Under the pieces are notes generated by a model. That model was given only the letters and a program-made list of their open reading frames with translations. It was not told the DNA's origin and searched no databases. From positions 1 through 64,000 of the forward strand of contig NC_010545.1 of NCBI RefSeq assembly GCF_000069945.1: a stretch of 64,000 bases of DNA, written 5' to 3'. Origin of the DNA: Corynebacterium urealyticum DSM 7109. Lineage in GTDB: Bacteria > Actinomycetota > Actinomycetes > Mycobacteriales > Mycobacteriaceae. Position 1 is the first letter of the stretch, and each line of letters starts with the position of its first letter. Made by a program: the position numbers and the translations under genes. Below are positions 1 to 64,000 of the stretch, piece by piece.

Positions 1-1761
1 ATGTCCTTAACGGTTACCCCCGACCCCAGAAGAGAAGAAAAAGGCTCGCGCATGACTCACGCCCCAGATCCCGCGGATCCCACAAAATTCGCCACCATCT
101 GGCACGGCCTCGTCGACGCGTGGATCGAGGGCGACGGCACCCAGTTCCCGCCGCTTTCCGCCTCCTCCCGCAGCGTGCTCCGTCAGATCCAGCCCGTCCT
201 CTTCATCAACGGGATCGCCGTGATGACCACGCCAAATGAATGGTCCAAGGGGGTCGTGGAGGGCGCACTCGCCGAGCCGATCGAACGGGTTCTCGGGGAC
301 ATCCTGCAATCCCCAGTCACCCTCAGCCTCTCCATCCGGGAAGCCGAGCCGGAGGACACAGCCCAGCCGACCAACACCAACACCGTCCCGGGCGCAGCCG
401 AACAACAGGCCCCCGCCGGCCATTCCGCGGTCCACACGCCAGCACGATCCACCCCAGCTGCTCATTCGACAACAGCGCCCGCGCCGGCAACCCCCACAGC
501 AGCAGAGGCGCGAGCACCACAATCCACGGCGCCATCCCAGCCCTCTGCACCCGCGGAATCCCCACAGCACGACCCGAAGCAGGACGAGCACACCCGCATC
601 CTCGCCGCCGAGCGCCTAGCCCAGCAGCACCAGGGCGTCAACCAGCCAGAATCCCGCAACGAGGCCTTCGTGCCGGCCGAGGCGTCGTCGTCCCCAACCG
701 CGGACACGGACGAGGGCGACCGGGACTCGGACACCTTGCTGAATAAGAAGTACACCTTCGAAAGCTTCGTCATCGGCGGCTCCAACCAGTTCGCGCACGC
801 CGCCTGCCGCGCCGTCGCCGAAGCCCCAGCTCGCGCTTATAATCCGCTGTTCATCTGGGGCGAATCCGGGCTCGGCAAAACCCACCTGCTGCACGCCATC
901 GGCCACTATGCCAAGGAGCTGCAGCCGGACATGCGCGTGCGCTACGTCTCCAGTGAAGAACTAACCAATGACTTCATTAACTCCATCGCCAACGACCGCC
1001 GCGAGGAGTTCAAGCGCGAATACCGCAACCTGGACATGCTGATCGTGGACGATATCCAGTTCCTGCAGGGCAAGGAATCCACGCAGGAGGAGTTCTTCCA
1101 CACCTTCAACGCACTGCACCAGGCGAATAAGCAGATCGTGCTCTCCTCCGACCGTCCGCCGCGGCAGCTGACCACGCTGGAGGACCGCCTGCGCACGCGT
1201 TTCGAGGGCGGGTTGATTACGGACGTCCAAACCCCGGACCTGGAAACCCGCATGGCGATTCTGTCCCGGAAGGCGGCCGCGGAGGGCACCACGCTGCCGG
1301 AGGATGTGCTCGAGCTGATCGCGAGCCGGTACGAGACCTCCATCCGCGAGCTGGAGGGCGCGCTGATCCGCGTGACGGCATATTGCTCCCTGGGTAAGGA
1401 GCCAATCACGAAGCAGGCTGCGGAGATCGCGCTGCGGGACATCATGCCGGTCGACGATGTGCAGATGACCCCGCAGGTCATCATCGATGTGGTGTCCTCT
1501 TATTTCGACCTGACCGTCGATGAGCTGGTGGGGAAGGGGCGCACGAAGCGTTTCGTGCAGGCGCGCCAGATCGCGATGTATCTGTGCCGTGAGCTGACAG
1601 ATCTTTCGCTGCCGAAGCTGGGGCAAGCCTTTGGCGGCCGCGACCACACGACGGTCATGCACGCGGAGCGGCGCATTCGGGAGCAGTTGACGGAGGATCG
1701 CGTCACCTTTAACGAGGTCCAGGAGCTGACGCAGCGCGCGAAGGCCGCGGCGCGGGGTTAG
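1..1761 (+). CDS. dnaA: Chromosomal replication initiator DnaA
   Basis: DnaA binds the TTATCCACA boxes of the adjacent origin and opens it for helicase loading. The 586-residue frame has an N-terminal domain I, a long Ala/Pro/Thr/Ser-rich linker (about residues 105-240) usual in actinobacteria, an AAA+ domain with Walker [10 protein letters not shown] (residues 287-295) and Walker B LIVDD (about 347-351), and the C-terminal DNA-binding signature [11 protein letters not shown] (545-555). An in-frame ATG at 52 is preceded by a purine-rich AAAAAGG at proper distance and may be the true start; base 1 is used because the window opens on an ATG, as circular chromosomes are conventionally numbered. 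Followed by oriC and dnaN. Confidence 0.97.
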
Positions 1762-2017
1762 TCCTTCTTTCTCGAGCTTTCTTCGGGGAGTTCCGCAGGT
1801 TTCGGGACGTCAACGCGTTCGTTGGGGTTTCTGCGGGCGTTTTGTGGGGCGGTTCCCGCGGCAGGGGCTTGAAGTTAAGGACGTCCGCGCGCGGCGACGG
1901 CGCCCGGTTTTCTTGAAATTTGGGGCTTTCACACCGAATTGTGTTTGGGGGCGGAAACGCAAATTTTTGGGGGTGACGGTGAGAGCTCGGGGGATCGTCG
2001 TCCACAGTTGTGCACAG

Positions 2018-2360
2018 TTATCCACAGCGTTCGGTGGATAACTCACCCGGAATGTGGATAAAAATAGGTCTGTGACCATGATTTTCCGGAGTTATCCACA
2101 TGTCCACAGGGTTTTCCACAAGCGTAATTACAAGTTTGTGTTTTCGGGTGGATCAAGTTGGGGTTCAAGGTTGAAGCTCGTGACCTGGGGTTTCTGTGGA
2201 TAACTACCCAGATCTTGGGAAACCGCAGGTGGATGGGCTGTGGATAACTCGCGAATGACAAAAGTTATCCACAATTGGGCACAGTTATCCACAGAGTCGT
2301 CCACCCGAACCCCACACCCCGATTCGGCCCCCGGCGTGGGTAAATGACATGTTTTCCACA
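2018..2360. other. oriC: Replication origin oriC with DnaA-box cluster
   Basis: The 843-nt gap between dnaA and dnaN contains seven perfect 9-mer DnaA boxes TTATCCACA: on the plus strand at 2018-2026, 2092-2100, 2265-2273 and 2285-2293, and on the minus strand at 2053-2061, 2195-2203 and 2239-2247. Near matches are at 2033-2041 (minus), 2112-2120 and 2352-2360 (TTTTCCACA). Position, density and mixed orientation match actinobacterial oriC. Nothing coding is evident in 1762-2604; the dnaN promoter should lie between 2360 and 2600. Confidence 0.93.
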
Positions 2361-2604
2361 GTTTTCACACCCCCTACTAACACTGCTGAACTTCCCAATT
2401 GGCAAAGAGAGAAGAAATTGGTGGTGTGCATAGTCCCGGTCTGCCCGGCGAAGCCGTGCCAAGCCGCGAAGGGGAGCGAATAACAAGCAAGCGCACTTTC
2501 TTCGGCCGTGTCCGGTGCGTCGGCTAGTCTTGAGACTCGAAGAAAAAGACAAAGTTTTGAAGCACGTTCAAGGCGATGAACGTTGACCGGAGGGACAGCT
2601 CAGC

Positions 2605-3789
2605 ATGGAGCAAGAAAATGTGAGTTTCTCGGTTGCGAAGGATGATTTCGCATCTGCACTGGCATGGGTCGCCCGTGCGCTGCCCACGAAGCCAACCCAG
2701 CCGATCCTGCGTGGCGTGATGATCCTCGCGGATGACGATGGCCTGGAGCTGTCGGGCTTCGACCGGGAAGTCTCCACCCGCGTGCGCGTGAATGCCAATG
2801 TTGACGAACCAGGCCGCATCCTCGTGGCCGGTAAGTTGGCATCCGACATCGTCGGCGCACTTCCGGGTAAGGAAATCACCATGGAGTACTCCGGCTCCAC
2901 GGTCCTGGTTCGCAGCAGCAGCTCCCGCTTCGAACTTCCCGCGATGACCATCGAGGATTACCCAGTCCTGCCGGACATGCCGGCCGTGACCGGCACCATC
3001 GACCCGAATCTCTTCACCGAGGCCATCAGCCAGGTAGCGATCGCAGCGGGTAAGGACGACACCCTCCCGATGCTCACCGGTATCCGCATGGAGATCGAGG
3101 GCGAAAATGTGGTTCTCGCAGCAACCGACCGCTTCCGCCTGGCTGTTCGTAGCTTCCAGTGGAACCCGGCGTCCGCCGACGCTAAGGCTGAGCTGCTGAT
3201 CCCGGCCCGCACGCTGGCGGACACCGCCCGCACCCTGGATCACAGCCTCAACGATCCGATCGAGATCGCCATCGGTTCAGGGGAGGACATCGGTGCGGAC
3301 GGCCTGCTCGGCATCGTCACCGATGCCCGCCGCACGACCACCCGCCTGCTGGATGCGGACTTCCCGAAGTTCCGCCCGCTGCTGCCGGCCCGCCACAACG
3401 CGATGGCCTCCGTGGAGATCGCACCGCTGCTGGACGCGATCCGCCGTGTCTCCCTGGTCGCGGAGCGTAATTCCCAGATCCGGATGCACTTCGAGGAGTC
3501 CACGCTGACCCTTTCCGCCGGCGGCTCCGATGTTGGTCAGGCCGAGGAAGTCCTGAACTGCGCCTACCACGGCGAGCCGCTGACCATCGCCTTCAACCCG
3601 GCGTACCTCAAGGACGGCCTGAGCGCGATCCACACCGAGCGCGTGGTCTTCGGATTCACCCAGCCTTCCCGCCCCGCGATCCTCATTCCTGCCCCGGCCG
3701 AGCTGCCGGAGGCCGAGGAGGACGGCACCTTCCCGGACCCGGAGACCAACTTCAAGTACCTGCTCATGCCGGTGCGCCTGCCGGGCTAA
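2605..3789 (+). CDS. dnaN: DNA polymerase III sliding clamp, beta subunit
   Basis: The beta clamp is a ring-shaped dimer that tethers the replicative polymerase and other repair enzymes to DNA. The 394-residue protein has the usual family length and the three-fold clamp repeat; the C-terminus ends FKYLLMPVRLPG, the conserved last strand of the family. The start at ATG 2605 is supported by a GGAGGGA Shine-Dalgarno motif about ten bases upstream. It lies between oriC and recF in the canonical order, with only 33 bases to recF, so the two are probably co-transcribed. Confidence 0.97.
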   Translation: MEQENVSFSVAKDDFASALAWVARALPTKPTQPILRGVMILADDDGLELSGFDREVSTRVRVNANVDEPGRILVAGKLASDIVGALPGKEITMEYSGSTVLVRSSSSRFELPAMTIEDYPVLPDMPAVTGTIDPNLFTEAISQVAIAAGKDDTLPMLTGIRMEIEGENVVLAATDRFRLAVRSFQWNPASADAKAELLIPARTLADTARTLDHSLNDPIEIAIGSGEDIGADGLLGIVTDARRTTTRLLDADFPKFRPLLPARHNAMASVEIAPLLDAIRRVSLVAERNSQIRMHFEESTLTLSAGGSDVGQAEEVLNCAYHGEPLTIAFNPAYLKDGLSAIHTERVVFGFTQPSRPAILIPAPAELPEAEEDGTFPDPETNFKYLLMPVRLPG

Positions 3790-3822
3790 AGCCCGCGCGA
3801 ACCCTCGGCATAGAGTGGAAAC

Positions 3823-5241
3823 ATGTTTGTCCGCAGCCTAGAACTCCACGACTTCCGGTCGTGGCGGGAACTCTCGCTGCAGCTGGACCCGGGTGTCACG
3901 GTGTTCTCCGGGCCCAACGGGCACGGCAAGACCAACATCGTCGAGGCCCTGGGCTACCTGGCCCACCTGGGCTCCCACCGGGTCAACACCGATTCCGCGC
4001 TGGTCCGGGAAGGCCAACAGATCGCCCGGGTCTCTGCCACGGCGGTGAACCACAACCGGGAGCTCACAGCTCATATCGCGATCCGTGGCCACGGATCCAA
4101 CCGTGCCCACATCAACCGCACGCAGCTGGCCACCACCAGCGAGCTGCTGGGCATCGTCCGCACCACCCTGTTCTCCCCGGAGGACCTCGCCCTGGTGCGC
4201 GGCGAACCGGAGCAGCGCCGCAAGTTCCTCGACGAGATCATGGTCGCCCGCTACCCGCGGCTGGCGGCGGTGAAGGCGGATTACGATAAGTCCCTGCGCC
4301 AGCGCAACGCTCTGCTGCGCAATAACGCCTACGCCCTGCGTATCGCCCCCGAAAACGACGCGGAACGCCTTTCTGCCCTCGCCACCCTGGACGTCTGGGA
4401 TGCCCAGCTGGCCGCGTTGGGCGGGCAGATCATGTCCGCGCGGGTGCAGATCGCCCATGACCTCGCACCACACGTTGCGCAGACCTACGCCCGGCTCGCC
4501 CCGGAGTCCCGGCCCGCGCACATGGCGTACACCTCGACCGTGGACGCGGACCTGGCCCAGGTTGGTGTGCTGTTGGGGGAGGCGGAGCTCGAGCGCGACC
4601 CAGCAGCCGAGCTGGCGTTGCTCTCTCCGGAGGTCGCGGAGGCCACGTTGCTGCAGGCCTACGCCCGCAAGCGCACCCAGGAGGTGGACCGCGGCACCAC
4701 GCTGATCGGCCCGCACCGCGACGACCTCGTGCTCATGCTGGGCACCCAGCCCGCCAAGGGTTTTGCCTCTCACGGGGAATCCTGGTCCTTCGCCCTGGCG
4801 CTGAGGCTCGGCGCGTTCTTCATGCAGCGCGAGGATGGCGTGGAACCGGTGGTCATCTTGGATGACGTTTTCGCGGAGCTGGATTCCTCCCGACGTCAAC
4901 AGCTCGTCGGGCTGCTCACCGAAGCCGAGCAGGTGCTCATCACCGCGGCCGTGGGTGAAGATATTCCCGCTGAGCTGCGGGATATCGCCACGTTCCATGA
5001 TGTTCGCGCGGTGCATGTCACCGAGGAAGGCCAGCAGCGGCGGATCTCCGTGATCGACGAGACCATCCCCCGCGATAGCGTCCCGGAGCAGGCCGAGGAG
5101 CACGCCGCTGAACCCAGCGAAGCGAAGCGAGCCGTCGGAGAGCCAGGTGAGACGGGGGAAAACTTCGAGCACTTCGAGCCGGCCGCCGATGAGGGTGAGG
5201 GCCCGGGGTCGGCGGCCTCCACCGGCGGTGAGCAGGCGTGA
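3823..5241 (+). CDS. recF: DNA replication/repair protein RecF
   Basis: RecF is an SMC-like ATPase that loads RecA at single-strand gaps. The N-terminus MFVRSLELHDFRSW and the Walker A motif GPNGHGKTN near residue 30 are typical, as is the Walker B strand VVILDDVFAELD near residue 345. At 472 residues it is longer than the usual family size of about 360-400: after the catalytic core there is an acidic Glu/Ala/Gly-rich tail of about 70 residues with no recognisable domain. Its TGA stop overlaps the GTG start of the next gene (GTGA, 5238-5241), indicating translational coupling. Confidence 0.95.
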   Translation: MFVRSLELHDFRSWRELSLQLDPGVTVFSGPNGHGKTNIVEALGYLAHLGSHRVNTDSALVREGQQIARVSATAVNHNRELTAHIAIRGHGSNRAHINRTQLATTSELLGIVRTTLFSPEDLALVRGEPEQRRKFLDEIMVARYPRLAAVKADYDKSLRQRNALLRNNAYALRIAPENDAERLSALATLDVWDAQLAALGGQIMSARVQIAHDLAPHVAQTYARLAPESRPAHMAYTSTVDADLAQVGVLLGEAELERDPAAELALLSPEVAEATLLQAYARKRTQEVDRGTTLIGPHRDDLVLMLGTQPAKGFASHGESWSFALALRLGAFFMQREDGVEPVVILDDVFAELDSSRRQQLVGLLTEAEQVLITAAVGEDIPAELRDIATFHDVRAVHVTEEGQQRRISVIDETIPRDSVPEQAEEHAAEPSEAKRAVGEPGETGENFEHFEPAADEGEGPGSAASTGGEQA

Positions 5242-5895
5242 CGGAACACCAGCCACGCGAGCAGCAGTCGCGTGAGAATTCCAACCGCGAGGAGCAGTTC
5301 CTCGACCCCGTCGCCCAAGCACTGGAAGCCATCAAAAAAAGCCGGCGGCAAGCCCGCGACCGGCAAAAACGCCGATCTTCCCCGCATGGCTCGCAGGAAC
5401 GGCTGGAACCGGGGCCGCCGGGGCACGCTCGCGGAACCCGCCACAGACTCCGGCAGCACCGGCAACACAGCGCGCACCAGCTCTGGCGTCCAGCGCATCA
5501 AAACCCGCATGGACGGCCGCGCCGACCGCAGCTACCGCGACCCCGGCAGCTTCTCCGCCCTGCTCAGCCGCGAAATCCGGCGCCAGGGTTGGGAGGAAAA
5601 CGTCGGTGTGCGCCGCCTCATGCAGGACTGGGAGCACCTCGTCGGCCCCACGATCGCCGCACACACCCGGCCGGTGAAATTCGACGAGAAAAACAAGTTC
5701 CTCCACGTCCAGAGCGACTCCACACCCTGGGCGACCCAACTTCGCCTTATCCAGGCGACCATCCTGTCGAAAATCGCCCAGGAGTTGGGGCCGGACGTCG
5801 TCGTCGAACTCAAGATTCACAACCCGGACTACGGGCCGCGACAGACCGGCCGCCTCCGCGTCCAAGGGCGGGGCAAACGCGATGATTACGGCTGA
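5238..5895 (+). CDS. DUF721 (DciA-like) protein, frame shifted at an A7 run
   Basis: DUF721 proteins sit after recF in actinobacteria and resemble DciA, a helicase-associated replication factor. The natural start is GTG 5238, which overlaps the recF stop, and gives a family-like N-terminus (FLDPVAQALEAIKK). The conserved core (GWEENVGVRRLMQDWEHLVG, then STPWATQLRLIQ, then GRGKRDDYG) is one base out of frame. The frames meet at seven A residues, 5334-5340; with six the product would read IKKAGGKPATGKN and continue in frame to the stop at 5895. This is a real frameshift, a sequencing error at the homopolymer, or slippage. A GTG at 5272 in the second frame gives an unconvincing N-terminus. Confidence 0.75.
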
Positions 5896-5960
5896 GTGCC
5901 ACGGCGTGACCCGCAGCTCGCCCAGGCTGCCGGAAACTGTATTTTCGCAGGAAAAGCCGG

Positions 5961-5966
5961 TAGACT
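5961..5966 (+). promoter_or_regulatory. Putative gyrB promoter -10 element
   Basis: TAGACT matches the corynebacterial -10 consensus (TANANT). Transcription would begin near 5973, leaving a leader of about 35 nt with AAGGAG at 5991-5996 before the GTG at 6008. The -35 region is weak. Confidence 0.4.
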
Positions 5967-5977
5967 GGTGGAGTTAA

Positions 5978-8080
<2,103 letters not shown>

Positions 8081-8188
8081 GGTTCGGGTTTAAGGCTGGG
8101 GGAGGTCGACGTCGACGTCAGCGTTGGCGCCCGCGTGGGGTGGTCGGTGAGGGGCGGTGCTGGGTGAGGGGGCCAGCGCCGACCGGTG

Positions 8189-8216
8189 ACCCAAGATTAG
8201 GCCCCTAATCTTGGGT
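8189..8216. promoter_or_regulatory. 13-bp perfect inverted repeat downstream of gyrB
   Basis: ACCCAAGATTAGG at 8189-8201 pairs perfectly with CCTAATCTTGGGT at 8204-8216 across a 2-nt turn. A partial copy of one arm (CCAAGATTA) recurs at 8232-8240, followed by CTTGGGT. No T-run follows, so it looks more like an operator than an intrinsic terminator. The rest of the 310-nt gap 8081-8390 shows nothing else recognisable apart from a possible -10 TATCAT at 8378-8383 before the next gene. Confidence 0.45.
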
Positions 8217-8390
8217 CCAGTGGGGGTGAATCCAAGATTATTGGGTGAAACTTGGGTCTTAGCGCTATCGAAAGCCCTTTTTAAAGCTCTTTGCTAGGCG
8301 AGGGGCGCTTCTAAAGAGCTCGCGGCCTCAGCCCAAAGCATTATCTTGATATAGCCAAATGTGTTCGTGGGCACACATATCATGTGACGG

Positions 8391-9404
8391 GTGAGTGAAA
8401 ATAACGTAGTTTCCGTCGAGGATGTGCACCGTCAGTGGGTTCACGTGCAGATGGCGGACGGCAGCACCACGGCCGTGCGCATCTTCACCCCACCGCTAGC
8501 CGGCGGCGAAGGCCCAGCTAGCCCGGCTCCGGCAGCAGCCCAGGCAGGCGCCGAGAACGGCACCGCAGCCGAACCCCGCACCGCTGCGGAGAGCGGCCAT
8601 GATGGGAAGAAACCCCTGGTCATCCTGTGGCCGGGCTTCGGTGTCGGCGCCCGCTATTACGAGCCGATCGCCAAGGAGCTCGCCACCCGCGGCTGGATCG
8701 TCGCCATCGGCGAGTTGCACGGCCAGGGCGAATCCACCGCCGCCGCTAGCCGCACCCAGGACTGGGGCTATCACGATCTGGCGAGCTCCGATTTCCCGCG
8801 CACCATCCGCGCGGTCAAGCGCCGCTTGGAGCTGGGGGAGAAGTACCCGACCATCATGCTGACCCACTCGATGGGTGGGCAGATGGCTGCAGTGTTCCTG
8901 GCGCGCCCGGAGGCTAAGGAGCTCAACGTCCTGGGCTACATGGGGGTTGGTACCGGCACCCCGTATTACCGGGGTTTCACCGGACGCACCCGCATCGAGC
9001 TCAGGCTCGGCTCCCTGTTGATGAGCGCGATTGTGCTGGCCCGCGGCTACCAGCCGGAGGGCCTGTTGGATATCGCAAATTACGGCCGGCAGGCGCGCAA
9101 CCACATCCTGGAATGGACCAAGCTCGCGCAGCGCAATAGCTTTAAAAACCTGCACGGCCAGGACATGGACTATGTCGCGGCGATGGCGGAGACGCAGACG
9201 AATATCCTGCTCACCCGCTTCTCCAATGACGATGACTGCCCCCTCGACTCCGCGAAGAACCTCGCCCTGCTCTTCCCGCAGGGCTGCGTTGCGGTGGAGG
9301 AGTATCCCGCGGAGGTGGAGCAGCTCGGCCACAATCGCTGGGCGCGCCAGCCGCAGGTCGTGGCCGACCGGTTCGAGCGCTGGGCCGCCACGGTCGAGGC
9401 CTAG
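8391..9404 (+). CDS. Alpha/beta hydrolase family protein
   Basis: A 337-residue alpha/beta-fold hydrolase. After a low-complexity Ala/Gly/Pro segment (about residues 40-70) come the core strand PLVILWPGFG, the oxyanion region with YYEPIAKELATRGW, and the nucleophile elbow LTHSMGGQM, where Ser is the likely nucleophile and the first Gly of the usual GxSxG is Thr. An acidic stretch (FSNDDDCP) and a late His (LGHNRW) fit the rest of the triad. No signal peptide is visible. It resembles serine aminopeptidase/lysophospholipase-like hydrolases; the substrate is unknown. The GTG start has no clear ribosome site and may be leaderless. Confidence 0.8.
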   Translation: MSENNVVSVEDVHRQWVHVQMADGSTTAVRIFTPPLAGGEGPASPAPAAAQAGAENGTAAEPRTAAESGHDGKKPLVILWPGFGVGARYYEPIAKELATRGWIVAIGELHGQGESTAAASRTQDWGYHDLASSDFPRTIRAVKRRLELGEKYPTIMLTHSMGGQMAAVFLARPEAKELNVLGYMGVGTGTPYYRGFTGRTRIELRLGSLLMSAIVLARGYQPEGLLDIANYGRQARNHILEWTKLAQRNSFKNLHGQDMDYVAAMAETQTNILLTRFSNDDDCPLDSAKNLALLFPQGCVAVEEYPAEVEQLGHNRWARQPQVVADRFERWAATVEA

Positions 9405-9518
9405 GCCTTCAGGGCGGCGTTATGTGTGGGGCGCTGCCCTAACTGAGCCCATGAGCCCGGGCCCTTAGGCCTCAAAGTTTGTGGCGGGGCCTTAGGACTC
9501 ACCGCCCGTTTCGGGGCC

Positions 9519-10385
9519 TTAGCCCTCCTCCGGTGTGGACACCGCCGGGTTCGCGAGCGTGGCGTTGTGCCCCATCAGCACGGCCGGGCCCTCCAGCACC
9601 ACGCCTGGTCGCATGTGCTTCTTCAGCTCCTCGGTTGCCGGCAGGCAGGCCGTGAGCGCGAAGCCACGGGCATTCGGCGTGTCCTGCACGACGAAGAACT
9701 GCTTGCCAGTGAGCTCATTGGTCGCGCCCCGAATCCCAGCGACGGTGATCCGCACGTGGTTCCACGGGTTAATCGCGTCGGTGTCACCGTCGAAGAAGGC
9801 CTGGGCAGCTGGGGAGATCAGCCGCGGCTTCGTGATGACACCGTCCTCGCGCACATGCTCCGGATGGGCCTGCCGCCAGGCTGCCTCGCTGGGGTAGAGG
9901 TGCATCTTGCCGCCACCCAGCGCTGCGGTGAGGCAGAAGTTCACCAGCGGGATCATGCCGTCCTCGTCGGCGTTCGTGGCGACCTTGCCTTCCTTGACGA
10001 CCTCTGGCCCGGAGACCTTCGAATAGGAGAAGAAATCATCAACGGCACAGGTCACGCGGGCGGCGATCTCCCCTTCGGTGTTGACTACGTCCACGAGCGC
10101 GACCGTCGGGGTGATCAGACCCACCCGCGCGGCCGTGGTATCGGGGTGCATGAGGGAGACCGCGACGGTGGAGTTGTTCTCCCCCATGAAACGGATCATT
10201 CGCGCACCGGAGGGATCGATGTACGGGGAGATCATCTTGAAGCCGTGCGCATTCGCAAGCCCCTGGTTCTGCTCCTCGAAGGACCGGTGGATCATCTGGT
10301 CCAGTGGCTCCCCATAGAAGCCGAGGGCTGCGAATTCCGCCTGTGGGGTTGGGAGAATGTTCTGAGCCATGCTGTTCGCCTGCAC
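9519..10385 (-). CDS. Conserved hypothetical protein
   Basis: I do not recognise this 288-residue protein. It has no obvious signal peptide or membrane segment. The composition is ordinary for a soluble cytoplasmic enzyme, with motifs such as GFYGEPLDQMIHRSFEEQNQG near the N-terminus and FFVVQDTPNARGFALTACLP near the C-terminus. Translation may begin at GTG 10385 (GGAAAGG close upstream) or at ATG 10370 (MAQNILPTPQ). It lies downstream of, and on the same strand as, the GH1 gene, with a gap of about 200 bases. Confidence 0.7.
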   Translation of the reverse strand: MQANSMAQNILPTPQAEFAALGFYGEPLDQMIHRSFEEQNQGLANAHGFKMISPYIDPSGARMIRFMGENNSTVAVSLMHPDTTAARVGLITPTVALVDVVNTEGEIAARVTCAVDDFFSYSKVSGPEVVKEGKVATNADEDGMIPLVNFCLTAALGGGKMHLYPSEAAWRQAHPEHVREDGVITKPRLISPAAQAFFDGDTDAINPWNHVRITVAGIRGATNELTGKQFFVVQDTPNARGFALTACLPATEELKKHMRPGVVLEGPAVLMGHNATLANPAVSTPEEG

Positions 10386-10583
10386 TTTGCCTTTCCTGTT
10401 CTGGCTGGGCTTTTTAAGCCGGCGCTTTCTTCTCCCTCCATTCTGGCAGAGGCTGGGGCGGATTGTTTCACGTGAAACATTCGGGTGGCCGACGGGGCGA
10501 CGTCCTCGACAAGAATGCCCCTCACGGATGTCGAGTTCGATAGGGACGACGTCCGTCCCGGTTACGGTCGCCCGAGAACCGAC

Positions 10584-11891
10584 CTACCCGATGCGGTAGC
10601 GCTGGACGTCGACGAACTCCCGCTTCGCCTCCCCGGAAATTCCGCCCTCGGCGATGATCCGGCTTAAAAATTCGGCGCTGAGCTTCGGTGTGCGGGTCTG
10701 CGTGGCGTAGTCGTTGTGGACAAGGCCGAAGCGTTGCGCCTCGCCGTCCGCCCACTCCCAGTTATCCACGAAGCACCAGTGGTAATAGCGCTCAAACGGC
10801 AGGTCAGATGCGCTAATTGCGGCCAGATGGTCGTAGATGAAGCGGCAGCGGAAGTTCTCCAGACTCGTCGGGCTGCCGTTATCGCAGGTGCCGTTCTCCG
10901 TGACCCAGATTGGCGCGGGGTAGCGCTCGTGCATCCAGCCGGCGCACTCGATGAGGCCCTGCGGGTAGATCTCCCAACCGAGGTCATTGACCGGCTTGCC
11001 GGGCAGCGTGCCGTCCTCGAAGCCCGCGGACGCCGTGCGCGAGTAGTAATTCAGCCCCAGGTAGTCGTAGTACTTGCCCGGCGAGATATCGGAAGGCTGG
11101 CGGCCCAGCACGCCCCGGAACTTCCCGCCCAGCATCGCGTGGCTCAGCTCGTCCTGGAAGAGGAAGGCGCTGGACCGAGAGGCCAGCCGGTGCAACGGAT
11201 TACGCTCCTGAGCAGGCACGAAGGAGCGCATGTGGTGCGCGAAGCCGACCCGCGCGCCCGACTGAATCCCATGGATCAGGCGGTATGCCCGGCAGTGCGC
11301 GATCGCCATGTTCCGCATCACCTTCAGCGCCAGCCGGTAGGACTTCTTCGCCGGCGGTGCCTCGTGGAAGAGGAAGCCGGAGGTGGCGTACACATTCGGC
11401 TCGTTAATGGTGACCCAGTCCGTGACCAGGTCGGATAGCCCCTTGACCACGTGGCCCACGAAGCGCAGCCAGTGGGCGATATTCTCCGGCTTCTCCCATT
11501 CGCCGAGCCGCTGGAACCACAGCGGATTATTGAAGTGGTGCAGGGTCACCAGCGGTACCATCCCGCGCTCCTTGACCAGCGCGATTTCCTCCCGGTAGCG
11601 GTCCATCGCGGCGGTGTCCCACTGCCCGGGCGCGGGCTCGATGCGGGACCATTCGATGCCCATCCGGTAGGTCTTGAGCCCCAGGGAACCCATGAGCTCG
11701 GTGTCCTCCCGCCACCGGTTCCAGTGGTCGTTGGCGCGCAGCGGGCTGGTGCCGTCGGCGATGGTGCCGGGGTATTGAGCCCACTCGTACCAGTTGTTGT
11801 TCCGGTCGCCGCCCTCGATCTGTAGGGAGGACGTCGCCGTCCCGATCATCAGCTTGCCCAGCGGTAGGAAGGTGGTGGGGGAGGAAGGCAT
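10584..11891 (-). CDS. Glycoside hydrolase family 1 (beta-glucosidase type)
   Basis: GH1 enzymes hydrolyse beta-glucosides or 6-phospho-beta-glucosides by a retaining mechanism. Diagnostic features in the 435 residues: the N-terminal IGTATSSLQIEGG, GIEWSRIEP, the acid/base glutamate in TINEPN, YYSRT, the nucleophile glutamate in WVTENG, and the aglycone-site segment YYHWCFVDNWEWADG. The protein is complete for the family and has no signal peptide, so it acts in the cytoplasm. The MFS gene just upstream on the same strand (gap about 60 bases) suggests import of an unphosphorylated glucoside followed by hydrolysis here. Confidence 0.93.
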   Translation of the reverse strand: MPSSPTTFLPLGKLMIGTATSSLQIEGGDRNNNWYEWAQYPGTIADGTSPLRANDHWNRWREDTELMGSLGLKTYRMGIEWSRIEPAPGQWDTAAMDRYREEIALVKERGMVPLVTLHHFNNPLWFQRLGEWEKPENIAHWLRFVGHVVKGLSDLVTDWVTINEPNVYATSGFLFHEAPPAKKSYRLALKVMRNMAIAHCRAYRLIHGIQSGARVGFAHHMRSFVPAQERNPLHRLASRSSAFLFQDELSHAMLGGKFRGVLGRQPSDISPGKYYDYLGLNYYSRTASAGFEDGTLPGKPVNDLGWEIYPQGLIECAGWMHERYPAPIWVTENGTCDNGSPTSLENFRCRFIYDHLAAISASDLPFERYYHWCFVDNWEWADGEAQRFGLVHNDYATQTRTPKLSAEFLSRIIAEGGISGEAKREFVDVQRYRIG

Positions 11892-11949
11892 CGTTTTCTC
11901 CTTCGGTTGTGGGTTGTTTTGTTCAGCGGTCGCGCGGAAAGTTTTGCGC

Positions 11950-13308
11950 TTAGCGGGTGGATTGGATCTTTAGGACGAGGACGCCTCCGGCCAGGCACAT
12001 CGCACCTGCCAGGAGATAGAGCCCCGTGTAGCCCCCGAGCAGGCTGAGAGCGATCGCTGCGATGGAAGGGGCCAGCGTGTTCGGCAGCAGGACGGCGAGG
12101 TTCATCAGGCCCATGTGGGTAGCGCGCTCCTGCTCGGTGGGGAGCACGGCGTTGACGAGGGCCTGGTCGATAGCTTGGTACACACCCCAGCTGAGCCCCA
12201 GGATCACGGCACCGACCACGACCACGGTGAAGGAGCTGGTGAAGGCCAGCACCGCGCAGGCGCCGGCCACCCCGGCGGCGGAGAAGAGGATGAAGGGCTT
12301 GCGGGCGCCGAGCTTGTCGGAGAACCAGCCAGACCACAGGGCGGTGGCGACCACGCAGCCGGCGAACACAGCCGTGAGTATCAGCACACCGAGCTCGGGG
12401 TCGTGGAAGCCGATGCGGTCGCGCAGGTAGTAGAGCAGGAAGAATAGCGCGATGGCCTGGGCCAGCATCAGCAGTAGGCGGGTGATGAACATCCAGTAGA
12501 AGTCCGGGGCGTCCTTCGGGTTGGGGACGACGCGCCGGGCGCCCGTGAGGCCCGTGGGTGCCGTTTCTGTGGCACCGGCTTTCGGCTGTTCAGATGCGTG
12601 TTCAGCGCCGTGTGCGGGGCTGGCCGCCGGGCTTGTGTCCGGGCCCGCTACCGGGTCGGCGGAGCCCGCCAGCCAGGGGAGTGGTTCCCGGTCGCGGATG
12701 AGGAAGGGCACCGCCGTCGCTAGCAGCACGGCGATGACCGCGGCATAGGCCCAGGGGCGGGGGAGCGCGACGGAGAGTGCCGTACCGAGCACGATGCCCA
12801 GGGTGTAGGTCATACCCATCACGCCGGAGACGGTGCCGAACTGCCGCTCGGTGACCTGGTCGGGGACGATGGACTGCGTTGGCGTCACCGCGAGAGCGAT
12901 GGCGAATTGGAAGACCATCCACGCCGCCAACAACAGGCCGTAACCCAGGCTGCGGGAATCCCCCGGAAGCGTTGCGGTCCATCCCGCGACACCGAGTGCT
13001 ACCGAGGCGATCGTGATGCCCGCGATGATCCACGGGGTGCGGCGGCCCAGCGAGGAGCGCGTCCGGTCGGAGAAAATCCCCGCGAGCGGGGAGGCGAGCA
13101 GGCTGACAAGCCCGCCGGCCGTCATTAGTAGCGCGAGCTGGCGTTCCTTATCGTCCGGGAACCACACGAGGATCTGGGCGGAGAGCAGAAGATTCGTCGG
13201 GGCTGCCCATGCGATGTTCTGGCCGAGGTACATCAGGCCAAAGCGTGAGATCCATCCCCGGGAGACTTCTTGCTTGGGGCTTTGCACAACAGTCACGGGG
13301 AAAATCAT
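11950..13308 (-). CDS. MFS sugar transporter
   Basis: Major facilitator with about twelve hydrophobic segments, a cytoplasmic loop motif LAGIFSDRTRSSLGRRTPW between helices 2 and 3, and a long Pro/Ala/Gly-rich central loop. The SDRTRSxxGRRxPW signature is like that of GPH/sucrose-type glycoside transporters. ATG 13308 is preferred; the frame can extend to GTG 13353 but adds a hydrophilic, unlikely N-terminus. The GH1 gene follows 58 bases downstream, so the pair probably forms a glucoside uptake and hydrolysis operon, divergent from gyrA. Confidence 0.88.
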   Translation of the reverse strand: MIFPVTVVQSPKQEVSRGWISRFGLMYLGQNIAWAAPTNLLLSAQILVWFPDDKERQLALLMTAGGLVSLLASPLAGIFSDRTRSSLGRRTPWIIAGITIASVALGVAGWTATLPGDSRSLGYGLLLAAWMVFQFAIALAVTPTQSIVPDQVTERQFGTVSGVMGMTYTLGIVLGTALSVALPRPWAYAAVIAVLLATAVPFLIRDREPLPWLAGSADPVAGPDTSPAASPAHGAEHASEQPKAGATETAPTGLTGARRVVPNPKDAPDFYWMFITRLLLMLAQAIALFFLLYYLRDRIGFHDPELGVLILTAVFAGCVVATALWSGWFSDKLGARKPFILFSAAGVAGACAVLAFTSSFTVVVVGAVILGLSWGVYQAIDQALVNAVLPTEQERATHMGLMNLAVLLPNTLAPSIAAIALSLLGGYTGLYLLAGAMCLAGGVLVLKIQSTR

Positions 13309-13433
13309 AGTTTTCTCGGCAAACGTTTTTGGGTTTTTAAGAATCCCCGCCACTGGTCCGTGCGCTCAAAAACTGTGCGCTGACGTGGTAGAATGGTTGG
13401 GTCTATTCCAAGTAGAAAGGTTCACCAACTCCA

Positions 13434-15946
<2,513 letters not shown>

Positions 15947-15950
<4 letters not shown>

Positions 15951-16531
15951 CCCCCGAGGGCACTGAGAAAGTGACCTCGGAGGCTAGCGACCAGGCGGCT
16001 GACGCGGTCGAGAAGGAGACGGCACCGGCCAAGGGCGCCGCCGGGGCCGAGAAGACGGCAACCGAGGCTTCGGTGACCGGAAAGGCGGCGTCTGAGAAGG
16101 CGACGTCCTGGAAGGCGCGGGCGCCGCGCGGACGGGAGCTGACGCTGACGGCCATCGACGTGCGCTCCGCCGGTCGGCTCGGCCTGGCGGCGGGCTGCGT
16201 CACCTTCGCGGTGTGGGTGCTGGCCTGGATGCTCCTGTGGCTCGTGCTGGCGGTAGCCGGCGTGTGGGGCCGCATGAACTCCCTGCTGGCGGACATCGCG
16301 GGCTTCGGCGGGATCTCCGGCTGGGGCGTGCTGGGCGCGGTGGCGCTCGTCGGCATCCTGGAGTTTTTCGTCGTCTGGGGCATCGTGCCGCTGGCTGCGC
16401 TGGTGTACAACGCGGCGGCGGATGTCCTCGGCGGGCTGAAGGTGCGCGTCGCGGATCCGGAGGACGCGGCGACGGAGATGCCGGACAACGTGGCCGCGCC
16501 GGAGACGTCGACAACGTCGGAAGAGGCCTAG
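15947..16531 (+). CDS. DUF3566 membrane protein
   Basis: A 194-residue protein with a charged Ala/Glu/Lys-rich cytoplasmic N-terminus (about residues 1-60), the conserved [19 protein letters not shown] entry segment and two long hydrophobic helices (about 78-108 and 125-155). DUF3566 proteins are found directly after gyrA in actinobacteria. The GTG start at 15947 overlaps the gyrA TGA stop, so translation is coupled. The molecular role is not established. Confidence 0.88.
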
Positions 16532-16590
16532 CTCAAGGCCCTGCATTCTGGCGGAAGAAAACTTAATAAAACAGGGGCTGACCAGGCGAT

Positions 16591-16620
16591 TTGGTTTATA
16601 TCGCATCGCATGGATACACT
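16591..16620 (+). promoter_or_regulatory. Promoter of the tRNA-Ile/tRNA-Ala unit
   Basis: TTGGTT at 16591-16596 and TACACT at 16615-16620 are separated by 18 bases; transcription would begin about 8 bases before tRNA-Ile. Confidence 0.6.
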
Positions 16621-16634
16621 AGTCCCTGTTCGAA

Positions 16635-16711
16635 GGGCCTATAGCTCAGGCGGTTAGAGCGCATCGCTGATAACGATGAGGTCGGTGGTTCGAGTCCACC
16701 TAGGCCCACCA
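16635..16711 (+). tRNA. tRNA-Ile (GAU anticodon)
   Basis: A complete cloverleaf: acceptor GGGCCTA pairs with TAGGCCC, the anticodon loop CTGATAA has GAT at 16669-16671, and the T-arm contains GGTTCGAGTCC. The 3' CCA is encoded. Confidence 0.96.
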
Positions 16712-16736
16712 TTCGAACACACTTCGAATGAAGTTC

Positions 16737-16809
16737 GGGGCATTAGCTCAATTGGTAGAGCATCTGCTTTGCAAGCAGAAGGTCAGGAGTTCGATTCTCC
16801 TATGCTCCA
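16737..16809 (+). tRNA. tRNA-Ala (UGC anticodon)
   Basis: A 73-nt cloverleaf: acceptor GGGGCAT pairs with ATGCTCC, the anticodon loop TTTGCAA has TGC at 16770-16772, and the T-arm has GAGTTCGATTCTC. CCA is not encoded. Its 3' half is the attachment site of the downstream element; the tRNA itself remains intact. Confidence 0.96.
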
Positions 16810-16810
16810 C
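16761..16810 (+). repeat. attL: 50-bp core repeat in tRNA-Ala 3' half
   Basis: Bases 16761-16810, from the anticodon stem through the discriminator base plus one base, recur exactly at 28594-28643. Direct repeats of a tRNA 3' end that flank a tyrosine integrase mark an integrated element; this copy is the tRNA side. Confidence 0.92.
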
Positions 16811-16817
16811 GAAACAG

Positions 16818-16860
16818 CAGGTCAGAGGGTGTTTTCACCCCCTGGCCTGTTTTCGTTTTT
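16818..16860 (+). terminator. Intrinsic terminator after tRNA-Ala
   Basis: A 14-nt arm at 16818-16831 pairs, with one wobble and one mismatch, with 16836-16849 across a TTTT loop and is followed by TTTTCGTTTTT. It belongs to the element; the chromosomal terminator of this tRNA now lies beyond attR. Confidence 0.75.
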
Positions 16861-16890
16861 GGTGTTTGTCCTGCTCAAGGACAGATTCCT

Positions 16891-16963
16891 TATGGCACGA
16901 CACCCCCGCCCGTCGTGACTGTCCGACGGCGGACAGGGGTAGTTATGGCACGGTTATGGCACG
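16891..16963 (+). repeat. Integrase arm-type sites, attL side
   Basis: TATGGCACG occurs at 16891-16899, 16944-16952 and 16955-16963. The last two start 11 bp apart, and the same pair with the same 11-bp spacing and orientation occurs at the attR end. This is how arm-binding sites of heterobivalent tyrosine integrases are usually arranged. The third copy overlaps the integrase start codon, so integrase binding could repress its own gene. Confidence 0.65.
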
Positions 16964-18119
16964 GAATTCTTGGGGATCCACCCGGAAACTGCCCAGCGGA
17001 CGGATCCAGGCTCGATACCTTGGACCAGACGGAAAGACCTACAAGGCACCCAACACGTTCCCAGACGAGCTCTCTGCTCTGGCATGGCTTGGGGATGTGC
17101 GTAAGACCATCGATCTTGGCTCCTGGGAGCCGCCGCAACTGAAGAAGATGAAGGTCGCTGTTCCCACGGTTGGCGAAGCGGTAGAACACTGGTTGTCAAT
17201 GATGAAGGCCGGCGTGCGTGACTCCACGTACGCCACGTACTCAGCGATTGTCACCAACCGCGTGTTGAACGATGAAGCCCTATGCGCGGTCCCCGTGGAC
17301 CGGCTCACGGTTGCAATGGTGGGGGAGTGGTGGGAGCGCACCGTCACCCGGTGGCCGGACACAGCACCCCGGAACCGCTCTGCGTACCAGAAGCTTGGCG
17401 CTGCGATAGCGCTGGCGGTGGAGTACGGCCACATTGACCACAACGTTGTTAACCTTCGGGCTGCGCGCCGGCAGGTGAAGCCGAAGGCCAAAGAATTGCC
17501 GGCCACCGCTGACATGCTCTCGATCCTGAACACGGTCCCGCACCGGTTCAGGTTGGTCACGGTGCTGTGCCTGTTCCACGGTCTGCGTCTCGGAGAAGCC
17601 CTGGGGATCCGGGGAGCGAACATCTCCCCGGATTGTGACACGATCACGGTGGAGGGCAACCTAGTCCGCGTCCAGGACGAAGACGGACGTTCCACGATGG
17701 TCCACCATGAGCCGAAGACACAGGCCGGCTACAGGACGGTCCCCGTGCTCACCGAGTTCATCCACGTCGTCCGGGAACACGTGGACACCTACAGGCCCGG
17801 TGCGGGCTGTTACGCCACCACAACGGCCACTGGGGAGCCTGTGATGGATACGGAGTACCGAAACGTCTTCCACGCGGCTCAGGACCGCGCAGGGATCACT
17901 GCGCGGATTACTCCCCACTACGGGCGTAACTGGTTGATTACCCGGCTCGCAGAAGCCGGGGCTACCCCGAAGGAGATTGGTCGCGTCCTCGGTCAAGAGG
18001 ACGTTTCCACCATCGTTGGCGTCTACATGCGGGTGCGGGAGTCCCGCCCCGCTGAGCTCATGAACAGGATCTCGACTACGAAGCCCACCGGTCCATCGTC
18101 CGGTGGTGCTGTGAAGTAA
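16956..18119 (+). CDS. int: Tyrosine recombinase (phage-type integrase)
   Basis: It catalyses site-specific integration and excision of the element at tRNA-Ala. The 387-residue protein has an N-terminal arm/core-binding region (GRIQARYLGPDGKTYKAPNT), a SAM-like domain, and the catalytic domain with Arg in HGLRLGEALGIR, the beta-hairpin Lys in KTQAGYRT, the H-x2-R box as HYGRNW, and the nucleophile Tyr in VGVYMRV. ATG 16956 is chosen because upstream sequence in this frame is the tRNA and terminator. It lies 150 bases from attL and reads into the element, the usual position of an integrase. Confidence 0.93.
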   Translation: MARNSWGSTRKLPSGRIQARYLGPDGKTYKAPNTFPDELSALAWLGDVRKTIDLGSWEPPQLKKMKVAVPTVGEAVEHWLSMMKAGVRDSTYATYSAIVTNRVLNDEALCAVPVDRLTVAMVGEWWERTVTRWPDTAPRNRSAYQKLGAAIALAVEYGHIDHNVVNLRAARRQVKPKAKELPATADMLSILNTVPHRFRLVTVLCLFHGLRLGEALGIRGANISPDCDTITVEGNLVRVQDEDGRSTMVHHEPKTQAGYRTVPVLTEFIHVVREHVDTYRPGAGCYATTTATGEPVMDTEYRNVFHAAQDRAGITARITPHYGRNWLITRLAEAGATPKEIGRVLGQEDVSTIVGVYMRVRESRPAELMNRISTTKPTGPSSGGAVK

Positions 18120-18151
18120 TCGCCGTAGGCGGATTCATGACGTGGATAGGC

Positions 18152-18471
18152 GCGCCGGGTTATCGCCGGCGCTCCTGATTCACTACAGGCATCACTAGGG
18201 TGCCGTGTCGCTGCCTCTCCGGCCAGCTCCACACAGTAGTTCTGGCAGGTTCGACGGAACCGTGCTTAGGCCGGTTCCACCACTTTCAGACCGACCACCG
18301 ATAAGAGTGGTCGGGCTTGGTGCCCTCCCGCTTCCTGTTCGATCCCCAGGGCCCGTAAGAGGCCCCTGGGTATCTCACAACCGCCGAAGATGATCGTCCC
18401 CCGTGGACCATGAAGGCCACGGGGAACTCTCTGCTGTCTCTGTTCGGATCACGGGGCACAGACGGTGCCCC
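18152..18471 (+). other. Array of perfect hairpins behind the integrase
   Basis: The 511-nt gap 18120-18630 has no gene but contains a series of perfect stem-loops: GCGCCGG/CCGGCGC (18152-18172), GGAACC/GGTTCC (18256-18278), CCGACCAC/GTGGTCGG (18291-18314), CCCAGG-GCC/GGC-CCTGGG (18345-18370, one bulge), CCCCGTGG/CCACGGGG (18399-18424) and GGGGCAC/GTGCCCC (18453-18471). The last four start at 18291, 18345, 18399 and 18453, exactly 54 nt apart. The stems differ in sequence but keep pairing, as expected of tandem RNA structural units rather than copied DNA. Function unknown; neither strand has a clear promoter here. Confidence 0.6.
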
Positions 18472-18630
18472 TAATCCTCACTGAGCCGAAGGGAGGGGGA
18501 CGAAGTCCCCCGATGAAGAAGGTTGTAATTTTGGGGTGAATTACGATAGTAAGAGGGGGTACATTGCAACAATACACCCCATCTGACCTGGGGAAACGTC
18601 CTGGTTTGTAATGCTTGTATCGCTGTTGCG

Positions 18631-19635
18631 TTACAAAACTCTCACGTACTTCCCCTTATCCCGGTCCCACCCGATGTCCTTCATGCGGTTGAGCTTGGTG
18701 CGCACTGTGCCATGGGCCAGGTCCACACCCGGTTGTTGTGCAATCCACTGGCACGCCTCGACCTGAGTCTTGCGACCCGGCGCGGATAGTGCGGCCTCGA
18801 CCAACGCCTTGTTCTGGTTAGTGGTCTTGGTGGATCGCTGACGCTGTTTCTCGTCGGCCTCTTCGTCCAACTCGATGTAACCGTCTTCACCTCGGCGGCA
18901 CTGGATGGGGTCCACGCAGGCGTTGTTGGAATCCAGTTCAAGCACGCGCTTGGGATTGCGGATGTCACCGGGGGCGAACAAGTGGACCCTCGCGCGCGGC
19001 AACTGGGTGGCGGCTGCGTTGCCCATTGGCCTCTTGATCTTCCTGCCCTCAAACCTTGAATCCGTGCCGTGTCCGACGAGGATACGAGCCACTCCGGGCC
19101 CGAACCTGCCCAATCGTCCCCACAGGTCAACCCATGGTTCTCGACGGTTGGAATCCCCGTCTAGTTCCGCCGTGGCATGATCCAGAATAACCGCGTCGAT
19201 ACCTTCTAGTTTGACGTATTCGTACAGATCTTCCCAATCAGCGGCGGAAAGTTTGCCCAACTTTTGCATGATGAACACGTTGTCCGTGTTCGTCTTGAGC
19301 TTGGCGACACGCTCTTGGTACTCAAGTCCTCCGTCCGAATCGTTGGCGATCAGCAACACCTTCAAACCGCTGGTGTACGGCTTGATCCCCAGCACATCGC
19401 GGCCATCGACAAGGCTGGCTGTTATCTGCGATATCAGGAATGACTTACCCGCCATGGACTCGCCGTATACAAACGTATCGGTGGTTGAGACCATCCCGGG
19501 GATCAACCACTTATCTTCTTCCTGAACCGGCCCGCGCTCTTCCAGTGTGGTCACAGATTCGATCCCCAGTTCCCACATGAGGAAAGACTGTTCTTCCTCT
19601 GGAGTGAGGGTGTATTCTCCAACTTCCTGTGTCAC
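18631..19635 (-). CDS. RecA-fold ATPase with C-terminal winged helix (RepA/AAA_25-like)
   Basis: A 334-residue protein with Walker A in YGESMAGKSFL (about residue 60), a Walker B-like AVILDHATAELDGD strand and the sensor-like ILVGHGTDS, as in plasmid and phage RepA/AAA_25 ATPases. The C-terminal 70 residues (KALVEAALSAPGRKTQVEA, then GTVRTKLNRMKDIGW) look like a winged-helix DNA-binding domain. It probably acts in element replication or maintenance. The start is GTG 19635, behind GGAGGTGA; it overlaps the TGA of the HNH gene, so the two are translationally coupled. A further upstream in-frame start lacks a ribosome site. Confidence 0.75.
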   Translation of the reverse strand: MTQEVGEYTLTPEEEQSFLMWELGIESVTTLEERGPVQEEDKWLIPGMVSTTDTFVYGESMAGKSFLISQITASLVDGRDVLGIKPYTSGLKVLLIANDSDGGLEYQERVAKLKTNTDNVFIMQKLGKLSAADWEDLYEYVKLEGIDAVILDHATAELDGDSNRREPWVDLWGRLGRFGPGVARILVGHGTDSRFEGRKIKRPMGNAAATQLPRARVHLFAPGDIRNPKRVLELDSNNACVDPIQCRRGEDGYIELDEEADEKQRQRSTKTTNQNKALVEAALSAPGRKTQVEACQWIAQQPGVDLAHGTVRTKLNRMKDIGWDRDKGKYVRVL

Positions 19636-20303
19636 TGGCTCACCTCCGTGTCCTGGCGGACGTACACAATCAGCTCTCCACGGTCGCTGTCCGACCACTC
19701 TGTGATCGCCGGTGCCAGCGGGTTGCCTTGCGCGTCCACTCCTGCGTGACCATGAGCCAGACCGACGTAGTTTTTCACGGGTTGAAGCTCTTCCGGTGCG
19801 TTCAGGTATACGTTAACCGCGCGCCGGGTGTTCTTGTATCGGTTCCACTCGTGGGAGCATGGGACGATGTTTTTCATGACGTGACCGGCTGAACCCTTGA
19901 GTGACAGTGGCTCGATGTGGTCGATCTCCCTGCTGTTTGGGTGCCCCGGCTCTCTCAGCAGGGGTGTGCCGGTGTAGAAGCACGTCCACGGGTCGATGCC
20001 GTTCTTCTTCCAGTGCTTGAGTTGCTTCTCCGGCTTAATGTTGAAGGCGCGGCGACCAGCCGCCCGAGCTCTCTTCAGACCGTTGTCCAAAGGCCCCTGA
20101 AGACCATCGTGCTTGTGATACCACGCCCGGGAACTGAGTCGGTGGCAGTCTCGGCAGTGGCCGGCCTTCCCTTCTGCACCGTTGCTGTCGTTGCCGAAGT
20201 CTGTGGATAGCGTCTTGATTTCGTCGCACCGGTTGCACCGGCGCTTGTCTACCAGCGCGAGACGGGCGCGCTCTTCTCGGAATTCCTTGTCTACCTGGGC
20301 CAT
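19632..20303 (-). CDS. HNH endonuclease
   Basis: A 223-residue protein with an N-terminal zinc ribbon (CNRCDE near residue 23, CRDC near residue 50), a basic segment, and the HNH nuclease motif with DHIEPLS and the downstream N and H in KNIVPCSHEWNRYKN. HNH enzymes nick or cut DNA; in mobile elements they serve packaging, homing or restriction. Start ATG 20303 has a strong GAAGGAGG. Its stop overlaps the start of the ATPase gene (GTGA), so the two proteins are made together and may form one complex. No specific system is recognised. Confidence 0.78.
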   Translation of the reverse strand: MAQVDKEFREERARLALVDKRRCNRCDEIKTLSTDFGNDSNGAEGKAGHCRDCHRLSSRAWYHKHDGLQGPLDNGLKRARAAGRRAFNIKPEKQLKHWKKNGIDPWTCFYTGTPLLREPGHPNSREIDHIEPLSLKGSAGHVMKNIVPCSHEWNRYKNTRRAVNVYLNAPEELQPVKNYVGLAHGHAGVDAQGNPLAPAITEWSDSDRGELIVYVRQDTEVSQ

Positions 20304-20649
20304 TCGGCCTCCTTCTCTCTCGATCTTGTGTTTTTCTCCTTGGTGGTGCTACAGTGGCGTTTAACTCATTTCTGCACATCCTTCCTTTGTTGTGCCTCGA
20401 ATCGGGTACACGTCTCCTGCGGCGAGTCTGGACAGTCCACTGTTCAGTTTTCAAACAACGCCGGCCAGTAGACCGCTTTGTCTAGTGCTTAGTTGTCAGG
20501 CCAAGCCTTTTCAGAGTACCAGATTTTTCCTCGTTGTCAACAGCGGGGAACTTTCGTACCCCCAAAAGGGGGTGTTTTGTGTTTCTGGGCCAAGAATGAC
20601 GAACGGCCCAGGGAATCCTCCTGAGCCGGCAAGGGGACGGAGCCCTCGT
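20304..20649. other. Intergenic region between the HNH operon and R-M pseudogene
   Basis: No gene. It must hold the HNH/ATPase promoter. A short hairpin, CCCCC-AAAA-GGGGG at 20559-20572 followed by TGTTTTGTG, resembles a terminator for rightward transcription, but no rightward gene precedes it. Nothing else is recognised. Confidence 0.4.
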
Positions 20650-23485
20650 CTACTTCTTGTACGTCATGCGCGCGTATGACTCGAAGAGGAGTTCCTGGCG
20701 CTGGCGCTCGGTGGTCAGCTTGCGGGGAGCGCCGAAGGCGCGATCCACCTCACGGTCAAGAGCATCGTGTGCCCTTAGCAAGACGGGATCCATTGCTAGC
20801 GGGTTGTAATGGTCTGCGAGAGAGCGTTCTGGGTGAAGGGCTCGGGCGTCTAGAACGCGTTGACCCGCCTTGATAATCGTCTCTCGCTGTCTCTCGGTCA
20901 GCTCGGGAACCGGGAAGGTGTTCCAAACGAGGGTGTTAGAGAAAATCAAATCCGACTTGAGGCGTCCTCCGACTGCTCTCAACCAGGTAATGAACATGGA
21001 CGAAGAGACAAGTCCGAAGAATAATCCCTGCGGGTCAACCGCCGTATAGACCTTCTCTCGGGCGATTACCTCTGGCTCTAGATGTTGAACAGCGAAGTAT
21101 CGGCGGCTCTCGGAGACTACACGGGGTATTCCAATGTATGGATCAGTTGGGCGCGGTACGGGCTGATCTTCATCAAGTGGGGAGTTGTTCGGCGCTTGTA
21201 TGCGTCACCGCTTTGAGTGGAGTTCTCCCGGAACTTCCGACACGCTTCTATGCGCTCAGTCAGCACTGGAGACTTCGAGAGGTCTGCCGGATGGAGATCC
21301 TCAAGCCACAAGCACCAGCGATAAAGTCCCCTGACCAGCTCTCGACCCATACGGAACGGTTGAACATACTTGGCGGCAACTGGGTCTGCCATTACCGTCT
21401 CGTACTCGTCCACCTCAATAATTAGGTTGCCCCCGTCAGCTGGCTTCGACCCTTGGGCAGCAAGAGGGAGCTCCGCTGAAATCGGCTTCATGGACTTGGA
21501 GACCAGGATATTTGGGCCGTCGATCAAGTATGCGTTGATTCCCTTGACGACCTCTTGGGGAACAGGATCGCTGTTTGGGGTCGGGTAATCCCATAGCCGC
21601 TGTTTTGCTGCACGATCCTTCGTGAACCCAACGATGACGCAGTGAACGGCAGCCTTTCCAGGTGCTTCCGAGTCCCACGCGAAGGTCCGGTGGGCAAACT
21701 TGATCCGCCAGCCTTCGCGCTGGATTGGCCTAAATAGGGCGGGAACGGGCTGTCCCTGGGTGATCGAATTGGGGGTAACGAAAGCAAACTCTCCGGCTCG
21801 GTCGGAGAGCACCCGCAACGTCATGGCGTGCCAAGCGGTCAGGTAGTCGAGATAGCCGTCGTAGTCTGCGCCCCACGCCCGCCGCATGTCGGCGGTCTGC
21901 TCCTTCGTCTTGGAGTACTGACCAATGAATGGAGGGTTACCGAAGATGAAGGTCTGACCCTTCGTTGCGGGTAATTCCTCGGACCAGTCCAGGGCTAGGG
22001 CGTTGTCATGGACGATGTGAGCCGTAATTTCAATCGGAAGACGGTCGGGCGCTGCTCCGATAGCGTCTGCAAGTTCGAGGTTGGCTTGGTGATCGACAAG
22101 GAACATGGCCGTCTCTGCGATCTTCGCCGGCCCCCAGTTCAGCTCGAACCCGTAGAACTGTCCGATGCTGAGCTTCTGTTCCCACGACACGTCCAGAGAC
22201 ATTCCTGCTTCGCCTTCGCGTTCACGGATTGCCACGATCACAGCGGTTTCGATCTTCCGGAGCTCTCGGTAAGCGACAACAAGGAAGTTGCCGCAGCCAC
22301 AGGCGGGATCGCAGAAGACCATATCCGCCAGTGAGCCCCGGAATTCCCGGGGTTTTTCCCCCGGCGTTGACTTCGCCTGAATCAGGCGTTTGGCTTCGTC
22401 CCGCAGTTCGTCCAGGAACAGCGGCTCGAGAGTCTTTAGAATGTTCTTCTCTGACGTGTAGTGCTCACCGTCTGCTCGGCGGGCTTCCTTGGACTTCACC
22501 AGCTGGAACATGGAGCCGAAGACAGCCGGAGAGATACGTGACCAGTGGAAGCGGCACGCGTCTAGGAGGGCTTCGCGCATGTCGTGGTCGAAGAACTCAA
22601 GAGGAAGTGAGTCAGCGAAGATGGATCCGTTCACGTACGGGAACTTCGCGAAGTGGTCTGGCACCCTTCGGCGGTGATTCTCCGGGGTGTTCAACACCTC
22701 GAACAGTGAGTTGAGCTGGGATCCAAGGTTGTCGGCGTTAGTGTGGTTGAGCACGAATCGGTAGAACAGATCCTCTTCCCACAGGCCAGCATCGTCACCG
22801 TAGAGAAGGAAGAGTAGGCGGGTCAGGTACATAGAGGACCGCTGAGTTGCTTCGTCCTCATCCTCTGGATCCGTGGGGGCTTCGTCGCCGGTGGCTTCGT
22901 CCACATCGTCACCGGCCATCGCCGTGAACAACTTTGCCATGAGACGGGAAGCTTCAATCGATGCTTCCCGTTCTTCCTGTTTGGTGATCGTCTCGTAGCC
23001 TGCTAGGAACCTGAATTGATCAAGATAGTGCCGATTTCATCGATCGTGAAGGTCTCAGCCCAACCTTCGTCCCCAAGCCGGGTGAGGCGGATATTCTCGA
23101 AGTCGGACACGATCACATACTTCGGCCACTCGTGCTGGCCGATGGATCCACCGGCGAGGTAGTCCAAGGCTTGTTTGTGGGCTACGTCCAAGTTGCGGCC
23201 AAGGGATTTGGCTTCGCCCAGGACGACACCGGACCAGAACAGATCAATCCAGCCGGACCGTCCGGTGGATGCTCGAACAGCGTCACGCTCGAAGAGGTCG
23301 ATACGCTCCGGGATGATCCCGAAGCAGCGGAACAGATCGGACCAGAACTGCTGGGCTGCTGACTTCTCAGTTGCCTCCTTAGCACTTTCTTTCCAACCGT
23401 CGATTCTCTTGCGCCACGCGTGAGAGAAGTCGTCTAGGTTCGCTTTGATGGTTGAGCGCGCGATCGGCGCGGAAACGATGGACAC
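20650..23485 (-). pseudogene. MmeI-like type IIL restriction-modification enzyme, two frameshifts
   Basis: One polypeptide of the MmeI family (fused nuclease, helical spacer, N6-adenine methyltransferase, target-recognition and C-terminal domains) is spread over three frames. Segment 23485-23003 has the nuclease D-x9-ExK motif (IDLFW...GEAK). Segment down to 21117 has methyltransferase motifs DPACGCGNF and NPPFIGQY and the recognition domain; the end at 20650 is the C-terminal domain. The frames break near 23025 (an inserted C would give EIGTHLDQFRFLAGYE) and near 21127 (an inserted G would give LGIPRVVSES). Motif I also has Cys for the usual Ser (GCGNF, compare GSGNF in the paralogue at 38 kb). 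Confidence 0.88.
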
Positions 23486-23901
23486 CGGTGGACCCCTTTT
23501 TCTTGACAGACATTTTCAATCGTATCCAGCACACCGGATAAGCGAGGACTATGTCCGCGTGTTCGTTCTCATCGACCTTGAAACCTGTACAAAAGATGGC
23601 ACCCGTAATCACGATCGATGTGGTACGCGGGGGTGGGGGTATACCCCCTGGGGTAGGTCTCACCTTCCAACTGAGTGTCGTTTGTCAGGATAGGATTGCT
23701 ACCGGTGGTTAGCTGGTCTGATCTGTTTGGAAAACAAACGAAATGGAACAGTCACCTCATGGCGCGCCGGGTAGCTAGCTGCCTGCCCGACATTGCTCTG
23801 TGCCGTGACGGTACCCTGAATTCCTTTTGCGCTGTGCTCCTGCTGGCCCTAGCAGGGGTAGGTTAGGTGGAGTGGGAAGCTCTCAAGATGGTGGGCCAAT
23901 C
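23486..23901. other. Intergenic region with a CsoR-like operator
   Basis: No convincing gene in 416 bases. The R-M promoter should lie at its left end. The notable feature is the operator-like site at 23635-23655, listed separately; a 63-codon frame at 23675-23866 has no ribosome site or family resemblance. Confidence 0.4.
23635..23655. promoter_or_regulatory. CsoR/RcnR-type operator-like palindrome
   Basis: TACCCC-CT-GGGGTA at 23642-23655 is an exact 6-2-6 inverted repeat of the form bound by copper-sensing CsoR repressors (TACCC...GGGTA). It overlaps the palindrome GGGGGTATACCCCC at 23635-23648. No csoR, copZ or copper ATPase gene is nearby, so it may be the remnant of a lost metal-resistance operon or a false match. 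Confidence 0.35.
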
Positions 23902-24789
23902 TCAGAACGGAACGGAATCTTCCTCGTGAAACTTGTCTAGGACGTAGTGACACCACAGAAGCGCCGTTGACAAAGCTAGTTGCGCCTGCCCATCGCTGGC
24001 GAAACGGGTACCTGGCATACCGTGGCCCTCGTCGGTATCCTCTCGGCGCATCTCAGATGCACCGTCCACGAGCTTGTTCAATGCTTTGCGTACTAGGGCA
24101 AGGCCTTCGGCGATCTTTCCGGAACCGTTATCGGTAGTGATGCCCACGATTGCCATGGCCCGACTACACCGAGTTGTCGCGTTCATCCTCCTGACTTCAT
24201 TCTCGGAGAGACCACGTTCCTTGAGGATAGCGCCGGCTGTGGCTTCCATAAGATCTTTGGAAAAGCCGATAACCTCTAGATTGTCCTTGTCGTTTGTGAG
24301 AGCCCGGTTGATCTTCTTGATCTTTGCGTAGATGCCGTCGGTGGTAGACAATCCCTCAAGGTTCAGTTCATCTAGCGGGATAGCATTGGTTTGGGAGATG
24401 GTCCGAGGGTCGTCTTGGAACTCGAAGCCGTCTTCTTTGCAGGCAACGCGAATGTCATCCAAGATCTGGTCGAAGTCGTGCGCATCGTCGAATCGGTCGC
24501 ATGTGGCTGATCTGACAAATTGCGATAGAGCACGAAGTCCCCACGATGCTTGTTCTTGGTTTGACCAATCCACGCTCCGCGACAGGGTGGAGCAAATATC
24601 CCAAGAACTGTACAGATTTGGGTTGTCCCGAATCGGCGCGGGGTCTGGGTATTCCGGATGGACGAACCCGAACCGTGCCCAGCTCATGTACGCATCAATC
24701 GGGGCGACGTAGGAAGCCATGCCAAGCACGGCCCCACGGACGTTTCGACTCACCAAGTCCATTTTCTTGTTTGTTCCCATCCTGTTCAC
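23902..24789 (-). CDS. Abi_C (abortive infection C-terminal) domain protein
   Basis: A 295-residue protein. The C-terminal 130 residues match the pattern of Abi_C domains: a helix ending EVIGFSKDLMEATAGAILKE, then IAEGLALVRKALNKLVDG, a Gly/His-rich turn with DEGHGMPGTRFASDGQ, and a terminal helix ALSTALLWCHYVLDKF. Such proteins occur in phage-exclusion loci. The N-terminal half is unassigned (DAYMSWARFGFVHPEYPDP). GTG 24789 is chosen because AAGGTG lies just upstream; the frame can extend further without a ribosome site. It fits with the neighbouring R-M and HNH genes as a defence cargo. Confidence 0.7.
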   Translation of the reverse strand: MNRMGTNKKMDLVSRNVRGAVLGMASYVAPIDAYMSWARFGFVHPEYPDPAPIRDNPNLYSSWDICSTLSRSVDWSNQEQASWGLRALSQFVRSATCDRFDDAHDFDQILDDIRVACKEDGFEFQDDPRTISQTNAIPLDELNLEGLSTTDGIYAKIKKINRALTNDKDNLEVIGFSKDLMEATAGAILKERGLSENEVRRMNATTRCSRAMAIVGITTDNGSGKIAEGLALVRKALNKLVDGASEMRREDTDEGHGMPGTRFASDGQAQLALSTALLWCHYVLDKFHEEDSVPF

Positions 24790-25056
24790 TTTTTCACCTT
24801 GCAGCAGTCTAACGCTCATCCCAGGACAATCGGTGCAGAGAAATGTCATTATGGGGTACACCCAGTGCGACAGATGTGTCGCAAAAATGGCGAGACCGAG
24901 CCTATTGGCAACAGCAAACTACTGCGCCGTAACTGTCCCGCTGGGGTGCCCCTGTATGGCACTGACTCGACGAGGCCGCGAACGAGCAGCCTCTTGAGAA
25001 GGCGAAAGGCAGCGGCAGCGAACCTGGATCGGTTCAGATCTGCGAGATGGATGCGC

Positions 25057-25629
25057 TCATCGGTTCGCCGCGTTGCTCGAGGTTCCGGCTGCGTCCGCAA
25101 CGGAGTGGGCGAGGTGCTCTGCCAGCGCGGCGCGCAGTTCGGGCGGAAGGGGGGCGGCTCCGACGGATTCGCTAAGCCAGAGTCCGTCGGCGGCAAGGTA
25201 CGCGACCATCTTCTGCAGCGCCCGAGGGTCAGTCGGGTCAATCTCGGCAGGGTCGGGTATCCATCGGGAGATGACCCTTCTCCACGGCTTGTTGAGCTCG
25301 CTGTCGGTGCTCGCCTCGAGCATGAGCAGCAGCTCGGGGCCAGTGGCGCTGCGAGCGCTCACGCGGGCGTAGGCGGCGACGCGCTCGTCCTGCGTTGCCT
25401 CGTCTGGGTCCTTGCCCAGGACGTTGATCATCTCGTGGTCCCAGCGCTCGGCAAGATGCTCGTGCAGCGCGAGCACCAGGGCGTCCTTCGAGGGGAAGTG
25501 GTAGAGCAGCCCACCTTTGGTGAGTCCGGAGGCGGCGGCCACCGATTCGTACGTGACGGCCGTGACGCCGTCGGTTTCGACAACGTGGAGGGCGGCTTGG
25601 AGGATGGAGTCTCGTTTGCTGGTCCGCAT
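25057..25629 (-). CDS. TetR-family transcriptional regulator
   Basis: A 190-residue repressor with an N-terminal helix-turn-helix (RDSILQAALHVVETDG through ESVAAASGLTKGGLLYHFPSK, residues about 6-50) and a variable ligand-binding C-terminus. It follows the efflux gene by 17 bases on the same strand, so it is probably co-transcribed with it and represses the shared promoter until a pump substrate binds. The ATG start has AAAGGA eight bases upstream. Confidence 0.9.
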   Translation of the reverse strand: MRTSKRDSILQAALHVVETDGVTAVTYESVAAASGLTKGGLLYHFPSKDALVLALHEHLAERWDHEMINVLGKDPDEATQDERVAAYARVSARSATGPELLLMLEASTDSELNKPWRRVISRWIPDPAEIDPTDPRALQKMVAYLAADGLWLSESVGAAPLPPELRAALAEHLAHSVADAAGTSSNAANR

Positions 25630-25646
25630 GAGCGGTCCTTTCGTGG

Positions 25647-27146
25647 TCAGTGCTCGGAGTGCAGCTGCGACTGCGTGCCAGGCAGGTACCGACGCAGCAG
25701 CACTCCCGTGATGACAGCGGCCGCTGTCAGGACGCCGGCAACGACTAGCATCACGACGAGGTACGCGGAGTCGAAGGCCGTGGAGGCCGCCTGAATGATG
25801 GCGGCGTCTCCCTGCGCCGCCTCCAGTGCCTCAGCGATACCGTCACCAGCCGCCGCCGGTGCGCCGTTGGGGAGGACAACACTGGCGGTATAGATGGCCG
25901 TGAGCAGGCTTCCGAGCACGGACACGGCGATGAGGCTGCCGAACTCGTAGGAGACCTCTTCGAGGGAAGCGGCCATGCCTGCACGGCGCACCGGCACGTT
26001 CCCGATGATGGCGGTGGAGGCGACCGACATGGCAGCTCCGAGACCGGCACCCGTCACCAGAAGGCCGAGAACCAGCACGCCGAAGGATGATTGGAACCCG
26101 ACTACCGTCACCACGACGCCGCCGGTGGCGACGGCGAGACCACCGGTGATCAGCGCGAGCAGCCCGACACGGTGCAAGAAGGCACCACCCAGGAGCGCTG
26201 TCGGCAACGAGCCCACGGCAATCACGGCAACCAAAAGCCCAGCCTCCAGCGGACTGAAGCCGACGACCTGCTGGAACCGTTGCGTGGTGACAAGCTGGAT
26301 GCCACCGATGGCGAACATCGCGAACGCCGCGGCGAGCACGCCAGCACTGAACGCCGGGTTGAGGAAGATGGAGAACTCCAGCAGCGGATTCTCCAGGCGC
26401 CGCTGACGGCGCACGAAGAGCCAGAACCCGATGGCAGCAACGAGCAGCGCAACAACAATGGTCGCGACAGACGGGGGCGCGTGGCCGATCTCCTTGATGG
26501 CCACCACCGTTCCGACGAGCCCGATCATCACCAGTATCGAAGACACGGCATCCCAGCGCTTCGAAGGATCCGAGTCATTGGCCGGGCGGATCAACCAGGT
26601 AGCAACCAGCGCCAGCGCCACTACGGGCACGTTCACCAGGAACACCGAGCCCCACCAGAAGAACTCGAGCAGCGTGCCGCCGAGAATCGGACCGAGAGCG
26701 AACCCGACGACCGACAGGCTGCCCCAGATCGCGATCGCAAAATTCCGCTCGCGCTCGACCGTGAAGTACGTGCGGATCAGTGCCAGGGTTGCCGGCATCA
26801 TCGCTGCCGCACCGACAGCGAGCACAGCGCGTGCACCGATCAGCACCTCGGGCGACGGCGCCAACGCTGCGAGCAGGGACGCCAACCCGAAGATCACCAG
26901 GCCGACGACGAACATCTGCGTGTGGCCGATGCGATCACCGAGGGTCCCGCTACCGAGCAGCAGGCCCGCCATCACCAGGGGATAGGCGTTGATGATCCAC
27001 AGGCTCTGGGTGCTTGATGCCTCAAGGTCCTCGGTCAGTGTCGGCAATGCCGTGTACAGGATCGAGTTGTCGAGGGTGATCAGTAGGACCCCCGCTCCGA
27101 CAGTCACCAGCAGCGACCAGCGTCGCCGTTTCGTCATCGTGGACAT
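25647..27146 (-). CDS. DHA2-family MFS drug efflux pump (QacA/EmrB type)
   Basis: A 499-residue, about 14-helix drug:proton antiporter. The first helix holds the family motif with LITLDNSILYTALPTL (compare LDxTIVNVALP), followed by LLLGSGTLGDRIGH after helix 2 and ALGPILGG-like motif C (FALGPILGGTLLE) in helix 5. Such pumps export cationic antiseptics, dyes or antibiotics. ATG 27146 is chosen because AAGGAG lies six bases upstream; the frame could extend to 27170. The cognate TetR gene follows. It is resistance cargo of the tRNA-Ala element. Confidence 0.88.
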   Translation of the reverse strand: MSTMTKRRRWSLLVTVGAGVLLITLDNSILYTALPTLTEDLEASSTQSLWIINAYPLVMAGLLLGSGTLGDRIGHTQMFVVGLVIFGLASLLAALAPSPEVLIGARAVLAVGAAAMMPATLALIRTYFTVERERNFAIAIWGSLSVVGFALGPILGGTLLEFFWWGSVFLVNVPVVALALVATWLIRPANDSDPSKRWDAVSSILVMIGLVGTVVAIKEIGHAPPSVATIVVALLVAAIGFWLFVRRQRRLENPLLEFSIFLNPAFSAGVLAAAFAMFAIGGIQLVTTQRFQQVVGFSPLEAGLLVAVIAVGSLPTALLGGAFLHRVGLLALITGGLAVATGGVVVTVVGFQSSFGVLVLGLLVTGAGLGAAMSVASTAIIGNVPVRRAGMAASLEEVSYEFGSLIAVSVLGSLLTAIYTASVVLPNGAPAAAGDGIAEALEAAQGDAAIIQAASTAFDSAYLVVMLVVAGVLTAAAVITGVLLRRYLPGTQSQLHSEH

Positions 27147-27292
27147 GCGCGTCTCCTTAATCGTGAACAACGTAAGTGTACCGGATGGATGGTGTAGTTA
27201 TGTCTACTGCGAGAGAGATCCGCGTCACTCCCTGTTCACGGCGCCTAAGGCCAGTGACTACGAGCGTGGCGCTCATTTGGGTACACCCTAGG

Positions 27293-27388
27293 TGGACACT
27301 CCTGCACGCCTCCGAAGCATGTCCAAATAGGGTGCTCAGGGCCATTGTCGGACAAGTGTCTACTAGGGTCATAGAATCTATTTAGACA
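27293..27388. repeat. Candidate resolution (res) site inverted repeats
   Basis: Just upstream of the resolvase, TGGACA at 27293-27298 faces TGTCCA at 27320-27325 (33 bp overall), and TGTCTA at 27357-27362 faces TAGACA at 27383-27388 (32 bp overall). A palindrome TTGTCGGACAA lies between. Spaced inverted half-sites beside the gene are the layout of serine-resolvase res sites. Confidence 0.45.
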
Positions 27389-27417
27389 TTTGCCAACCAG
27401 TGGACAGGACAAACGCC

Positions 27418-27957
27418 ATGCGCTTCGGATACCAGCGAGTCAGCACCATCGACCAAAACACTGAACGACAGCTCGACGGTGTGGCCGTCGATCGTATGTA
27501 CACCGACAAGGCCAGTGGCAAGGATGCTAATCGTCCTGAACTTGTACGTTTGCTCGATAACGTGCGTGAGGGGGACACCATCGTTGTTCACTCGATGGAT
27601 CGCCTGGCGAGAAATCTTGAGGATCTGCGCCGGGTGGTTCGTGAGCTTACGGCCAAGGGCGTTGCCGTGGAGTTTCACAAGGAAAATCTGAAGTTCACGG
27701 GTGAAGATTCTCCGATGAACACGCTCTTGCTCTCGATGCTTGGTGCCGTGGCTGAGTTTGAGCGCTCCATGATCCTTGAACGTCAAAGGGAGGGGATCGC
27801 GATTGCCAAGGCCAAGGGCAAGTACAAGGGCCGTAAGGCGGCGCTGTCCGGCGAGCAGGCCACTGAGCTCAAGGCAATGCGTCAGGCCGGCAAATCCGTT
27901 ACCGCCATTGCCAAGCATTTCGGCATCAGTCGACAGACGGTTTACAACTACAGCTAG
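27418..27957 (+). CDS. Serine recombinase (resolvase/invertase)
   Basis: A 179-residue serine recombinase of resolvase length. The catalytic Ser is in RFGYQRVSTIDQN near residue 10; further active-site motifs are DKASGKDANRPEL and VHSMDRLARNLEDLR. The C-terminus is a helix-turn-helix (KSVTAIAKHFGISRQTVYNY). ATG 27418 is preceded by a purine-rich AGGAC; an upstream in-frame GTG at 27400 is less likely. It may resolve dimers of the element, or be the remnant of a transposon that brought in the efflux module. Confidence 0.9.
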   Translation: MRFGYQRVSTIDQNTERQLDGVAVDRMYTDKASGKDANRPELVRLLDNVREGDTIVVHSMDRLARNLEDLRRVVRELTAKGVAVEFHKENLKFTGEDSPMNTLLLSMLGAVAEFERSMILERQREGIAIAKAKGKYKGRKAALSGEQATELKAMRQAGKSVTAIAKHFGISRQTVYNYS

Positions 27958-28107
27958 CTCGCTGTCTCGGTGTACCTGTCTTTGAGGTAGATCTTGTGCC
28001 CGGAAGGGGCTGGTAAAATGCGTTTCGGGGCGAAATGAGCTTCGTCCTCTTGGCGGGCCGGTACCGCCGGTTTTCAGCGTTACGACAGAACCAAGAAGGG
28101 ATTCGCA

Positions 28108-28431
28108 ATGAGCACCGAATGGCACAGGGTTGAGGGAATCGGCTGGCTCACCTTGGGTGACTACGGAAGAATCAACCCGCGAGAGTGGGGCTCGGGGATT
28201 GACCGACATGTGTTCACCGCAGAGCATCCCCGGGGCGGCCTTTACCTAGTTGAAGGCGAATCCACCCCTGGAACCTTCACCTTCGAGTTTGACGAGCGGT
28301 ACGTCCTGCTCGGAGGTCCGGAAGGCCCGAATCTGGAAATCGAGATTAGTGCGCTAGAGCGCGGACAGTACGGGGTTCGGTACCGCGAGTACGAGACGCC
28401 CGCGAGAAACACCGCGTGGTCAGGCGAGTAG
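28108..28431 (+). CDS. Small protein of unknown function
   Basis: I do not recognise this 107-residue protein. It is acidic, without signal peptide or membrane segment, and probably beta-rich (GGLYLVEGESTPGTFTFEFDERYVLLGG). A ribosome site AGAAGGGA precedes ATG 28108, and a good intrinsic terminator follows at 28448, so it is probably a real single-gene unit. Upstream are a -10-like TAAAAT at 28014-28019 and a GC-rich hairpin. It is the last gene before attR. Confidence 0.6.
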   Translation: MSTEWHRVEGIGWLTLGDYGRINPREWGSGIDRHVFTAEHPRGGLYLVEGESTPGTFTFEFDERYVLLGGPEGPNLEIEISALERGQYGVRYREYETPARNTAWSGE

Positions 28432-28447
28432 CACGAAAACGAGGAAC

Positions 28448-28480
28448 AAGACCTTCGCCCTTATCGGGCGGGGGTCTTTT
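28448..28480 (+). terminator. Intrinsic terminator of the small unknown gene
   Basis: AAGACC-ttCGCCC-ttatc-GGGCG-ggGGTCTT followed by TT; a two-part GC-rich stem. Confidence 0.75.
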
Positions 28481-28503
28481 CGTTGCTAGCGCGGGTGGGC
28501 ATC

Positions 28504-28523
28504 TATGGCACGTATATGGCACG
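28504..28523 (+). repeat. Integrase arm-type sites, attR side
   Basis: TATGGCACG at 28504-28512 and 28515-28523, again 11 bp apart and in the same orientation as the attL set, about 70 bp from the core repeat. Confidence 0.65.
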
Positions 28524-28593
28524 CGGAGAGTGTACAGTGTCGTCGCATGAGCTCGATGCTCACCAGATGACGTCTCTACCTGCGTGGATGCTC

Positions 28594-28643
28594 CATCTGC
28601 TTTGCAAGCAGAAGGTCAGGAGTTCGATTCTCCTATGCTCCAC
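28594..28643 (+). repeat. attR: 50-bp core repeat (tRNA-Ala 3' half)
   Basis: An exact copy of 16761-16810. It lacks the 5' half of the tRNA and is not a functional tRNA gene. Confidence 0.92.
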
Positions 28644-28649
28644 AACACG

Positions 28650-28680
28650 AACCCCAGGTCGCAAGGCCTGGGGTTCCTTT
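28650..28680 (+). terminator. Original tRNA-Ala terminator, displaced by the element
   Basis: AACCCCAGG (28650-28658) and CCTGGGGTT (28667-28675) form a perfect 9-bp stem followed by CCTTT. It lies seven bases after attR, where the terminator of the unoccupied tRNA operon would be. Confidence 0.75.
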
Positions 28681-28775
28681 GCGTCTGGGAAATGTGGGGC
28701 CTTGCTGTCACACTAACTGGCTGATTTCTTTGGGGAGTCCGCCCGCTTCGGCTTTTCCGGACATATTATGAGCGC

Positions 28776-29753
28776 ATGGTTAGGGCAACGAAAGTTCTTC
28801 TCGATGGATACGGCGTCCCCGAGTCACTCCGTTGGCACCAGGGGGCCCTCTATTTCGTGGACATGGCAACCGGCACTCTTCACCGCTGGACTAAATCAGG
28901 TGGGGAAGAAGTCTTGGGCGAAATCCCCGGTCGCGCGGGCGGCCTGGGCTTTCTGCCCAACGGTGACATGCTCATCGTCTCCATGGACCAGCACGTCATC
29001 TGGCGGCGCAGCACCGACGGCGAGCTGACACAACACGCAGATATCAGTGCTTACTGCGGTGGCCACGCCAACGACATGATGGTCACGCCCGATGGATACG
29101 CCTACGTGGGCAACTTCGGTTTTGATTACCACGCCTTCCACCGGGAGAACGCGAACTCCCACCTGTACAAACCACCGGGACCGCCCTCGACGCGAGTGGT
29201 GTGCATCGCCCCGGACGGCACGATTGCAGGAACCGGCCCGGACATGCTCTTCCCCAATGGAACGGTGCAACTGCCTGGCGGCTCCGTCGTTGTCGCCGAG
29301 ACCCTGCGCTTGCAGTTGACCGAATGCGATGTTGACGATGGCGGCGTGCTGGTCAACCCGCGGCCGTACGCCAAGCTCATGCCCGAATTCCTGTGGAAGC
29401 AGCTCAACTCCGGTTCACCGCTGGGCACCATCGTCCGCACGGCCGCCGGCGTGCTGGAAAACCCGCACATCGCCAACGCCCTGCCCATCTCGCTGGCCCC
29501 CGATGGGATTGCGTTGGATAGTGACGGTCGGTCAATCTGGATTGCCAATGCCACGCGTGCGGAGGTTGTGCTCGTAAAGCCCGGCGGGCATGTCGTGGAG
29601 CGCATCCGCACCGGCAACAAGACGCTCGACGTGGAGCTGGGCGGCGATAACGGACGCACATTGTTCTGCGCCACCACGATTAACGATGACCCTACGATCG
29701 GTGGCCCCGCGCGCAAAGGTTGCATCGAGATCATCGACCTAGAGGGGGCATAA
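28776..29753 (+). CDS. SMP-30/gluconolactonase-family protein
   Basis: A six-bladed beta-propeller of the SMP-30/gluconolactonase/LRE family, 325 residues. Blade motifs include EVLGEIPGRAGGLGFLPNG, HANDMMVTPDGYAYVGNFGF with the metal-binding Asn/Asp, and ISLAPDGIALDSDGRSIWIAN. Members hydrolyse lactones or related esters using Ca or Zn. No signal peptide. A TATTAT at 28764-28769 lies right before the ATG, so the transcript may be leaderless. The SDR gene follows after two bases, suggesting that oxidation to a lactone and its opening are coupled. Confidence 0.85.
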   Translation: MVRATKVLLDGYGVPESLRWHQGALYFVDMATGTLHRWTKSGGEEVLGEIPGRAGGLGFLPNGDMLIVSMDQHVIWRRSTDGELTQHADISAYCGGHANDMMVTPDGYAYVGNFGFDYHAFHRENANSHLYKPPGPPSTRVVCIAPDGTIAGTGPDMLFPNGTVQLPGGSVVVAETLRLQLTECDVDDGGVLVNPRPYAKLMPEFLWKQLNSGSPLGTIVRTAAGVLENPHIANALPISLAPDGIALDSDGRSIWIANATRAEVVLVKPGGHVVERIRTGNKTLDVELGGDNGRTLFCATTINDDPTIGGPARKGCIEIIDLEGA

Positions 29754-29755
29754 GC

Positions 29756-30559
29756 ATGAGTGTCGTCCTGATCACCGGCGCCGGCCGCGGCATCGGCGCA
29801 GCAACCGCTCGCGCAGCAGCCCAGGCTGGCTACGACGTCGCCGTCACGGACATCAACGGCGACGCCGCCCGCTCCGTTGCTGAAGAACTACCCAGGAACG
29901 TCCGCGCCATCGGTGTGGACCACGACGTCCGCGACGAAGAAGCGTGGTCCACGGTCTTCCGGGAGGTGGAACGCCAGCTCGGCCCGGTGGACATCCTGGT
30001 GAACAACGCCGGGATGATCCACACCGGCTGGGCACGTGACCTCACAAATGATCAACACCGGCAGATGGTGGACGTAAATTTCTTTGGCCCCATGTACGGC
30101 ACGCTGAAAGCTATGCGGTACATGAAGGACCGCGGCGGGCACATCGTGACTGTGTGCTCCATGACGAGCTTCCTTCCCTTGCCCGGCTACTCCTCCTATG
30201 GCGCGACCAAGCATGCGTTGCGCGCATTCATCAACACCGTCGCCATCGAGGAGCGCGCGAGCCGCGTGGCGTTCACGCTCGTGCACCCGCCCGGAGTGCG
30301 GACTGAGATGCTGGAACAGGAGAAGCGTGACCCTTCGGCGGTCGCGGCTTTCGCCGAGAAGTCCGTGGGCCCGGAAGTGATCGCCGAGACCATCGTCCGG
30401 TCCTTCAAGAAGCGCCCGCTGTTCGGCAGGCCAGCGGAGATCGTGTTCCCCGCGCTCGGCGGTCGCTTCCAGCGCTGGGTGGGGGCGCAGGCCGGCCTCA
30501 TGCGCCTGGCGATGCCCTTTGTTCTCGCCAGTGGGCGGCGGGCGCTGCGGAAAGGGTGA
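29756..30559 (+). CDS. Short-chain dehydrogenase/reductase (SDR)
   Basis: A 267-residue classical SDR: the NAD(P) site TGAGRGIGAATA at residues 7-18, the DHDVRDE acidic stretch, NNAG near residue 83, catalytic Ser in VCSMTSFLPLPG and YSSYGATKHAL carrying the Tyr-x3-Lys pair. Substrate unknown. ATG 29756 has GAGGGGG upstream and lies two bases after the SMP-30 stop, so the genes are one operon. Confidence 0.9.
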   Translation: MSVVLITGAGRGIGAATARAAAQAGYDVAVTDINGDAARSVAEELPRNVRAIGVDHDVRDEEAWSTVFREVERQLGPVDILVNNAGMIHTGWARDLTNDQHRQMVDVNFFGPMYGTLKAMRYMKDRGGHIVTVCSMTSFLPLPGYSSYGATKHALRAFINTVAIEERASRVAFTLVHPPGVRTEMLEQEKRDPSAVAAFAEKSVGPEVIAETIVRSFKKRPLFGRPAEIVFPALGGRFQRWVGAQAGLMRLAMPFVLASGRRALRKG

Positions 30560-30666
30560 GGGAAAAGGACGGTGACGCGGCACCGTAGCGGCATCATCAG
30601 GGAATTATCAGGGGATTTGGATACGCGCAGGTGAGAGGCCTGCATGGGTAACAGCGGGCAGGGTGA

Positions 30667-31110
<444 letters not shown>

Positions 31111-31371
31111 GGGGGCTCCGCGCGCCCCGCGGGAATTAGCTCCCGCGGATCCGGCAATAGCGGTCCGGCAATAGTACGGCCGGGGTTTTGCTGTACCTGC
31201 CTGTACCGGCCGGAGGGCGCGTTAAAAACAAGGTCTAACCCCTCCAGTGAGCAGGATTACAGCCTGGAAAATCAAGAAATTTCCGGTGCTTGACCTGCGA
31301 ATTCGCTGGTGACGTGAAACTAAAACTCGCATTGACTTTTAAAATCTTTTCCAAACCGTTATTATCGTTTG

Positions 31372-31494
31372 TGCCGGGTTGATGTCTGCCCAACCGCATA
31401 TCCTCCAACCCCCCTGATGAGGATGGTTGGGATGTGACTCCCCGGAAGTAAAGCCATCGAGCACCCCCCCCCCGCTCGATGGTTTTGCGCTTTC
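31372..31494 (+). ncRNA. 6C RNA
   Basis: Two stem-loops with C-rich loops, the defining feature of the actinobacterial 6C RNA. The first stem (CCCAACC...ATCCTC with GAGGAT...GGTTGGG) has CCCCCC at 31409-31414; the second (CCATCGAGC with GCTCGATGG) has ten C at 31464-31473 and ends in TTTTGCGC, so it is also the terminator. TATTAT at 31360-31365 is a suitable -10. 6C RNAs are small regulatory RNAs that act through their C-rich loops on G-rich mRNA sites. Exact ends are inferred. Confidence 0.85.
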
Positions 31495-31522
31495 TACCTC
31501 AATTTTTCAGGCCAGCGGTGAG

Positions 31523-32902
31523 GGGTTAAGTAAAGAAAAGTGTGTCTTTTCCGGGCGTGTTGCGGTTATTTGATCCAGCCTTTTTGGATGCCGAGGTTGT
31601 GTTGGTAGCTGGTGTCGATGGCGGTGTCGTATTCTGCTGGTGCACCGATGTCATTGGTAGTGGCTGTGGTGTTGTGGGTGATCAGGTCTGTTGCTGTGGA
31701 AAGTGCGTCTTGACCCCATCGTTGGTCCCTGGCGATCTTGACCGGATCGTCAGGGACTTCTGTATGTAGATACAGCCACCAATCCATCACTGTGCGTTGA
31801 TGCGGTAGTGATAGTCCGCGGTGTCTGCGGGCTAGTTCTTTTATGGGGGCGTTGATGCCACCTTCGAGGCTGTTTGTTGTTGCTGCAAGGTTGTCGGGGT
31901 CGATGGTTGTTGGTGGGGGTTGCAGGTAGGTAAACAGCAGGTCTCTGCGGTGCAGAGATAGCAATGATTGATAGGCCGCTCGGACGCGTTGGTGGGTGTA
32001 GACCTTGGTGTAGGCGCCGGTAACGGGGTCTTTGATGGTGGTTTTCTCGTTCATCCATTCCCGGTAGGTGTGGTCGAATTCGTGCAGGTGGGCGACCCAT
32101 GTGGATGCTTGGTCAAGGTCGGTGATGCGAGTGAGTTTCAGGGCTAGGCGGTAGAGGGTTTTGCCGGCATCGGTGCGGGGGTTGCTGGTGGTGTGGCGGC
32201 GGACTGTTCGTTGGGCGTGGACGAGGCAGCGTTGGATGCGTGTTGTTGGCCAGCAGTGGTGGATGGCTGATTGGGCACCTTGTCCGCCGTCTGTGACTGC
32301 GATTAGTGGTGCGGCAATGGGGCGTAGGAGTTCGGTGTAGGCGGCGGTGGTTTCGTGTCTGGCCCAGGTCCAGTTGATGACGTGGGTTTTACTGGCTGCG
32401 ATCAGGAGGCATCCGGACTTTAGATAGGTCGCGTCGAGGAAGATTTGGTCATGGATGCGGAATGAGTCGATGGTGGGTGTGGGGATGATCCACCAGCACC
32501 ATCGGAATCGGTGGTGCATGGTTTGCCTGGTTACGCCATGGTGTGCGGCGAAGGTGGTTAGAGATTGGGTGCCGGTGGCCCATTGGATGAACAAAGCCAT
32601 GGTGGCGGTGTTTTTGTTGTGGGTTTGGATGTTGCGGGTAAAGGAGTGTCCGCAGTGGGTGCAGCGCCAACGGGTGGTTGATTTGCTGGTGGTGCCGTTT
32701 TTCTTTGTGTTGTTGCCGCATAGTGGGCAGCTGGGGCGGTTGGTGGTCATCCTTTAATCCAACCGGTGTGCGGTTAGCACAAATGTGGCCGGAGGTGCGG
32801 GATGGTGTGGGTAATAGCTTTCGGGGAGCTATTCTTTGGTGATTTGTGGTGTGTGGTCTGGGGTTATGGTGGCATGCGGACACACTTTTCTTTACTTAAC
32901 CC
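31523..32902 (-). mobile_element. IS1249-like insertion sequence, copy A
   Basis: Perfect 24-bp terminal inverted repeats at 31523-31546 and 32879-32902 (GGGTTAAGTAAAGAAAAG... outward ends) and an 8-bp target duplication GCGGTGAG at 31515-31522 and 32903-32910. It contains one transposase gene. It inserted between the 6C RNA terminator and the TauE/SafE gene. Confidence 0.93.
31566..32750 (-). CDS. IS1249-like transposase, copy A
   Basis: A 394-residue transposase with an N-terminal zinc ribbon (CPLCG near residue 8, CTHCGHSF near residue 30), a helix-turn-helix (FAAHHGVTRQTMHHRF) and a DDE catalytic region whose first acidic residues lie in DQIFLDATYL and AVTDGGQGA, with NSLEGGIN downstream. 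This matches the IS1249-type branch of IS256-related transposases. It appears intact. It is only partly similar in sequence to the copy at 42.6 kb. Confidence 0.9.
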   Translation of the reverse strand: MTTNRPSCPLCGNNTKKNGTTSKSTTRWRCTHCGHSFTRNIQTHNKNTATMALFIQWATGTQSLTTFAAHHGVTRQTMHHRFRWCWWIIPTPTIDSFRIHDQIFLDATYLKSGCLLIAASKTHVINWTWARHETTAAYTELLRPIAAPLIAVTDGGQGAQSAIHHCWPTTRIQRCLVHAQRTVRRHTTSNPRTDAGKTLYRLALKLTRITDLDQASTWVAHLHEFDHTYREWMNEKTTIKDPVTGAYTKVYTHQRVRAAYQSLLSLHRRDLLFTYLQPPPTTIDPDNLAATTNSLEGGINAPIKELARRHRGLSLPHQRTVMDWWLYLHTEVPDDPVKIARDQRWGQDALSTATDLITHNTTATTNDIGAPAEYDTAIDTSYQHNLGIQKGWIK

Positions 32903-32933
32903 GCGGTGAGCCACGCCCACAGCGCCATCTAGC

Positions 32934-33845
32934 ATGGATGGCACAAGAGTTGAGAAAACTTTCGGCACCACCCTTAAGCCAGGAAGTGAAAGATTGTCCG
33001 CTGCACTGATCACCGCCCATGTCCTTGCCATCCTCGTTGGCATCACCATTGGGCTCTTCGGCGGCGGCGGGGCAATCCTCATGGTGCCGATCCTCAGCTA
33101 TATCGCAGGCTGGCCCACCCAGGACTCCATCACCGGCTCCCTGTTCATCGTCGGGCTCACCAGCCTGTTCTCAACGTTCCTGCACGCCCGGCCGACCAAG
33201 GAACAGCGGGAACGGGGACATAAAAAAGGAAACGTCCGGTGGGGGACGGGCGTCGTCTTCGGTGGGCTGGCGATGCTGGGCGCCTTCGCGGGTGGGCAAC
33301 TGACCGCCTTGCTACCCGGCATCGTCGTCATGACGATCTTCGCGATCGTGATGATCGCCTCCGGCATCGGCATGGTCCGCGGCAGGAAGCCATCCGCACC
33401 CGCGCCGCCGAGCGCCACGGACGGGAAAGCGACCCCAAGCAGCGTAGGAACCGCAGCGAGCCTGCCACTAACCCGGGCGCAGAAGGTGAAGATCGTCCTC
33501 GCCGCCCTCGGCATCGGCGTGATCTCCGGGCTGGTCGGAGCGGGCGGCGGCTTCCTCGTCGTCCCGGCACTCGCCTTGCTCGTGGGCTTTACGATGCCTG
33601 CCGCGGTGGGTACCTCGCTGTTGGTTGTGGCGATGCAGTCGGCCTCGGGGTTCCTCTCCCACATCCTTCACGTGGACGTCGACTGGCAGGCGCTCGGCAG
33701 CCTCACCGGGCTCGCGATGGCCGGTACGATCCTTGGCACGCTGCTGGGCTCCCACATCCCTGCGGCGAAGTTGAAGCGCGCCTTCGGGGTCTTTGTGCTG
33801 CTGATGGCGGCAGTGGTGCTCGCGCAGGAGTACCTGCTCGCCTAG
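32934..33845 (+). CDS. TauE/SafE family permease
   Basis: A 303-residue membrane protein with about eight helices in two halves, each with the Gly-rich family signature (VGITIGLFGGGGAILMVPIL and GVISGLVGAGGGFLVVPAL), separated by a Lys/Ala/Pro/Ser-rich loop. Members export or import small sulfur compounds such as sulfite or sulfoacetate, or other anions. The IS1249-like element ends 31 bases before the start, so the native promoter has probably been separated from the gene, unless the element supplies one. Confidence 0.85.
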   Translation: MDGTRVEKTFGTTLKPGSERLSAALITAHVLAILVGITIGLFGGGGAILMVPILSYIAGWPTQDSITGSLFIVGLTSLFSTFLHARPTKEQRERGHKKGNVRWGTGVVFGGLAMLGAFAGGQLTALLPGIVVMTIFAIVMIASGIGMVRGRKPSAPAPPSATDGKATPSSVGTAASLPLTRAQKVKIVLAALGIGVISGLVGAGGGFLVVPALALLVGFTMPAAVGTSLLVVAMQSASGFLSHILHVDVDWQALGSLTGLAMAGTILGTLLGSHIPAAKLKRAFGVFVLLMAAVVLAQEYLLA

Positions 33846-33968
33846 GCTCACGCCTCCTGGTTGGGGCGTTTCGGGCGTTGACTAAGCTGTTTGGGGCTGC
33901 CGGCAGGCGCTGGTGAGAACCAGCCACCGGCCACCAACCCCGAGACGAGCGAAGGAGAGCCACGCGAG

Positions 33969-35336
33969 ATGACCGAACCCACTGGCGCACCCGCAGGGCG
34001 TGCACAGCGCGCCGCCCGCCCCAGCATGTTGATCGCCCTGCTGGGGATCTTCTTTGTCGGGCTGAATCTGCGCCCGGCGATCATTTCCGTGGCCTTCGTG
34101 ATCCCCGATATCCGTAGTGATCTCGCGCTCGGAGCCACCGCGGCGGGTCTGTTGACGACCGTTCCGCTGCTCGCGTTCGTCCTTCTTTCCATGCGCGCCC
34201 CAGGGTGGGGACGTCGGTTCGGGCTGGCCCGCACCATCCTGGCGGCCCTTGTGATCCTGATGGTGGGGTTCGCGATCCGCCTGGTGCCTAGCGCTACTGC
34301 GCTTTTCATCGGCATGGCCGTGGTGGGCGTGGCGATCACGATCGGCAATGTGCTGTTGCCGGCGTTTATTAAGGAGCGCTACCCGGATAAGGGCGGCATC
34401 CTCATGGGCGTGTACACCGTGAGCTTGTACGCGGGTCCGGCCTTGGCCAGTGGGCTGACGCTGCCGATCGCCCGGGCCACGGGCTCTTGGCGGATCGCGT
34501 TGCTGAGCTGGGGGATCCTCGCGGTGATTGCGCTGCCGCTGTGGCTGCCGCAGGTTGGTCGCGTGAAGCTGCGTCCGGGCACCCCGGCGGCGACGGTGCA
34601 GCTCACGGAGAATGGCGGGGCGTCCGGCGCTGCGGAGGGTGCCAGCGCAGGGGAGGAGCCTGCCGATGCCTCCAATGCAGCCTCCGGCGTGGCATCTAGT
34701 GCGAAGGCGGCCCCACCGGCGATCGCGATGAGCAGCATGCTGCGCTCCCCGTTGGCGTGGGCGGTGAGCGTGTACTTCGCGGTGCTCTCCGTGCTCTTCT
34801 ACACGGTTAACGCGTGGCTGCCGACGATGTTCCTGGAGCAGGGACGCGGGGAGAATGCGGGCGGCGAGATGCTCACCGTCGTGAACCTCGTGGCCATCCC
34901 GTGCGCCCTGGCGGTGAGCATTTTTGTGCACCGCACCCGCAGCCAGGTGTGGGCGACCTCCATCGGCTCGGTGGGCCTGGGCGTGGGCCTGGCGGGCATG
35001 TACTTCGCGCCAGCGCACCTGGGCATGGCTTTCGCGGTGCTCTTCGGTATCGGGCACGGCACTGCCACGGGTATCGCGTTCTCCCTGGCGATGCTGCGCA
35101 CCCGCACGGTGGCGGGCACGGCGGGGCTGGGCGCGCTCAGCCAGACCGCGGGCTACACCTGCTCCGCGATCGGCCCGGTTGGCGCGGGCGCGTTGCACGA
35201 CGTGCTCTCCGGCGGGGGAGTGGCCCAGCCGTGGTCCATCGTCATGGCTGGCCTGGTGGCCCTGGTGGTGCTGCAGTTCCTCGCCGGCCTGTGGGCAGGC
35301 CGCGACCGGTACCTGGAGGATGCGCTAGACAACTAG
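33969..35336 (+). CDS. CynX/NimT-family MFS transporter
   Basis: A 455-residue major facilitator with about twelve helices. The segment LLGIFFVGLNLRPAIISV in helix 1 and the later SLAMLRTRTVAGTAGLGALSQT are typical of the CynX/NimT (cyanate/nitroimidazole) group. A long Ala/Ser/Glu-rich loop separates the halves. ATG 33969 is chosen for AAGGAG at 33952-33957. It follows the TauE/SafE gene by about 120 bases on the same strand. Substrate unknown. Confidence 0.85.
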   Translation: MTEPTGAPAGRAQRAARPSMLIALLGIFFVGLNLRPAIISVAFVIPDIRSDLALGATAAGLLTTVPLLAFVLLSMRAPGWGRRFGLARTILAALVILMVGFAIRLVPSATALFIGMAVVGVAITIGNVLLPAFIKERYPDKGGILMGVYTVSLYAGPALASGLTLPIARATGSWRIALLSWGILAVIALPLWLPQVGRVKLRPGTPAATVQLTENGGASGAAEGASAGEEPADASNAASGVASSAKAAPPAIAMSSMLRSPLAWAVSVYFAVLSVLFYTVNAWLPTMFLEQGRGENAGGEMLTVVNLVAIPCALAVSIFVHRTRSQVWATSIGSVGLGVGLAGMYFAPAHLGMAFAVLFGIGHGTATGIAFSLAMLRTRTVAGTAGLGALSQTAGYTCSAIGPVGAGALHDVLSGGGVAQPWSIVMAGLVALVVLQFLAGLWAGRDRYLEDALDN

Positions 35337-35361
35337 CGCGCCGGGCAGCTGGCGCGCCGGG

Positions 35362-35793
35362 CTAGCTTTCCTTCGGCCCGAGCACTTCCTCCAGTACCTC
35401 CTGCACGACCTTCATCGCGCTCAGTGCCGCCGGTGCCCCGCAGTACCCAGCGGTGTGCAGCACGGCCTCGGTGATCTCCTCGCGGGTCAACCCATTGCGC
35501 AGGCCGCCCCGGACGTGCCCGCGCAGCTCACCGGTGGCCCGCAGTGCGACGAGCATGCCGATATTCAGCAGGCTGCGATCCCGCTTCTCCAGGCCGGGCC
35601 GGTTCCAGATGGAGCCCCAGACGGTCGCGGAGATGTGCTTCTGCAGCTCCTCGCCGTCCTTCCCCGCGTTGCGCTCCAGCGCGGCGTCCACGAAATCATC
35701 GCCCATCACCGCGCGGCGCATCTCGATGCCGGCGTCGTAAGCGGTGTCCATTGCCTCCGCCAGGGACTCGTTTTTCTTCGTCTCTTCCGTCAT
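35362..35793 (-). CDS. Carboxymuconolactone decarboxylase (CMD) family protein
   Basis: A 143-residue CMD protein of the PcaC-like type: DPxxx-like helix MGDDFVDAALERNAG, then WGSIWNRPGLEKRDRSLLNIGMLVAL and HVRGGLRNGLTREEITEAVLHTAGYCGAPAA. The two-Cys peroxidase motif CxxC of AhpD is absent, which favours a decarboxylase-like or uncharacterised role. ATG 35793 is preceded by GGAAGGCGAG; an upstream extension is possible but improbable. No aromatic-degradation genes are adjacent. Confidence 0.85.
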   Translation of the reverse strand: MTEETKKNESLAEAMDTAYDAGIEMRRAVMGDDFVDAALERNAGKDGEELQKHISATVWGSIWNRPGLEKRDRSLLNIGMLVALRATGELRGHVRGGLRNGLTREEITEAVLHTAGYCGAPAALSAMKVVQEVLEEVLGPKES

Positions 35794-35830
35794 GCTCTCG
35801 CCTTCCGTGTGGTGTTGTGGTTGTGGTGCT

Positions 35831-35902
35831 GTGGTTTTTAGCGACGCCGCCCGCCTCAAGCAGGCGCTAACCCCAGCTTAGAACCCGGTGCAGACACTCC
35901 CC
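35831..35902. repeat. Direct repeat flanking the ars module, left copy
   Basis: About 72 bp that recur with some differences at 37969-38041. The best-matched 44-bp part (from GCAGGCGCT through CCCAGCTTAGAA to CAGACAC) differs at only a few positions. The module arsR-acr3-arsC lies exactly between the two copies. Confidence 0.6.
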
Positions 35903-35977
35903 GCGCAACGGCACGATGATCGTCTCGACGTGCTTGGTGATCACCTGCGTGATCGTGTCCTGCTCGTCGGTGACGGG

Positions 35978-36325
35978 TCAGTCCATCTGCAGAACGGTGC
36001 GCAGCTCTGCGAACAGTTCCGGGCGGACCTGGTGGGTGACCGTCCGACCAACTCGCACCTTCTCTAGCAAGCCGGCTTCAGTCAATCGTTTGAGGTGGTG
36101 AGACACAGTTGGCTGACTCAGCCCAGACCTCTCTGTTAGTTCCCCGACACTGACCGGTCCACACCCCTCGGCCGCCAACCTCGACAGCAGCCGCAGGCGG
36201 GCAGGGTCGGCCAGCACCTTGAACAAGGTGGCATAACGCTCGGCCTGTTGCTCGGTCAGGGGGCCAGAACCGAGTGAGCAACAGGAGGCAAGATCAGTGA
36301 GTGGAAGGATCTGCGGGAGGGTCAT
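35978..36325 (-). CDS. arsR: Arsenic-responsive ArsR repressor
   Basis: A 115-residue winged-helix repressor. With ATG 36325 as start, the cysteines fall at positions 15, 16 and 55, the same arrangement as the As(III)-binding triad of Corynebacterium glutamicum ArsR; this supports that start over the extended frame. The helix-turn-helix is SVGELTERSGLSQPTVSHHLKRL. It is divergent from acr3, with matching inverted operators between them, so As(III) binding should release both promoters. Confidence 0.92.
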   Translation of the reverse strand: MTLPQILPLTDLASCCSLGSGPLTEQQAERYATLFKVLADPARLRLLSRLAAEGCGPVSVGELTERSGLSQPTVSHHLKRLTEAGLLEKVRVGRTVTHQVRPELFAELRTVLQMD

Positions 36326-36337
36326 AATAGCCATCCT

Positions 36338-36391
36338 ATATTGACGGTCATCTATATGAAGATTACTTTTAGTATCGATGACCATCAATAT
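36338..36391. promoter_or_regulatory. ArsR operators between arsR and acr3
   Basis: ATATTGACGGTCATC at 36338-36352 and GATGACCATCAATAT at 36377-36391 form an inverted pair matching at 14 of 15 positions, 24 bases apart, one near each divergent start. Confidence 0.7.
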
Positions 36392-36405
36392 GTAAAAGGG
36401 GTCGT

Positions 36406-37524
36406 ATGACTGTTTCCCATCGCCCGCGCATGTCCTTTTTAGACCGCTTCCTGCCGGTGTGGATCCTTCTGGCCATGGCTGTTGGGCTACTCCTGGGCCG
36501 GACGTTCCCCGGTATTAGTGACGCTCTGGGCGCCCTGGAGGTCGGCGGGATATCCCTGCCGATCGCCCTTGGTTTGCTGGTGATGATGTACCCGCCGCTA
36601 GCGAAAGTCCGTTACGACAAGACCCGGGAGATCGTCGCCGATAAACGCCTGATGGGCGTTTCCCTCGTCCTTAATTGGCTGGTCGGGCCAGCTTTCATGT
36701 TTACTCTGGCCTGGATTTTCCTGCCGGATCAGCCGGAGTTGCGCACGGGGCTGATCATTGTCGGCCTGGCTCGGTGCATCGCGATGGTGCTCGTCTGGTC
36801 GGACCTGTCGTGTGGTGATCGGGAGGCCACGGCCGTGCTGGTGGCCATCAACTCGGTGTTCCAGGTTATTATGTTCAGCGTTCTTGGTTGGTTCTACCTC
36901 CAGATCCTGCCCTCCTGGCTGGGGCTGGCGACCACCTCGGCTGAGTTTTCCTTCTGGTCCATCGCCACCTCCGTGCTCGTCTTCCTCGGCATCCCGCTGT
37001 TGGCCGGAGTGCTCTCTCGACTCATCGGTGAGAAGACCAAGGGGCGTGCCTGGTACGAGGACACCTTCTTGCCTGCAATATCCCCGCTGGCGTTGCTCGG
37101 GCTGCTGTATACCATCGTTCTCCTGTTTTCCCTGCAAGGCGAGCAAATCACCTCCCAACCGTGGACCGTGGCTCGTCTAGCGGTGCCACTGCTGATCTAC
37201 TTCGTGGGCATGTTCGCCCTCGCGCTGGCTGTCACGAAGATGTCGGGGATGAACTACGCGCAGTCGGCGTCGGTGTCGTTCACGGCCGCAGGAAATAACT
37301 TCGAGCTGGCCATCGCCGTGGCCGTCGGTACCTTCGGGGCGAACTCCGCACAGGCGCTGGCCGGCACCATCGGGCCGCTGATCGAGGTCCCGGTGCTCGT
37401 CGGCCTGGTCTACGTCATGCTGTGGTTGGGGCCGAAACTCTTCCCCCAGGATCCGACTCTGCCCGCATCCCCCACATCGTCTTCACAGACTGCTGTATCC
37501 GAGAAGGAGAATGCCATCTCATGA
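36406..37524 (+). CDS. acr3: Acr3-family arsenite efflux permease
   Basis: A 372-residue, ten-helix permease that exports As(III). Conserved residues are the catalytic Cys in helix 4 ([16 protein letters not shown]) and Glu in helix 9 ([15 protein letters not shown]). The last 30 residues are a hydrophilic Ser/Thr-rich tail. It begins behind the ArsR operators and its stop overlaps the arsC start (ATGA at 37521-37524), so the two are translationally coupled. Confidence 0.94.
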
Positions 37525-37940
37525 GTACCCGTCCGAGAGTTCTGTTTGTCTGCGTCAGCAACGGCGGCAAGTCCCAGATGGCCGCAGCCCTGGCCGCTCA
37601 GCACGCTGGCGACCGGGTCGAGATCCACTCTGCCGGCACGACACCGGGCACAGAACTCAACGCCCAGTCCGTGGAGGCGATTAGTGAGATCGGGGCCGAC
37701 ATGTCCGGCGGAACCCCGAAGGGGATCGACCCGCAGCTACTGCGGGAGGTCGACCGCACCGTCATTCTCGGCGAGGATGCCCAGTTGGAGCTACCTGAGG
37801 ATGCTCACGGTACGTGCGAGCGGTGGGGGATCGACGAGCCGTCCCAGCGGGGCATCGAGGGCATCGAGCGGATGCGCCTGATCCGCGATGATATCGACGC
37901 TCGGGTACGCAAGCTTCTCGATGAGTTGCTCGAGAATTAA
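37521..37940 (+). CDS. arsC: Arsenate reductase, low-molecular-weight phosphatase type
   Basis: A 139-residue reductase with the P-loop [13 protein letters not shown] near residue 10, whose first Cys is the nucleophile, and a second conserved Cys in HGTCERWGI. The family converts arsenate to arsenite, using mycothiol/mycoredoxin or thioredoxin in actinobacteria; the exact redox partner cannot be told here. GAAGGAGA at 37503-37510 supports ATG 37521. Together with acr3 it forms the detoxification pathway: reduce, then export. Confidence 0.9.
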
Positions 37941-37968
37941 CTGCCCACCTCATAGCGGTTGAGATGCC

Positions 37969-38041
37969 GTGGTTTTTTAATGACGTCAGCCGGCCCAGGC
38001 AGGCGCTGAGCCCAGCTTAGAATCCGGTGCAGACACGCCCC
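37969..38041. repeat. Direct repeat flanking the ars module, right copy
   Basis: Counterpart of 35831-35902, in the same orientation. The remaining bases up to the R-M start at 38148 show nothing else recognisable. Confidence 0.6.
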
Positions 38042-40073
38042 GGACGGGCGCAGGACATCGTGCGGGCCAGCGCCGGGAGAGTGTGTCGTTGGTGCAGGAC
38101 TGTTCGAATAGGCGGCCCGTGTCTGGTGCGTTGTCTATGGTGAGAGCGTGACTTCTCCAACTGCACTTCGCCTGGACCGGGCGACCATGCGTCAGAACCT
38201 CGACCGCTTCAAGCTGCGATGGCGGGAACGCCTCGACGGCTGGGGCAACGACGACGAGGGCGGACTTGAGCGCAAGTACGCGCAGAGCTACTGGACCGAG
38301 CTTTTCGAATGCTTCGGCGTGACCGCCTCCCGCATGGACCTGTTCGAGCAGGACGCCCGGCGAGCGAGCACCGGCAAGGCCGGCTATATTGACCTGTTTT
38401 GGCCGGGTGTGGTGATCGGGGAGGCGAAGAAGCCGGGGGTCGATCTCCAGGTCGCGGTGGATCAGGCACGCGACTACCTGCTCGGCGGCACGATTACGCC
38501 GTCCGAGCAGCCCCGTTACATCCTCGCCAGCGACTTCGAGCGCCACCGTTTGGTGCGGCTCGGCTCGGCAGAGCAGCGCTTCGACATTGAGTTCCCGCTC
38601 GCGGAGGTCACCGAGCACGTCGATGAGCTGAAGTTCCTCGCCGGTTACGAGGAGACCCTCACGCGGGAGGAGCAGCAGGAGGCCTCGATCCAGGCATCAC
38701 GCCTGATGGCCGACCTGTTCACCGCAATGGTCGGCGACGAGGTCGACGAGGAAGTCGGCGATGAGGCCCCGACCAACCCTGAGGACGAAGACGCCGCCGT
38801 CCAGGTGACGTCGATGTATCTGACCCGTCTGCTGTTCCTGCTGTTCGCCGAGGACTCCGGGGTCATTGAGCAGGATCTCTTCTATCGCTTCGTTCTGGAG
38901 CACACCACCAGCGAGAACTTGGGAAGCCAGCTTGGTGCGTTGTTTGAGGTGCTGAATACCCCGGAGGCTCAGCGCCGCCGGGTGCCGGATTCCATGGCGC
39001 GTTTTCCGTACATCAACGGGGCGATCTTCGCGGAGACGATGCCCACGCAGTTCTTCACCCCCGAGATGCGCGATGCGCTGCTGAATGCGTGCCGGTTCCG
39101 GTGGACGAACATCAGCCCTGCCTTGTTCGGGTCGATGTTCCAGCTGGTGAAGTCGAAGGAGGCTCGCCGGGATGACGGTGAGCACTACACCTCCGAGAAG
39201 AACATCCTGAAGACCATTGGTCCGCTGTTTTTGGACGAGCTGCGCGCTGAAGCCGACCGGCTGATCGCGGCGAAGTCCACGCCGGTGGCGAAGTTGCGGG
39301 CGTTCCGCGACAGTTTAGCCGACATGGTGTTCTGCGACCCGGCCTGCGGTAGTGGCAACTTCCTCATCGTGGCTTATCGCGAGCTGCGCAAGATCGAGAC
39401 GGACGTGATTGTCGCCATCCGTGAGCGCGAGGGCACGACGGATCTGGCGCTCGATATTTCTTGGGAGCAGAAGCTATCCATCGGGCAGTTCTATGGCATT
39501 GAGTTGAACTGGTGGCCGGCCCGTATTGCGGAGACCGCGATGTTCCTGGTTGATCACCAGGCCAACCGGGAGCTGGCCGACCGGGTGGGGCTGGCACCGG
39601 ATCGCCTGCCGATCTCGATTACAGCGCACATTGAGCATGCGAACGCACTGGCCGTGGACTGGCTGGAGATCCTCCCCGAGGCCGCCGGGATGACCTATAT
39701 CTTCGGCAACCCACCGTTTATCGGCCAGTACACGAAGACCAGCGAGCAGACCGAGGACATGCGCCGTGTGTGGGGCAATGACTACGACGGCTACTTGGAC
39801 TACGTCACCGGCTGGCACGCCCAGGCCAAAAACTTGCTGGCCGAGCGCCGGGGCGAATTCGCCTATGTGACCACGAACTCGATCACCCAGGGTCAGCCGG
39901 TACCCGCGCTGTTTGGCCCACTGCAGCGCGAGGGTTGGCGGATCAAGTTCGCTCACCGCACCTTCGCCTGGGACTCCGAAGCCCCAGGCAAGGCGGCCGT
40001 GCACTGTGTGATCGTTGGATTCACCAAGAACCGCGCCGTTAAGCAGCGGCTGTGGGACTACCCTGAAATCCGC

Positions 40074-40085
40074 GGGGGGGGGGGG
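40074..40085 (+). repeat. G12 homopolymer, candidate phase-variation tract
   Basis: Twelve consecutive G between the methyltransferase and recognition domains of the R-M gene. It encodes only Gly, so length changes in steps of three are tolerated while other steps shift the frame. Current state: off. Confidence 0.8.
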
Positions 40086-40575
40086 TAGAGCAAAGAATCG
40101 AGAAGGGGATCAATGCCTACCTCATCGATGGTGCAAATGTGCTCGTGAAGAAGCGATCGAAACCACTTGCCGATATTCCACCTGCTCGGTTTGGCACCAA
40201 GCCAGCGGATGGTGGAAATCTCATCGTGGAAGTCGATGAATACGCAGAGGTAGCAGCCGATCCGGTCGCAGCGAAATACCTGCGCCCTTTTCGTGGTTCG
40301 AGAGAACTTGTGCGAGGTCTTGACCGCTGGTGTCTCTGGATGGGTGACGAAGATTTTGACCCCTCTGATATCACTAGGTCACATGTCTTGAAGCAACGCG
40401 TCACCGACTGCAAGAGGTTTCGCGAGCAAAGTTCTCCTAGCGGTGACGCTTTCAAACTAAAAGGCATCCCACATCTCATGCGGTCCAACAAAGACCGTCC
40501 GGTAGTAGATCACTTGCTGATCCCCTCAGTAGTAAGCGAAACTCGTCCGTACTTCACTGCACAGCAGGTCACCGG

Positions 40576-42016
40576 GAGGGTGTCAGGAAGTTTGTGTGTG
40601 AGGCTCTGATCGAGAAGGAGTGTCACCGATAATGACTACTGTGTCACCGAAGAAAGGCCATGACCCGGCGAGGGTCAACGAGATCAGCGAGAAGCTGATG
40701 GAAAATCCTGAGCTGGCTAGCCTGATCAGCGAGCTGTCGACCTCCGCTGATGATGCCAGCGAGCTGGTCAAAGGCCTGCTGCAGGCATCAATCAACGCTG
40801 GTCTGCAGGCGGAGATGGATGCGCATTTGGGCTATAGCCACTCCGACCGCAAGTCCAAAGCCCAGGTTGAACCCGTGCACGGCGGCAATCACCGCAACGG
40901 GTCGTACACCAAGACCGTCAATTCTGGCTACGGCGCGGTGGAAGTGACCGTGCCCAGGGATCGTGCCGGCACGTTTACTCCGAAGATGGTGCCCAAGGGC
41001 GCACGGCGGCTCACAGAGCTCGACGACATGATCGTCTCGCTATACGCCGGTGGGATGACAGTGCGCGATATTCAGCATCACCTCGCGACCACGCTCGGGG
41101 TGGATATGAGCCCGGATACGATCAGCACGATCACCGATGCGGTGTTAGACGAGGTCATGATCTGGCAAAACCGCCAGCTCGACGAGTTTTACCCGGTGAT
41201 CTTCCTCGACGCGCTACGCGTGAAAATCCGTGACGGTCACCGCGTGGTCAATAAGGCCTGCTACATGGCGGTTGGTGTCGACATGGACGGCATCAAGCAC
41301 ATCCTGGGATTGTGGATTGCCGATAATGAAGGCGCTGCATTCTGGGCATCGGTGTGCGCGGATCTGGCCAACCGTGGCGTCCAGGACGTGTTCATCGTGT
41401 GCTGCGACGGGCTGAAAGGCTTGCCGGAAGCTGTCGAGGCAACCTGGCCGAATTCCATGGTGCAAACCTGCATTGTGCACCTGATTCGGGCTTCGAACCG
41501 GTGGGTGTCGCATCAGGACCGCAAATCTGTCTCCCGTGCGCTACGTGAGGTCTACACGGCCGCCAACGAGGACACCGCACGTGCCAGCCTGGACGCGTTC
41601 CAGGCCAGTGAACTGGGCCAGAGATACCCGCAATCGGTCAAAGTCTGGCGCGACGCCTGGGACCGGTTCGTGCCGTTTTTACAGTTCCCGCCAGCGGCCC
41701 GCCGGGTGCTCTACACCACGAATTCGATCGAATCGCTCAACGCTGAACTGCGTAAAGCTACCCGTAACCGCGGGCAATTCCCGAACGACACCGCGGCGCT
41801 GAAAACGCTGTGGCTGATGATCTGCAACATCGAAGACAAGCGCGCTGCCCAGCGAGCGAAAAAAGCGAAGCGCGACATCGAATGCAATGGCTATATTGAA
41901 GGGGCGAAAGCCACCGGGTGGAAACAAGCCATCAACCAACTAGCTGTGGCATACCCCGACCGATTCGCGGACTACTTGTAAACCAAGCCCCCGCACACAA
42001 ACAATCGGACACTCTC
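40576..42016 (+). mobile_element. IS256-family insertion sequence
   Basis: Outward ends GAGGGTGTCAGGAAGTTTGT (left, from 40576) and GAGAGTGTCCGATTGTTTGT (right, complement, from 42016) are imperfect inverted repeats of about 28 bp. An 8-bp target duplication GTCACCGG lies at 40568-40575 and 42017-42024. The length is 1441 bp with one transposase gene. Confidence 0.93.
40632..41981 (+). CDS. IS256-family transposase
   Basis: A 449-residue mutator-type transposase: LLQASINAGLQAEMDAHLGY near the N-terminus, the first catalytic Asp in VIFLDALRVKIRDG, the second in VFIVCCDGLKGLPEA, and the Glu in YTTNSIESLNAELRKATRNRG. It appears intact. ATG 40632 follows GAAGGAG by twelve bases; an upstream GTG at 40620 would overlap the ribosome site. 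Confidence 0.93.
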   Translation: MTTVSPKKGHDPARVNEISEKLMENPELASLISELSTSADDASELVKGLLQASINAGLQAEMDAHLGYSHSDRKSKAQVEPVHGGNHRNGSYTKTVNSGYGAVEVTVPRDRAGTFTPKMVPKGARRLTELDDMIVSLYAGGMTVRDIQHHLATTLGVDMSPDTISTITDAVLDEVMIWQNRQLDEFYPVIFLDALRVKIRDGHRVVNKACYMAVGVDMDGIKHILGLWIADNEGAAFWASVCADLANRGVQDVFIVCCDGLKGLPEAVEATWPNSMVQTCIVHLIRASNRWVSHQDRKSVSRALREVYTAANEDTARASLDAFQASELGQRYPQSVKVWRDAWDRFVPFLQFPPAARRVLYTTNSIESLNAELRKATRNRGQFPNDTAALKTLWLMICNIEDKRAAQRAKKAKRDIECNGYIEGAKATGWKQAINQLAVAYPDRFADYL

Positions 42017-42488
42017 GTCACCGGTGACGTAATCGCGAGCAATCTTGCGTTTACAGTGAGCGATCCATCGGGTCTTTCTTTCGCGTTAATTTCTTCCTCA
42101 ATGTTCATCACGTGGCAACGCACTGTAGGTGGGCGCATGAAGTCTGATCTTCGGTTTGCGAACACGCTGACGTGGAACACCTTCCCCGTTCCGGAGCTTG
42201 ATGCGAAGGCGCGACAGCGCATCGTCGACGCGGGCAAGAAGGTTCTGGAAGCACGGGCGCTGTACCCAGAGCGTTCCTTGGCGGAGCACTATAACCCGCT
42301 GGCGATGGCACCCGAGCTGCTAAACGCCCACGATGATCTTGACCGTGAGGTCGATAAAGCATTCGGGGCGCCACGGAAACTCACGACAGAGCGCCAGCGT
42401 CAAGAGCTACTGTTCGCAAACTACGACGCTCTCACGGATAAGCCCTAGGAAAGCACGGTTTTTTGGTGTCTGACCGAGGGTAAATCTG

Positions 42489-43873
42489 GGGTTAAGGGTC
42501 AAAAAGTGTGTCCGGAATCGCGGATTTTCACGGATTGACCTGTAGGTTTCCGGAAAGTATATGCTCCGGAAGCATATATCTAGCCCCCGACGGGAAATCC
42601 TCGGTGTGGCAGCCGTGATGTGCTATGCGCGGCGTGGTGTGGTGTCGCAATGTCGAAGAACCAACCACGCTGCCACTGCGGCGGTGAAATGAAACGCAAC
42701 GGCACCACCAGCAAAGGCACCACCAGATGGCGCTGCAAACAATGCGGCGCCTCCAGCGTCAAACGTCGAAACGACATCACCAACGCGGCAGTGTTCACCC
42801 AGTTCATCGAGCATTGCACCACCGCAATATCACTCGACGACCTAGCCAAACGAAACGGTGTTAGCCGCGCCACCATGAAGCGGCGCTTCAAGTGGTGCTG
42901 GCTCGTTGATGTGCCTGACCCCACCGCCGGCCACCACAAGCGGATCTACGACCAGGTATTTCTCGATGGCACCTACACCGCCGGTGGCTGCCTGATCGTC
43001 GCGGCGACCATCGACCACGTGATCGCCTGGCACTGGTGCAAACACGAAACCACCCGCGACTACCAACTGCTGCTTGAACGCATCGAAGCCCCACTCATCG
43101 CCGTCATCGACGGCGGCCAAGGCGCATACAGCGCAATCAAAAAGTGCTGGCCGACTACGAAAATTCAACGCTGCCTCGTCCACGCCCAACGCGTGGTCCG
43201 CCGCTACACCACCACCAACCCACGCACCGATGCCGGGCGCACCATCTACCGACTTGCGCTGAAACTGACCCGGATCACCACACTGGATGAAGCCGCCGCG
43301 TGGGGTGTGCAACTGCACGAGTTTTCAACGATCTACCGGGAATGGATGAACGAGAAAACCATGATCAAAGACCCCAAAACAGGTGCATGGACCCGCGTGT
43401 GGACCCACCACAACGTGCGCAAGGCCTACAACAGCCTCAACCATCTTTGGCGGTCCGAGATGCTGTTTGTCTACCTCAACCCGCCAGCAGGAGTCCTTGC
43501 GCCCGAGCGGATCAAATCCACCACCAACAGCTTAGAAGGCGGCATCAACGCCCAGCTCAAACTGCTCGCCAGAACCCACCGCGGCAGATCAGGCGAACGA
43601 CAACGCCGCATGCTGGATTGGTGGCTCTACTTAAAAACGGAACTGCCTGACGATCCAGTACGAATCGCCAGGCAGTCCGACTGGGGCCAGGGCCAACTCG
43701 CCAAAGTATCCACCCTGACCCAACACGAGAACCAAGCCGACCACGAAACAGGACGCCCAGCCCTCTACGACAACGCTATCGACACCGACTACACCCACTC
43801 AATCGGCATTCAAAAAGGCCAAATCTAACCCCCGCGACACGCCGAGCCAGACACACATTTTGACCCTTAACCC
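42489..43873 (+). mobile_element. IS1249-like insertion sequence, copy B
   Basis: Inverted ends GGGTTAAGGGTCAAAA(A/T)GTGTGTC at 42489 and 43873 (one mismatch) and an 8-bp target duplication TAAATCTG at 42481-42488 and 43874-43881. The length is 1385 bp with one transposase. Its ends and protein resemble but do not equal those of copy A at 31.5 kb, so it is a distinct relative. Confidence 0.92.
42650..43828 (+). CDS. IS1249-like transposase, copy B
   Basis: A 392-residue transposase with an N-terminal zinc ribbon (CHCGGE, then CKQCGAS), helix-turn-helix LAKRNGVSRATMKRRF, and the DDE region with DQVFLDGTYT, AVIDGGQGA and NSLEGGIN. ATG 42650 is favoured since the zinc ribbon follows directly; the frame could extend to 42620. 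Apparently intact. Confidence 0.9.
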   Translation: MSKNQPRCHCGGEMKRNGTTSKGTTRWRCKQCGASSVKRRNDITNAAVFTQFIEHCTTAISLDDLAKRNGVSRATMKRRFKWCWLVDVPDPTAGHHKRIYDQVFLDGTYTAGGCLIVAATIDHVIAWHWCKHETTRDYQLLLERIEAPLIAVIDGGQGAYSAIKKCWPTTKIQRCLVHAQRVVRRYTTTNPRTDAGRTIYRLALKLTRITTLDEAAAWGVQLHEFSTIYREWMNEKTMIKDPKTGAWTRVWTHHNVRKAYNSLNHLWRSEMLFVYLNPPAGVLAPERIKSTTNSLEGGINAQLKLLARTHRGRSGERQRRMLDWWLYLKTELPDDPVRIARQSDWGQGQLAKVSTLTQHENQADHETGRPALYDNAIDTDYTHSIGIQKGQI

Positions 43874-44104
43874 TAAATCTGCGCACGGTGGTGTCTGACC
43901 GAGGGTAAATCTGCGCACGACCGATGGTGAATATGCGCAGACTGAACAGGAAAACCCGAACTTTTCGCGAGAGCGTCTTTTTCGGGCATACACTGCCGTT
44001 ATGCTCCTTAATATCCCCCATAAAATTCAGTAACCCCGGCGATATGCGTCTAAAACGCAGGGATCTCTCCAGGGCTTTCATACACAACCGTAGCATTTGT
44101 TCCC

Positions 44105-44785
44105 ATGGATTCCAACAACAATCTAACGAGCGATCTCGACAAGTGGTTCTCGCCTGCGCGGATGAGCACCTATGCCCACCACCCGGACCCTGAAGCTCTC
44201 TATCTCTGGAATACTCATGTCACCAAGGCTTTCCTGGAGGACCTCCAGCATGTCGAGGTGCTGCTACGAAACTGCGTAGACACCGCAGTCGCTCCGCGCT
44301 ACGGGGCCAGGTGGTACACCAACCCGGCCATCCCGTTCGTAACACCGGCCAAGAGGGCCATCAGGAAAGCAGAACAACGTGCACGTACACGAAGAGAACC
44401 AACCCCACCGCCGGGGCGGGTCATCGCCGAACTCAGCTTCGATTTTTGGGCCTACCTGTTCACCAAGACCTACGCCTCGACCCTCTGGCCGCTGGTTCGT
44501 AAAGCTTTGATCGGCACACCGACACCTATTACTGACGGAAGCAAGCCTGGTGTCTTCGTCCCCAATCTCAACGAATTCAGATGTGAAGTCGATGTGGTCT
44601 ACAAACTGCGTAATCGGTGTGCCCATCATGAGCCGATCATCAGACAGAACCGGCAGGACGAAAACGAAGATTTCGATCGAGCACAGCTAGCCATAGAGAA
44701 GTTGTCTACCTGGATTGACCCCTCTGCGGCGCAATGGATAGCCACCAACTCCAGACTCCCCGAATTACGGACTAGCAGGCCGTAG
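44105..44785 (+). CDS. Abi_2/HEPN-like protein
   Basis: A 226-residue protein resembling the Abi_2 (AbiD/F-like) family of phage-exclusion proteins: LYLWNTHVTKAFLEDLQHVEVLLRN, then ELSFDFWAYLFTKTYASTLWP, and near the C-terminus LRNRCAHHEPI. The R-N-x3-H motif (RNRCAH) is the catalytic signature of HEPN ribonucleases, so it may cleave RNA upon phage infection. It stands alone behind IS copy B; the preceding gap (43941-44104) includes a possible -10 TACACT. Confidence 0.7.
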   Translation: MDSNNNLTSDLDKWFSPARMSTYAHHPDPEALYLWNTHVTKAFLEDLQHVEVLLRNCVDTAVAPRYGARWYTNPAIPFVTPAKRAIRKAEQRARTRREPTPPPGRVIAELSFDFWAYLFTKTYASTLWPLVRKALIGTPTPITDGSKPGVFVPNLNEFRCEVDVVYKLRNRCAHHEPIIRQNRQDENEDFDRAQLAIEKLSTWIDPSAAQWIATNSRLPELRTSRP

Positions 44786-44917
44786 CTCAAGGTATGGGTT
44801 CACCATCGCGGGGAATGAGGCTGTGTTCGTAGGTTTGTGTCTGAACCCTGGTCCGACTCTGTCAGACCATGTGCAGGGCGCAGACCCGCAGGCCTGCGCT
44901 CAGAGAGCCTCGAATCC

Positions 44918-45105
44918 TTAAGGCAGGGACTCGACGAACTCCGGCAGCCAGTCAGTGATCATGCGGCCGGTGAGGAACGGAGTCTCCTCGGAGACGTACT
45001 TGCGGGCCTCGGTGTAACGCATCGTGCGCATCAGATCCACGACCTCAGCAACATCCGGCGCCTCGAAGGCGAGCATCCACTCGTAGTCGCCCAGGCCGAA
45101 AGACG
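44918..45105 (-). pseudogene. Truncated second copy of hemQ (3' fragment)
   Basis: Bases 44891-45105 match the 3' end of hemQ at 47771-47985, including the stop codon and part of the downstream hairpin. By hand count nine positions differ, and all nine are C/T changes at third codon positions, so the encoded peptide is unchanged. The copy ends abruptly in unrelated sequence at 45106. It is the C-terminal 62 codons of another hemQ allele, not a gene. Confidence 0.9.
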
Positions 45106-45704
45106 ATCACTGCGAACCAGAGCTTCCGTCAATGCGAGACCGTTTGACGATGGCGAGCCGCCTGCGCCGCTACGTCCTTGCAGCAAGGACCGAACCAGTA
45201 CAGGAACGCCTCTCGGAGGTGATGGCAGTGCTACAGCTCACGAACGCTAAGCGCTGGCAACCATGGGGCGCAGAGTTGGAGAAAAGGCCTCGCAACGCTG
45301 TCAAGATCGCAAAAGTGACTATGCCAATACGGGGTTATCCAAACTTAAAAAGCAAACGGAAGCGTTCAGCGCAAAGAAGGTCTGTGGCCTACCAAAATTC
45401 GGCGTATTTCGACGAAGCCTACTCCCCGACAGATACTTACCCACACTGTCCGGGAAGACGCGTAGGAGCTTAATGTGTCCGGCAGGACAGCCCAGAGAAC
45501 TGACTAAGGCAGGAATTCAGCCCCTACAGGGCAACGCTGGAAAAGAGTGACAGGACGTAAGCCATATACGGTTCCTCTTCCCCTTGTGGACGGCAATTCC
45601 CATCTTCCCCGATATCTACCCGCCATGGAACTCCTGGTTGGGGTTGCTCGAAAAAAGAGAAACGCCATAAGCAATAGGCGATGAGGTCGGATTTGCCTGG
45701 GCCA
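45106..45704. other. Unassigned, comparatively A+T-rich stretch
   Basis: About 600 bases between the hemQ fragment and the hsdM remnant. A frame at 45132-45473 (plus strand, 113 codons) has a Lys/Arg/Pro-rich product unlike any family I know and no good ribosome site. I see no other feature. Confidence 0.4.
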
Positions 45705-45974
45705 GGCCATCAATTCCCGGCTGTAGACGGAGACCCCGATTTTTGGGTTGAGGTCTTCCATAGCGCGTTTTGCCACGAGCAGTATGCCGCCGGTGCCGGC
45801 GGCCGGAGAGTAGACGGTGCGGGCCGGGACCTGGCCGTAGAAGCCGTGGCCGTCGCAGGAGAGCAAAACATCGACCATGAGACGACTGGTATCACGCGGA
45901 ATGTCGAACCCAACGGCGACCTGCCAGTTTTCCGAAGATGAGCGGTACATCAGGTCCTCGGACAGATGCGCCAA
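45705..45974 (-). pseudogene. Remnant of type I methyltransferase HsdM
   Basis: About 90 residues align with the start of the N6-adenine methyltransferase core of HsdM: RDTSRLMVDVLLS, then RTVYSPAAGTGGILLVAKRA and LNPKIGVSVYSREL. Motif I reads SPAAGTGG where functional enzymes have DPxxGTGG. There is no N-terminal helical domain, no NPPF motif and no hsdS or hsdR nearby; the frame runs into unrelated sequence. It is a decayed fragment of a type I R-M locus. Confidence 0.6.
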
Positions 45975-46243
45975 GGCGTGGTGTCTCTTTCGGCGCTCAA
46001 GTATTAGCTAGCAGGGGCTCTGGGCGGGCTAGGCGCAGCAGGTTTAGCTATCCCGAACCGCCTTTGCCCTCTATTTTGCTTAACGTGCAGGACATGGGGT
46101 GGCAGGTTTCGAACTAAACGACGATCACGGGTGGAGAGGGAAAGTGTTCCCGAATTGCCGTAAAATATTCATAATTGGAATTACGGTGAAATTAACCCTT
46201 GGCTAACAGGTTTCAACCATCCCGACAGGATGTAGACCCTGCG

Positions 46244-46903
46244 CTAAAGGAGGGCGTTGATTTTCTCCCACAGGATCTTTTCGAGCTCACCCTCAATAGC
46301 AACGAGCTCTTTGTGGAGTTCTTTGAGGGAATCGCCTCTCCAGGTAAGAACCTTAAAATCGTCGGCGCCCTTCTTGGGATTCCTTTTTATGGTAATGGGG
46401 TCGTCGAACTGGATGGTATCCACAGGCAGCCCAAGTAGTTCATATGTTTCCGTATCCGTTGTCTCGCTCTGGAAACCGTGCGCTATCTCGTTGCGGAGAT
46501 CAATTGCGGTTTTCAACCTCTCTAAGAGGGGCTCGGGAACATGGGGCTTGAGGGCTTCCTGCAGTTGAGTTCCTGAGCGTGTCCATGCTTTATCGATTGG
46601 TGGATCGAATGGACCAGATTCTGAGACTGCAACGATCTGTCCCGCAGCGTGTTCTGCCGCGGCTGCCTGAGAGATAACCAGGCCAATTTGGCGTAGATGC
46701 TCGTCACTCAGTATCTCCGAGCTGCCCCGGAATTTCACTAAACCCGTTTGGCGAACGATTTTCTCGGATATCGCTTTTAGCACGCAGTGCGCCTGCTCGC
46801 GCTTGTTTAGAGGATCACCGAGCTGGTCAGCGTATGAGTAGAAAAGGACTTTTAGTGTGTCTGGATCATCAGGAAGGTTTTGGGAAAATTTATCTCGGGT
46901 CAT
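46244..46903 (-). CDS. Uncharacterised protein with HEPN-like RN-x3-H motif
   Basis: A 219-residue, largely helical, acidic protein of no family I can name. The segment LLERLKTAIDLRNEIAHGF contains RNEIAH, the R-x4-H motif of HEPN ribonucleases, in the usual helix context; the C-terminus (LKELHKELVAIEGELEKILWEKI) is a likely coiled coil. The ATG follows AGGGGA. Codon use is more A+T-rich than in the core genes, consistent with transfer. The flanking 45975-46243 has no gene. A stand-alone role in phage defence is plausible but unproven. Confidence 0.6.
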   Translation of the reverse strand: MTRDKFSQNLPDDPDTLKVLFYSYADQLGDPLNKREQAHCVLKAISEKIVRQTGLVKFRGSSEILSDEHLRQIGLVISQAAAAEHAAGQIVAVSESGPFDPPIDKAWTRSGTQLQEALKPHVPEPLLERLKTAIDLRNEIAHGFQSETTDTETYELLGLPVDTIQFDDPITIKRNPKKGADDFKVLTWRGDSLKELHKELVAIEGELEKILWEKINALL

Positions 46904-47355
46904 GGAATGTGTCCCCTGGCATTAGCGATGGAAAAAATTTCAAAAACTAGTCTGGGTGGTCAATACAACTTTTCGGTTTTTCGCGATGAAATTGGCTTAC
47001 CCAGCCCTTAACCGAATTCAACATGTTTAACGAGCGGCGCAGAGAGTAGCCGTTCCGTGGGCGCTAGTATATCCTAAAGAATATACGAAATGAGGCACTC
47101 CGGGTTTACAGGAAAAGCTGTTGCTCTAGGGCTGGATTATGGTCAAAGGGACAGGTCTGTCGCTACCGCTTGATCTCAATGCACACCAGCACGTTGTCAC
47201 GGCTTCGTAGAGTTCGTTTCGCGAGCGCATCTAGCATAAAGCTCGGTTAGAACATACCGATCTAAGGAACAAGGCTAGGTTCAGTAACCTGACTGCTAAG
47301 CATGGATAACCAGTATCGTTACTGGGCAGCGTTCCCGGTGTAATCGCTAAGAGTA
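46904..47355. other. Intergenic region
   Basis: No gene in 452 bases. An inverted repeat GTATAT-cctaaaga-ATATAC at 47067-47086 could be an operator, about 160 bases upstream of the RN-x3-H gene. Nothing else is evident. Confidence 0.35.
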
Positions 47356-47639
47356 TTAGGCACTCGGGGTCTCGCGCTCATCAGGAAGAAAGAATGACGT
47401 AACGAGCGCGATGGTTTGGAAACCTATAAAGAAGAATATTGCCCACGCTCCATCCTTCAGTCCTTCATCGAAGATGAGGGGAAGTACGGCTAAAGCGAGT
47501 GTAGCCACGATGGATAGTCTCAAAAAGTTCTTTGGCGAGATGCGCTTACCGCCGCGGCTAAACCTGACGAGGGCATAGTTGATTGCTATGAGCACAAAAG
47601 AAAAATGAATCCGAGCACAATCCCGGGAAAAGCTGTCAT
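47356..47639 (-). pseudogene. Small membrane protein, probable one-base frameshift
   Basis: From ATG 47639 (GAGG upstream) the frame reads a hydrophobic start (MTAFPGIVLGFIFLLC) and stops; one base over it continues as IAINYALVRFSRGG, two more hydrophobic helices, and DERETPSA to 47356. Joined, it would be a three-helix protein of about 94 residues. The break is near the A/T-rich stretch 47596-47606. The unshifted frame can be opened upstream at 47655 but gives a hydrophilic, unlikely N-terminus. Function unknown. Confidence 0.4.
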
Positions 47640-47715
47640 TGTTGTCCAACCTCAAATTTCAATCTAAGCCCTGCTGCGTCCACTAACGCCGGTTATGGAT
47701 TTCTAGAAACACCAA

Positions 47716-47750
47716 CGCCCCCACAACTCCACGTGGAAGGTATGGGGGCG
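47716..47750 (-). terminator. Terminator-like hairpin beyond hemQ
   Basis: CGCCCCCA at 47716-47723 pairs with TGGGGGCG at 47743-47750. A second perfect stem, GCGCAGGCC-AAA-GGCCTGCGC (47759-47779), lies closer to the hemQ stop. Neither has a strong T-run on the minus strand. Confidence 0.45.
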
Positions 47751-47797
47751 ATTCGCTTGCGCAGGCCAAAGGCCTGCGCTCAGAGAGCCTCGAATCC

Positions 47798-48502
47798 TTA
47801 AGGCAGGGACTCGACGAACTCCGGCAGCCAGTCAGTGATCATGCGGCCAGTGAGGAACGGGGTCTCCTCAGAGACGTACTTGCGGGCCTCGGTGTAACGC
47901 ATCGTGCGCATCAGGTCCACGACCTCAGCAACGTCCGGCGCCTCAAAGGCGAGCATCCACTCGTAATCGCCCAGACCGAAGGACGGAATCGTGTTCGCGC
48001 GGACGCGGTTGTACTTGCGGGCCTCCACACCGTGGTCGACCAGCATCTTGCGGCGCGGGGCGTCGTCCATGAGGTACCACTCCGGGGTACGGACGAAGGG
48101 GTACAGGCAGATCCACTCCTTCGGCTCCGGGTCCACCATGAAGTCCGGGACGTGGGACTTGTTGAACTCCGCTGGGCGGTGCAGTGCAGCGTTCGTGCGA
48201 TAAGGGACAGCCGCCTTACCCAGCAGCGTCTCGCGGCGGAAGGCGCGGTAGAAGGCCTGCAGATCCTCCAGCTTCTCGCCGTGGATCCAGAACATGATGT
48301 CCGCCTCCGGGCGCATGCCGGTGAGGTCATACACGCCACGCACGGTCACGCTGGAATCCTTGTACGAATCCAGGAACTTCTGGAAGTCCTCAGCAACCGC
48401 CGCGCGATCCTCGCCGAGCACGCCGGCCTTGATCTCAAACGCCGACCACATGGCGTACTGGATCGTGTTGTTCAGCTTCTCGAAATCGATCTTCTTCGAC
48501 AT
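47798..48502 (-). CDS. hemQ: Coproheme decarboxylase HemQ (ChdC)
   Basis: HemQ performs the last step of the coproporphyrin-dependent heme pathway of Gram-positive bacteria, turning coproheme III into heme b with peroxide. The 234-residue chlorite-dismutase-fold protein has NNTIQYAMWSAFEI, GMRPEADIMFWIHG, YPFVRTPEWYLMDDAPRR (with the conserved Tyr and neighbouring residues) and GLGDYEWMLAFE. ATG 48502 follows AGAAAGGTG. A truncated allele of this gene lies 2.9 kb away at 44.9 kb. Confidence 0.94.
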   Translation of the reverse strand: MSKKIDFEKLNNTIQYAMWSAFEIKAGVLGEDRAAVAEDFQKFLDSYKDSSVTVRGVYDLTGMRPEADIMFWIHGEKLEDLQAFYRAFRRETLLGKAAVPYRTNAALHRPAEFNKSHVPDFMVDPEPKEWICLYPFVRTPEWYLMDDAPRRKMLVDHGVEARKYNRVRANTIPSFGLGDYEWMLAFEAPDVAEVVDLMRTMRYTEARKYVSEETPFLTGRMITDWLPEFVESLP

Positions 48503-48671
48503 ATCCGAGGCTGCCACCTTTCTCATCGTCACTTAATCCGCAGGTCATTCTACCTGCACGAAGTGCCGAGAACCACGACGGCAGCCTGTGCAACAACTGG
48601 AGAACAACTGCCGTCAGGCTGCCACCGTGGCCCATCACGCGCGCCGGGGTGACCCCGGCCACAGTCAGTGT

Positions 48672-49154
48672 TTAGGCGTTCACCTGCTTGGCCTGCGCCT
48701 GCACCGTGTTGATGCGCGCACCCAGGCGCACCATCAGCAGCACCAGGGATACGGCCAGCAGGATGTGGCCGATACCCGCCATGCCGGAGATCCCAGCATC
48801 CATGCCCTTGCTCAGTTCCGGGGTCTCCTCCAGCGGGCTACCGGCCAAGACCTGCAGCCAGCCGCGGACAGTCATCATCACCAGGGTGATCACCAGGCCG
48901 ATGTTGTAGAGGTAGAAGAACCACGTGAACTGCTTCGACCCAGCCAGCGTGTAGAGCTTATCCAGGGCCAGCACCACCAGCGGGACGATGAAGCCCAGCA
49001 CCAGCAGGTGCGTGTGCAGCGTGCTCAGCTGCGTGGCGTTATCGACCGGGAACTCCTTGAATTTGGTGACCTCCCGGTAGAACACGCCGCTGAGCATGCC
49101 GATCACGAGGTAAATGAAAGCGGTCGTAAACAGGGTCTTCTGCGCGTTCTTCAT
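48672..49154 (-). CDS. DUF2871 family membrane protein
   Basis: A 160-residue protein with four hydrophobic helices (LFTTAFIYLVIGMLSGVFY; HTHLLVLGFIVPLVVLALD; FFYLYNIGLVITLVMMTV; GIGHILLAVSLVLLMVRLG). The conserved histidines (STLHTHLLVLG, GIGHILLAV) resemble those of heme-copper-oxidase-like small proteins, but function is not known. ATG 49154 is chosen because AAAGGA lies eight bases before it; ATG 49163 would overlap that site. Confidence 0.8.
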   Translation of the reverse strand: MKNAQKTLFTTAFIYLVIGMLSGVFYREVTKFKEFPVDNATQLSTLHTHLLVLGFIVPLVVLALDKLYTLAGSKQFTWFFYLYNIGLVITLVMMTVRGWLQVLAGSPLEETPELSKGMDAGISGMAGIGHILLAVSLVLLMVRLGARINTVQAQAKQVNA

Positions 49155-49206
49155 TGCGCTCATCCTTTTCTTTTCTGGTTTCTTGTTCTTCTTGTGGTGT
49201 CGTTTT

Positions 49207-50528
49207 TTAGTTATGGACGTCGCCCCGGCTGGCCTTGGAGACCATGAAGGCCGCCAGGAAGCCGATGACCAAGGCCGCGATCGCGGAGACCAAGGCCCAG
49301 CGTGTGCCGCTGGCAAAGGCCGCAACCACGGGGTCCAGCACCTGCCCCGGTACGCCCTGGCCACGCATGGCGGGGATCGCGGAGCCCGCCGAGGAGCGGG
49401 CGGCATCCGCCAGCTGGGCGGTGGTTCCGGTCAGGTCCCGGGAGTGGAACGCCATCCCGGCAGAGAGCATCGCGCCCGCCATCGCCGCGCCCAACGCCGA
49501 TCCGAGCTGGCGGACCGTGGACTGGGTGGCCGAGCCCTGGCCGGACTGCTCCACCGGAACGTCCTTCAACACCAGGCTCGTCAGCTGCGCGGATGCCAGG
49601 CCCAGGCCCACCCCGTAGATCACGAGGGCAACGACGATCAGCCACAGTGGGCGGTCCGGGGCCTGCTCCGCGGTCAGCTGCAGAACACCGAAGACCTCCA
49701 GGCCCAGGCCCAGCAGCACGGTGCCGCTCGCGCCGATCCACGCCGCGAGGTGCCGGGCCAGCGCCCCGCTGAGGAAAGCGCCCGCCGCCATCGCCGCGAG
49801 CACCAGCCCATCTTCGGACCCTGAATGATCGCAAAGACCAGCAGACCGAAACCGATCGCGGAGAGCAGGAAACCGGCGACGTCGTGCCCCGCATCCGACC
49901 GGCCCTTCGTGTTCGGCACCAGCTTCAACGCCAACACGAAAAGCAGCACGCCGATCGGCACGTTGACCCAGAAGATCCACCGCCAGCCCGCGTACTCAGT
50001 CAGCAGGCCACCAGCCAACGGGCCCACCGCCGCGGCACCGGCCATGACCGCACCCCACACACCGAAGGCCGCCGCCCGGTCATCCCCCTGGAACAGGGAA
50101 TTCACGCTGGACAGGGTGGACGGCAGAATCGCCGCCCCACCCACGCCCTGGACCACGCGGGCCACGATCAGCACCCCGGCCGAACCCGCCAGACCGGCGA
50201 TCACCGAACCGAGAACGAACAGCGCCACACCGGCCAGGAACAACGTCCGCCGCCCCTTGGCATCCCCCAACTTGCCCGCGGTGAGCAGCAAGGCGGCGAA
50301 AACCACCGAATACAGGCTCGTCACCCACTGGGCACCCGCCAGATCCAGGTCCAGGGCCCCGATGATCGCCGGCATGGACACCCCGACGATCGTCCCGTCC
50401 AGCACGATCAGCGCCAGACCACACGCCAAAACCCCCAGCGCAGCCCACTTTTTCGGAGCATGCGATTGCGCCGAACCAGCTGCCGCCAGTGCGCTCTGCG
50501 TGCTTACTGCTCCACGGTTTTCCCTCAT
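49207..50528 (-). pseudogene. DHA2-family MFS transporter with internal deletion and frameshift
   Basis: The 5' part (50528 to about 49805) encodes roughly eight helices of a drug-efflux MFS with LIVLDGTIVGVSMPAI, GKLGDAKGRRTLFL and GPLAGGLLTEYAGWRWIFWVNVP, to FAIIQGPKMGW. There it jumps frame, and also position in the protein, to LVLAAMAAGAFLSGALARHL, which belongs several helices later, and then runs in the second frame to 49207. The linking helices (about a hundred residues in relatives) are missing. A deletion at a short GGGCTGG repeat (49801-49810) would explain both. The start lies opposite the aminotransferase. Confidence 0.85.
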
Positions 50529-50647
50529 ACTTAGAAAGCCTATGAACCCGCCCCGAAAAGCACATCAGCCGAAAGGTTGAACTTTCAATCAGCTGAAACA
50601 CAAAACAGGTGCCGGTTGAGTGAAAGAAACTCGCTACTCTGGAAAAC

Positions 50648-51778
50648 ATGAATCTCCCACTAGACAACGTTGACCCCAAGGGGCTCGTCGAATACTCCGT
50701 CGTGTTCTCCGACCGCTCCCTGAACCACATGTCCGCGAAGTTCGTGGACGCCATGCAGGACATGCTCGGCATCCTGCGCGGCACCTACAACGCCCACTCC
50801 GCGGCCATCATCCCAGGTGGCGGCTCCTTCGCCATGGAGTCCGTGGCCCGCCAATTCGCGAATGGCGCCAAGACCCTCGTCCTGCGCAACGGCTTCTTCA
50901 GCTACCGCTGGACCCAGATCATCGAAACCGGCAAGATCACCGACCAGCACAAGGTCCTCAAGGCCAAGCAGGTCTCCACCGAGGCAGGCGCGCCCACCTT
51001 CGAGCCGATGGATATTAAGGACGCCACCGCCGCCATCGCCGAATACGAACCAGACGTGGTCTTTGCTCCCCACGTGGAGACCGCCTCCGGCATCCTCATC
51101 AGCGATGACTACATCACGCAGCTCGCCGAAGCGACGCACAAGGTCGGCGGCGTCTTCGTCCTCGACTGCGTGGCCAGCGGCACCCTGTGGGTGGACATGA
51201 AGAAGACGGGCGTGGACGTCCTGATTTCCGCGCCGCAGAAGGGCTGGTCCGGTAGCCCGGCAGCCGGCTACGTGATGTTCAGCGAGAACGGCCGCAAGGC
51301 GATGGAAAACACCCAGACCAGCAGCTTCGCGATGGATCTGAAGAAGTGGACCGCCATCGCCGACGGCTACGTGGATGGCGGCGCCGGCTACCACGCCACC
51401 ATGGCCACCGACACCCTGCTGCACAACCTGGAGCTCATGAAGGAAGCCCAGGAGGTCGGCCTGGAGACCCTGCGCGCCAAGCAGGAAGAGCTGGGTGGCA
51501 AGGTCCGCGAGCTCTTCGCCGAGCGCGGCTACGCCTCGGTCGCCGCGCCGGACTGCGAGGCACCGTCCGTCGTGGTGGTCCACGCCAAGGACCCGCAGAA
51601 GAACTACGTCGCGGCCTTCAAGGAGGCCGGTCTGCAGATCGCGGGTGGGGTGCCGCTGATGATCGACGAGCCAGAGGGCCTGGCTACCTTCCGCATTGGC
51701 CTGTTCGGCCTCGACAAGTGGGCGGACGTCGACGCTGCGGTGCAGCGCCTGGCCGACGCGCTGGATAAGATCGAGTAA
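50648..51778 (+). CDS. Class V PLP-dependent aminotransferase
   Basis: A 376-residue aminotransferase of the alanine-glyoxylate/serine-pyruvate type. Features: IIPGGGSFAMESVARQF near the N-terminus, the PLP-contact Asp in FVLDCVASG, the Schiff-base Lys in SAPQKGWSGSPAAGYV, and FRIGLFG near the C-terminus. It moves amino groups between small amino acids and 2-oxoacids such as glyoxylate or pyruvate; the exact pair is uncertain. It is divergent from the broken MFS gene. The following ArsR-type gene starts about 115 bases on. Confidence 0.88.
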   Translation: MNLPLDNVDPKGLVEYSVVFSDRSLNHMSAKFVDAMQDMLGILRGTYNAHSAAIIPGGGSFAMESVARQFANGAKTLVLRNGFFSYRWTQIIETGKITDQHKVLKAKQVSTEAGAPTFEPMDIKDATAAIAEYEPDVVFAPHVETASGILISDDYITQLAEATHKVGGVFVLDCVASGTLWVDMKKTGVDVLISAPQKGWSGSPAAGYVMFSENGRKAMENTQTSSFAMDLKKWTAIADGYVDGGAGYHATMATDTLLHNLELMKEAQEVGLETLRAKQEELGGKVRELFAERGYASVAAPDCEAPSVVVVHAKDPQKNYVAAFKEAGLQIAGGVPLMIDEPEGLATFRIGLFGLDKWADVDAAVQRLADALDKIE

Positions 51779-51894
51779 GAGAGCAACGTTAGTGCCCGAA
51801 GGGACCGTACCGCGCGCCGACGCAGATGCACCGGCCGTGGGGCGCGAGGTGGCCGTGGCCACCGCCCTTGGGCCTGGATGAACGTGGAGTAGAC

Positions 51895-52242
51895 ATGACG
51901 CACGCTGATGACAAGAGCGAGCACCCCGGCACCCCAGAGGACATTCTGCAGCTCGTCGAGGACTGGGGGCAGTCCTTCAAGATCCTTTCGGATCCGACGC
52001 GCTTTCGCCTGCTGCTGACCCTGCACTACCAGGGCCCGGCCCAGATGACGATGACGGAGCTGGCCAACGAGTGCGAACTCCGGCCCGCCACCGCCTCCGC
52101 AGCGTTGCGCTACATGTCCAACGCCGGCATCCTCACGGTGGAACGCGACGGCCGGCAGATGCTGTACTCCCTGGTCGACGACCGGATCCACCAGCTGCTG
52201 CACTACGTGGGCCGCAATAAGGATATGCACCGCCACGACTAG
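51895..52242 (+). CDS. ArsR-type winged-helix regulator
   Basis: A 115-residue regulator with the ArsR-family fold: SFKILSDPTRFRLLLTLHYQG, helix-turn-helix TMTELANECELRPATASAALRYM, and the wing ILTVERDGRQMLYSLVDD. It ends in a His-rich tail (KDMHRHD) that could bind metal. Cysteine occurs only once, so it is not an arsenic sensor of the type seen at 36 kb. ATG 51895 follows GTGGAG. Likely in one operon with the aminotransferase. Confidence 0.82.
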   Translation: MTHADDKSEHPGTPEDILQLVEDWGQSFKILSDPTRFRLLLTLHYQGPAQMTMTELANECELRPATASAALRYMSNAGILTVERDGRQMLYSLVDDRIHQLLHYVGRNKDMHRHD

Positions 52243-52304
52243 GCGGTGCTGGGGGTGCGTGGCTGCTACTGGGGTGATCTGGGCAGTGAGGGGGACCGGG
52301 AGCG

Positions 52305-54377
52305 CTATGCGCTTTCGGTGATCCGGGCGCCTAGCGCCTCCAGCAGGGCGCTGGCTTTGACCAGGATTTCCTGCCACTCCGCCTCGGGGTCGGAGTCCGC
52401 GACGATCGCCCCGCCCACCCCGAAGCTGGATTCGCGGCCATCGTCGATGAGCGTGCGAATCGTGATGGACAGATCCGCCTCGCCAGTGGGGGAGAGCCAC
52501 CCAATCGCACCGGAGTACAGCCCGCGTGCAGTACCTTCCAGATCCTCGAGCAGCTCCATCGAGCGGACCTTCGGAGCACCCGTCATCGACCCGCCCGGGA
52601 AGCACGCCGCGAGGCAATCCACAGCATCCGCTCCAGTACCGCCATCCAGCTCGCCGGTGATCGTGCTGACCAGCTGGTGGACGTGGCTATAGCTCTCGAC
52701 CGCGAACAGCTCCGGCACCCGCACGCTGCCCGGCCGACAGATCTTCGCCAGGTCGTTGCGGAGCAGGTCGACGATCATGAGGTTCTCCGCCCGGTCCTTC
52801 TCACTGTTCTGCAGTTCACGACGGTGCCGTTCGTCCTCAGTACCGGTGCCGCGCGGCCGGGTGCCCTTGATGGGCTTGGCCTCGACGAAGAGCGGGCCGG
52901 GGGCGGAGCCGGTGGGCGCGTTCGTGGGTGTACTGGTGCTCGTCGCTGCGCTGGTGGGTGTGCCTGGAGAGGACACAGCGGCTCGGCGGATACGCAGGAA
53001 GCGCTCCGGGGACGCCGAAAGCACATGGAGACCCGGTGCGCCAGCCTGCGTGGCGACGGTGCGCGACCTGGGGTTGACCGCAACAGGCGAGGGGGAGGCT
53101 GTGCCAGGATCCGTTGCCGGCGCAGCGCCGAGGCCGGGGAACTGCAGATAAGCGCCGTAGGGGACGGGGCTCGTGTTGCGCAACTGCTGATACGCGCCCC
53201 ACGGGTCGGCCAGCGCTGGGCCGCGGGCGGTCGTGGTCAGGCATAGCTCGTAGCTATCCCCGGCCGCGATGTGCTCCTGGCAGGCCAGCACATTGGCCAG
53301 ATACTGCTCGTGGCCGTGATCCAGCCGGTACTCGGTGGGTGCGCTGGCCGCTCGGTTCGTCACGATCGGCGCTGCGTCCGGGGCGTTGGAATCCTCGGCG
53401 TCCGCGGGGAAAAGCTCCCGCAGACCAGTGCCGAAACGGTCTTCGAGCTGCCGGAACCACGCCTCAGCCGGGCTGGCGTCCGGCGTGGGGCTCGTGACGG
53501 GGGTGGGAGACGTGAGAGGTTCGTCCCCTGGTGCGCCGCCGGGCCCGCCCGATGCCCCCGTTGGTTCCAGGGCCAGTGCGATCACCGCGCCATCGTGCGG
53601 GGAGAAGACCAGCCCCCGGTCCGCGAACAGAAGGGCGGCGTCCGGGTGACTGCGGTGGCGCAGAGGTGCGGCCCCGCCGTTCCCGGCACCGAGCTCAGCC
53701 ACTGCCCCCTGCGCGGGTACAGCCGCATGCTTGGCGCCGAGCCCTGCCCCGCGCCGGGTGGCGCTGGCGAGCACGTCGGGGGAGAGGTTCTTCAACTCAT
53801 AGCCGAAGGCGCCCACCCAGCCGAGCGCGAAGCCGCCCGTGAGTTGCGCCGGGAAGTCCTCCGGCACGTGGATGCGCCGCAATTGCCCTCGCAGCGCGTC
53901 ATAGAAGGCGGCAGCATCCCCGGCGTCCGCACCTGCGGCCCCTACACCCGCAGCAGCGTCGCCGGCATCGGCGCAGGCGCTGCGCCCCGGGACGCGGTAA
54001 GCCACCGCGAAACCGGGACCAGCGGCCGCGCTGGCGTCGTCCCCAACCTCGGGAACTGGGCTGTGAACGGTGCCGTCAACAGCTCCGCGAACAGCGGCGC
54101 GGGCGGAAGAGAAAGCGAGAAAAGACCGCGCCGTATCGCCCTGAAACGCCGAACCAGAATCCAGAAAAACGGCATCCGCAGCCTCCCCGCCCTGGTGGCG
54201 GAGCGCGGCGAATGCCGTATTCGCGGCCCGGCGGAAAGCCCCCTGGCACGCGGAAACGCCGCGACCAGCGGAAATCGGGAAGATCCGCCAGCGCAGCGTC
54301 AGAGATCCGGGTTGCACGCCCGCGGCGCCCGCATCAGGGGTGGTACCGGCAGCGTGGCTGACCCACGGGTAGTGCAA
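52305..54377 (-). CDS. pabB: Aminodeoxychorismate synthase component I
   Basis: The chorismate-binding enzyme for 4-aminobenzoate (folate). Characteristic: IAAGDSYELCLTT, PIKGTRPRG with the catalytic Lys, ENLMIVDLLRNDLAKIC, FPGGSMTGAPKVRSMELL and YSGAIGWLSPTGEADLSITIRT. At 690 residues it is long for PabB because several low-complexity Ala/Gly/Pro/Ser/Thr-rich insertions are spread through the N-terminal half and one near the active-site lobe. The glutaminase partner is not fused; it is presumably the pabA-like gene at 58 kb. Confidence 0.88.
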   Translation of the reverse strand: MHYPWVSHAAGTTPDAGAAGVQPGSLTLRWRIFPISAGRGVSACQGAFRRAANTAFAALRHQGGEAADAVFLDSGSAFQGDTARSFLAFSSARAAVRGAVDGTVHSPVPEVGDDASAAAGPGFAVAYRVPGRSACADAGDAAAGVGAAGADAGDAAAFYDALRGQLRRIHVPEDFPAQLTGGFALGWVGAFGYELKNLSPDVLASATRRGAGLGAKHAAVPAQGAVAELGAGNGGAAPLRHRSHPDAALLFADRGLVFSPHDGAVIALALEPTGASGGPGGAPGDEPLTSPTPVTSPTPDASPAEAWFRQLEDRFGTGLRELFPADAEDSNAPDAAPIVTNRAASAPTEYRLDHGHEQYLANVLACQEHIAAGDSYELCLTTTARGPALADPWGAYQQLRNTSPVPYGAYLQFPGLGAAPATDPGTASPSPVAVNPRSRTVATQAGAPGLHVLSASPERFLRIRRAAVSSPGTPTSAATSTSTPTNAPTGSAPGPLFVEAKPIKGTRPRGTGTEDERHRRELQNSEKDRAENLMIVDLLRNDLAKICRPGSVRVPELFAVESYSHVHQLVSTITGELDGGTGADAVDCLAACFPGGSMTGAPKVRSMELLEDLEGTARGLYSGAIGWLSPTGEADLSITIRTLIDDGRESSFGVGGAIVADSDPEAEWQEILVKASALLEALGARITESA

Positions 54378-54385
54378 GTTATTCC

Positions 54386-56083
54386 TTAGAGGCGGTGGCG
54401 GCCGCCCTCGTCATCCTTGGAATCCTTCTTGGCGTTATCGGCCTTCTTCGGAGCAGCCGGTGCACCCGGTGCCTTCGGGGCAGCTGGCGCGCCCGGAGCC
54501 TTCGGGGCCCCAGCCTTGGAACCGGAATCCTTCTTGGACTCCTCGTTCTTCTTCTGCTCAGCCTGAGCCTTCTTCTGCTCGGCCTTGGCCTTCTCCTCGC
54601 GAGCCTTAGCCTCAGCCTTGTCCTTCGCGTCGGAAGCCTGCTCCTTGACCTCCTCGGCCTTGTCCTCAGCCTTCGCCTTGGCCTCGGCAGCAGCGGAAGC
54701 GGCGGCGTCCTTAGCATCAGCAGCAGCGGCCTTCGCCTTCGCGGCAGCCTCCTCAGCCTTCGGCTTCGCGGCGGAACCCGTGGCCTTGCCAGAGAAATCA
54801 GAAGCCTTCGGGGCGGACTTCGCCGGGGCCTGCTTCTTCTCGCGCAGGGCAGCGACAGCCGCGCCAGCGGCAGCCAGCAGCAGAACCAGCAGGATGTTAC
54901 GGCCGAACTTACCCTTGCCGTTGCGCTTACGCTCCAGCTTGGCGGCCTTCTTCTGGGCCTTCTTGTTGATCTTGTCGACCTTCTTCTGGCCGCGCTTGCT
55001 CAGTGCCTTGACGTTCTGCTCGGCAGCCTTGCGACGCTTCTTCGCGTCCTTCTTTGCCTGCTTATTAGCCTTCGCAGCATCCTTCTTGGTCTGCTTCAGC
55101 TGATCAGCGCCCTGCTCCTGCAGGTTCGCGAACTGGGAACGAGCCTGTTCCAGGCCGCCCTGCACGCGGGACTCCAGCTGATCGCGGGTCTGCTGGGCCT
55201 GCTTACCAGCCTGCTGCGCCTTCTTCGCCGCACGCTTCTGAGCCTTCTTCAGACGCTTATTCGCGCTGCGGGTCTCCTGCTTGCGGGCCTTTGCGCCCTC
55301 CTTCTGGGCAGCCTCGCGAGCGGACTCCGCTGCGTGGGTTGCGCCATCCCACAGCTCATCAGCGGCCGCGCGGGCACCGGCGCGACCAGCGGCGAAAGCG
55401 CCAGCCACGGAGCTGGCGAGCTCGCGCTGCTTCTTCTTATCGCCCAGGTCCTCGACGAGGTTGCGGGCGTCGCCAGCGACGTTCTGCAGGTTGGAACGCA
55501 GGTCCTTGCTGTTCTTCTTGGCAGCCTTGCGGGCCTTCTTGCCGTCCTTCTTCGCCTGCTTAGCCAGCTTCTTTTGCTTCTTCTTGCCGTCCTTGAACAG
55601 CTCCTCGGCGCGGTCGCCGAGCTGGTTGAACGCGTCGGTCGCGTTAGCCATGCCCTTCTCCTTCAATTCATTTTTTTCGTTCTTTAGATCAGAGATACCC
55701 TGGCTCGTCCTGCCTCGCAGCGAATTGCGCTTGGCGGCCTTCCGAGCCTTCTTCGCGGACTTGGCCAGCGGGTTATCAAACTGCGTAGCGGGGGAGTTAC
55801 CCTCCGCTAGCGCGGTGCTCTCCTCGTGGGCTGCGTGCAGCGCACGAGCCTTCGCAAGAGCCTCGGCTGCGCCGTCCTGCTTCCGCATTTCCTCCGCAAC
55901 AGCACGGATGTGAGCAGGCGAATCAGCCAGCACAGCCTGCTGCTGCTCGTCCGACAAGGTCACATTTCGCTGATCGCGAAGCGCATCGAACTCCGCGAGC
56001 TGCCTACGCTGCGCACGGTTCTTCTGCGACTTCCGTAGCTGCTGGGCAATAGTCAGCGCCAGCTTGAGGGTATTGGGATTCAT
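54386..56083 (-). CDS. Lys/Ala-rich coiled-coil protein with one membrane anchor
   Basis: A 565-residue protein of no family I can name. Most is extremely Lys/Ala/Glu/Gln-rich helix (KKARKAAKKNSKDLRSN, KRLKKAQKRAAKKAQQAG), resembling histone-like or LEA-type sequences. A single hydrophobic helix (GRNILLVLLLAAAGAAVAAL, about residue 400) separates the basic part from an acidic Ala/Lys/Glu region and a C-terminal PGAPAAPK repeat. An internal in-frame ATG at 55651 (MANATDAF) is preceded by an excellent AAGGAG at proper distance, so a second, shorter product or a two-gene origin is likely. DNA or cell-wall binding is conceivable but not shown. Confidence 0.75.
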   Translation of the reverse strand: MNPNTLKLALTIAQQLRKSQKNRAQRRQLAEFDALRDQRNVTLSDEQQQAVLADSPAHIRAVAEEMRKQDGAAEALAKARALHAAHEESTALAEGNSPATQFDNPLAKSAKKARKAAKRNSLRGRTSQGISDLKNEKNELKEKGMANATDAFNQLGDRAEELFKDGKKKQKKLAKQAKKDGKKARKAAKKNSKDLRSNLQNVAGDARNLVEDLGDKKKQRELASSVAGAFAAGRAGARAAADELWDGATHAAESAREAAQKEGAKARKQETRSANKRLKKAQKRAAKKAQQAGKQAQQTRDQLESRVQGGLEQARSQFANLQEQGADQLKQTKKDAAKANKQAKKDAKKRRKAAEQNVKALSKRGQKKVDKINKKAQKKAAKLERKRNGKGKFGRNILLVLLLAAAGAAVAALREKKQAPAKSAPKASDFSGKATGSAAKPKAEEAAAKAKAAAADAKDAAASAAAEAKAKAEDKAEEVKEQASDAKDKAEAKAREEKAKAEQKKAQAEQKKNEESKKDSGSKAGAPKAPGAPAAPKAPGAPAAPKKADNAKKDSKDDEGGRHRL

Positions 56084-56266
56084 CTAGGAATCTCCTCTTG
56101 CGTTGAAATTTCACCAACACTCCCATGATAGGCAAAGCCCAGATATCCTGCCGTGGGGTTTGCCCAAAACATGTTGCAGCAACCCTGATGGCTAGCCCCG
56201 GCCCGCCCGCTGCGGAAGCCCAACCACCCTGCCCCAGCGACTGCCGATTGAAGTACACTGGGGCGC

Positions 56267-56791
56267 GTGACTAACAAGACTGAAACCGCAATTCTGCACA
56301 CCAACTACGGGGACATCTCCATCGACCTCTTCGGCAACCACGCGCCGAAGACCGTCGAGAACTTCGTCGGCCTGGCCAACGGCACCAAGGAGTACTCCCA
56401 GCCGAACGCTCAGGGCAGCAACGAAGGCCCGTTCTACGACGGTGCGATCTTCCACCGCATCATCGACGGCTTCATGATCCAGGGCGGCGACCCGACCGGC
56501 ACCGGCCGTGGCGGCCCGGGCTACCAGTTCGAGGACGAGTTCCACCCTGAGCTGCAGTTCGACCGCCCATTCCTGCTGGCCATGGCCAACGCCGGCCCGG
56601 GCACCAACGGCTCCCAGTTCTTCATCACGGTGACGGCCACCCCGCACCTGAACAACCGCCACACCATCTTCGGTGAGGTCACCGACAAGGAGTCCCAGAA
56701 GGTCGTTGCGAAGATCTCCCGTGTGGCAACCGACCGCATGGATCGTCCGAACGACGACGTGGTGATCGAGTCTGTCGAGATCACTCAGTAA
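56267..56791 (+). CDS. ppiA: Cyclophilin-type peptidyl-prolyl cis-trans isomerase
   Basis: A 174-residue cytoplasmic cyclophilin that speeds prolyl isomerisation in protein folding. Active-site motifs: FHRIIDGFMIQGGDPTGTG, the MANAGPGTNGSQFFIT segment, and HLNNRHTIFGEV. No signal peptide. The start is GTG 56267 (GTGACTAACAAG). It heads the conserved ppiA - rhomboid - crgA region near pknAB. Confidence 0.95.
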   Translation: MTNKTETAILHTNYGDISIDLFGNHAPKTVENFVGLANGTKEYSQPNAQGSNEGPFYDGAIFHRIIDGFMIQGGDPTGTGRGGPGYQFEDEFHPELQFDRPFLLAMANAGPGTNGSQFFITVTATPHLNNRHTIFGEVTDKESQKVVAKISRVATDRMDRPNDDVVIESVEITQ

Positions 56792-56798
56792 AACCCCT

Positions 56799-57491
56799 GT
56801 GATCGCGATTTTCATCGCGATCAACGTGACCGTCTATGCAGCCATGGCGCTGCAGGCGGTCTTTCACGTATTTCAGCAGGGTTTCTCCGGCCGCGGGGTC
56901 GTTTACGCGCTCGAAAGCCCGCTCAGCGACTCCCGAAACTTCGGTTGGGAACTACTCCTCTCCGCGGAGAAAATGGCGGAGCACGGCCAATGGTGGCGCG
57001 CCGCCACCGCCTCGATCGTGCACCTCGATGCCGCCCACATCGCCTTCAACATGCTGGCCATCTACTTCATCGGCCAAGCTGTGGAGCAACGCTTCGGGCA
57101 CCGCATCACCGCCGGAATGATCCTCGCCTCCGCAGGCGGCGGAGCACTCGCCTGCCTCACCCTGCAACCAGAAGCCACCATGGGAGGGGCCTCAACCGTC
57201 GGCTACGGGCTGCTGGCCATGCTGCTCGGCATGAAACTCGCGCAGCGTGAACAGATGACCTCGGCCATCGTCATGGTGCTGATCTACTTCGCGTGGACGA
57301 TCTACACCCCCGGGGTGTCGCTCTGGGGCCACGTTGGTGGCTTCCTCGGCGGCGGGGCCAGTTATCTTGCCGTTCGCGGGCTGCTCGGTCCAACAGCAGG
57401 TCCGGCACAACTCCGCCGGGCCGAAACCGGCGCGCTTATCATCGGTACGGCAGCGCTCATCGTAGCCGGCGCGGTTGGCGTCCTGAATTAA
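56799..57491 (+). CDS. Rhomboid-family membrane protease
   Basis: A 230-residue, six-helix intramembrane serine protease homologue. The first loop has the family pattern HLDAAHIAFNMLAIYFIG; helix 4 has GGASTVGYGLL, with Ser in the expected catalytic position though followed by Thr rather than the usual Gly; helix 6 has WGHVGGFLGG with the catalytic His. It starts seven bases after ppiA, so they form one operon. Proteolytic activity is likely but the GAST variant leaves some doubt. Confidence 0.88.
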   Translation: MIAIFIAINVTVYAAMALQAVFHVFQQGFSGRGVVYALESPLSDSRNFGWELLLSAEKMAEHGQWWRAATASIVHLDAAHIAFNMLAIYFIGQAVEQRFGHRITAGMILASAGGGALACLTLQPEATMGGASTVGYGLLAMLLGMKLAQREQMTSAIVMVLIYFAWTIYTPGVSLWGHVGGFLGGGASYLAVRGLLGPTAGPAQLRRAETGALIIGTAALIVAGAVGVLN

Positions 57492-57495
57492 AAAA

Positions 57496-57518
57496 CCCGC
57501 CCTGGCAACCAGGGCGGG
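57496..57518. terminator. Bidirectional terminator between rhomboid and crgA
   Basis: A perfect 10-bp stem, CCCGCCCTGG-CAA-CCAGGGCGGG, placed between two converging genes and preceded by an A-run that serves as T-run for the minus strand. Confidence 0.85.
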
Positions 57519-57535
57519 CAGAAAAGAAGAAGGGG

Positions 57536-57814
57536 TTACTTCCAGCCCATCGTCATCAACAGACCAACGATGAACAGGCCGAACCCGATCAGGTAATTCC
57601 ACGGGCCGAGGGTGACCATCAGCGGGATGGCCGGGCCGGCGATGTAGTTCACGACCAGCCACGCCAGACCCAGCAGCATCAGACCCAGCATGATCACGAT
57701 GTACCACCGTGGCGTGCCCGAGGCGTTCAGCTTCACCGGGGTACGGCGATCCACCCCAGCGGCGGCGCTGGAATCGAAGTTCTCCTCCGGGGAATTGATC
57801 TTTGACTTAGGCAT
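57536..57814 (-). CDS. crgA: Cell division protein CrgA
   Basis: A 92-residue actinobacterial membrane protein that recruits division and wall-synthesis proteins at the septum. A hydrophilic N-terminus ([11 protein letters not shown]) is followed by two transmembrane helices ([20 protein letters not shown] and [19 protein letters not shown]) joined by the loop [14 protein letters not shown]. Length and layout are those of CrgA, and it sits next to the pknAB cluster as usual. Confidence 0.93.
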
Positions 57815-57958
57815 AATTCGCTTCCATTACAGGGCAGTGCTTCCAGCTGCCAAGGCAGCTTCCAATACAACGGCCAATATTAGCAGCTACACCCGACAAT
57901 TCCGCACCACACGGGGCATGGCGGCACAGGTGCAACATGACAGCGATAGAATCAGCCC

Positions 57959-58645
57959 ATGCGCATCTTGGTCGTCGATAACTTCGACAGTTTCGTTTAT
58001 AACCTCGTCCAGTACCTCGGGCAGCTCGGCTACCACGAGCAGAACTGCGTGGTGTGGCGCAATAACGCACCCGAGCTCGGCGGTGAGGCAGGTTTCGACG
58101 ACGCCGACCTCGCCGATGTGCTTGGTCAGTTCGATGCCGTCCTGCTGTCCCCGGGGCCGGGCGAACCCACCGCCGCCGGGCACCTCATGCAGGTCATCCG
58201 CGTGGCCGTGGATCAGGGCATTCCACTGTTCGGCGTGTGCCTCGGCCACCAGGCCATCGGCCTGCACTTTGGGGGCCAAGTCGTGCGCGCAGACGAGCTC
58301 TACCACGGCAAAACCTCGCCCGTGACCCACGACGGCACCGGCGTGCTGCAGGGCATCCCGAGTCCATTCACCGTCACCCGCTACCACTCGCTGACCGTCG
58401 ACCCGGGCTCCGTGCCCGAGGAGCTGGCGGTCACCGGGCGGGTGGATTCCGGAATGATCATGGCGATGCGGCACACCAGCCTGCCGGTGCACTCCGTGCA
58501 GTTCCACCCGGAGTCCGTGATGACCCAATACGGCCACCGCATGCTCGCGAACTGGCTGATCGAAGCCGGTTTCCCCATCGATGAGGACCTGCTCGGCCGC
58601 ATCGAGGAAGAGCAGCTTGCCGTGACCGGTGCGCTGAGCAAGTAG
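57959..58645 (+). CDS. pabA: Class I glutamine amidotransferase, aminodeoxychorismate/anthranilate component II
   Basis: A 228-residue glutaminase that supplies ammonia to a chorismate-using synthase. The triad is Cys in LFGVCLGHQAIG and His-Glu in VQFHPESV; the start is MRILVVDNFDSFVYNLVQYL. The gene could serve PabB or TrpE; since pabB lies 4 kb away without its own glutaminase domain and no trp genes are present, PabA is the better guess. It converges with pknB, as in other corynebacteria. Confidence 0.88.
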   Translation: MRILVVDNFDSFVYNLVQYLGQLGYHEQNCVVWRNNAPELGGEAGFDDADLADVLGQFDAVLLSPGPGEPTAAGHLMQVIRVAVDQGIPLFGVCLGHQAIGLHFGGQVVRADELYHGKTSPVTHDGTGVLQGIPSPFTVTRYHSLTVDPGSVPEELAVTGRVDSGMIMAMRHTSLPVHSVQFHPESVMTQYGHRMLANWLIEAGFPIDEDLLGRIEEEQLAVTGALSK

Positions 58646-58675
58646 GGCGCCGACAGTCCCCGCCGACGGCGGAAA

Positions 58676-60853
58676 CTACGGGATCAGGCGGAAGATGAAG
58701 ACATCCACCGTGACCGTGGCGTTCTTGTCCAGGGTGGCACCCTCGGACGGCTTCTGACGCGCCACCCGGTCCACCCGGCCCAGGTCGTTCGTCGGAACAT
58801 CCACGCGGCGCAGCTTATCCGGGGAGCCTTCCCAACCCGCGGCACGCAGGGTCTCGTAGACCTGGCCGAACTCCTTGCCCGAGACATTCGGCACGCGGAA
58901 CTGGTTCCCGCGGGAGACCGTCAAGGTGACCTCGGAGCCCTCGCGCAGTCGGGAGCCCTCGTCGCTGACGCTCAGGACCTTGCCCTCCGGCTCCGTGGAA
59001 TCGACCTCAATGACGAGCACCGTGAAGCCCGAGGCCTCCAGGTTGGAGCGCGCACCCTCGACATCCTGGCCCGTGACCACCGGGACACGAACTTCCTGCG
59101 GACCCGTGGACACCGTGATGGTGATCTTCGTGCCCTTCGAGACCTGCGAACCCTGCGCCGGGGACTGCTCAGTGATCTGGCCCTCCGGCACGGAATCGCT
59201 GGGCTCCTCCTTCACCCGGTTATTCAGGCTCAGGCCGGCTTCCTTCAACAGCTGCGCTGCCTCGGAGGTGTTCTTACCCGTCAGATCCGGAACCTCGGTG
59301 ATCTCCTTACCGGAGGACACCACCAGCGAGATCTCCGTGCCCTTCGGCACCGAGCTATTCGGACCCGGCTCCGTGCGGATCACACGGCCGCGCTCGATAT
59401 CGGCGTGCGGACGCTCCTTCACGCGCAGCTCCAGGCCCAGGTCGTGGAGCTTGCGCTCGGCCTCGTCTTGGGTGAGGTTCTTGACGTCTGGGACGTTGAC
59501 CGTTTCCGCCGTCGCGGCCGACCGGTCCGAGGCGATGTACGCCCAGGTCCCGGCGCCCAGCAGGAACAGCACCGCGAGGATCGCCACGACCGGGATCCAC
59601 CAGCGCCGTTTCGGTTCCTCGTCAATCAGCGGGGTTTGTGTGTCGGGGTAGGTGCCGTGGTCCGGGTAGGACGTCGGCAGCTCGCCTCCTGCACCACCCG
59701 CGCCGGCGGCCGCCGGGTACGCCCCCGCAGCCCCACCGCCGTTGGCACCAGCGCCCTGGTCCGAGGCGTGCTCGCCGTTCTGGGCGAAGTTCTGGCCGCC
59801 GAGGTTGTGTTCCGCCGTGCGCTCCGTGGCGCCCGCAGCACCCGCGGCGCCCAGGCCGGCAGCGCCGAGACCTGCGGCGGCGGCCGTGCCCGCACCCGAG
59901 GACTCATCCGCGCGGTGCCGACCCCCGCCCATATCCGAGGAGCCAGCAGCACCCGCAGGACCCGTGGCGCCCGGCAGCTTCGCCACCAGTGGCACCTGAT
60001 CCTCGCTCAACCGGCGCAGGTCCAGCGCCATTTCCTTGGCGTCCGCGTGCCGGTCGTCGGGGTTTTTCGCCATCGCGGTGAGCACGATGGCGTCCAAACT
60101 ATCCGCCTCACGGTGGGAAAGATGCATGCCCTCGACCGTCGACGGTGCCGGCGGGGCGTCCTGGACATGCTGGAAAGCCACCGAAAACGGCGACTCTCCG
60201 GAAAACGGCGGCTGACCTGTCGCCAACTCGTAGAACACGCAGCCAGCAGCGTAAATATCGGAGCGGGAATCCGCCGACTTACCCCGCGCCTGCTCCGGGG
60301 AGAGGTACTGGGCGGTACCGATGACCGCGGCCGTCTGCGTCATCGCAGAAGAGGAATCAGACAGGGCACGGGCGATACCGAAATCCATCACCTTCACCGC
60401 GCCGGTGTTGGTGATCATGATGTTCGCCGGCTTGATATCCCGGTGGATGATGCCCGCCTCGTGGCTGAAGTGCAGCGCCTCCAGGACCTGGGACATGATG
60501 GCGGCGGCATCCGTGAGCCGCATCTTGCCGTACTCCTGGATGATGTCGCGCAGCGTTTCGCCCTGCACGCGCTCCATCACGATATAGGGCACGGAGCCAT
60601 CTTCCGGCGGGGTCTGGCCGGTGTCGTACACCGCCACGATTGCCGGGTGGTTCAGCTTCGCAGCGTTCTGCGCCTCGCGGCGGAAGCGCTCCAGGAAGTT
60701 CTCGTCGCGGGCGAGGTCCGGCCGCATCATCTTGACGGCGACCTCGCGGCCGAGGAGCTCATCGACGGCGGCATAAACGTCCGACATGCCACCAGTGCCG
60801 ATCTTGGCACCTAGGTGGTATCGGCCTCCGAGGATCGCCCCGTCACGGTCCAC
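58676..60853 (-). CDS. pknB: Serine/threonine protein kinase PknB with four PASTA domains
   Basis: A 725-residue receptor kinase regulating cell division and wall growth. Cytoplasmic kinase: Gly loop GTGGMSDVY, AVKMMRPD, HRDIKPANI, VMDFGIAR, activation loop with MTQTAAVIGTAQYLSPE. After an Ala/Gly-rich juxtamembrane region comes one transmembrane helix (WWIPVVAILAVLFLLGAGTW) and then four PASTA repeats of about 65 residues that bind muropeptides. GTG 60853 is chosen because GAGGAGG lies six bases upstream; an upstream TTG at 60877 is less likely. It is last in the pbpA-pknA-pknB order. Confidence 0.95.
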   Translation of the reverse strand: MDRDGAILGGRYHLGAKIGTGGMSDVYAAVDELLGREVAVKMMRPDLARDENFLERFRREAQNAAKLNHPAIVAVYDTGQTPPEDGSVPYIVMERVQGETLRDIIQEYGKMRLTDAAAIMSQVLEALHFSHEAGIIHRDIKPANIMITNTGAVKVMDFGIARALSDSSSAMTQTAAVIGTAQYLSPEQARGKSADSRSDIYAAGCVFYELATGQPPFSGESPFSVAFQHVQDAPPAPSTVEGMHLSHREADSLDAIVLTAMAKNPDDRHADAKEMALDLRRLSEDQVPLVAKLPGATGPAGAAGSSDMGGGRHRADESSGAGTAAAAGLGAAGLGAAGAAGATERTAEHNLGGQNFAQNGEHASDQGAGANGGGAAGAYPAAAGAGGAGGELPTSYPDHGTYPDTQTPLIDEEPKRRWWIPVVAILAVLFLLGAGTWAYIASDRSAATAETVNVPDVKNLTQDEAERKLHDLGLELRVKERPHADIERGRVIRTEPGPNSSVPKGTEISLVVSSGKEITEVPDLTGKNTSEAAQLLKEAGLSLNNRVKEEPSDSVPEGQITEQSPAQGSQVSKGTKITITVSTGPQEVRVPVVTGQDVEGARSNLEASGFTVLVIEVDSTEPEGKVLSVSDEGSRLREGSEVTLTVSRGNQFRVPNVSGKEFGQVYETLRAAGWEGSPDKLRRVDVPTNDLGRVDRVARQKPSEGATLDKNATVTVDVFIFRLIP

Positions 60854-61030
60854 GACCGACCTCCTCTGATCTTCCAACTCACTGTGTACTGCCGCGGTAC
60901 GGCTCGGGCGGGTGCCCGCCCGGAATCTGCTTCAAAGCCGGTAACTTTACCGCGCCACAGTTCCCATTACTACTTTAGTGTTTTCTTCGCCTCGGAAAGC
61001 CCGGTCGCGCAACTGGGCAACGGGCTGCGG

Positions 61031-62674
61031 CTAGATCGCCCGCAGCCCCAGCGCCCCGACCTTGCCATCGGCGGGGTTGGAGGTACCCGTGCCGGTTGGG
61101 CCCTCCGCGTTAGTCCCCGGGTTGGGCTGCTCGCCGCCCGGGTCCGGAGCCGGCGGGACGGGGTCGTCCTCCGTCGGGGCCGTTGGCTGGGACGGCTGCG
61201 AGGGCGGGCGTGAGGAGCTCGGCGTGGGCTGCGTCCTCGTCGGCCTACCCGGCCGTGTCGACGACTGCGTGGGACGTTCCGGTCGGGTCGAGCTGGTCTC
61301 CCCGTCATCTGACCCATTGTCCTCGCTCGGCTGGGTCTTCTCCGGGCGGGGATCCACCGGCTGCTGCGGGACGTACTCCTCCTGGGTGGGGGAGGTCGTG
61401 ACCTCGCTGGTCACGGTCTTCGTCTCCTGCTCCTGGGTCGAGGAGTTCGAATCGCTGAGCAGGAGGTAGCCGATCACACCCAGGCCGAGGGCTACAACCA
61501 CCCCGAGCACGATCCACGGGGTCGCAGAGCCGCGCTGCCCGCCGCGACGACCCGCCGAGCGGGAGGACGCCGCCCCCGCAGCACCCGCGGCGCTGGCCTT
61601 GCGCGGCCCTTGGGCGGGACCCTGCCGCGGCGGGACAGCCGTACCCGGGCCCGACACGACCTGGCTGAGCTCCGCGTCGGAATCCTCAGGAGCAGCACCC
61701 CGGGCACCACCGTGAGCAGCGAAGACGTCCGTATGGGCGGCGGCGTCGGCAGCGGACAGGGCCGCCGGGCGAGGGGCCGGAGCCCCGGAAAGGACAGCGG
61801 CGGTGGCCTCCGCGAGCTCCTGGCCATCGGCGTAGCGGGCACGCGGGCTCTTGCGCAGGCAGGTGTTCACCAGCTCGCGCAGCGGGGCGCTGAGCTCCTC
61901 GGGCAGGGGCTCCGGCTGTTCGGAAATATGCTTGATCGCCACCGAGACGGAGGAGTCCCCGCGGAATGGCCGGTGGCCAGCCAGCACCTCGTAGGCCACC
62001 ACGCCGAGGGAGTAGACATCGGAAGCGGCGGTGACCTCCCGGCCCTGCGCCTGCTCGGGGGAGACGTACTGGGCCGTGCCCACCACCATGCCGGTCTGGG
62101 TCAGCGGCACGGCCTGCGCGGCCTTCGCGATACCGAAGTCCGTGATCTTCACCGTGCCATCGGCGGTGAGCAGCAGGTTGGCGGGCTTGATATCCCGGTG
62201 CACCGTACCGGTGGCGTGGATCGCCGCCAGGCCCATCGCGGTCTGCCGGATCAGGTCCAAGGCCAGGGGCTCCGGCAGCTGGCGCTCGCGGCGCAGCACA
62301 TCCGCCAGGCTCTCGCCGCGCACGTACTCCATCACGATGTAGCAGAACACCGCACGGGTCTCGTTCGTGGGCTGGGAGCCGTCCGCGGAAATCTCCCCGT
62401 AGTCATAGGTGGCGACCACATTCGGGGAATCGAAGTGCTCCGCGGCCTCCGCCTCGTTGCGGAAGCGCTCGCGGAACTCCGGGCTCTCCGTGTATTCGGG
62501 TTTCAGGATCTTGATGGCCACGTCCCGCTGCGCCACGGTGTCGCGGGCGAGCCACACCGTGGACATCCCGCCTCGGCCGACGATCCAGCTCAGCTGGTAG
62601 CGCTCACCCAATAGCCGCTGGGTGTACTCGATATCCGTGCGGTCCGGCTGGTTCTGCTCTGGGTGCTCAGTCAT
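61031..62674 (-). CDS. pknA: Serine/threonine protein kinase PknA
   Basis: A 547-residue kinase: GRGGMSTVW, AIKILKPEY, HRDIKPANLL, ITDFGIAKA, and activation segment with LTQTGMVVGTAQYVSPE. Then an Ala-rich linker, one transmembrane helix (WIVLGVVVALGLGVIGYLLL), and an extracellular tail of about 120 residues rich in Pro/Ser/Thr and without PASTA repeats. It begins two bases after the pbpA stop, so they are co-transcribed; a gap of about 180 bases separates it from pknB. Confidence 0.95.
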   Translation of the reverse strand: MTEHPEQNQPDRTDIEYTQRLLGERYQLSWIVGRGGMSTVWLARDTVAQRDVAIKILKPEYTESPEFRERFRNEAEAAEHFDSPNVVATYDYGEISADGSQPTNETRAVFCYIVMEYVRGESLADVLRRERQLPEPLALDLIRQTAMGLAAIHATGTVHRDIKPANLLLTADGTVKITDFGIAKAAQAVPLTQTGMVVGTAQYVSPEQAQGREVTAASDVYSLGVVAYEVLAGHRPFRGDSSVSVAIKHISEQPEPLPEELSAPLRELVNTCLRKSPRARYADGQELAEATAAVLSGAPAPRPAALSAADAAAHTDVFAAHGGARGAAPEDSDAELSQVVSGPGTAVPPRQGPAQGPRKASAAGAAGAASSRSAGRRGGQRGSATPWIVLGVVVALGLGVIGYLLLSDSNSSTQEQETKTVTSEVTTSPTQEEYVPQQPVDPRPEKTQPSEDNGSDDGETSSTRPERPTQSSTRPGRPTRTQPTPSSSRPPSQPSQPTAPTEDDPVPPAPDPGGEQPNPGTNAEGPTGTGTSNPADGKVGALGLRAI

Positions 62675-62676
62675 TC

Positions 62677-64000
62677 TTAGCGCTGCTCCTGCTCCGCGGC
62701 TGCGATGACGGCACGGCCGATCGGGCTGGCCACGGCGTTACCCGTGGCGCCCTGGCCCATGCCGCCACCGTTTTCCACCAGGACGGCGACGGCCACGTCC
62801 GCCTCAGTGGAAAACGCGATGTACCACGTGTGCGGGGCGGCCGCGCCGCGAACCTCGCCGTGCTCGGCGGTACCGGTCTTCGACGCGATGGTGGCCGAGC
62901 CGCCGCCACCGCGCTCGGAGCCCTGCATGAGCTCCTTGAGCTGCTCTGCCGTCTCCTTCGGAATCGCCCGGTTCAGCCGCTTTGGCTTCGTCTCCTTCAG
63001 GGTCTTCAGATCCGGGCCCGTGATCTTGGAGACCAGGTGCGGCTCCATGCGCACGCCACCATTGGCGATCGTCGCCGCGATCACGGCGTTCTGCAGCGGG
63101 GTCAGGGAGACATCGCGCTGGCCGATCGCGGACTGGCCCAGGGCCGCCTTGTCCGGCAGGTCACCCAGCGTCGAGCGCTGCATGCCCAGCCCCAGGCCCT
63201 CGTAGCTATCACCCACGCCGAAGGCCTCCGCGGTCTTACGGAAAAGATCATCGCCGTGCTTGACGCTCAGTTCGACGAAGGGCACGTTGCAGGACTTCTC
63301 GAAGGCCACTCGCAGCGTGGTGGTCTCCCCGCCCGCGCAGCGCTGGCCGTCGTAGTTCTCTAGGGTCGTGACCGTGTCCGGCAGCGTGGTCTGGCTGGCG
63401 GCGCTGACCGGAGTATCCGCATTATCGCCGGCCTGTAGTGCGGCGGCGGTGGTGATCACCTTGAAGGTCGAGCCCGGGGGTTGGGTCACCTGGGTCGAGC
63501 GGTTCAGCAGCGGGGAACCTGCGTCCTGTCTGAGGGCCTCGAAGTTCGCGGCCGCTGCCTCCGGGGACTGATCCGTGATCGCGCTCGGGTTATAGGAGGG
63601 CGTGCTGGCCATCGCCAGCACCGCGCCCGTCGAGGGGCGCAGGGCCACGACAGAGCCGGAGTAACCCTTGCTAGCCAGCTCGTTGTAGGCCACCTGCTGC
63701 ACCTGCGGGCTTAAGGTGAGCTCCACATTCGCGCCGCGGACCTCCTTGCCGGAGATCTGGTCCCACATACGACGAGCGAAGAGGCTGTCGTCCTCACCCG
63801 AGAGAATGGCATTCTGGCTGGCCTCGATACCGGAGGCACCGAAGCGGTCGGAGAAGTAACCCTCCACCGAGCCGAAGGCCTCTGGGGCGTAGACGTAGCG
63901 GCGGTTGTAGTAGCCGTTATCGTCCCGCACGGACTCGGCCAGTACCTGCCCGCCAGCGGAGATCTGCCCGCGCTGGCGCTGCTTCATGTCATAGAACTGG
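62677..64000 (-). CDS. pbpA: Penicillin-binding protein PbpA, 5' end beyond the window
   Basis: A class B transpeptidase that cross-links peptidoglycan. Visible are part of the N-terminal non-catalytic domain and the transpeptidase domain with the nucleophile in PPGSTFKVITT (S-x2-K), SCN in FEKSCNVPF, and KTGTAEHG. The N-terminal membrane anchor lies past base 64000, so the start is not seen. It is followed by pknA, as in other actinobacteria (rodA-pbpA-pknA-pknB). Confidence 0.93.
   Translation of the reverse strand, partial: QFYDMKQRQRGQISAGGQVLAESVRDDNGYYNRRYVYAPEAFGSVEGYFSDRFGASGIEASQNAILSGEDDSLFARRMWDQISGKEVRGANVELTLSPQVQQVAYNELASKGYSGSVVALRPSTGAVLAMASTPSYNPSAITDQSPEAAAANFEALRQDAGSPLLNRSTQVTQPPGSTFKVITTAAALQAGDNADTPVSAASQTTLPDTVTTLENYDGQRCAGGETTTLRVAFEKSCNVPFVELSVKHGDDLFRKTAEAFGVGDSYEGLGLGMQRSTLGDLPDKAALGQSAIGQRDVSLTPLQNAVIAATIANGGVRMEPHLVSKITGPDLKTLKETKPKRLNRAIPKETAEQLKELMQGSERGGGGSATIASKTGTAEHGEVRGAAAPHTWYIAFSTEADVAVAVLVENGGGMGQGATGNAVASPIGRAVIAAAEQEQR

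Follow-up and report, generated by a model that had tools for sequence, protein, structure and literature searches.

Cj0031, a type IIG restriction-modification (R-M) gene of Campylobacter jejuni NCTC11168, is among the described systems closest to the locus reported here. According to excerpts of the published account, it carries a poly-G tract, flanked by conserved domains, inside the open reading frame (ORF) of a single-chain enzyme; a frame change splits the gene into two ORFs, the tract is missing in many homologues and other strains, and phase variation, which affects methylation, has been reported both in vivo and in vitro (PMC4889913). The same source counts 12-29 polyG/polyC tracts able to mediate phase variation in C. 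jejuni genomes (PMC4889913). A further type IIG case, JHP1272 / HP1353-HP1354 of Helicobacter pylori, is likewise homopolymer-switched, and its recognition region has been likened to that of MmeI; two tracts, the first being a C repeat encoding PPPP, switch activity in one case and specificity in the other, and were tested experimentally (PMC3936762, excerpts).

An actinobacterial frame switch based on G tracts is known from the pilus genes of Bifidobacterium breve, that is, from a surface structure and not from an R-M system. In excerpts of that work, deep sequencing demonstrated heterogeneity in single-colony culture, with a tract annotated as G11 read as G12 in 60% and as G11 in 37%, and G11 is called a strong slippage motif relative to G10 (PMC9187656). 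In another actinobacterium, Propionibacterium (Cutibacterium) acnes, 54 length-variable tracts (96% G/C, 72% intergenic) are reported, and one R-M system was inactivated five times independently; this case differs in that its authors, in the portion of the paper cited here, see slow accumulation along clades as more likely than active modification, a view that counsels caution here as well (PMC4746626).

In this work, we describe a G12 tract in a gene of Corynebacterium urealyticum DSM 7109 (genome G000), located in a stretch of 64,000 nucleotides that was analysed as a whole and is hereafter called the window. Unlike Cj0031, the Corynebacterium gene is MmeI-like, is interrupted by an insertion sequence (IS), and is known here from the sequence of one genome. 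Compared with the 12-29 tracts of C. jejuni, the whole chromosome has four G/C runs of at least 11, one of them inside a conserved gene. Among the open-literature papers listed for phase-variable R-M, slippage or methylomes together with Corynebacterium, none reported such a gene in the genus, judging by the listings and the openings of abstracts, in agreement with the first-pass annotation of this DNA, which knew of no such system described in the genus.

The G12 tract within an interrupted MmeI-like gene

The features of the locus and its surroundings are as follows (window coordinates, strand in brackets).

20650..23485 (-): paralogue, a second MmeI-like gene with two frameshifts and a linker without G tract (Pfam, tblastn)
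38148..40088 (+): 5' part of the gene, i.e., nuclease, helical spacer and methyltransferase; 646 aa, GTG start, TAG end (Pfam, PADLOC, motifs)
40074..40085 (+): G12 homopolymer at the joint between methyltransferase and recognition domain (sequence; within the constant-length 15-residue linker of the relatives)
40086..40088 (+): TAG stop directly 3' of G12, in the upstream frame (sequence, ORF listing)
40088..40575 (+): initial portion of the target recognition domain, out of frame with the methyltransferase (tblastn with the G148 protein; MmeI_TRD 6.5e-32, profile 6-148)
40568..40575 (+): left copy of the 8-bp target duplication, GTCACCGG (sequence)
40576..42016 (+): insertion sequence of the IS256 family, 1441 bp, splitting the recognition domain (transpos_IS256 5.9e-118; termini and duplication)
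40620-41981 (+): IS256 transposase (profile match within the IS)
42017..42024 (+): right copy of the 8-bp target duplication, GTCACCGG (sequence)
42017..42448 (+): rest of the recognition domain and MmeI C-terminal domain (MmeI_TRD 2.4e-22, profile 146-207; MmeI_C 2.2e-18; tblastn)
44105..44785 (+): Abi_2-family gene, abortive-infection-like (PF07751, 1.7e-5, 25.7 bits against a cut-off of 25.6)

In the 5' ORF, Pfam profiles matched MmeI_N (2.9e-27), MmeI_hel (1.1e-18) and MmeI_Mtase (1e-83), and the PADLOC model REase_MTase_IIG matched the same part (2.4e-224). With the recognition and C-terminal domains found further downstream, all five MmeI Pfam domains are at the locus in type IIL order, which, along with the PADLOC IIG model, bears out the initial description of the gene as an MmeI-like type IIL enzyme. 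The conserved catalytic motifs of the type are also present, since the 646-aa ORF contains GYIDLFWPGVVIGEAKK from aa 79, DPACGSGNF from aa 397 and NPPF from aa 521; D83, E93-K95, DPACG.GNF and NPPF are invariant columns across 18 intact relatives plus P0001 (L068 numbering). We take D...EAK to be the nuclease motif, DPACGSGNF to be methyltransferase motif I, and NPPF to be a methyltransferase motif as well. What the locus does not encode is a single uninterrupted polypeptide, as found in the intact relatives: the frame is broken at G12 and the gene is split by the IS256 element. The allele belongs to the MmeI-like type IIL family and is inactivated.

The homopolymer of twelve G was read directly from the window. 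The upstream frame, corresponding to the 646-aa ORF, is terminated by the TAG at the end of the tract; the target recognition domain 3' of it lies in a different frame from the methyltransferase, as determined by tblastn with the intact G148 protein; and the third frame stays open for 54 codons, four of them within the tract, before a stop. It is, therefore, a long homopolymer inside an ORF, with its length setting the downstream frame. The placement at the domain joint is based on Pfam boundaries and on the alignment to MmeI (PDB 5HR4), to which an intact relative is homologous over nearly its whole length (phmmer E 1.8e-177); G12 maps to the short stretch before NINPYLRDG of MmeI, at approximately residues 604-609 of the 5HR4 chain. 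This comparison with MmeI was made at the protein level, and the Corynebacterium allele, unlike MmeI, is interrupted. The first-pass annotation had thus correctly described the tract and its stop codon, its position between methyltransferase and recognition domain, the continuation of the latter in another frame and the off state of the gene in this assembly. It had further stated that the paralogue has a loop at the place of G12: the paralogue does have a linker of family length, and no homopolymer of at least 6 anywhere, but it is itself broken by its two frameshifts.

These two, the frame break at G12 and the IS256 insertion, are the only lesions in the gene. The insertion leaves this copy dead at any tract length, and because the element also splits the recognition domain, the tract is uncoupled from function in this chromosome. 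The Abi_2-family neighbour is consistent with a defence neighbourhood. The region is also rich in insertions, with three transposase genes in about 12 kb (Mutator/MULE-like at 31566-32750, IS256 at 40620-41981 and IS1249 at 42620-43828), among which are found a gene for an ACR3 arsenite pump (36406-37524) and the R-M gene.

Regarding the repair background, NucS was found in this genome and MutS_V was not, as in a host without repair of short indels. The blindness to indels is taken from the literature: mutation-accumulation data from M. smegmatis and C. glutamicum indicate that NucS leaves short indels uncorrected (PMC8228993, excerpts), and in M. smegmatis, which naturally lacks MutS/MutL, simple repeats account for 79% of small indels (PMC4938668, excerpts). 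On this basis, G12 would be expected to slip, and the tract is likely to be unstable. In the proposed mechanism, the slippage-prone G12 would occupy G-rich linker codons at the joint between methyltransferase and recognition domain, and about one third of the tract lengths would put both halves in one frame. At G12 the ribosome would stop at once, leaving a nuclease-methyltransferase without recognition domain which, judging from the family, should neither bind nor modify and would hence be inert. Since the enzyme is a single chain, loss of frame would remove cutting and protection together. An earlier suggestion that switching would occur without self-damage therefore fits switching off, but switching on in an unmethylated genome would be expected to set cutting against protection.

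Transcriptional slippage on homopolymers is known in general, which lends some credit to the idea that RNA polymerase slips on G12 and produces some full-length mRNA, so that dosage is lowered and not switched. The term also occurs in excerpts of the Bifidobacterium paper (PMC9187656). Here, however, the IS blocks any full-length product, and we regard this explanation as highly improbable.

Long G/C runs in the genus and the linker in relatives

The frequency of such runs was assessed in a sample of 444 kb, comprising the window and 19 spread 20-kb stretches (19% of the chromosome), in which 679 G/C runs of length 5, 18 of length 6 and 1 of length 7 were counted. Only two runs of at least 8 occur in it, C10 at 31464 and G12, both in the window, with none in the 380 kb of the sample outside the window. 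For runs of at least 12, the expectation in the sample is 0.03 under a second-order and 0.26 under a first-order Markov model, the latter being a poor model because it predicts 423 runs of at least 6 versus 21 seen. At the level of the genus, 117 of 242 Corynebacterium genomes have at least one G/C run of at least 11, so that long runs as such are not rare; the unusual part of G12 is its location inside a conserved gene.

The C10 run (31464-31473) sits in the loop of an inverted repeat (31450-31486) with 13-nt arms that are 92% complementary and an end in TTTT; the repeat is terminator-like, and its fold is no better than those of shuffles (z -0.63). One tract was inspected in each of 30 of the 117 genomes, and Pfam was applied to 10 frames from 8 of these 30 loci. 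Two G12 tracts were found within frames that are open across the tract, one in a Fic/DOC-family protein (L104, G029 C1 near 103293) and one in an AMP-binding/PP-binding protein (L108, G129 C1 near 5621), both of which are, by their sequence, further candidates for slippage switching; the G129 assembly may be unreliable, given its very many pattern matches (107 and 174).

A match to the gene at E <=1e-60 was obtained in 63 of 201 Corynebacterium genomes. Intact relatives include G148 (82% identity, 949 aa), Corynebacterium sp. NML130628 (G193; L068 5986-8841) and C. uropygiale (G131), among others; G148, the closest full-length intact relative, reads DIRGEGVEQ at the place of the tract. Between LWDY (or a variant) and INAYL(V/I)DG (or a variant), each of the 34 distinct relative linkers has exactly 15 residues, these being the linkers readable in one frame, while frame-broken copies were covered, where fetched, by a scan of 88 loci. 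The longest G run was 2 in 2 of the linkers, 3 in 25, 4 in 6 and 5 in 1, and none had a run above 5. Similarly, no relative among the 88 loci had a G/C run of at least 8 inside the gene; apart from the copies belonging to the window, the two hits (L069, L076) are outside it. Partial genes, several loci from one place and the copies of the window itself are counted among the 88. Of the listed places in each of two homologue searches, the best 30 became loci, some weaker homologues of the genus being left out. The pattern TGGGAYTAY followed by 2-24 bases and nine G, which misses relatives without the residues WDY, matched G000 and G375 only among 401 family genomes, and G000 alone among 394 class genomes. 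The G375 match (L151, C5 near 668608) is a G run of more than 20 in a different sequence context, preceded by TGGGATTACAGG, which we take to resemble the human Alu sequence, and may represent contamination. Regarding mobile replicons, searches of viral contigs, two pattern scans among them, yielded no other allele, and 59 plasmid records match, the 20 listed of the 59 at 64.5-69.2% identity; 5 of the 59, outside those 20, have their best place at 80-90% identity.

A conserved contingency locus with a tract common to relatives is, therefore, ruled out for those examined (34 linkers, 88 loci and the pattern scans). Conservation in orthologues would support phase variation but is not strictly required for it, and it was not observed. 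The first-pass annotation had proposed that relatives with an intact gene lacking any G tract would reduce the case to decay or an assembly error. Such relatives were indeed found, but their existence does not settle the matter, as the tract is also missing from many homologues of Cj0031, whose phase variation is proven.

The linkers bear as well on whether a shorter or mixed linker was read as G12 through a sequencing or assembly error. For B. breve, according to excerpts of the report, the lengths measured for the tract did not match the sequence in the database (PMC9187656), and the count of exactly 12 may likewise be the consensus of a mixed tract or an error. Against this, twelve G stand where the relatives have ten bases with 2-7 G, which is more than a one-base miscount, and an error as the source of the tract appears very unlikely to us. 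We conclude that this is a genuine tract, of probable instability, in a recently inactivated type IIL gene.

Broken MmeI-like copies are common in the genus: they include the paralogue and the copies of G017, G186 C1, G050 C1 and G107, and the gene is split in G055, G022 and G191. In these last three Corynebacterium genomes, the cut is at or just before motif I (DPACGSGNF), at G055 C1 near 256133 (L088:4134), at G022 C1 near 58713 (L089:3714), and at G191 C1 near 722761 and 773851 (L090, L091). The inserted DNA of G022 and G191 has a nearly identical start, after which comes a restriction gene of the GmrSD family; G191 further has two large serine recombinases behind it, and the other half of the gene is located 51 kb away on the same strand. 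This insertion looks like a mobile defence element targeting the R-M gene.

Comparison with the sister genome

Corynebacterium sp. HMSC27B11 (G017) carries the same gene at the same place, the two genomes being 95.6% identical across 3.7 kb that extend from upstream into the gene and 98.5% identical across 583 bases downstream. Over 490 codons, 35.5 synonymous and 5.5 non-synonymous differences separate G000 from G017, and the 5' part gives a dS of 0.108, a dN of 0.0049 and a dN/dS of 0.046; hence, the gene was recently under purifying selection, stayed active through most of the divergence and was functional until recently. If all non-synonymous changes fell in the dead period, the 95% bound is 0.010 per site, which equals about 9% of the synonymous divergence; whether the tract or the IS disabled the gene, this would accordingly have happened recently.

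The copy of G017 is also disrupted. Contig C4 leaves the gene after approximately window position 39620 and ends 30 bases on, and the first bases of contig C43, as far as GGG, are also present where contig C10 ends, the gene resuming in C43 with TAGAGC; this common sequence is probably the end of an insertion element. No match to the gene part from about 39620 to 40083 was found in G017, and since its tract sequence is not recoverable, the restriction of the tract to one genome cannot be pressed against the nearest relative. The 3' end of the gene is much more diverged between both genomes, with a dS of 0.80 against 0.108 in the 5' part (38148-42448 compared with L078 / L079), and immediately 3' of the tract 71 of 72 bases are identical; taken together, this suggests an exchange of the recognition domain with a putative breakpoint about 70 bases 3' of the G tract.

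The three other G/C runs of at least 11 in G000 (G000:C1:1280576, 1470524 and 302995; L006, L007 and L003, respectively) are located outside or at the edges of genes. Where G000 has C11, C11 and an intergenic G13, G017 has CCCCGCC, C7 and a stretch without a run >5, all three being shorter (4 to 7) in the sister; the comparison involves these two genomes alone, and the change may have fallen on either side. Genome-wide, G017 has one run of at least 11, of exactly 11, versus four of 11-13 in G000. As these other long runs also differ from the sister, long runs in this genome are not special to the R-M gene, and pure and impure G/C runs apparently interconvert in these genomes without selection on it. 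All evidence on tract length comes from one assembled genome per species.

Some further details of these loci were observed. The C11 at 1280576 is 12 bases 5' of the start codon of an ORF that by eye is similar to a helix-turn-helix regulator, and could alter its expression. Near position 1590 of L007 (G000:C1 near 1470610), a T-run of six in this genome is of five in G017; it sits in the 3' part of a reverse-strand ORF (L007 1279-1929), and this one-base difference, either a real frameshift or a sequencing error, may be the reason why the ORF runs through the C11 here.

Origin of the tract and its significance

The gene displays the sequence features of a phase-variable gene; adaptive phase variation is here a hypothesis. 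An adaptive contingency locus would imply that selection acted on the tract because it reversibly switched a working type IIL enzyme, with mixed populations of restricting and non-restricting cells, and that the IS arrived later in this strain. Such an origin is favoured by the location of the tract between conserved domains of a single-chain enzyme, a parallel to Cj0031 (PMC4889913, excerpts), and by the related case of H. pylori JHP1272/HP1353 (PMC3936762, excerpts), as well as by the presence of only two lesions and the dN/dS of 0.046. Furthermore, 3-4 changes to G are needed from the two most tract-like relative linkers (L010, L009) by point mutation alone, which is unlikely within a dead time as short as the non-synonymous bound of 0.010 per site allows. 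Conversely, the tract is in no relative examined, the gene is IS-interrupted here and disrupted in G017, and the CCCCGCC of the sister versus the C11 of this genome at another locus indicates that runs interconvert without this gene, which weakens the argument that point mutations under selection had to build G12. Mainly because the other long runs differ from the sister too, we do not rate selection of the tract higher and consider it unlikely; the initial claim of a working, selected phase switch is likewise not sustained, given the relatives without tract, the differing long runs and the copy killed by IS256.

That G12 is a by-product of decay has to be taken seriously as an alternative to past toggling of a functional enzyme: the R-M gene would have been inactivated by the IS or by an earlier frameshift, and the G-run would then have grown neutrally, never switching a working enzyme. 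The frequency of broken MmeI-like copies in the genus supports this, as do the other long G/C runs that differ from the sister; however, the dN/dS leaves little dead time (a 95% bound of about 9% of the synonymous divergence), and the lesions of the paralogue, G186, G050 and G107 are without a run of at least 6 (the last three assessed by eye), so that a homopolymer is not the usual way in which these genes break. We consider this origin a real possibility, although short of probable.

Three other runs differ from the sister and have no obvious role in switching, so that G12 can be accounted for by a mutational origin. The reading that we favour, and judge fairly probable, is that of a slippage-prone G12, found so far only in this genome, which is capable of phase variation, is uncoupled from function by the IS, and for which a mutational origin suffices. 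The stronger proposal that a Corynebacterium type IIL enzyme is, or recently was, an on/off phase-variable R-M system, with a G tract hypermutable in a NucS-only host and IS-free siblings that switch, as a convergent actinobacterial counterpart of Cj0031, is put forward tentatively and seems to us rather doubtful.

If the tract toggles in IS-free relatives, slippage-switched single-chain R-M would be extended from Campylobacter and Helicobacter to Corynebacterium, and the locus would provide a natural readout of the rate of homopolymer change where mismatch repair leaves indels. If decay is the explanation, the case would be one for caution: as the remaining long G/C runs of G000 suggest, what looks like textbook phase variation in a single genome can have arisen recently as a by-product of mutation.
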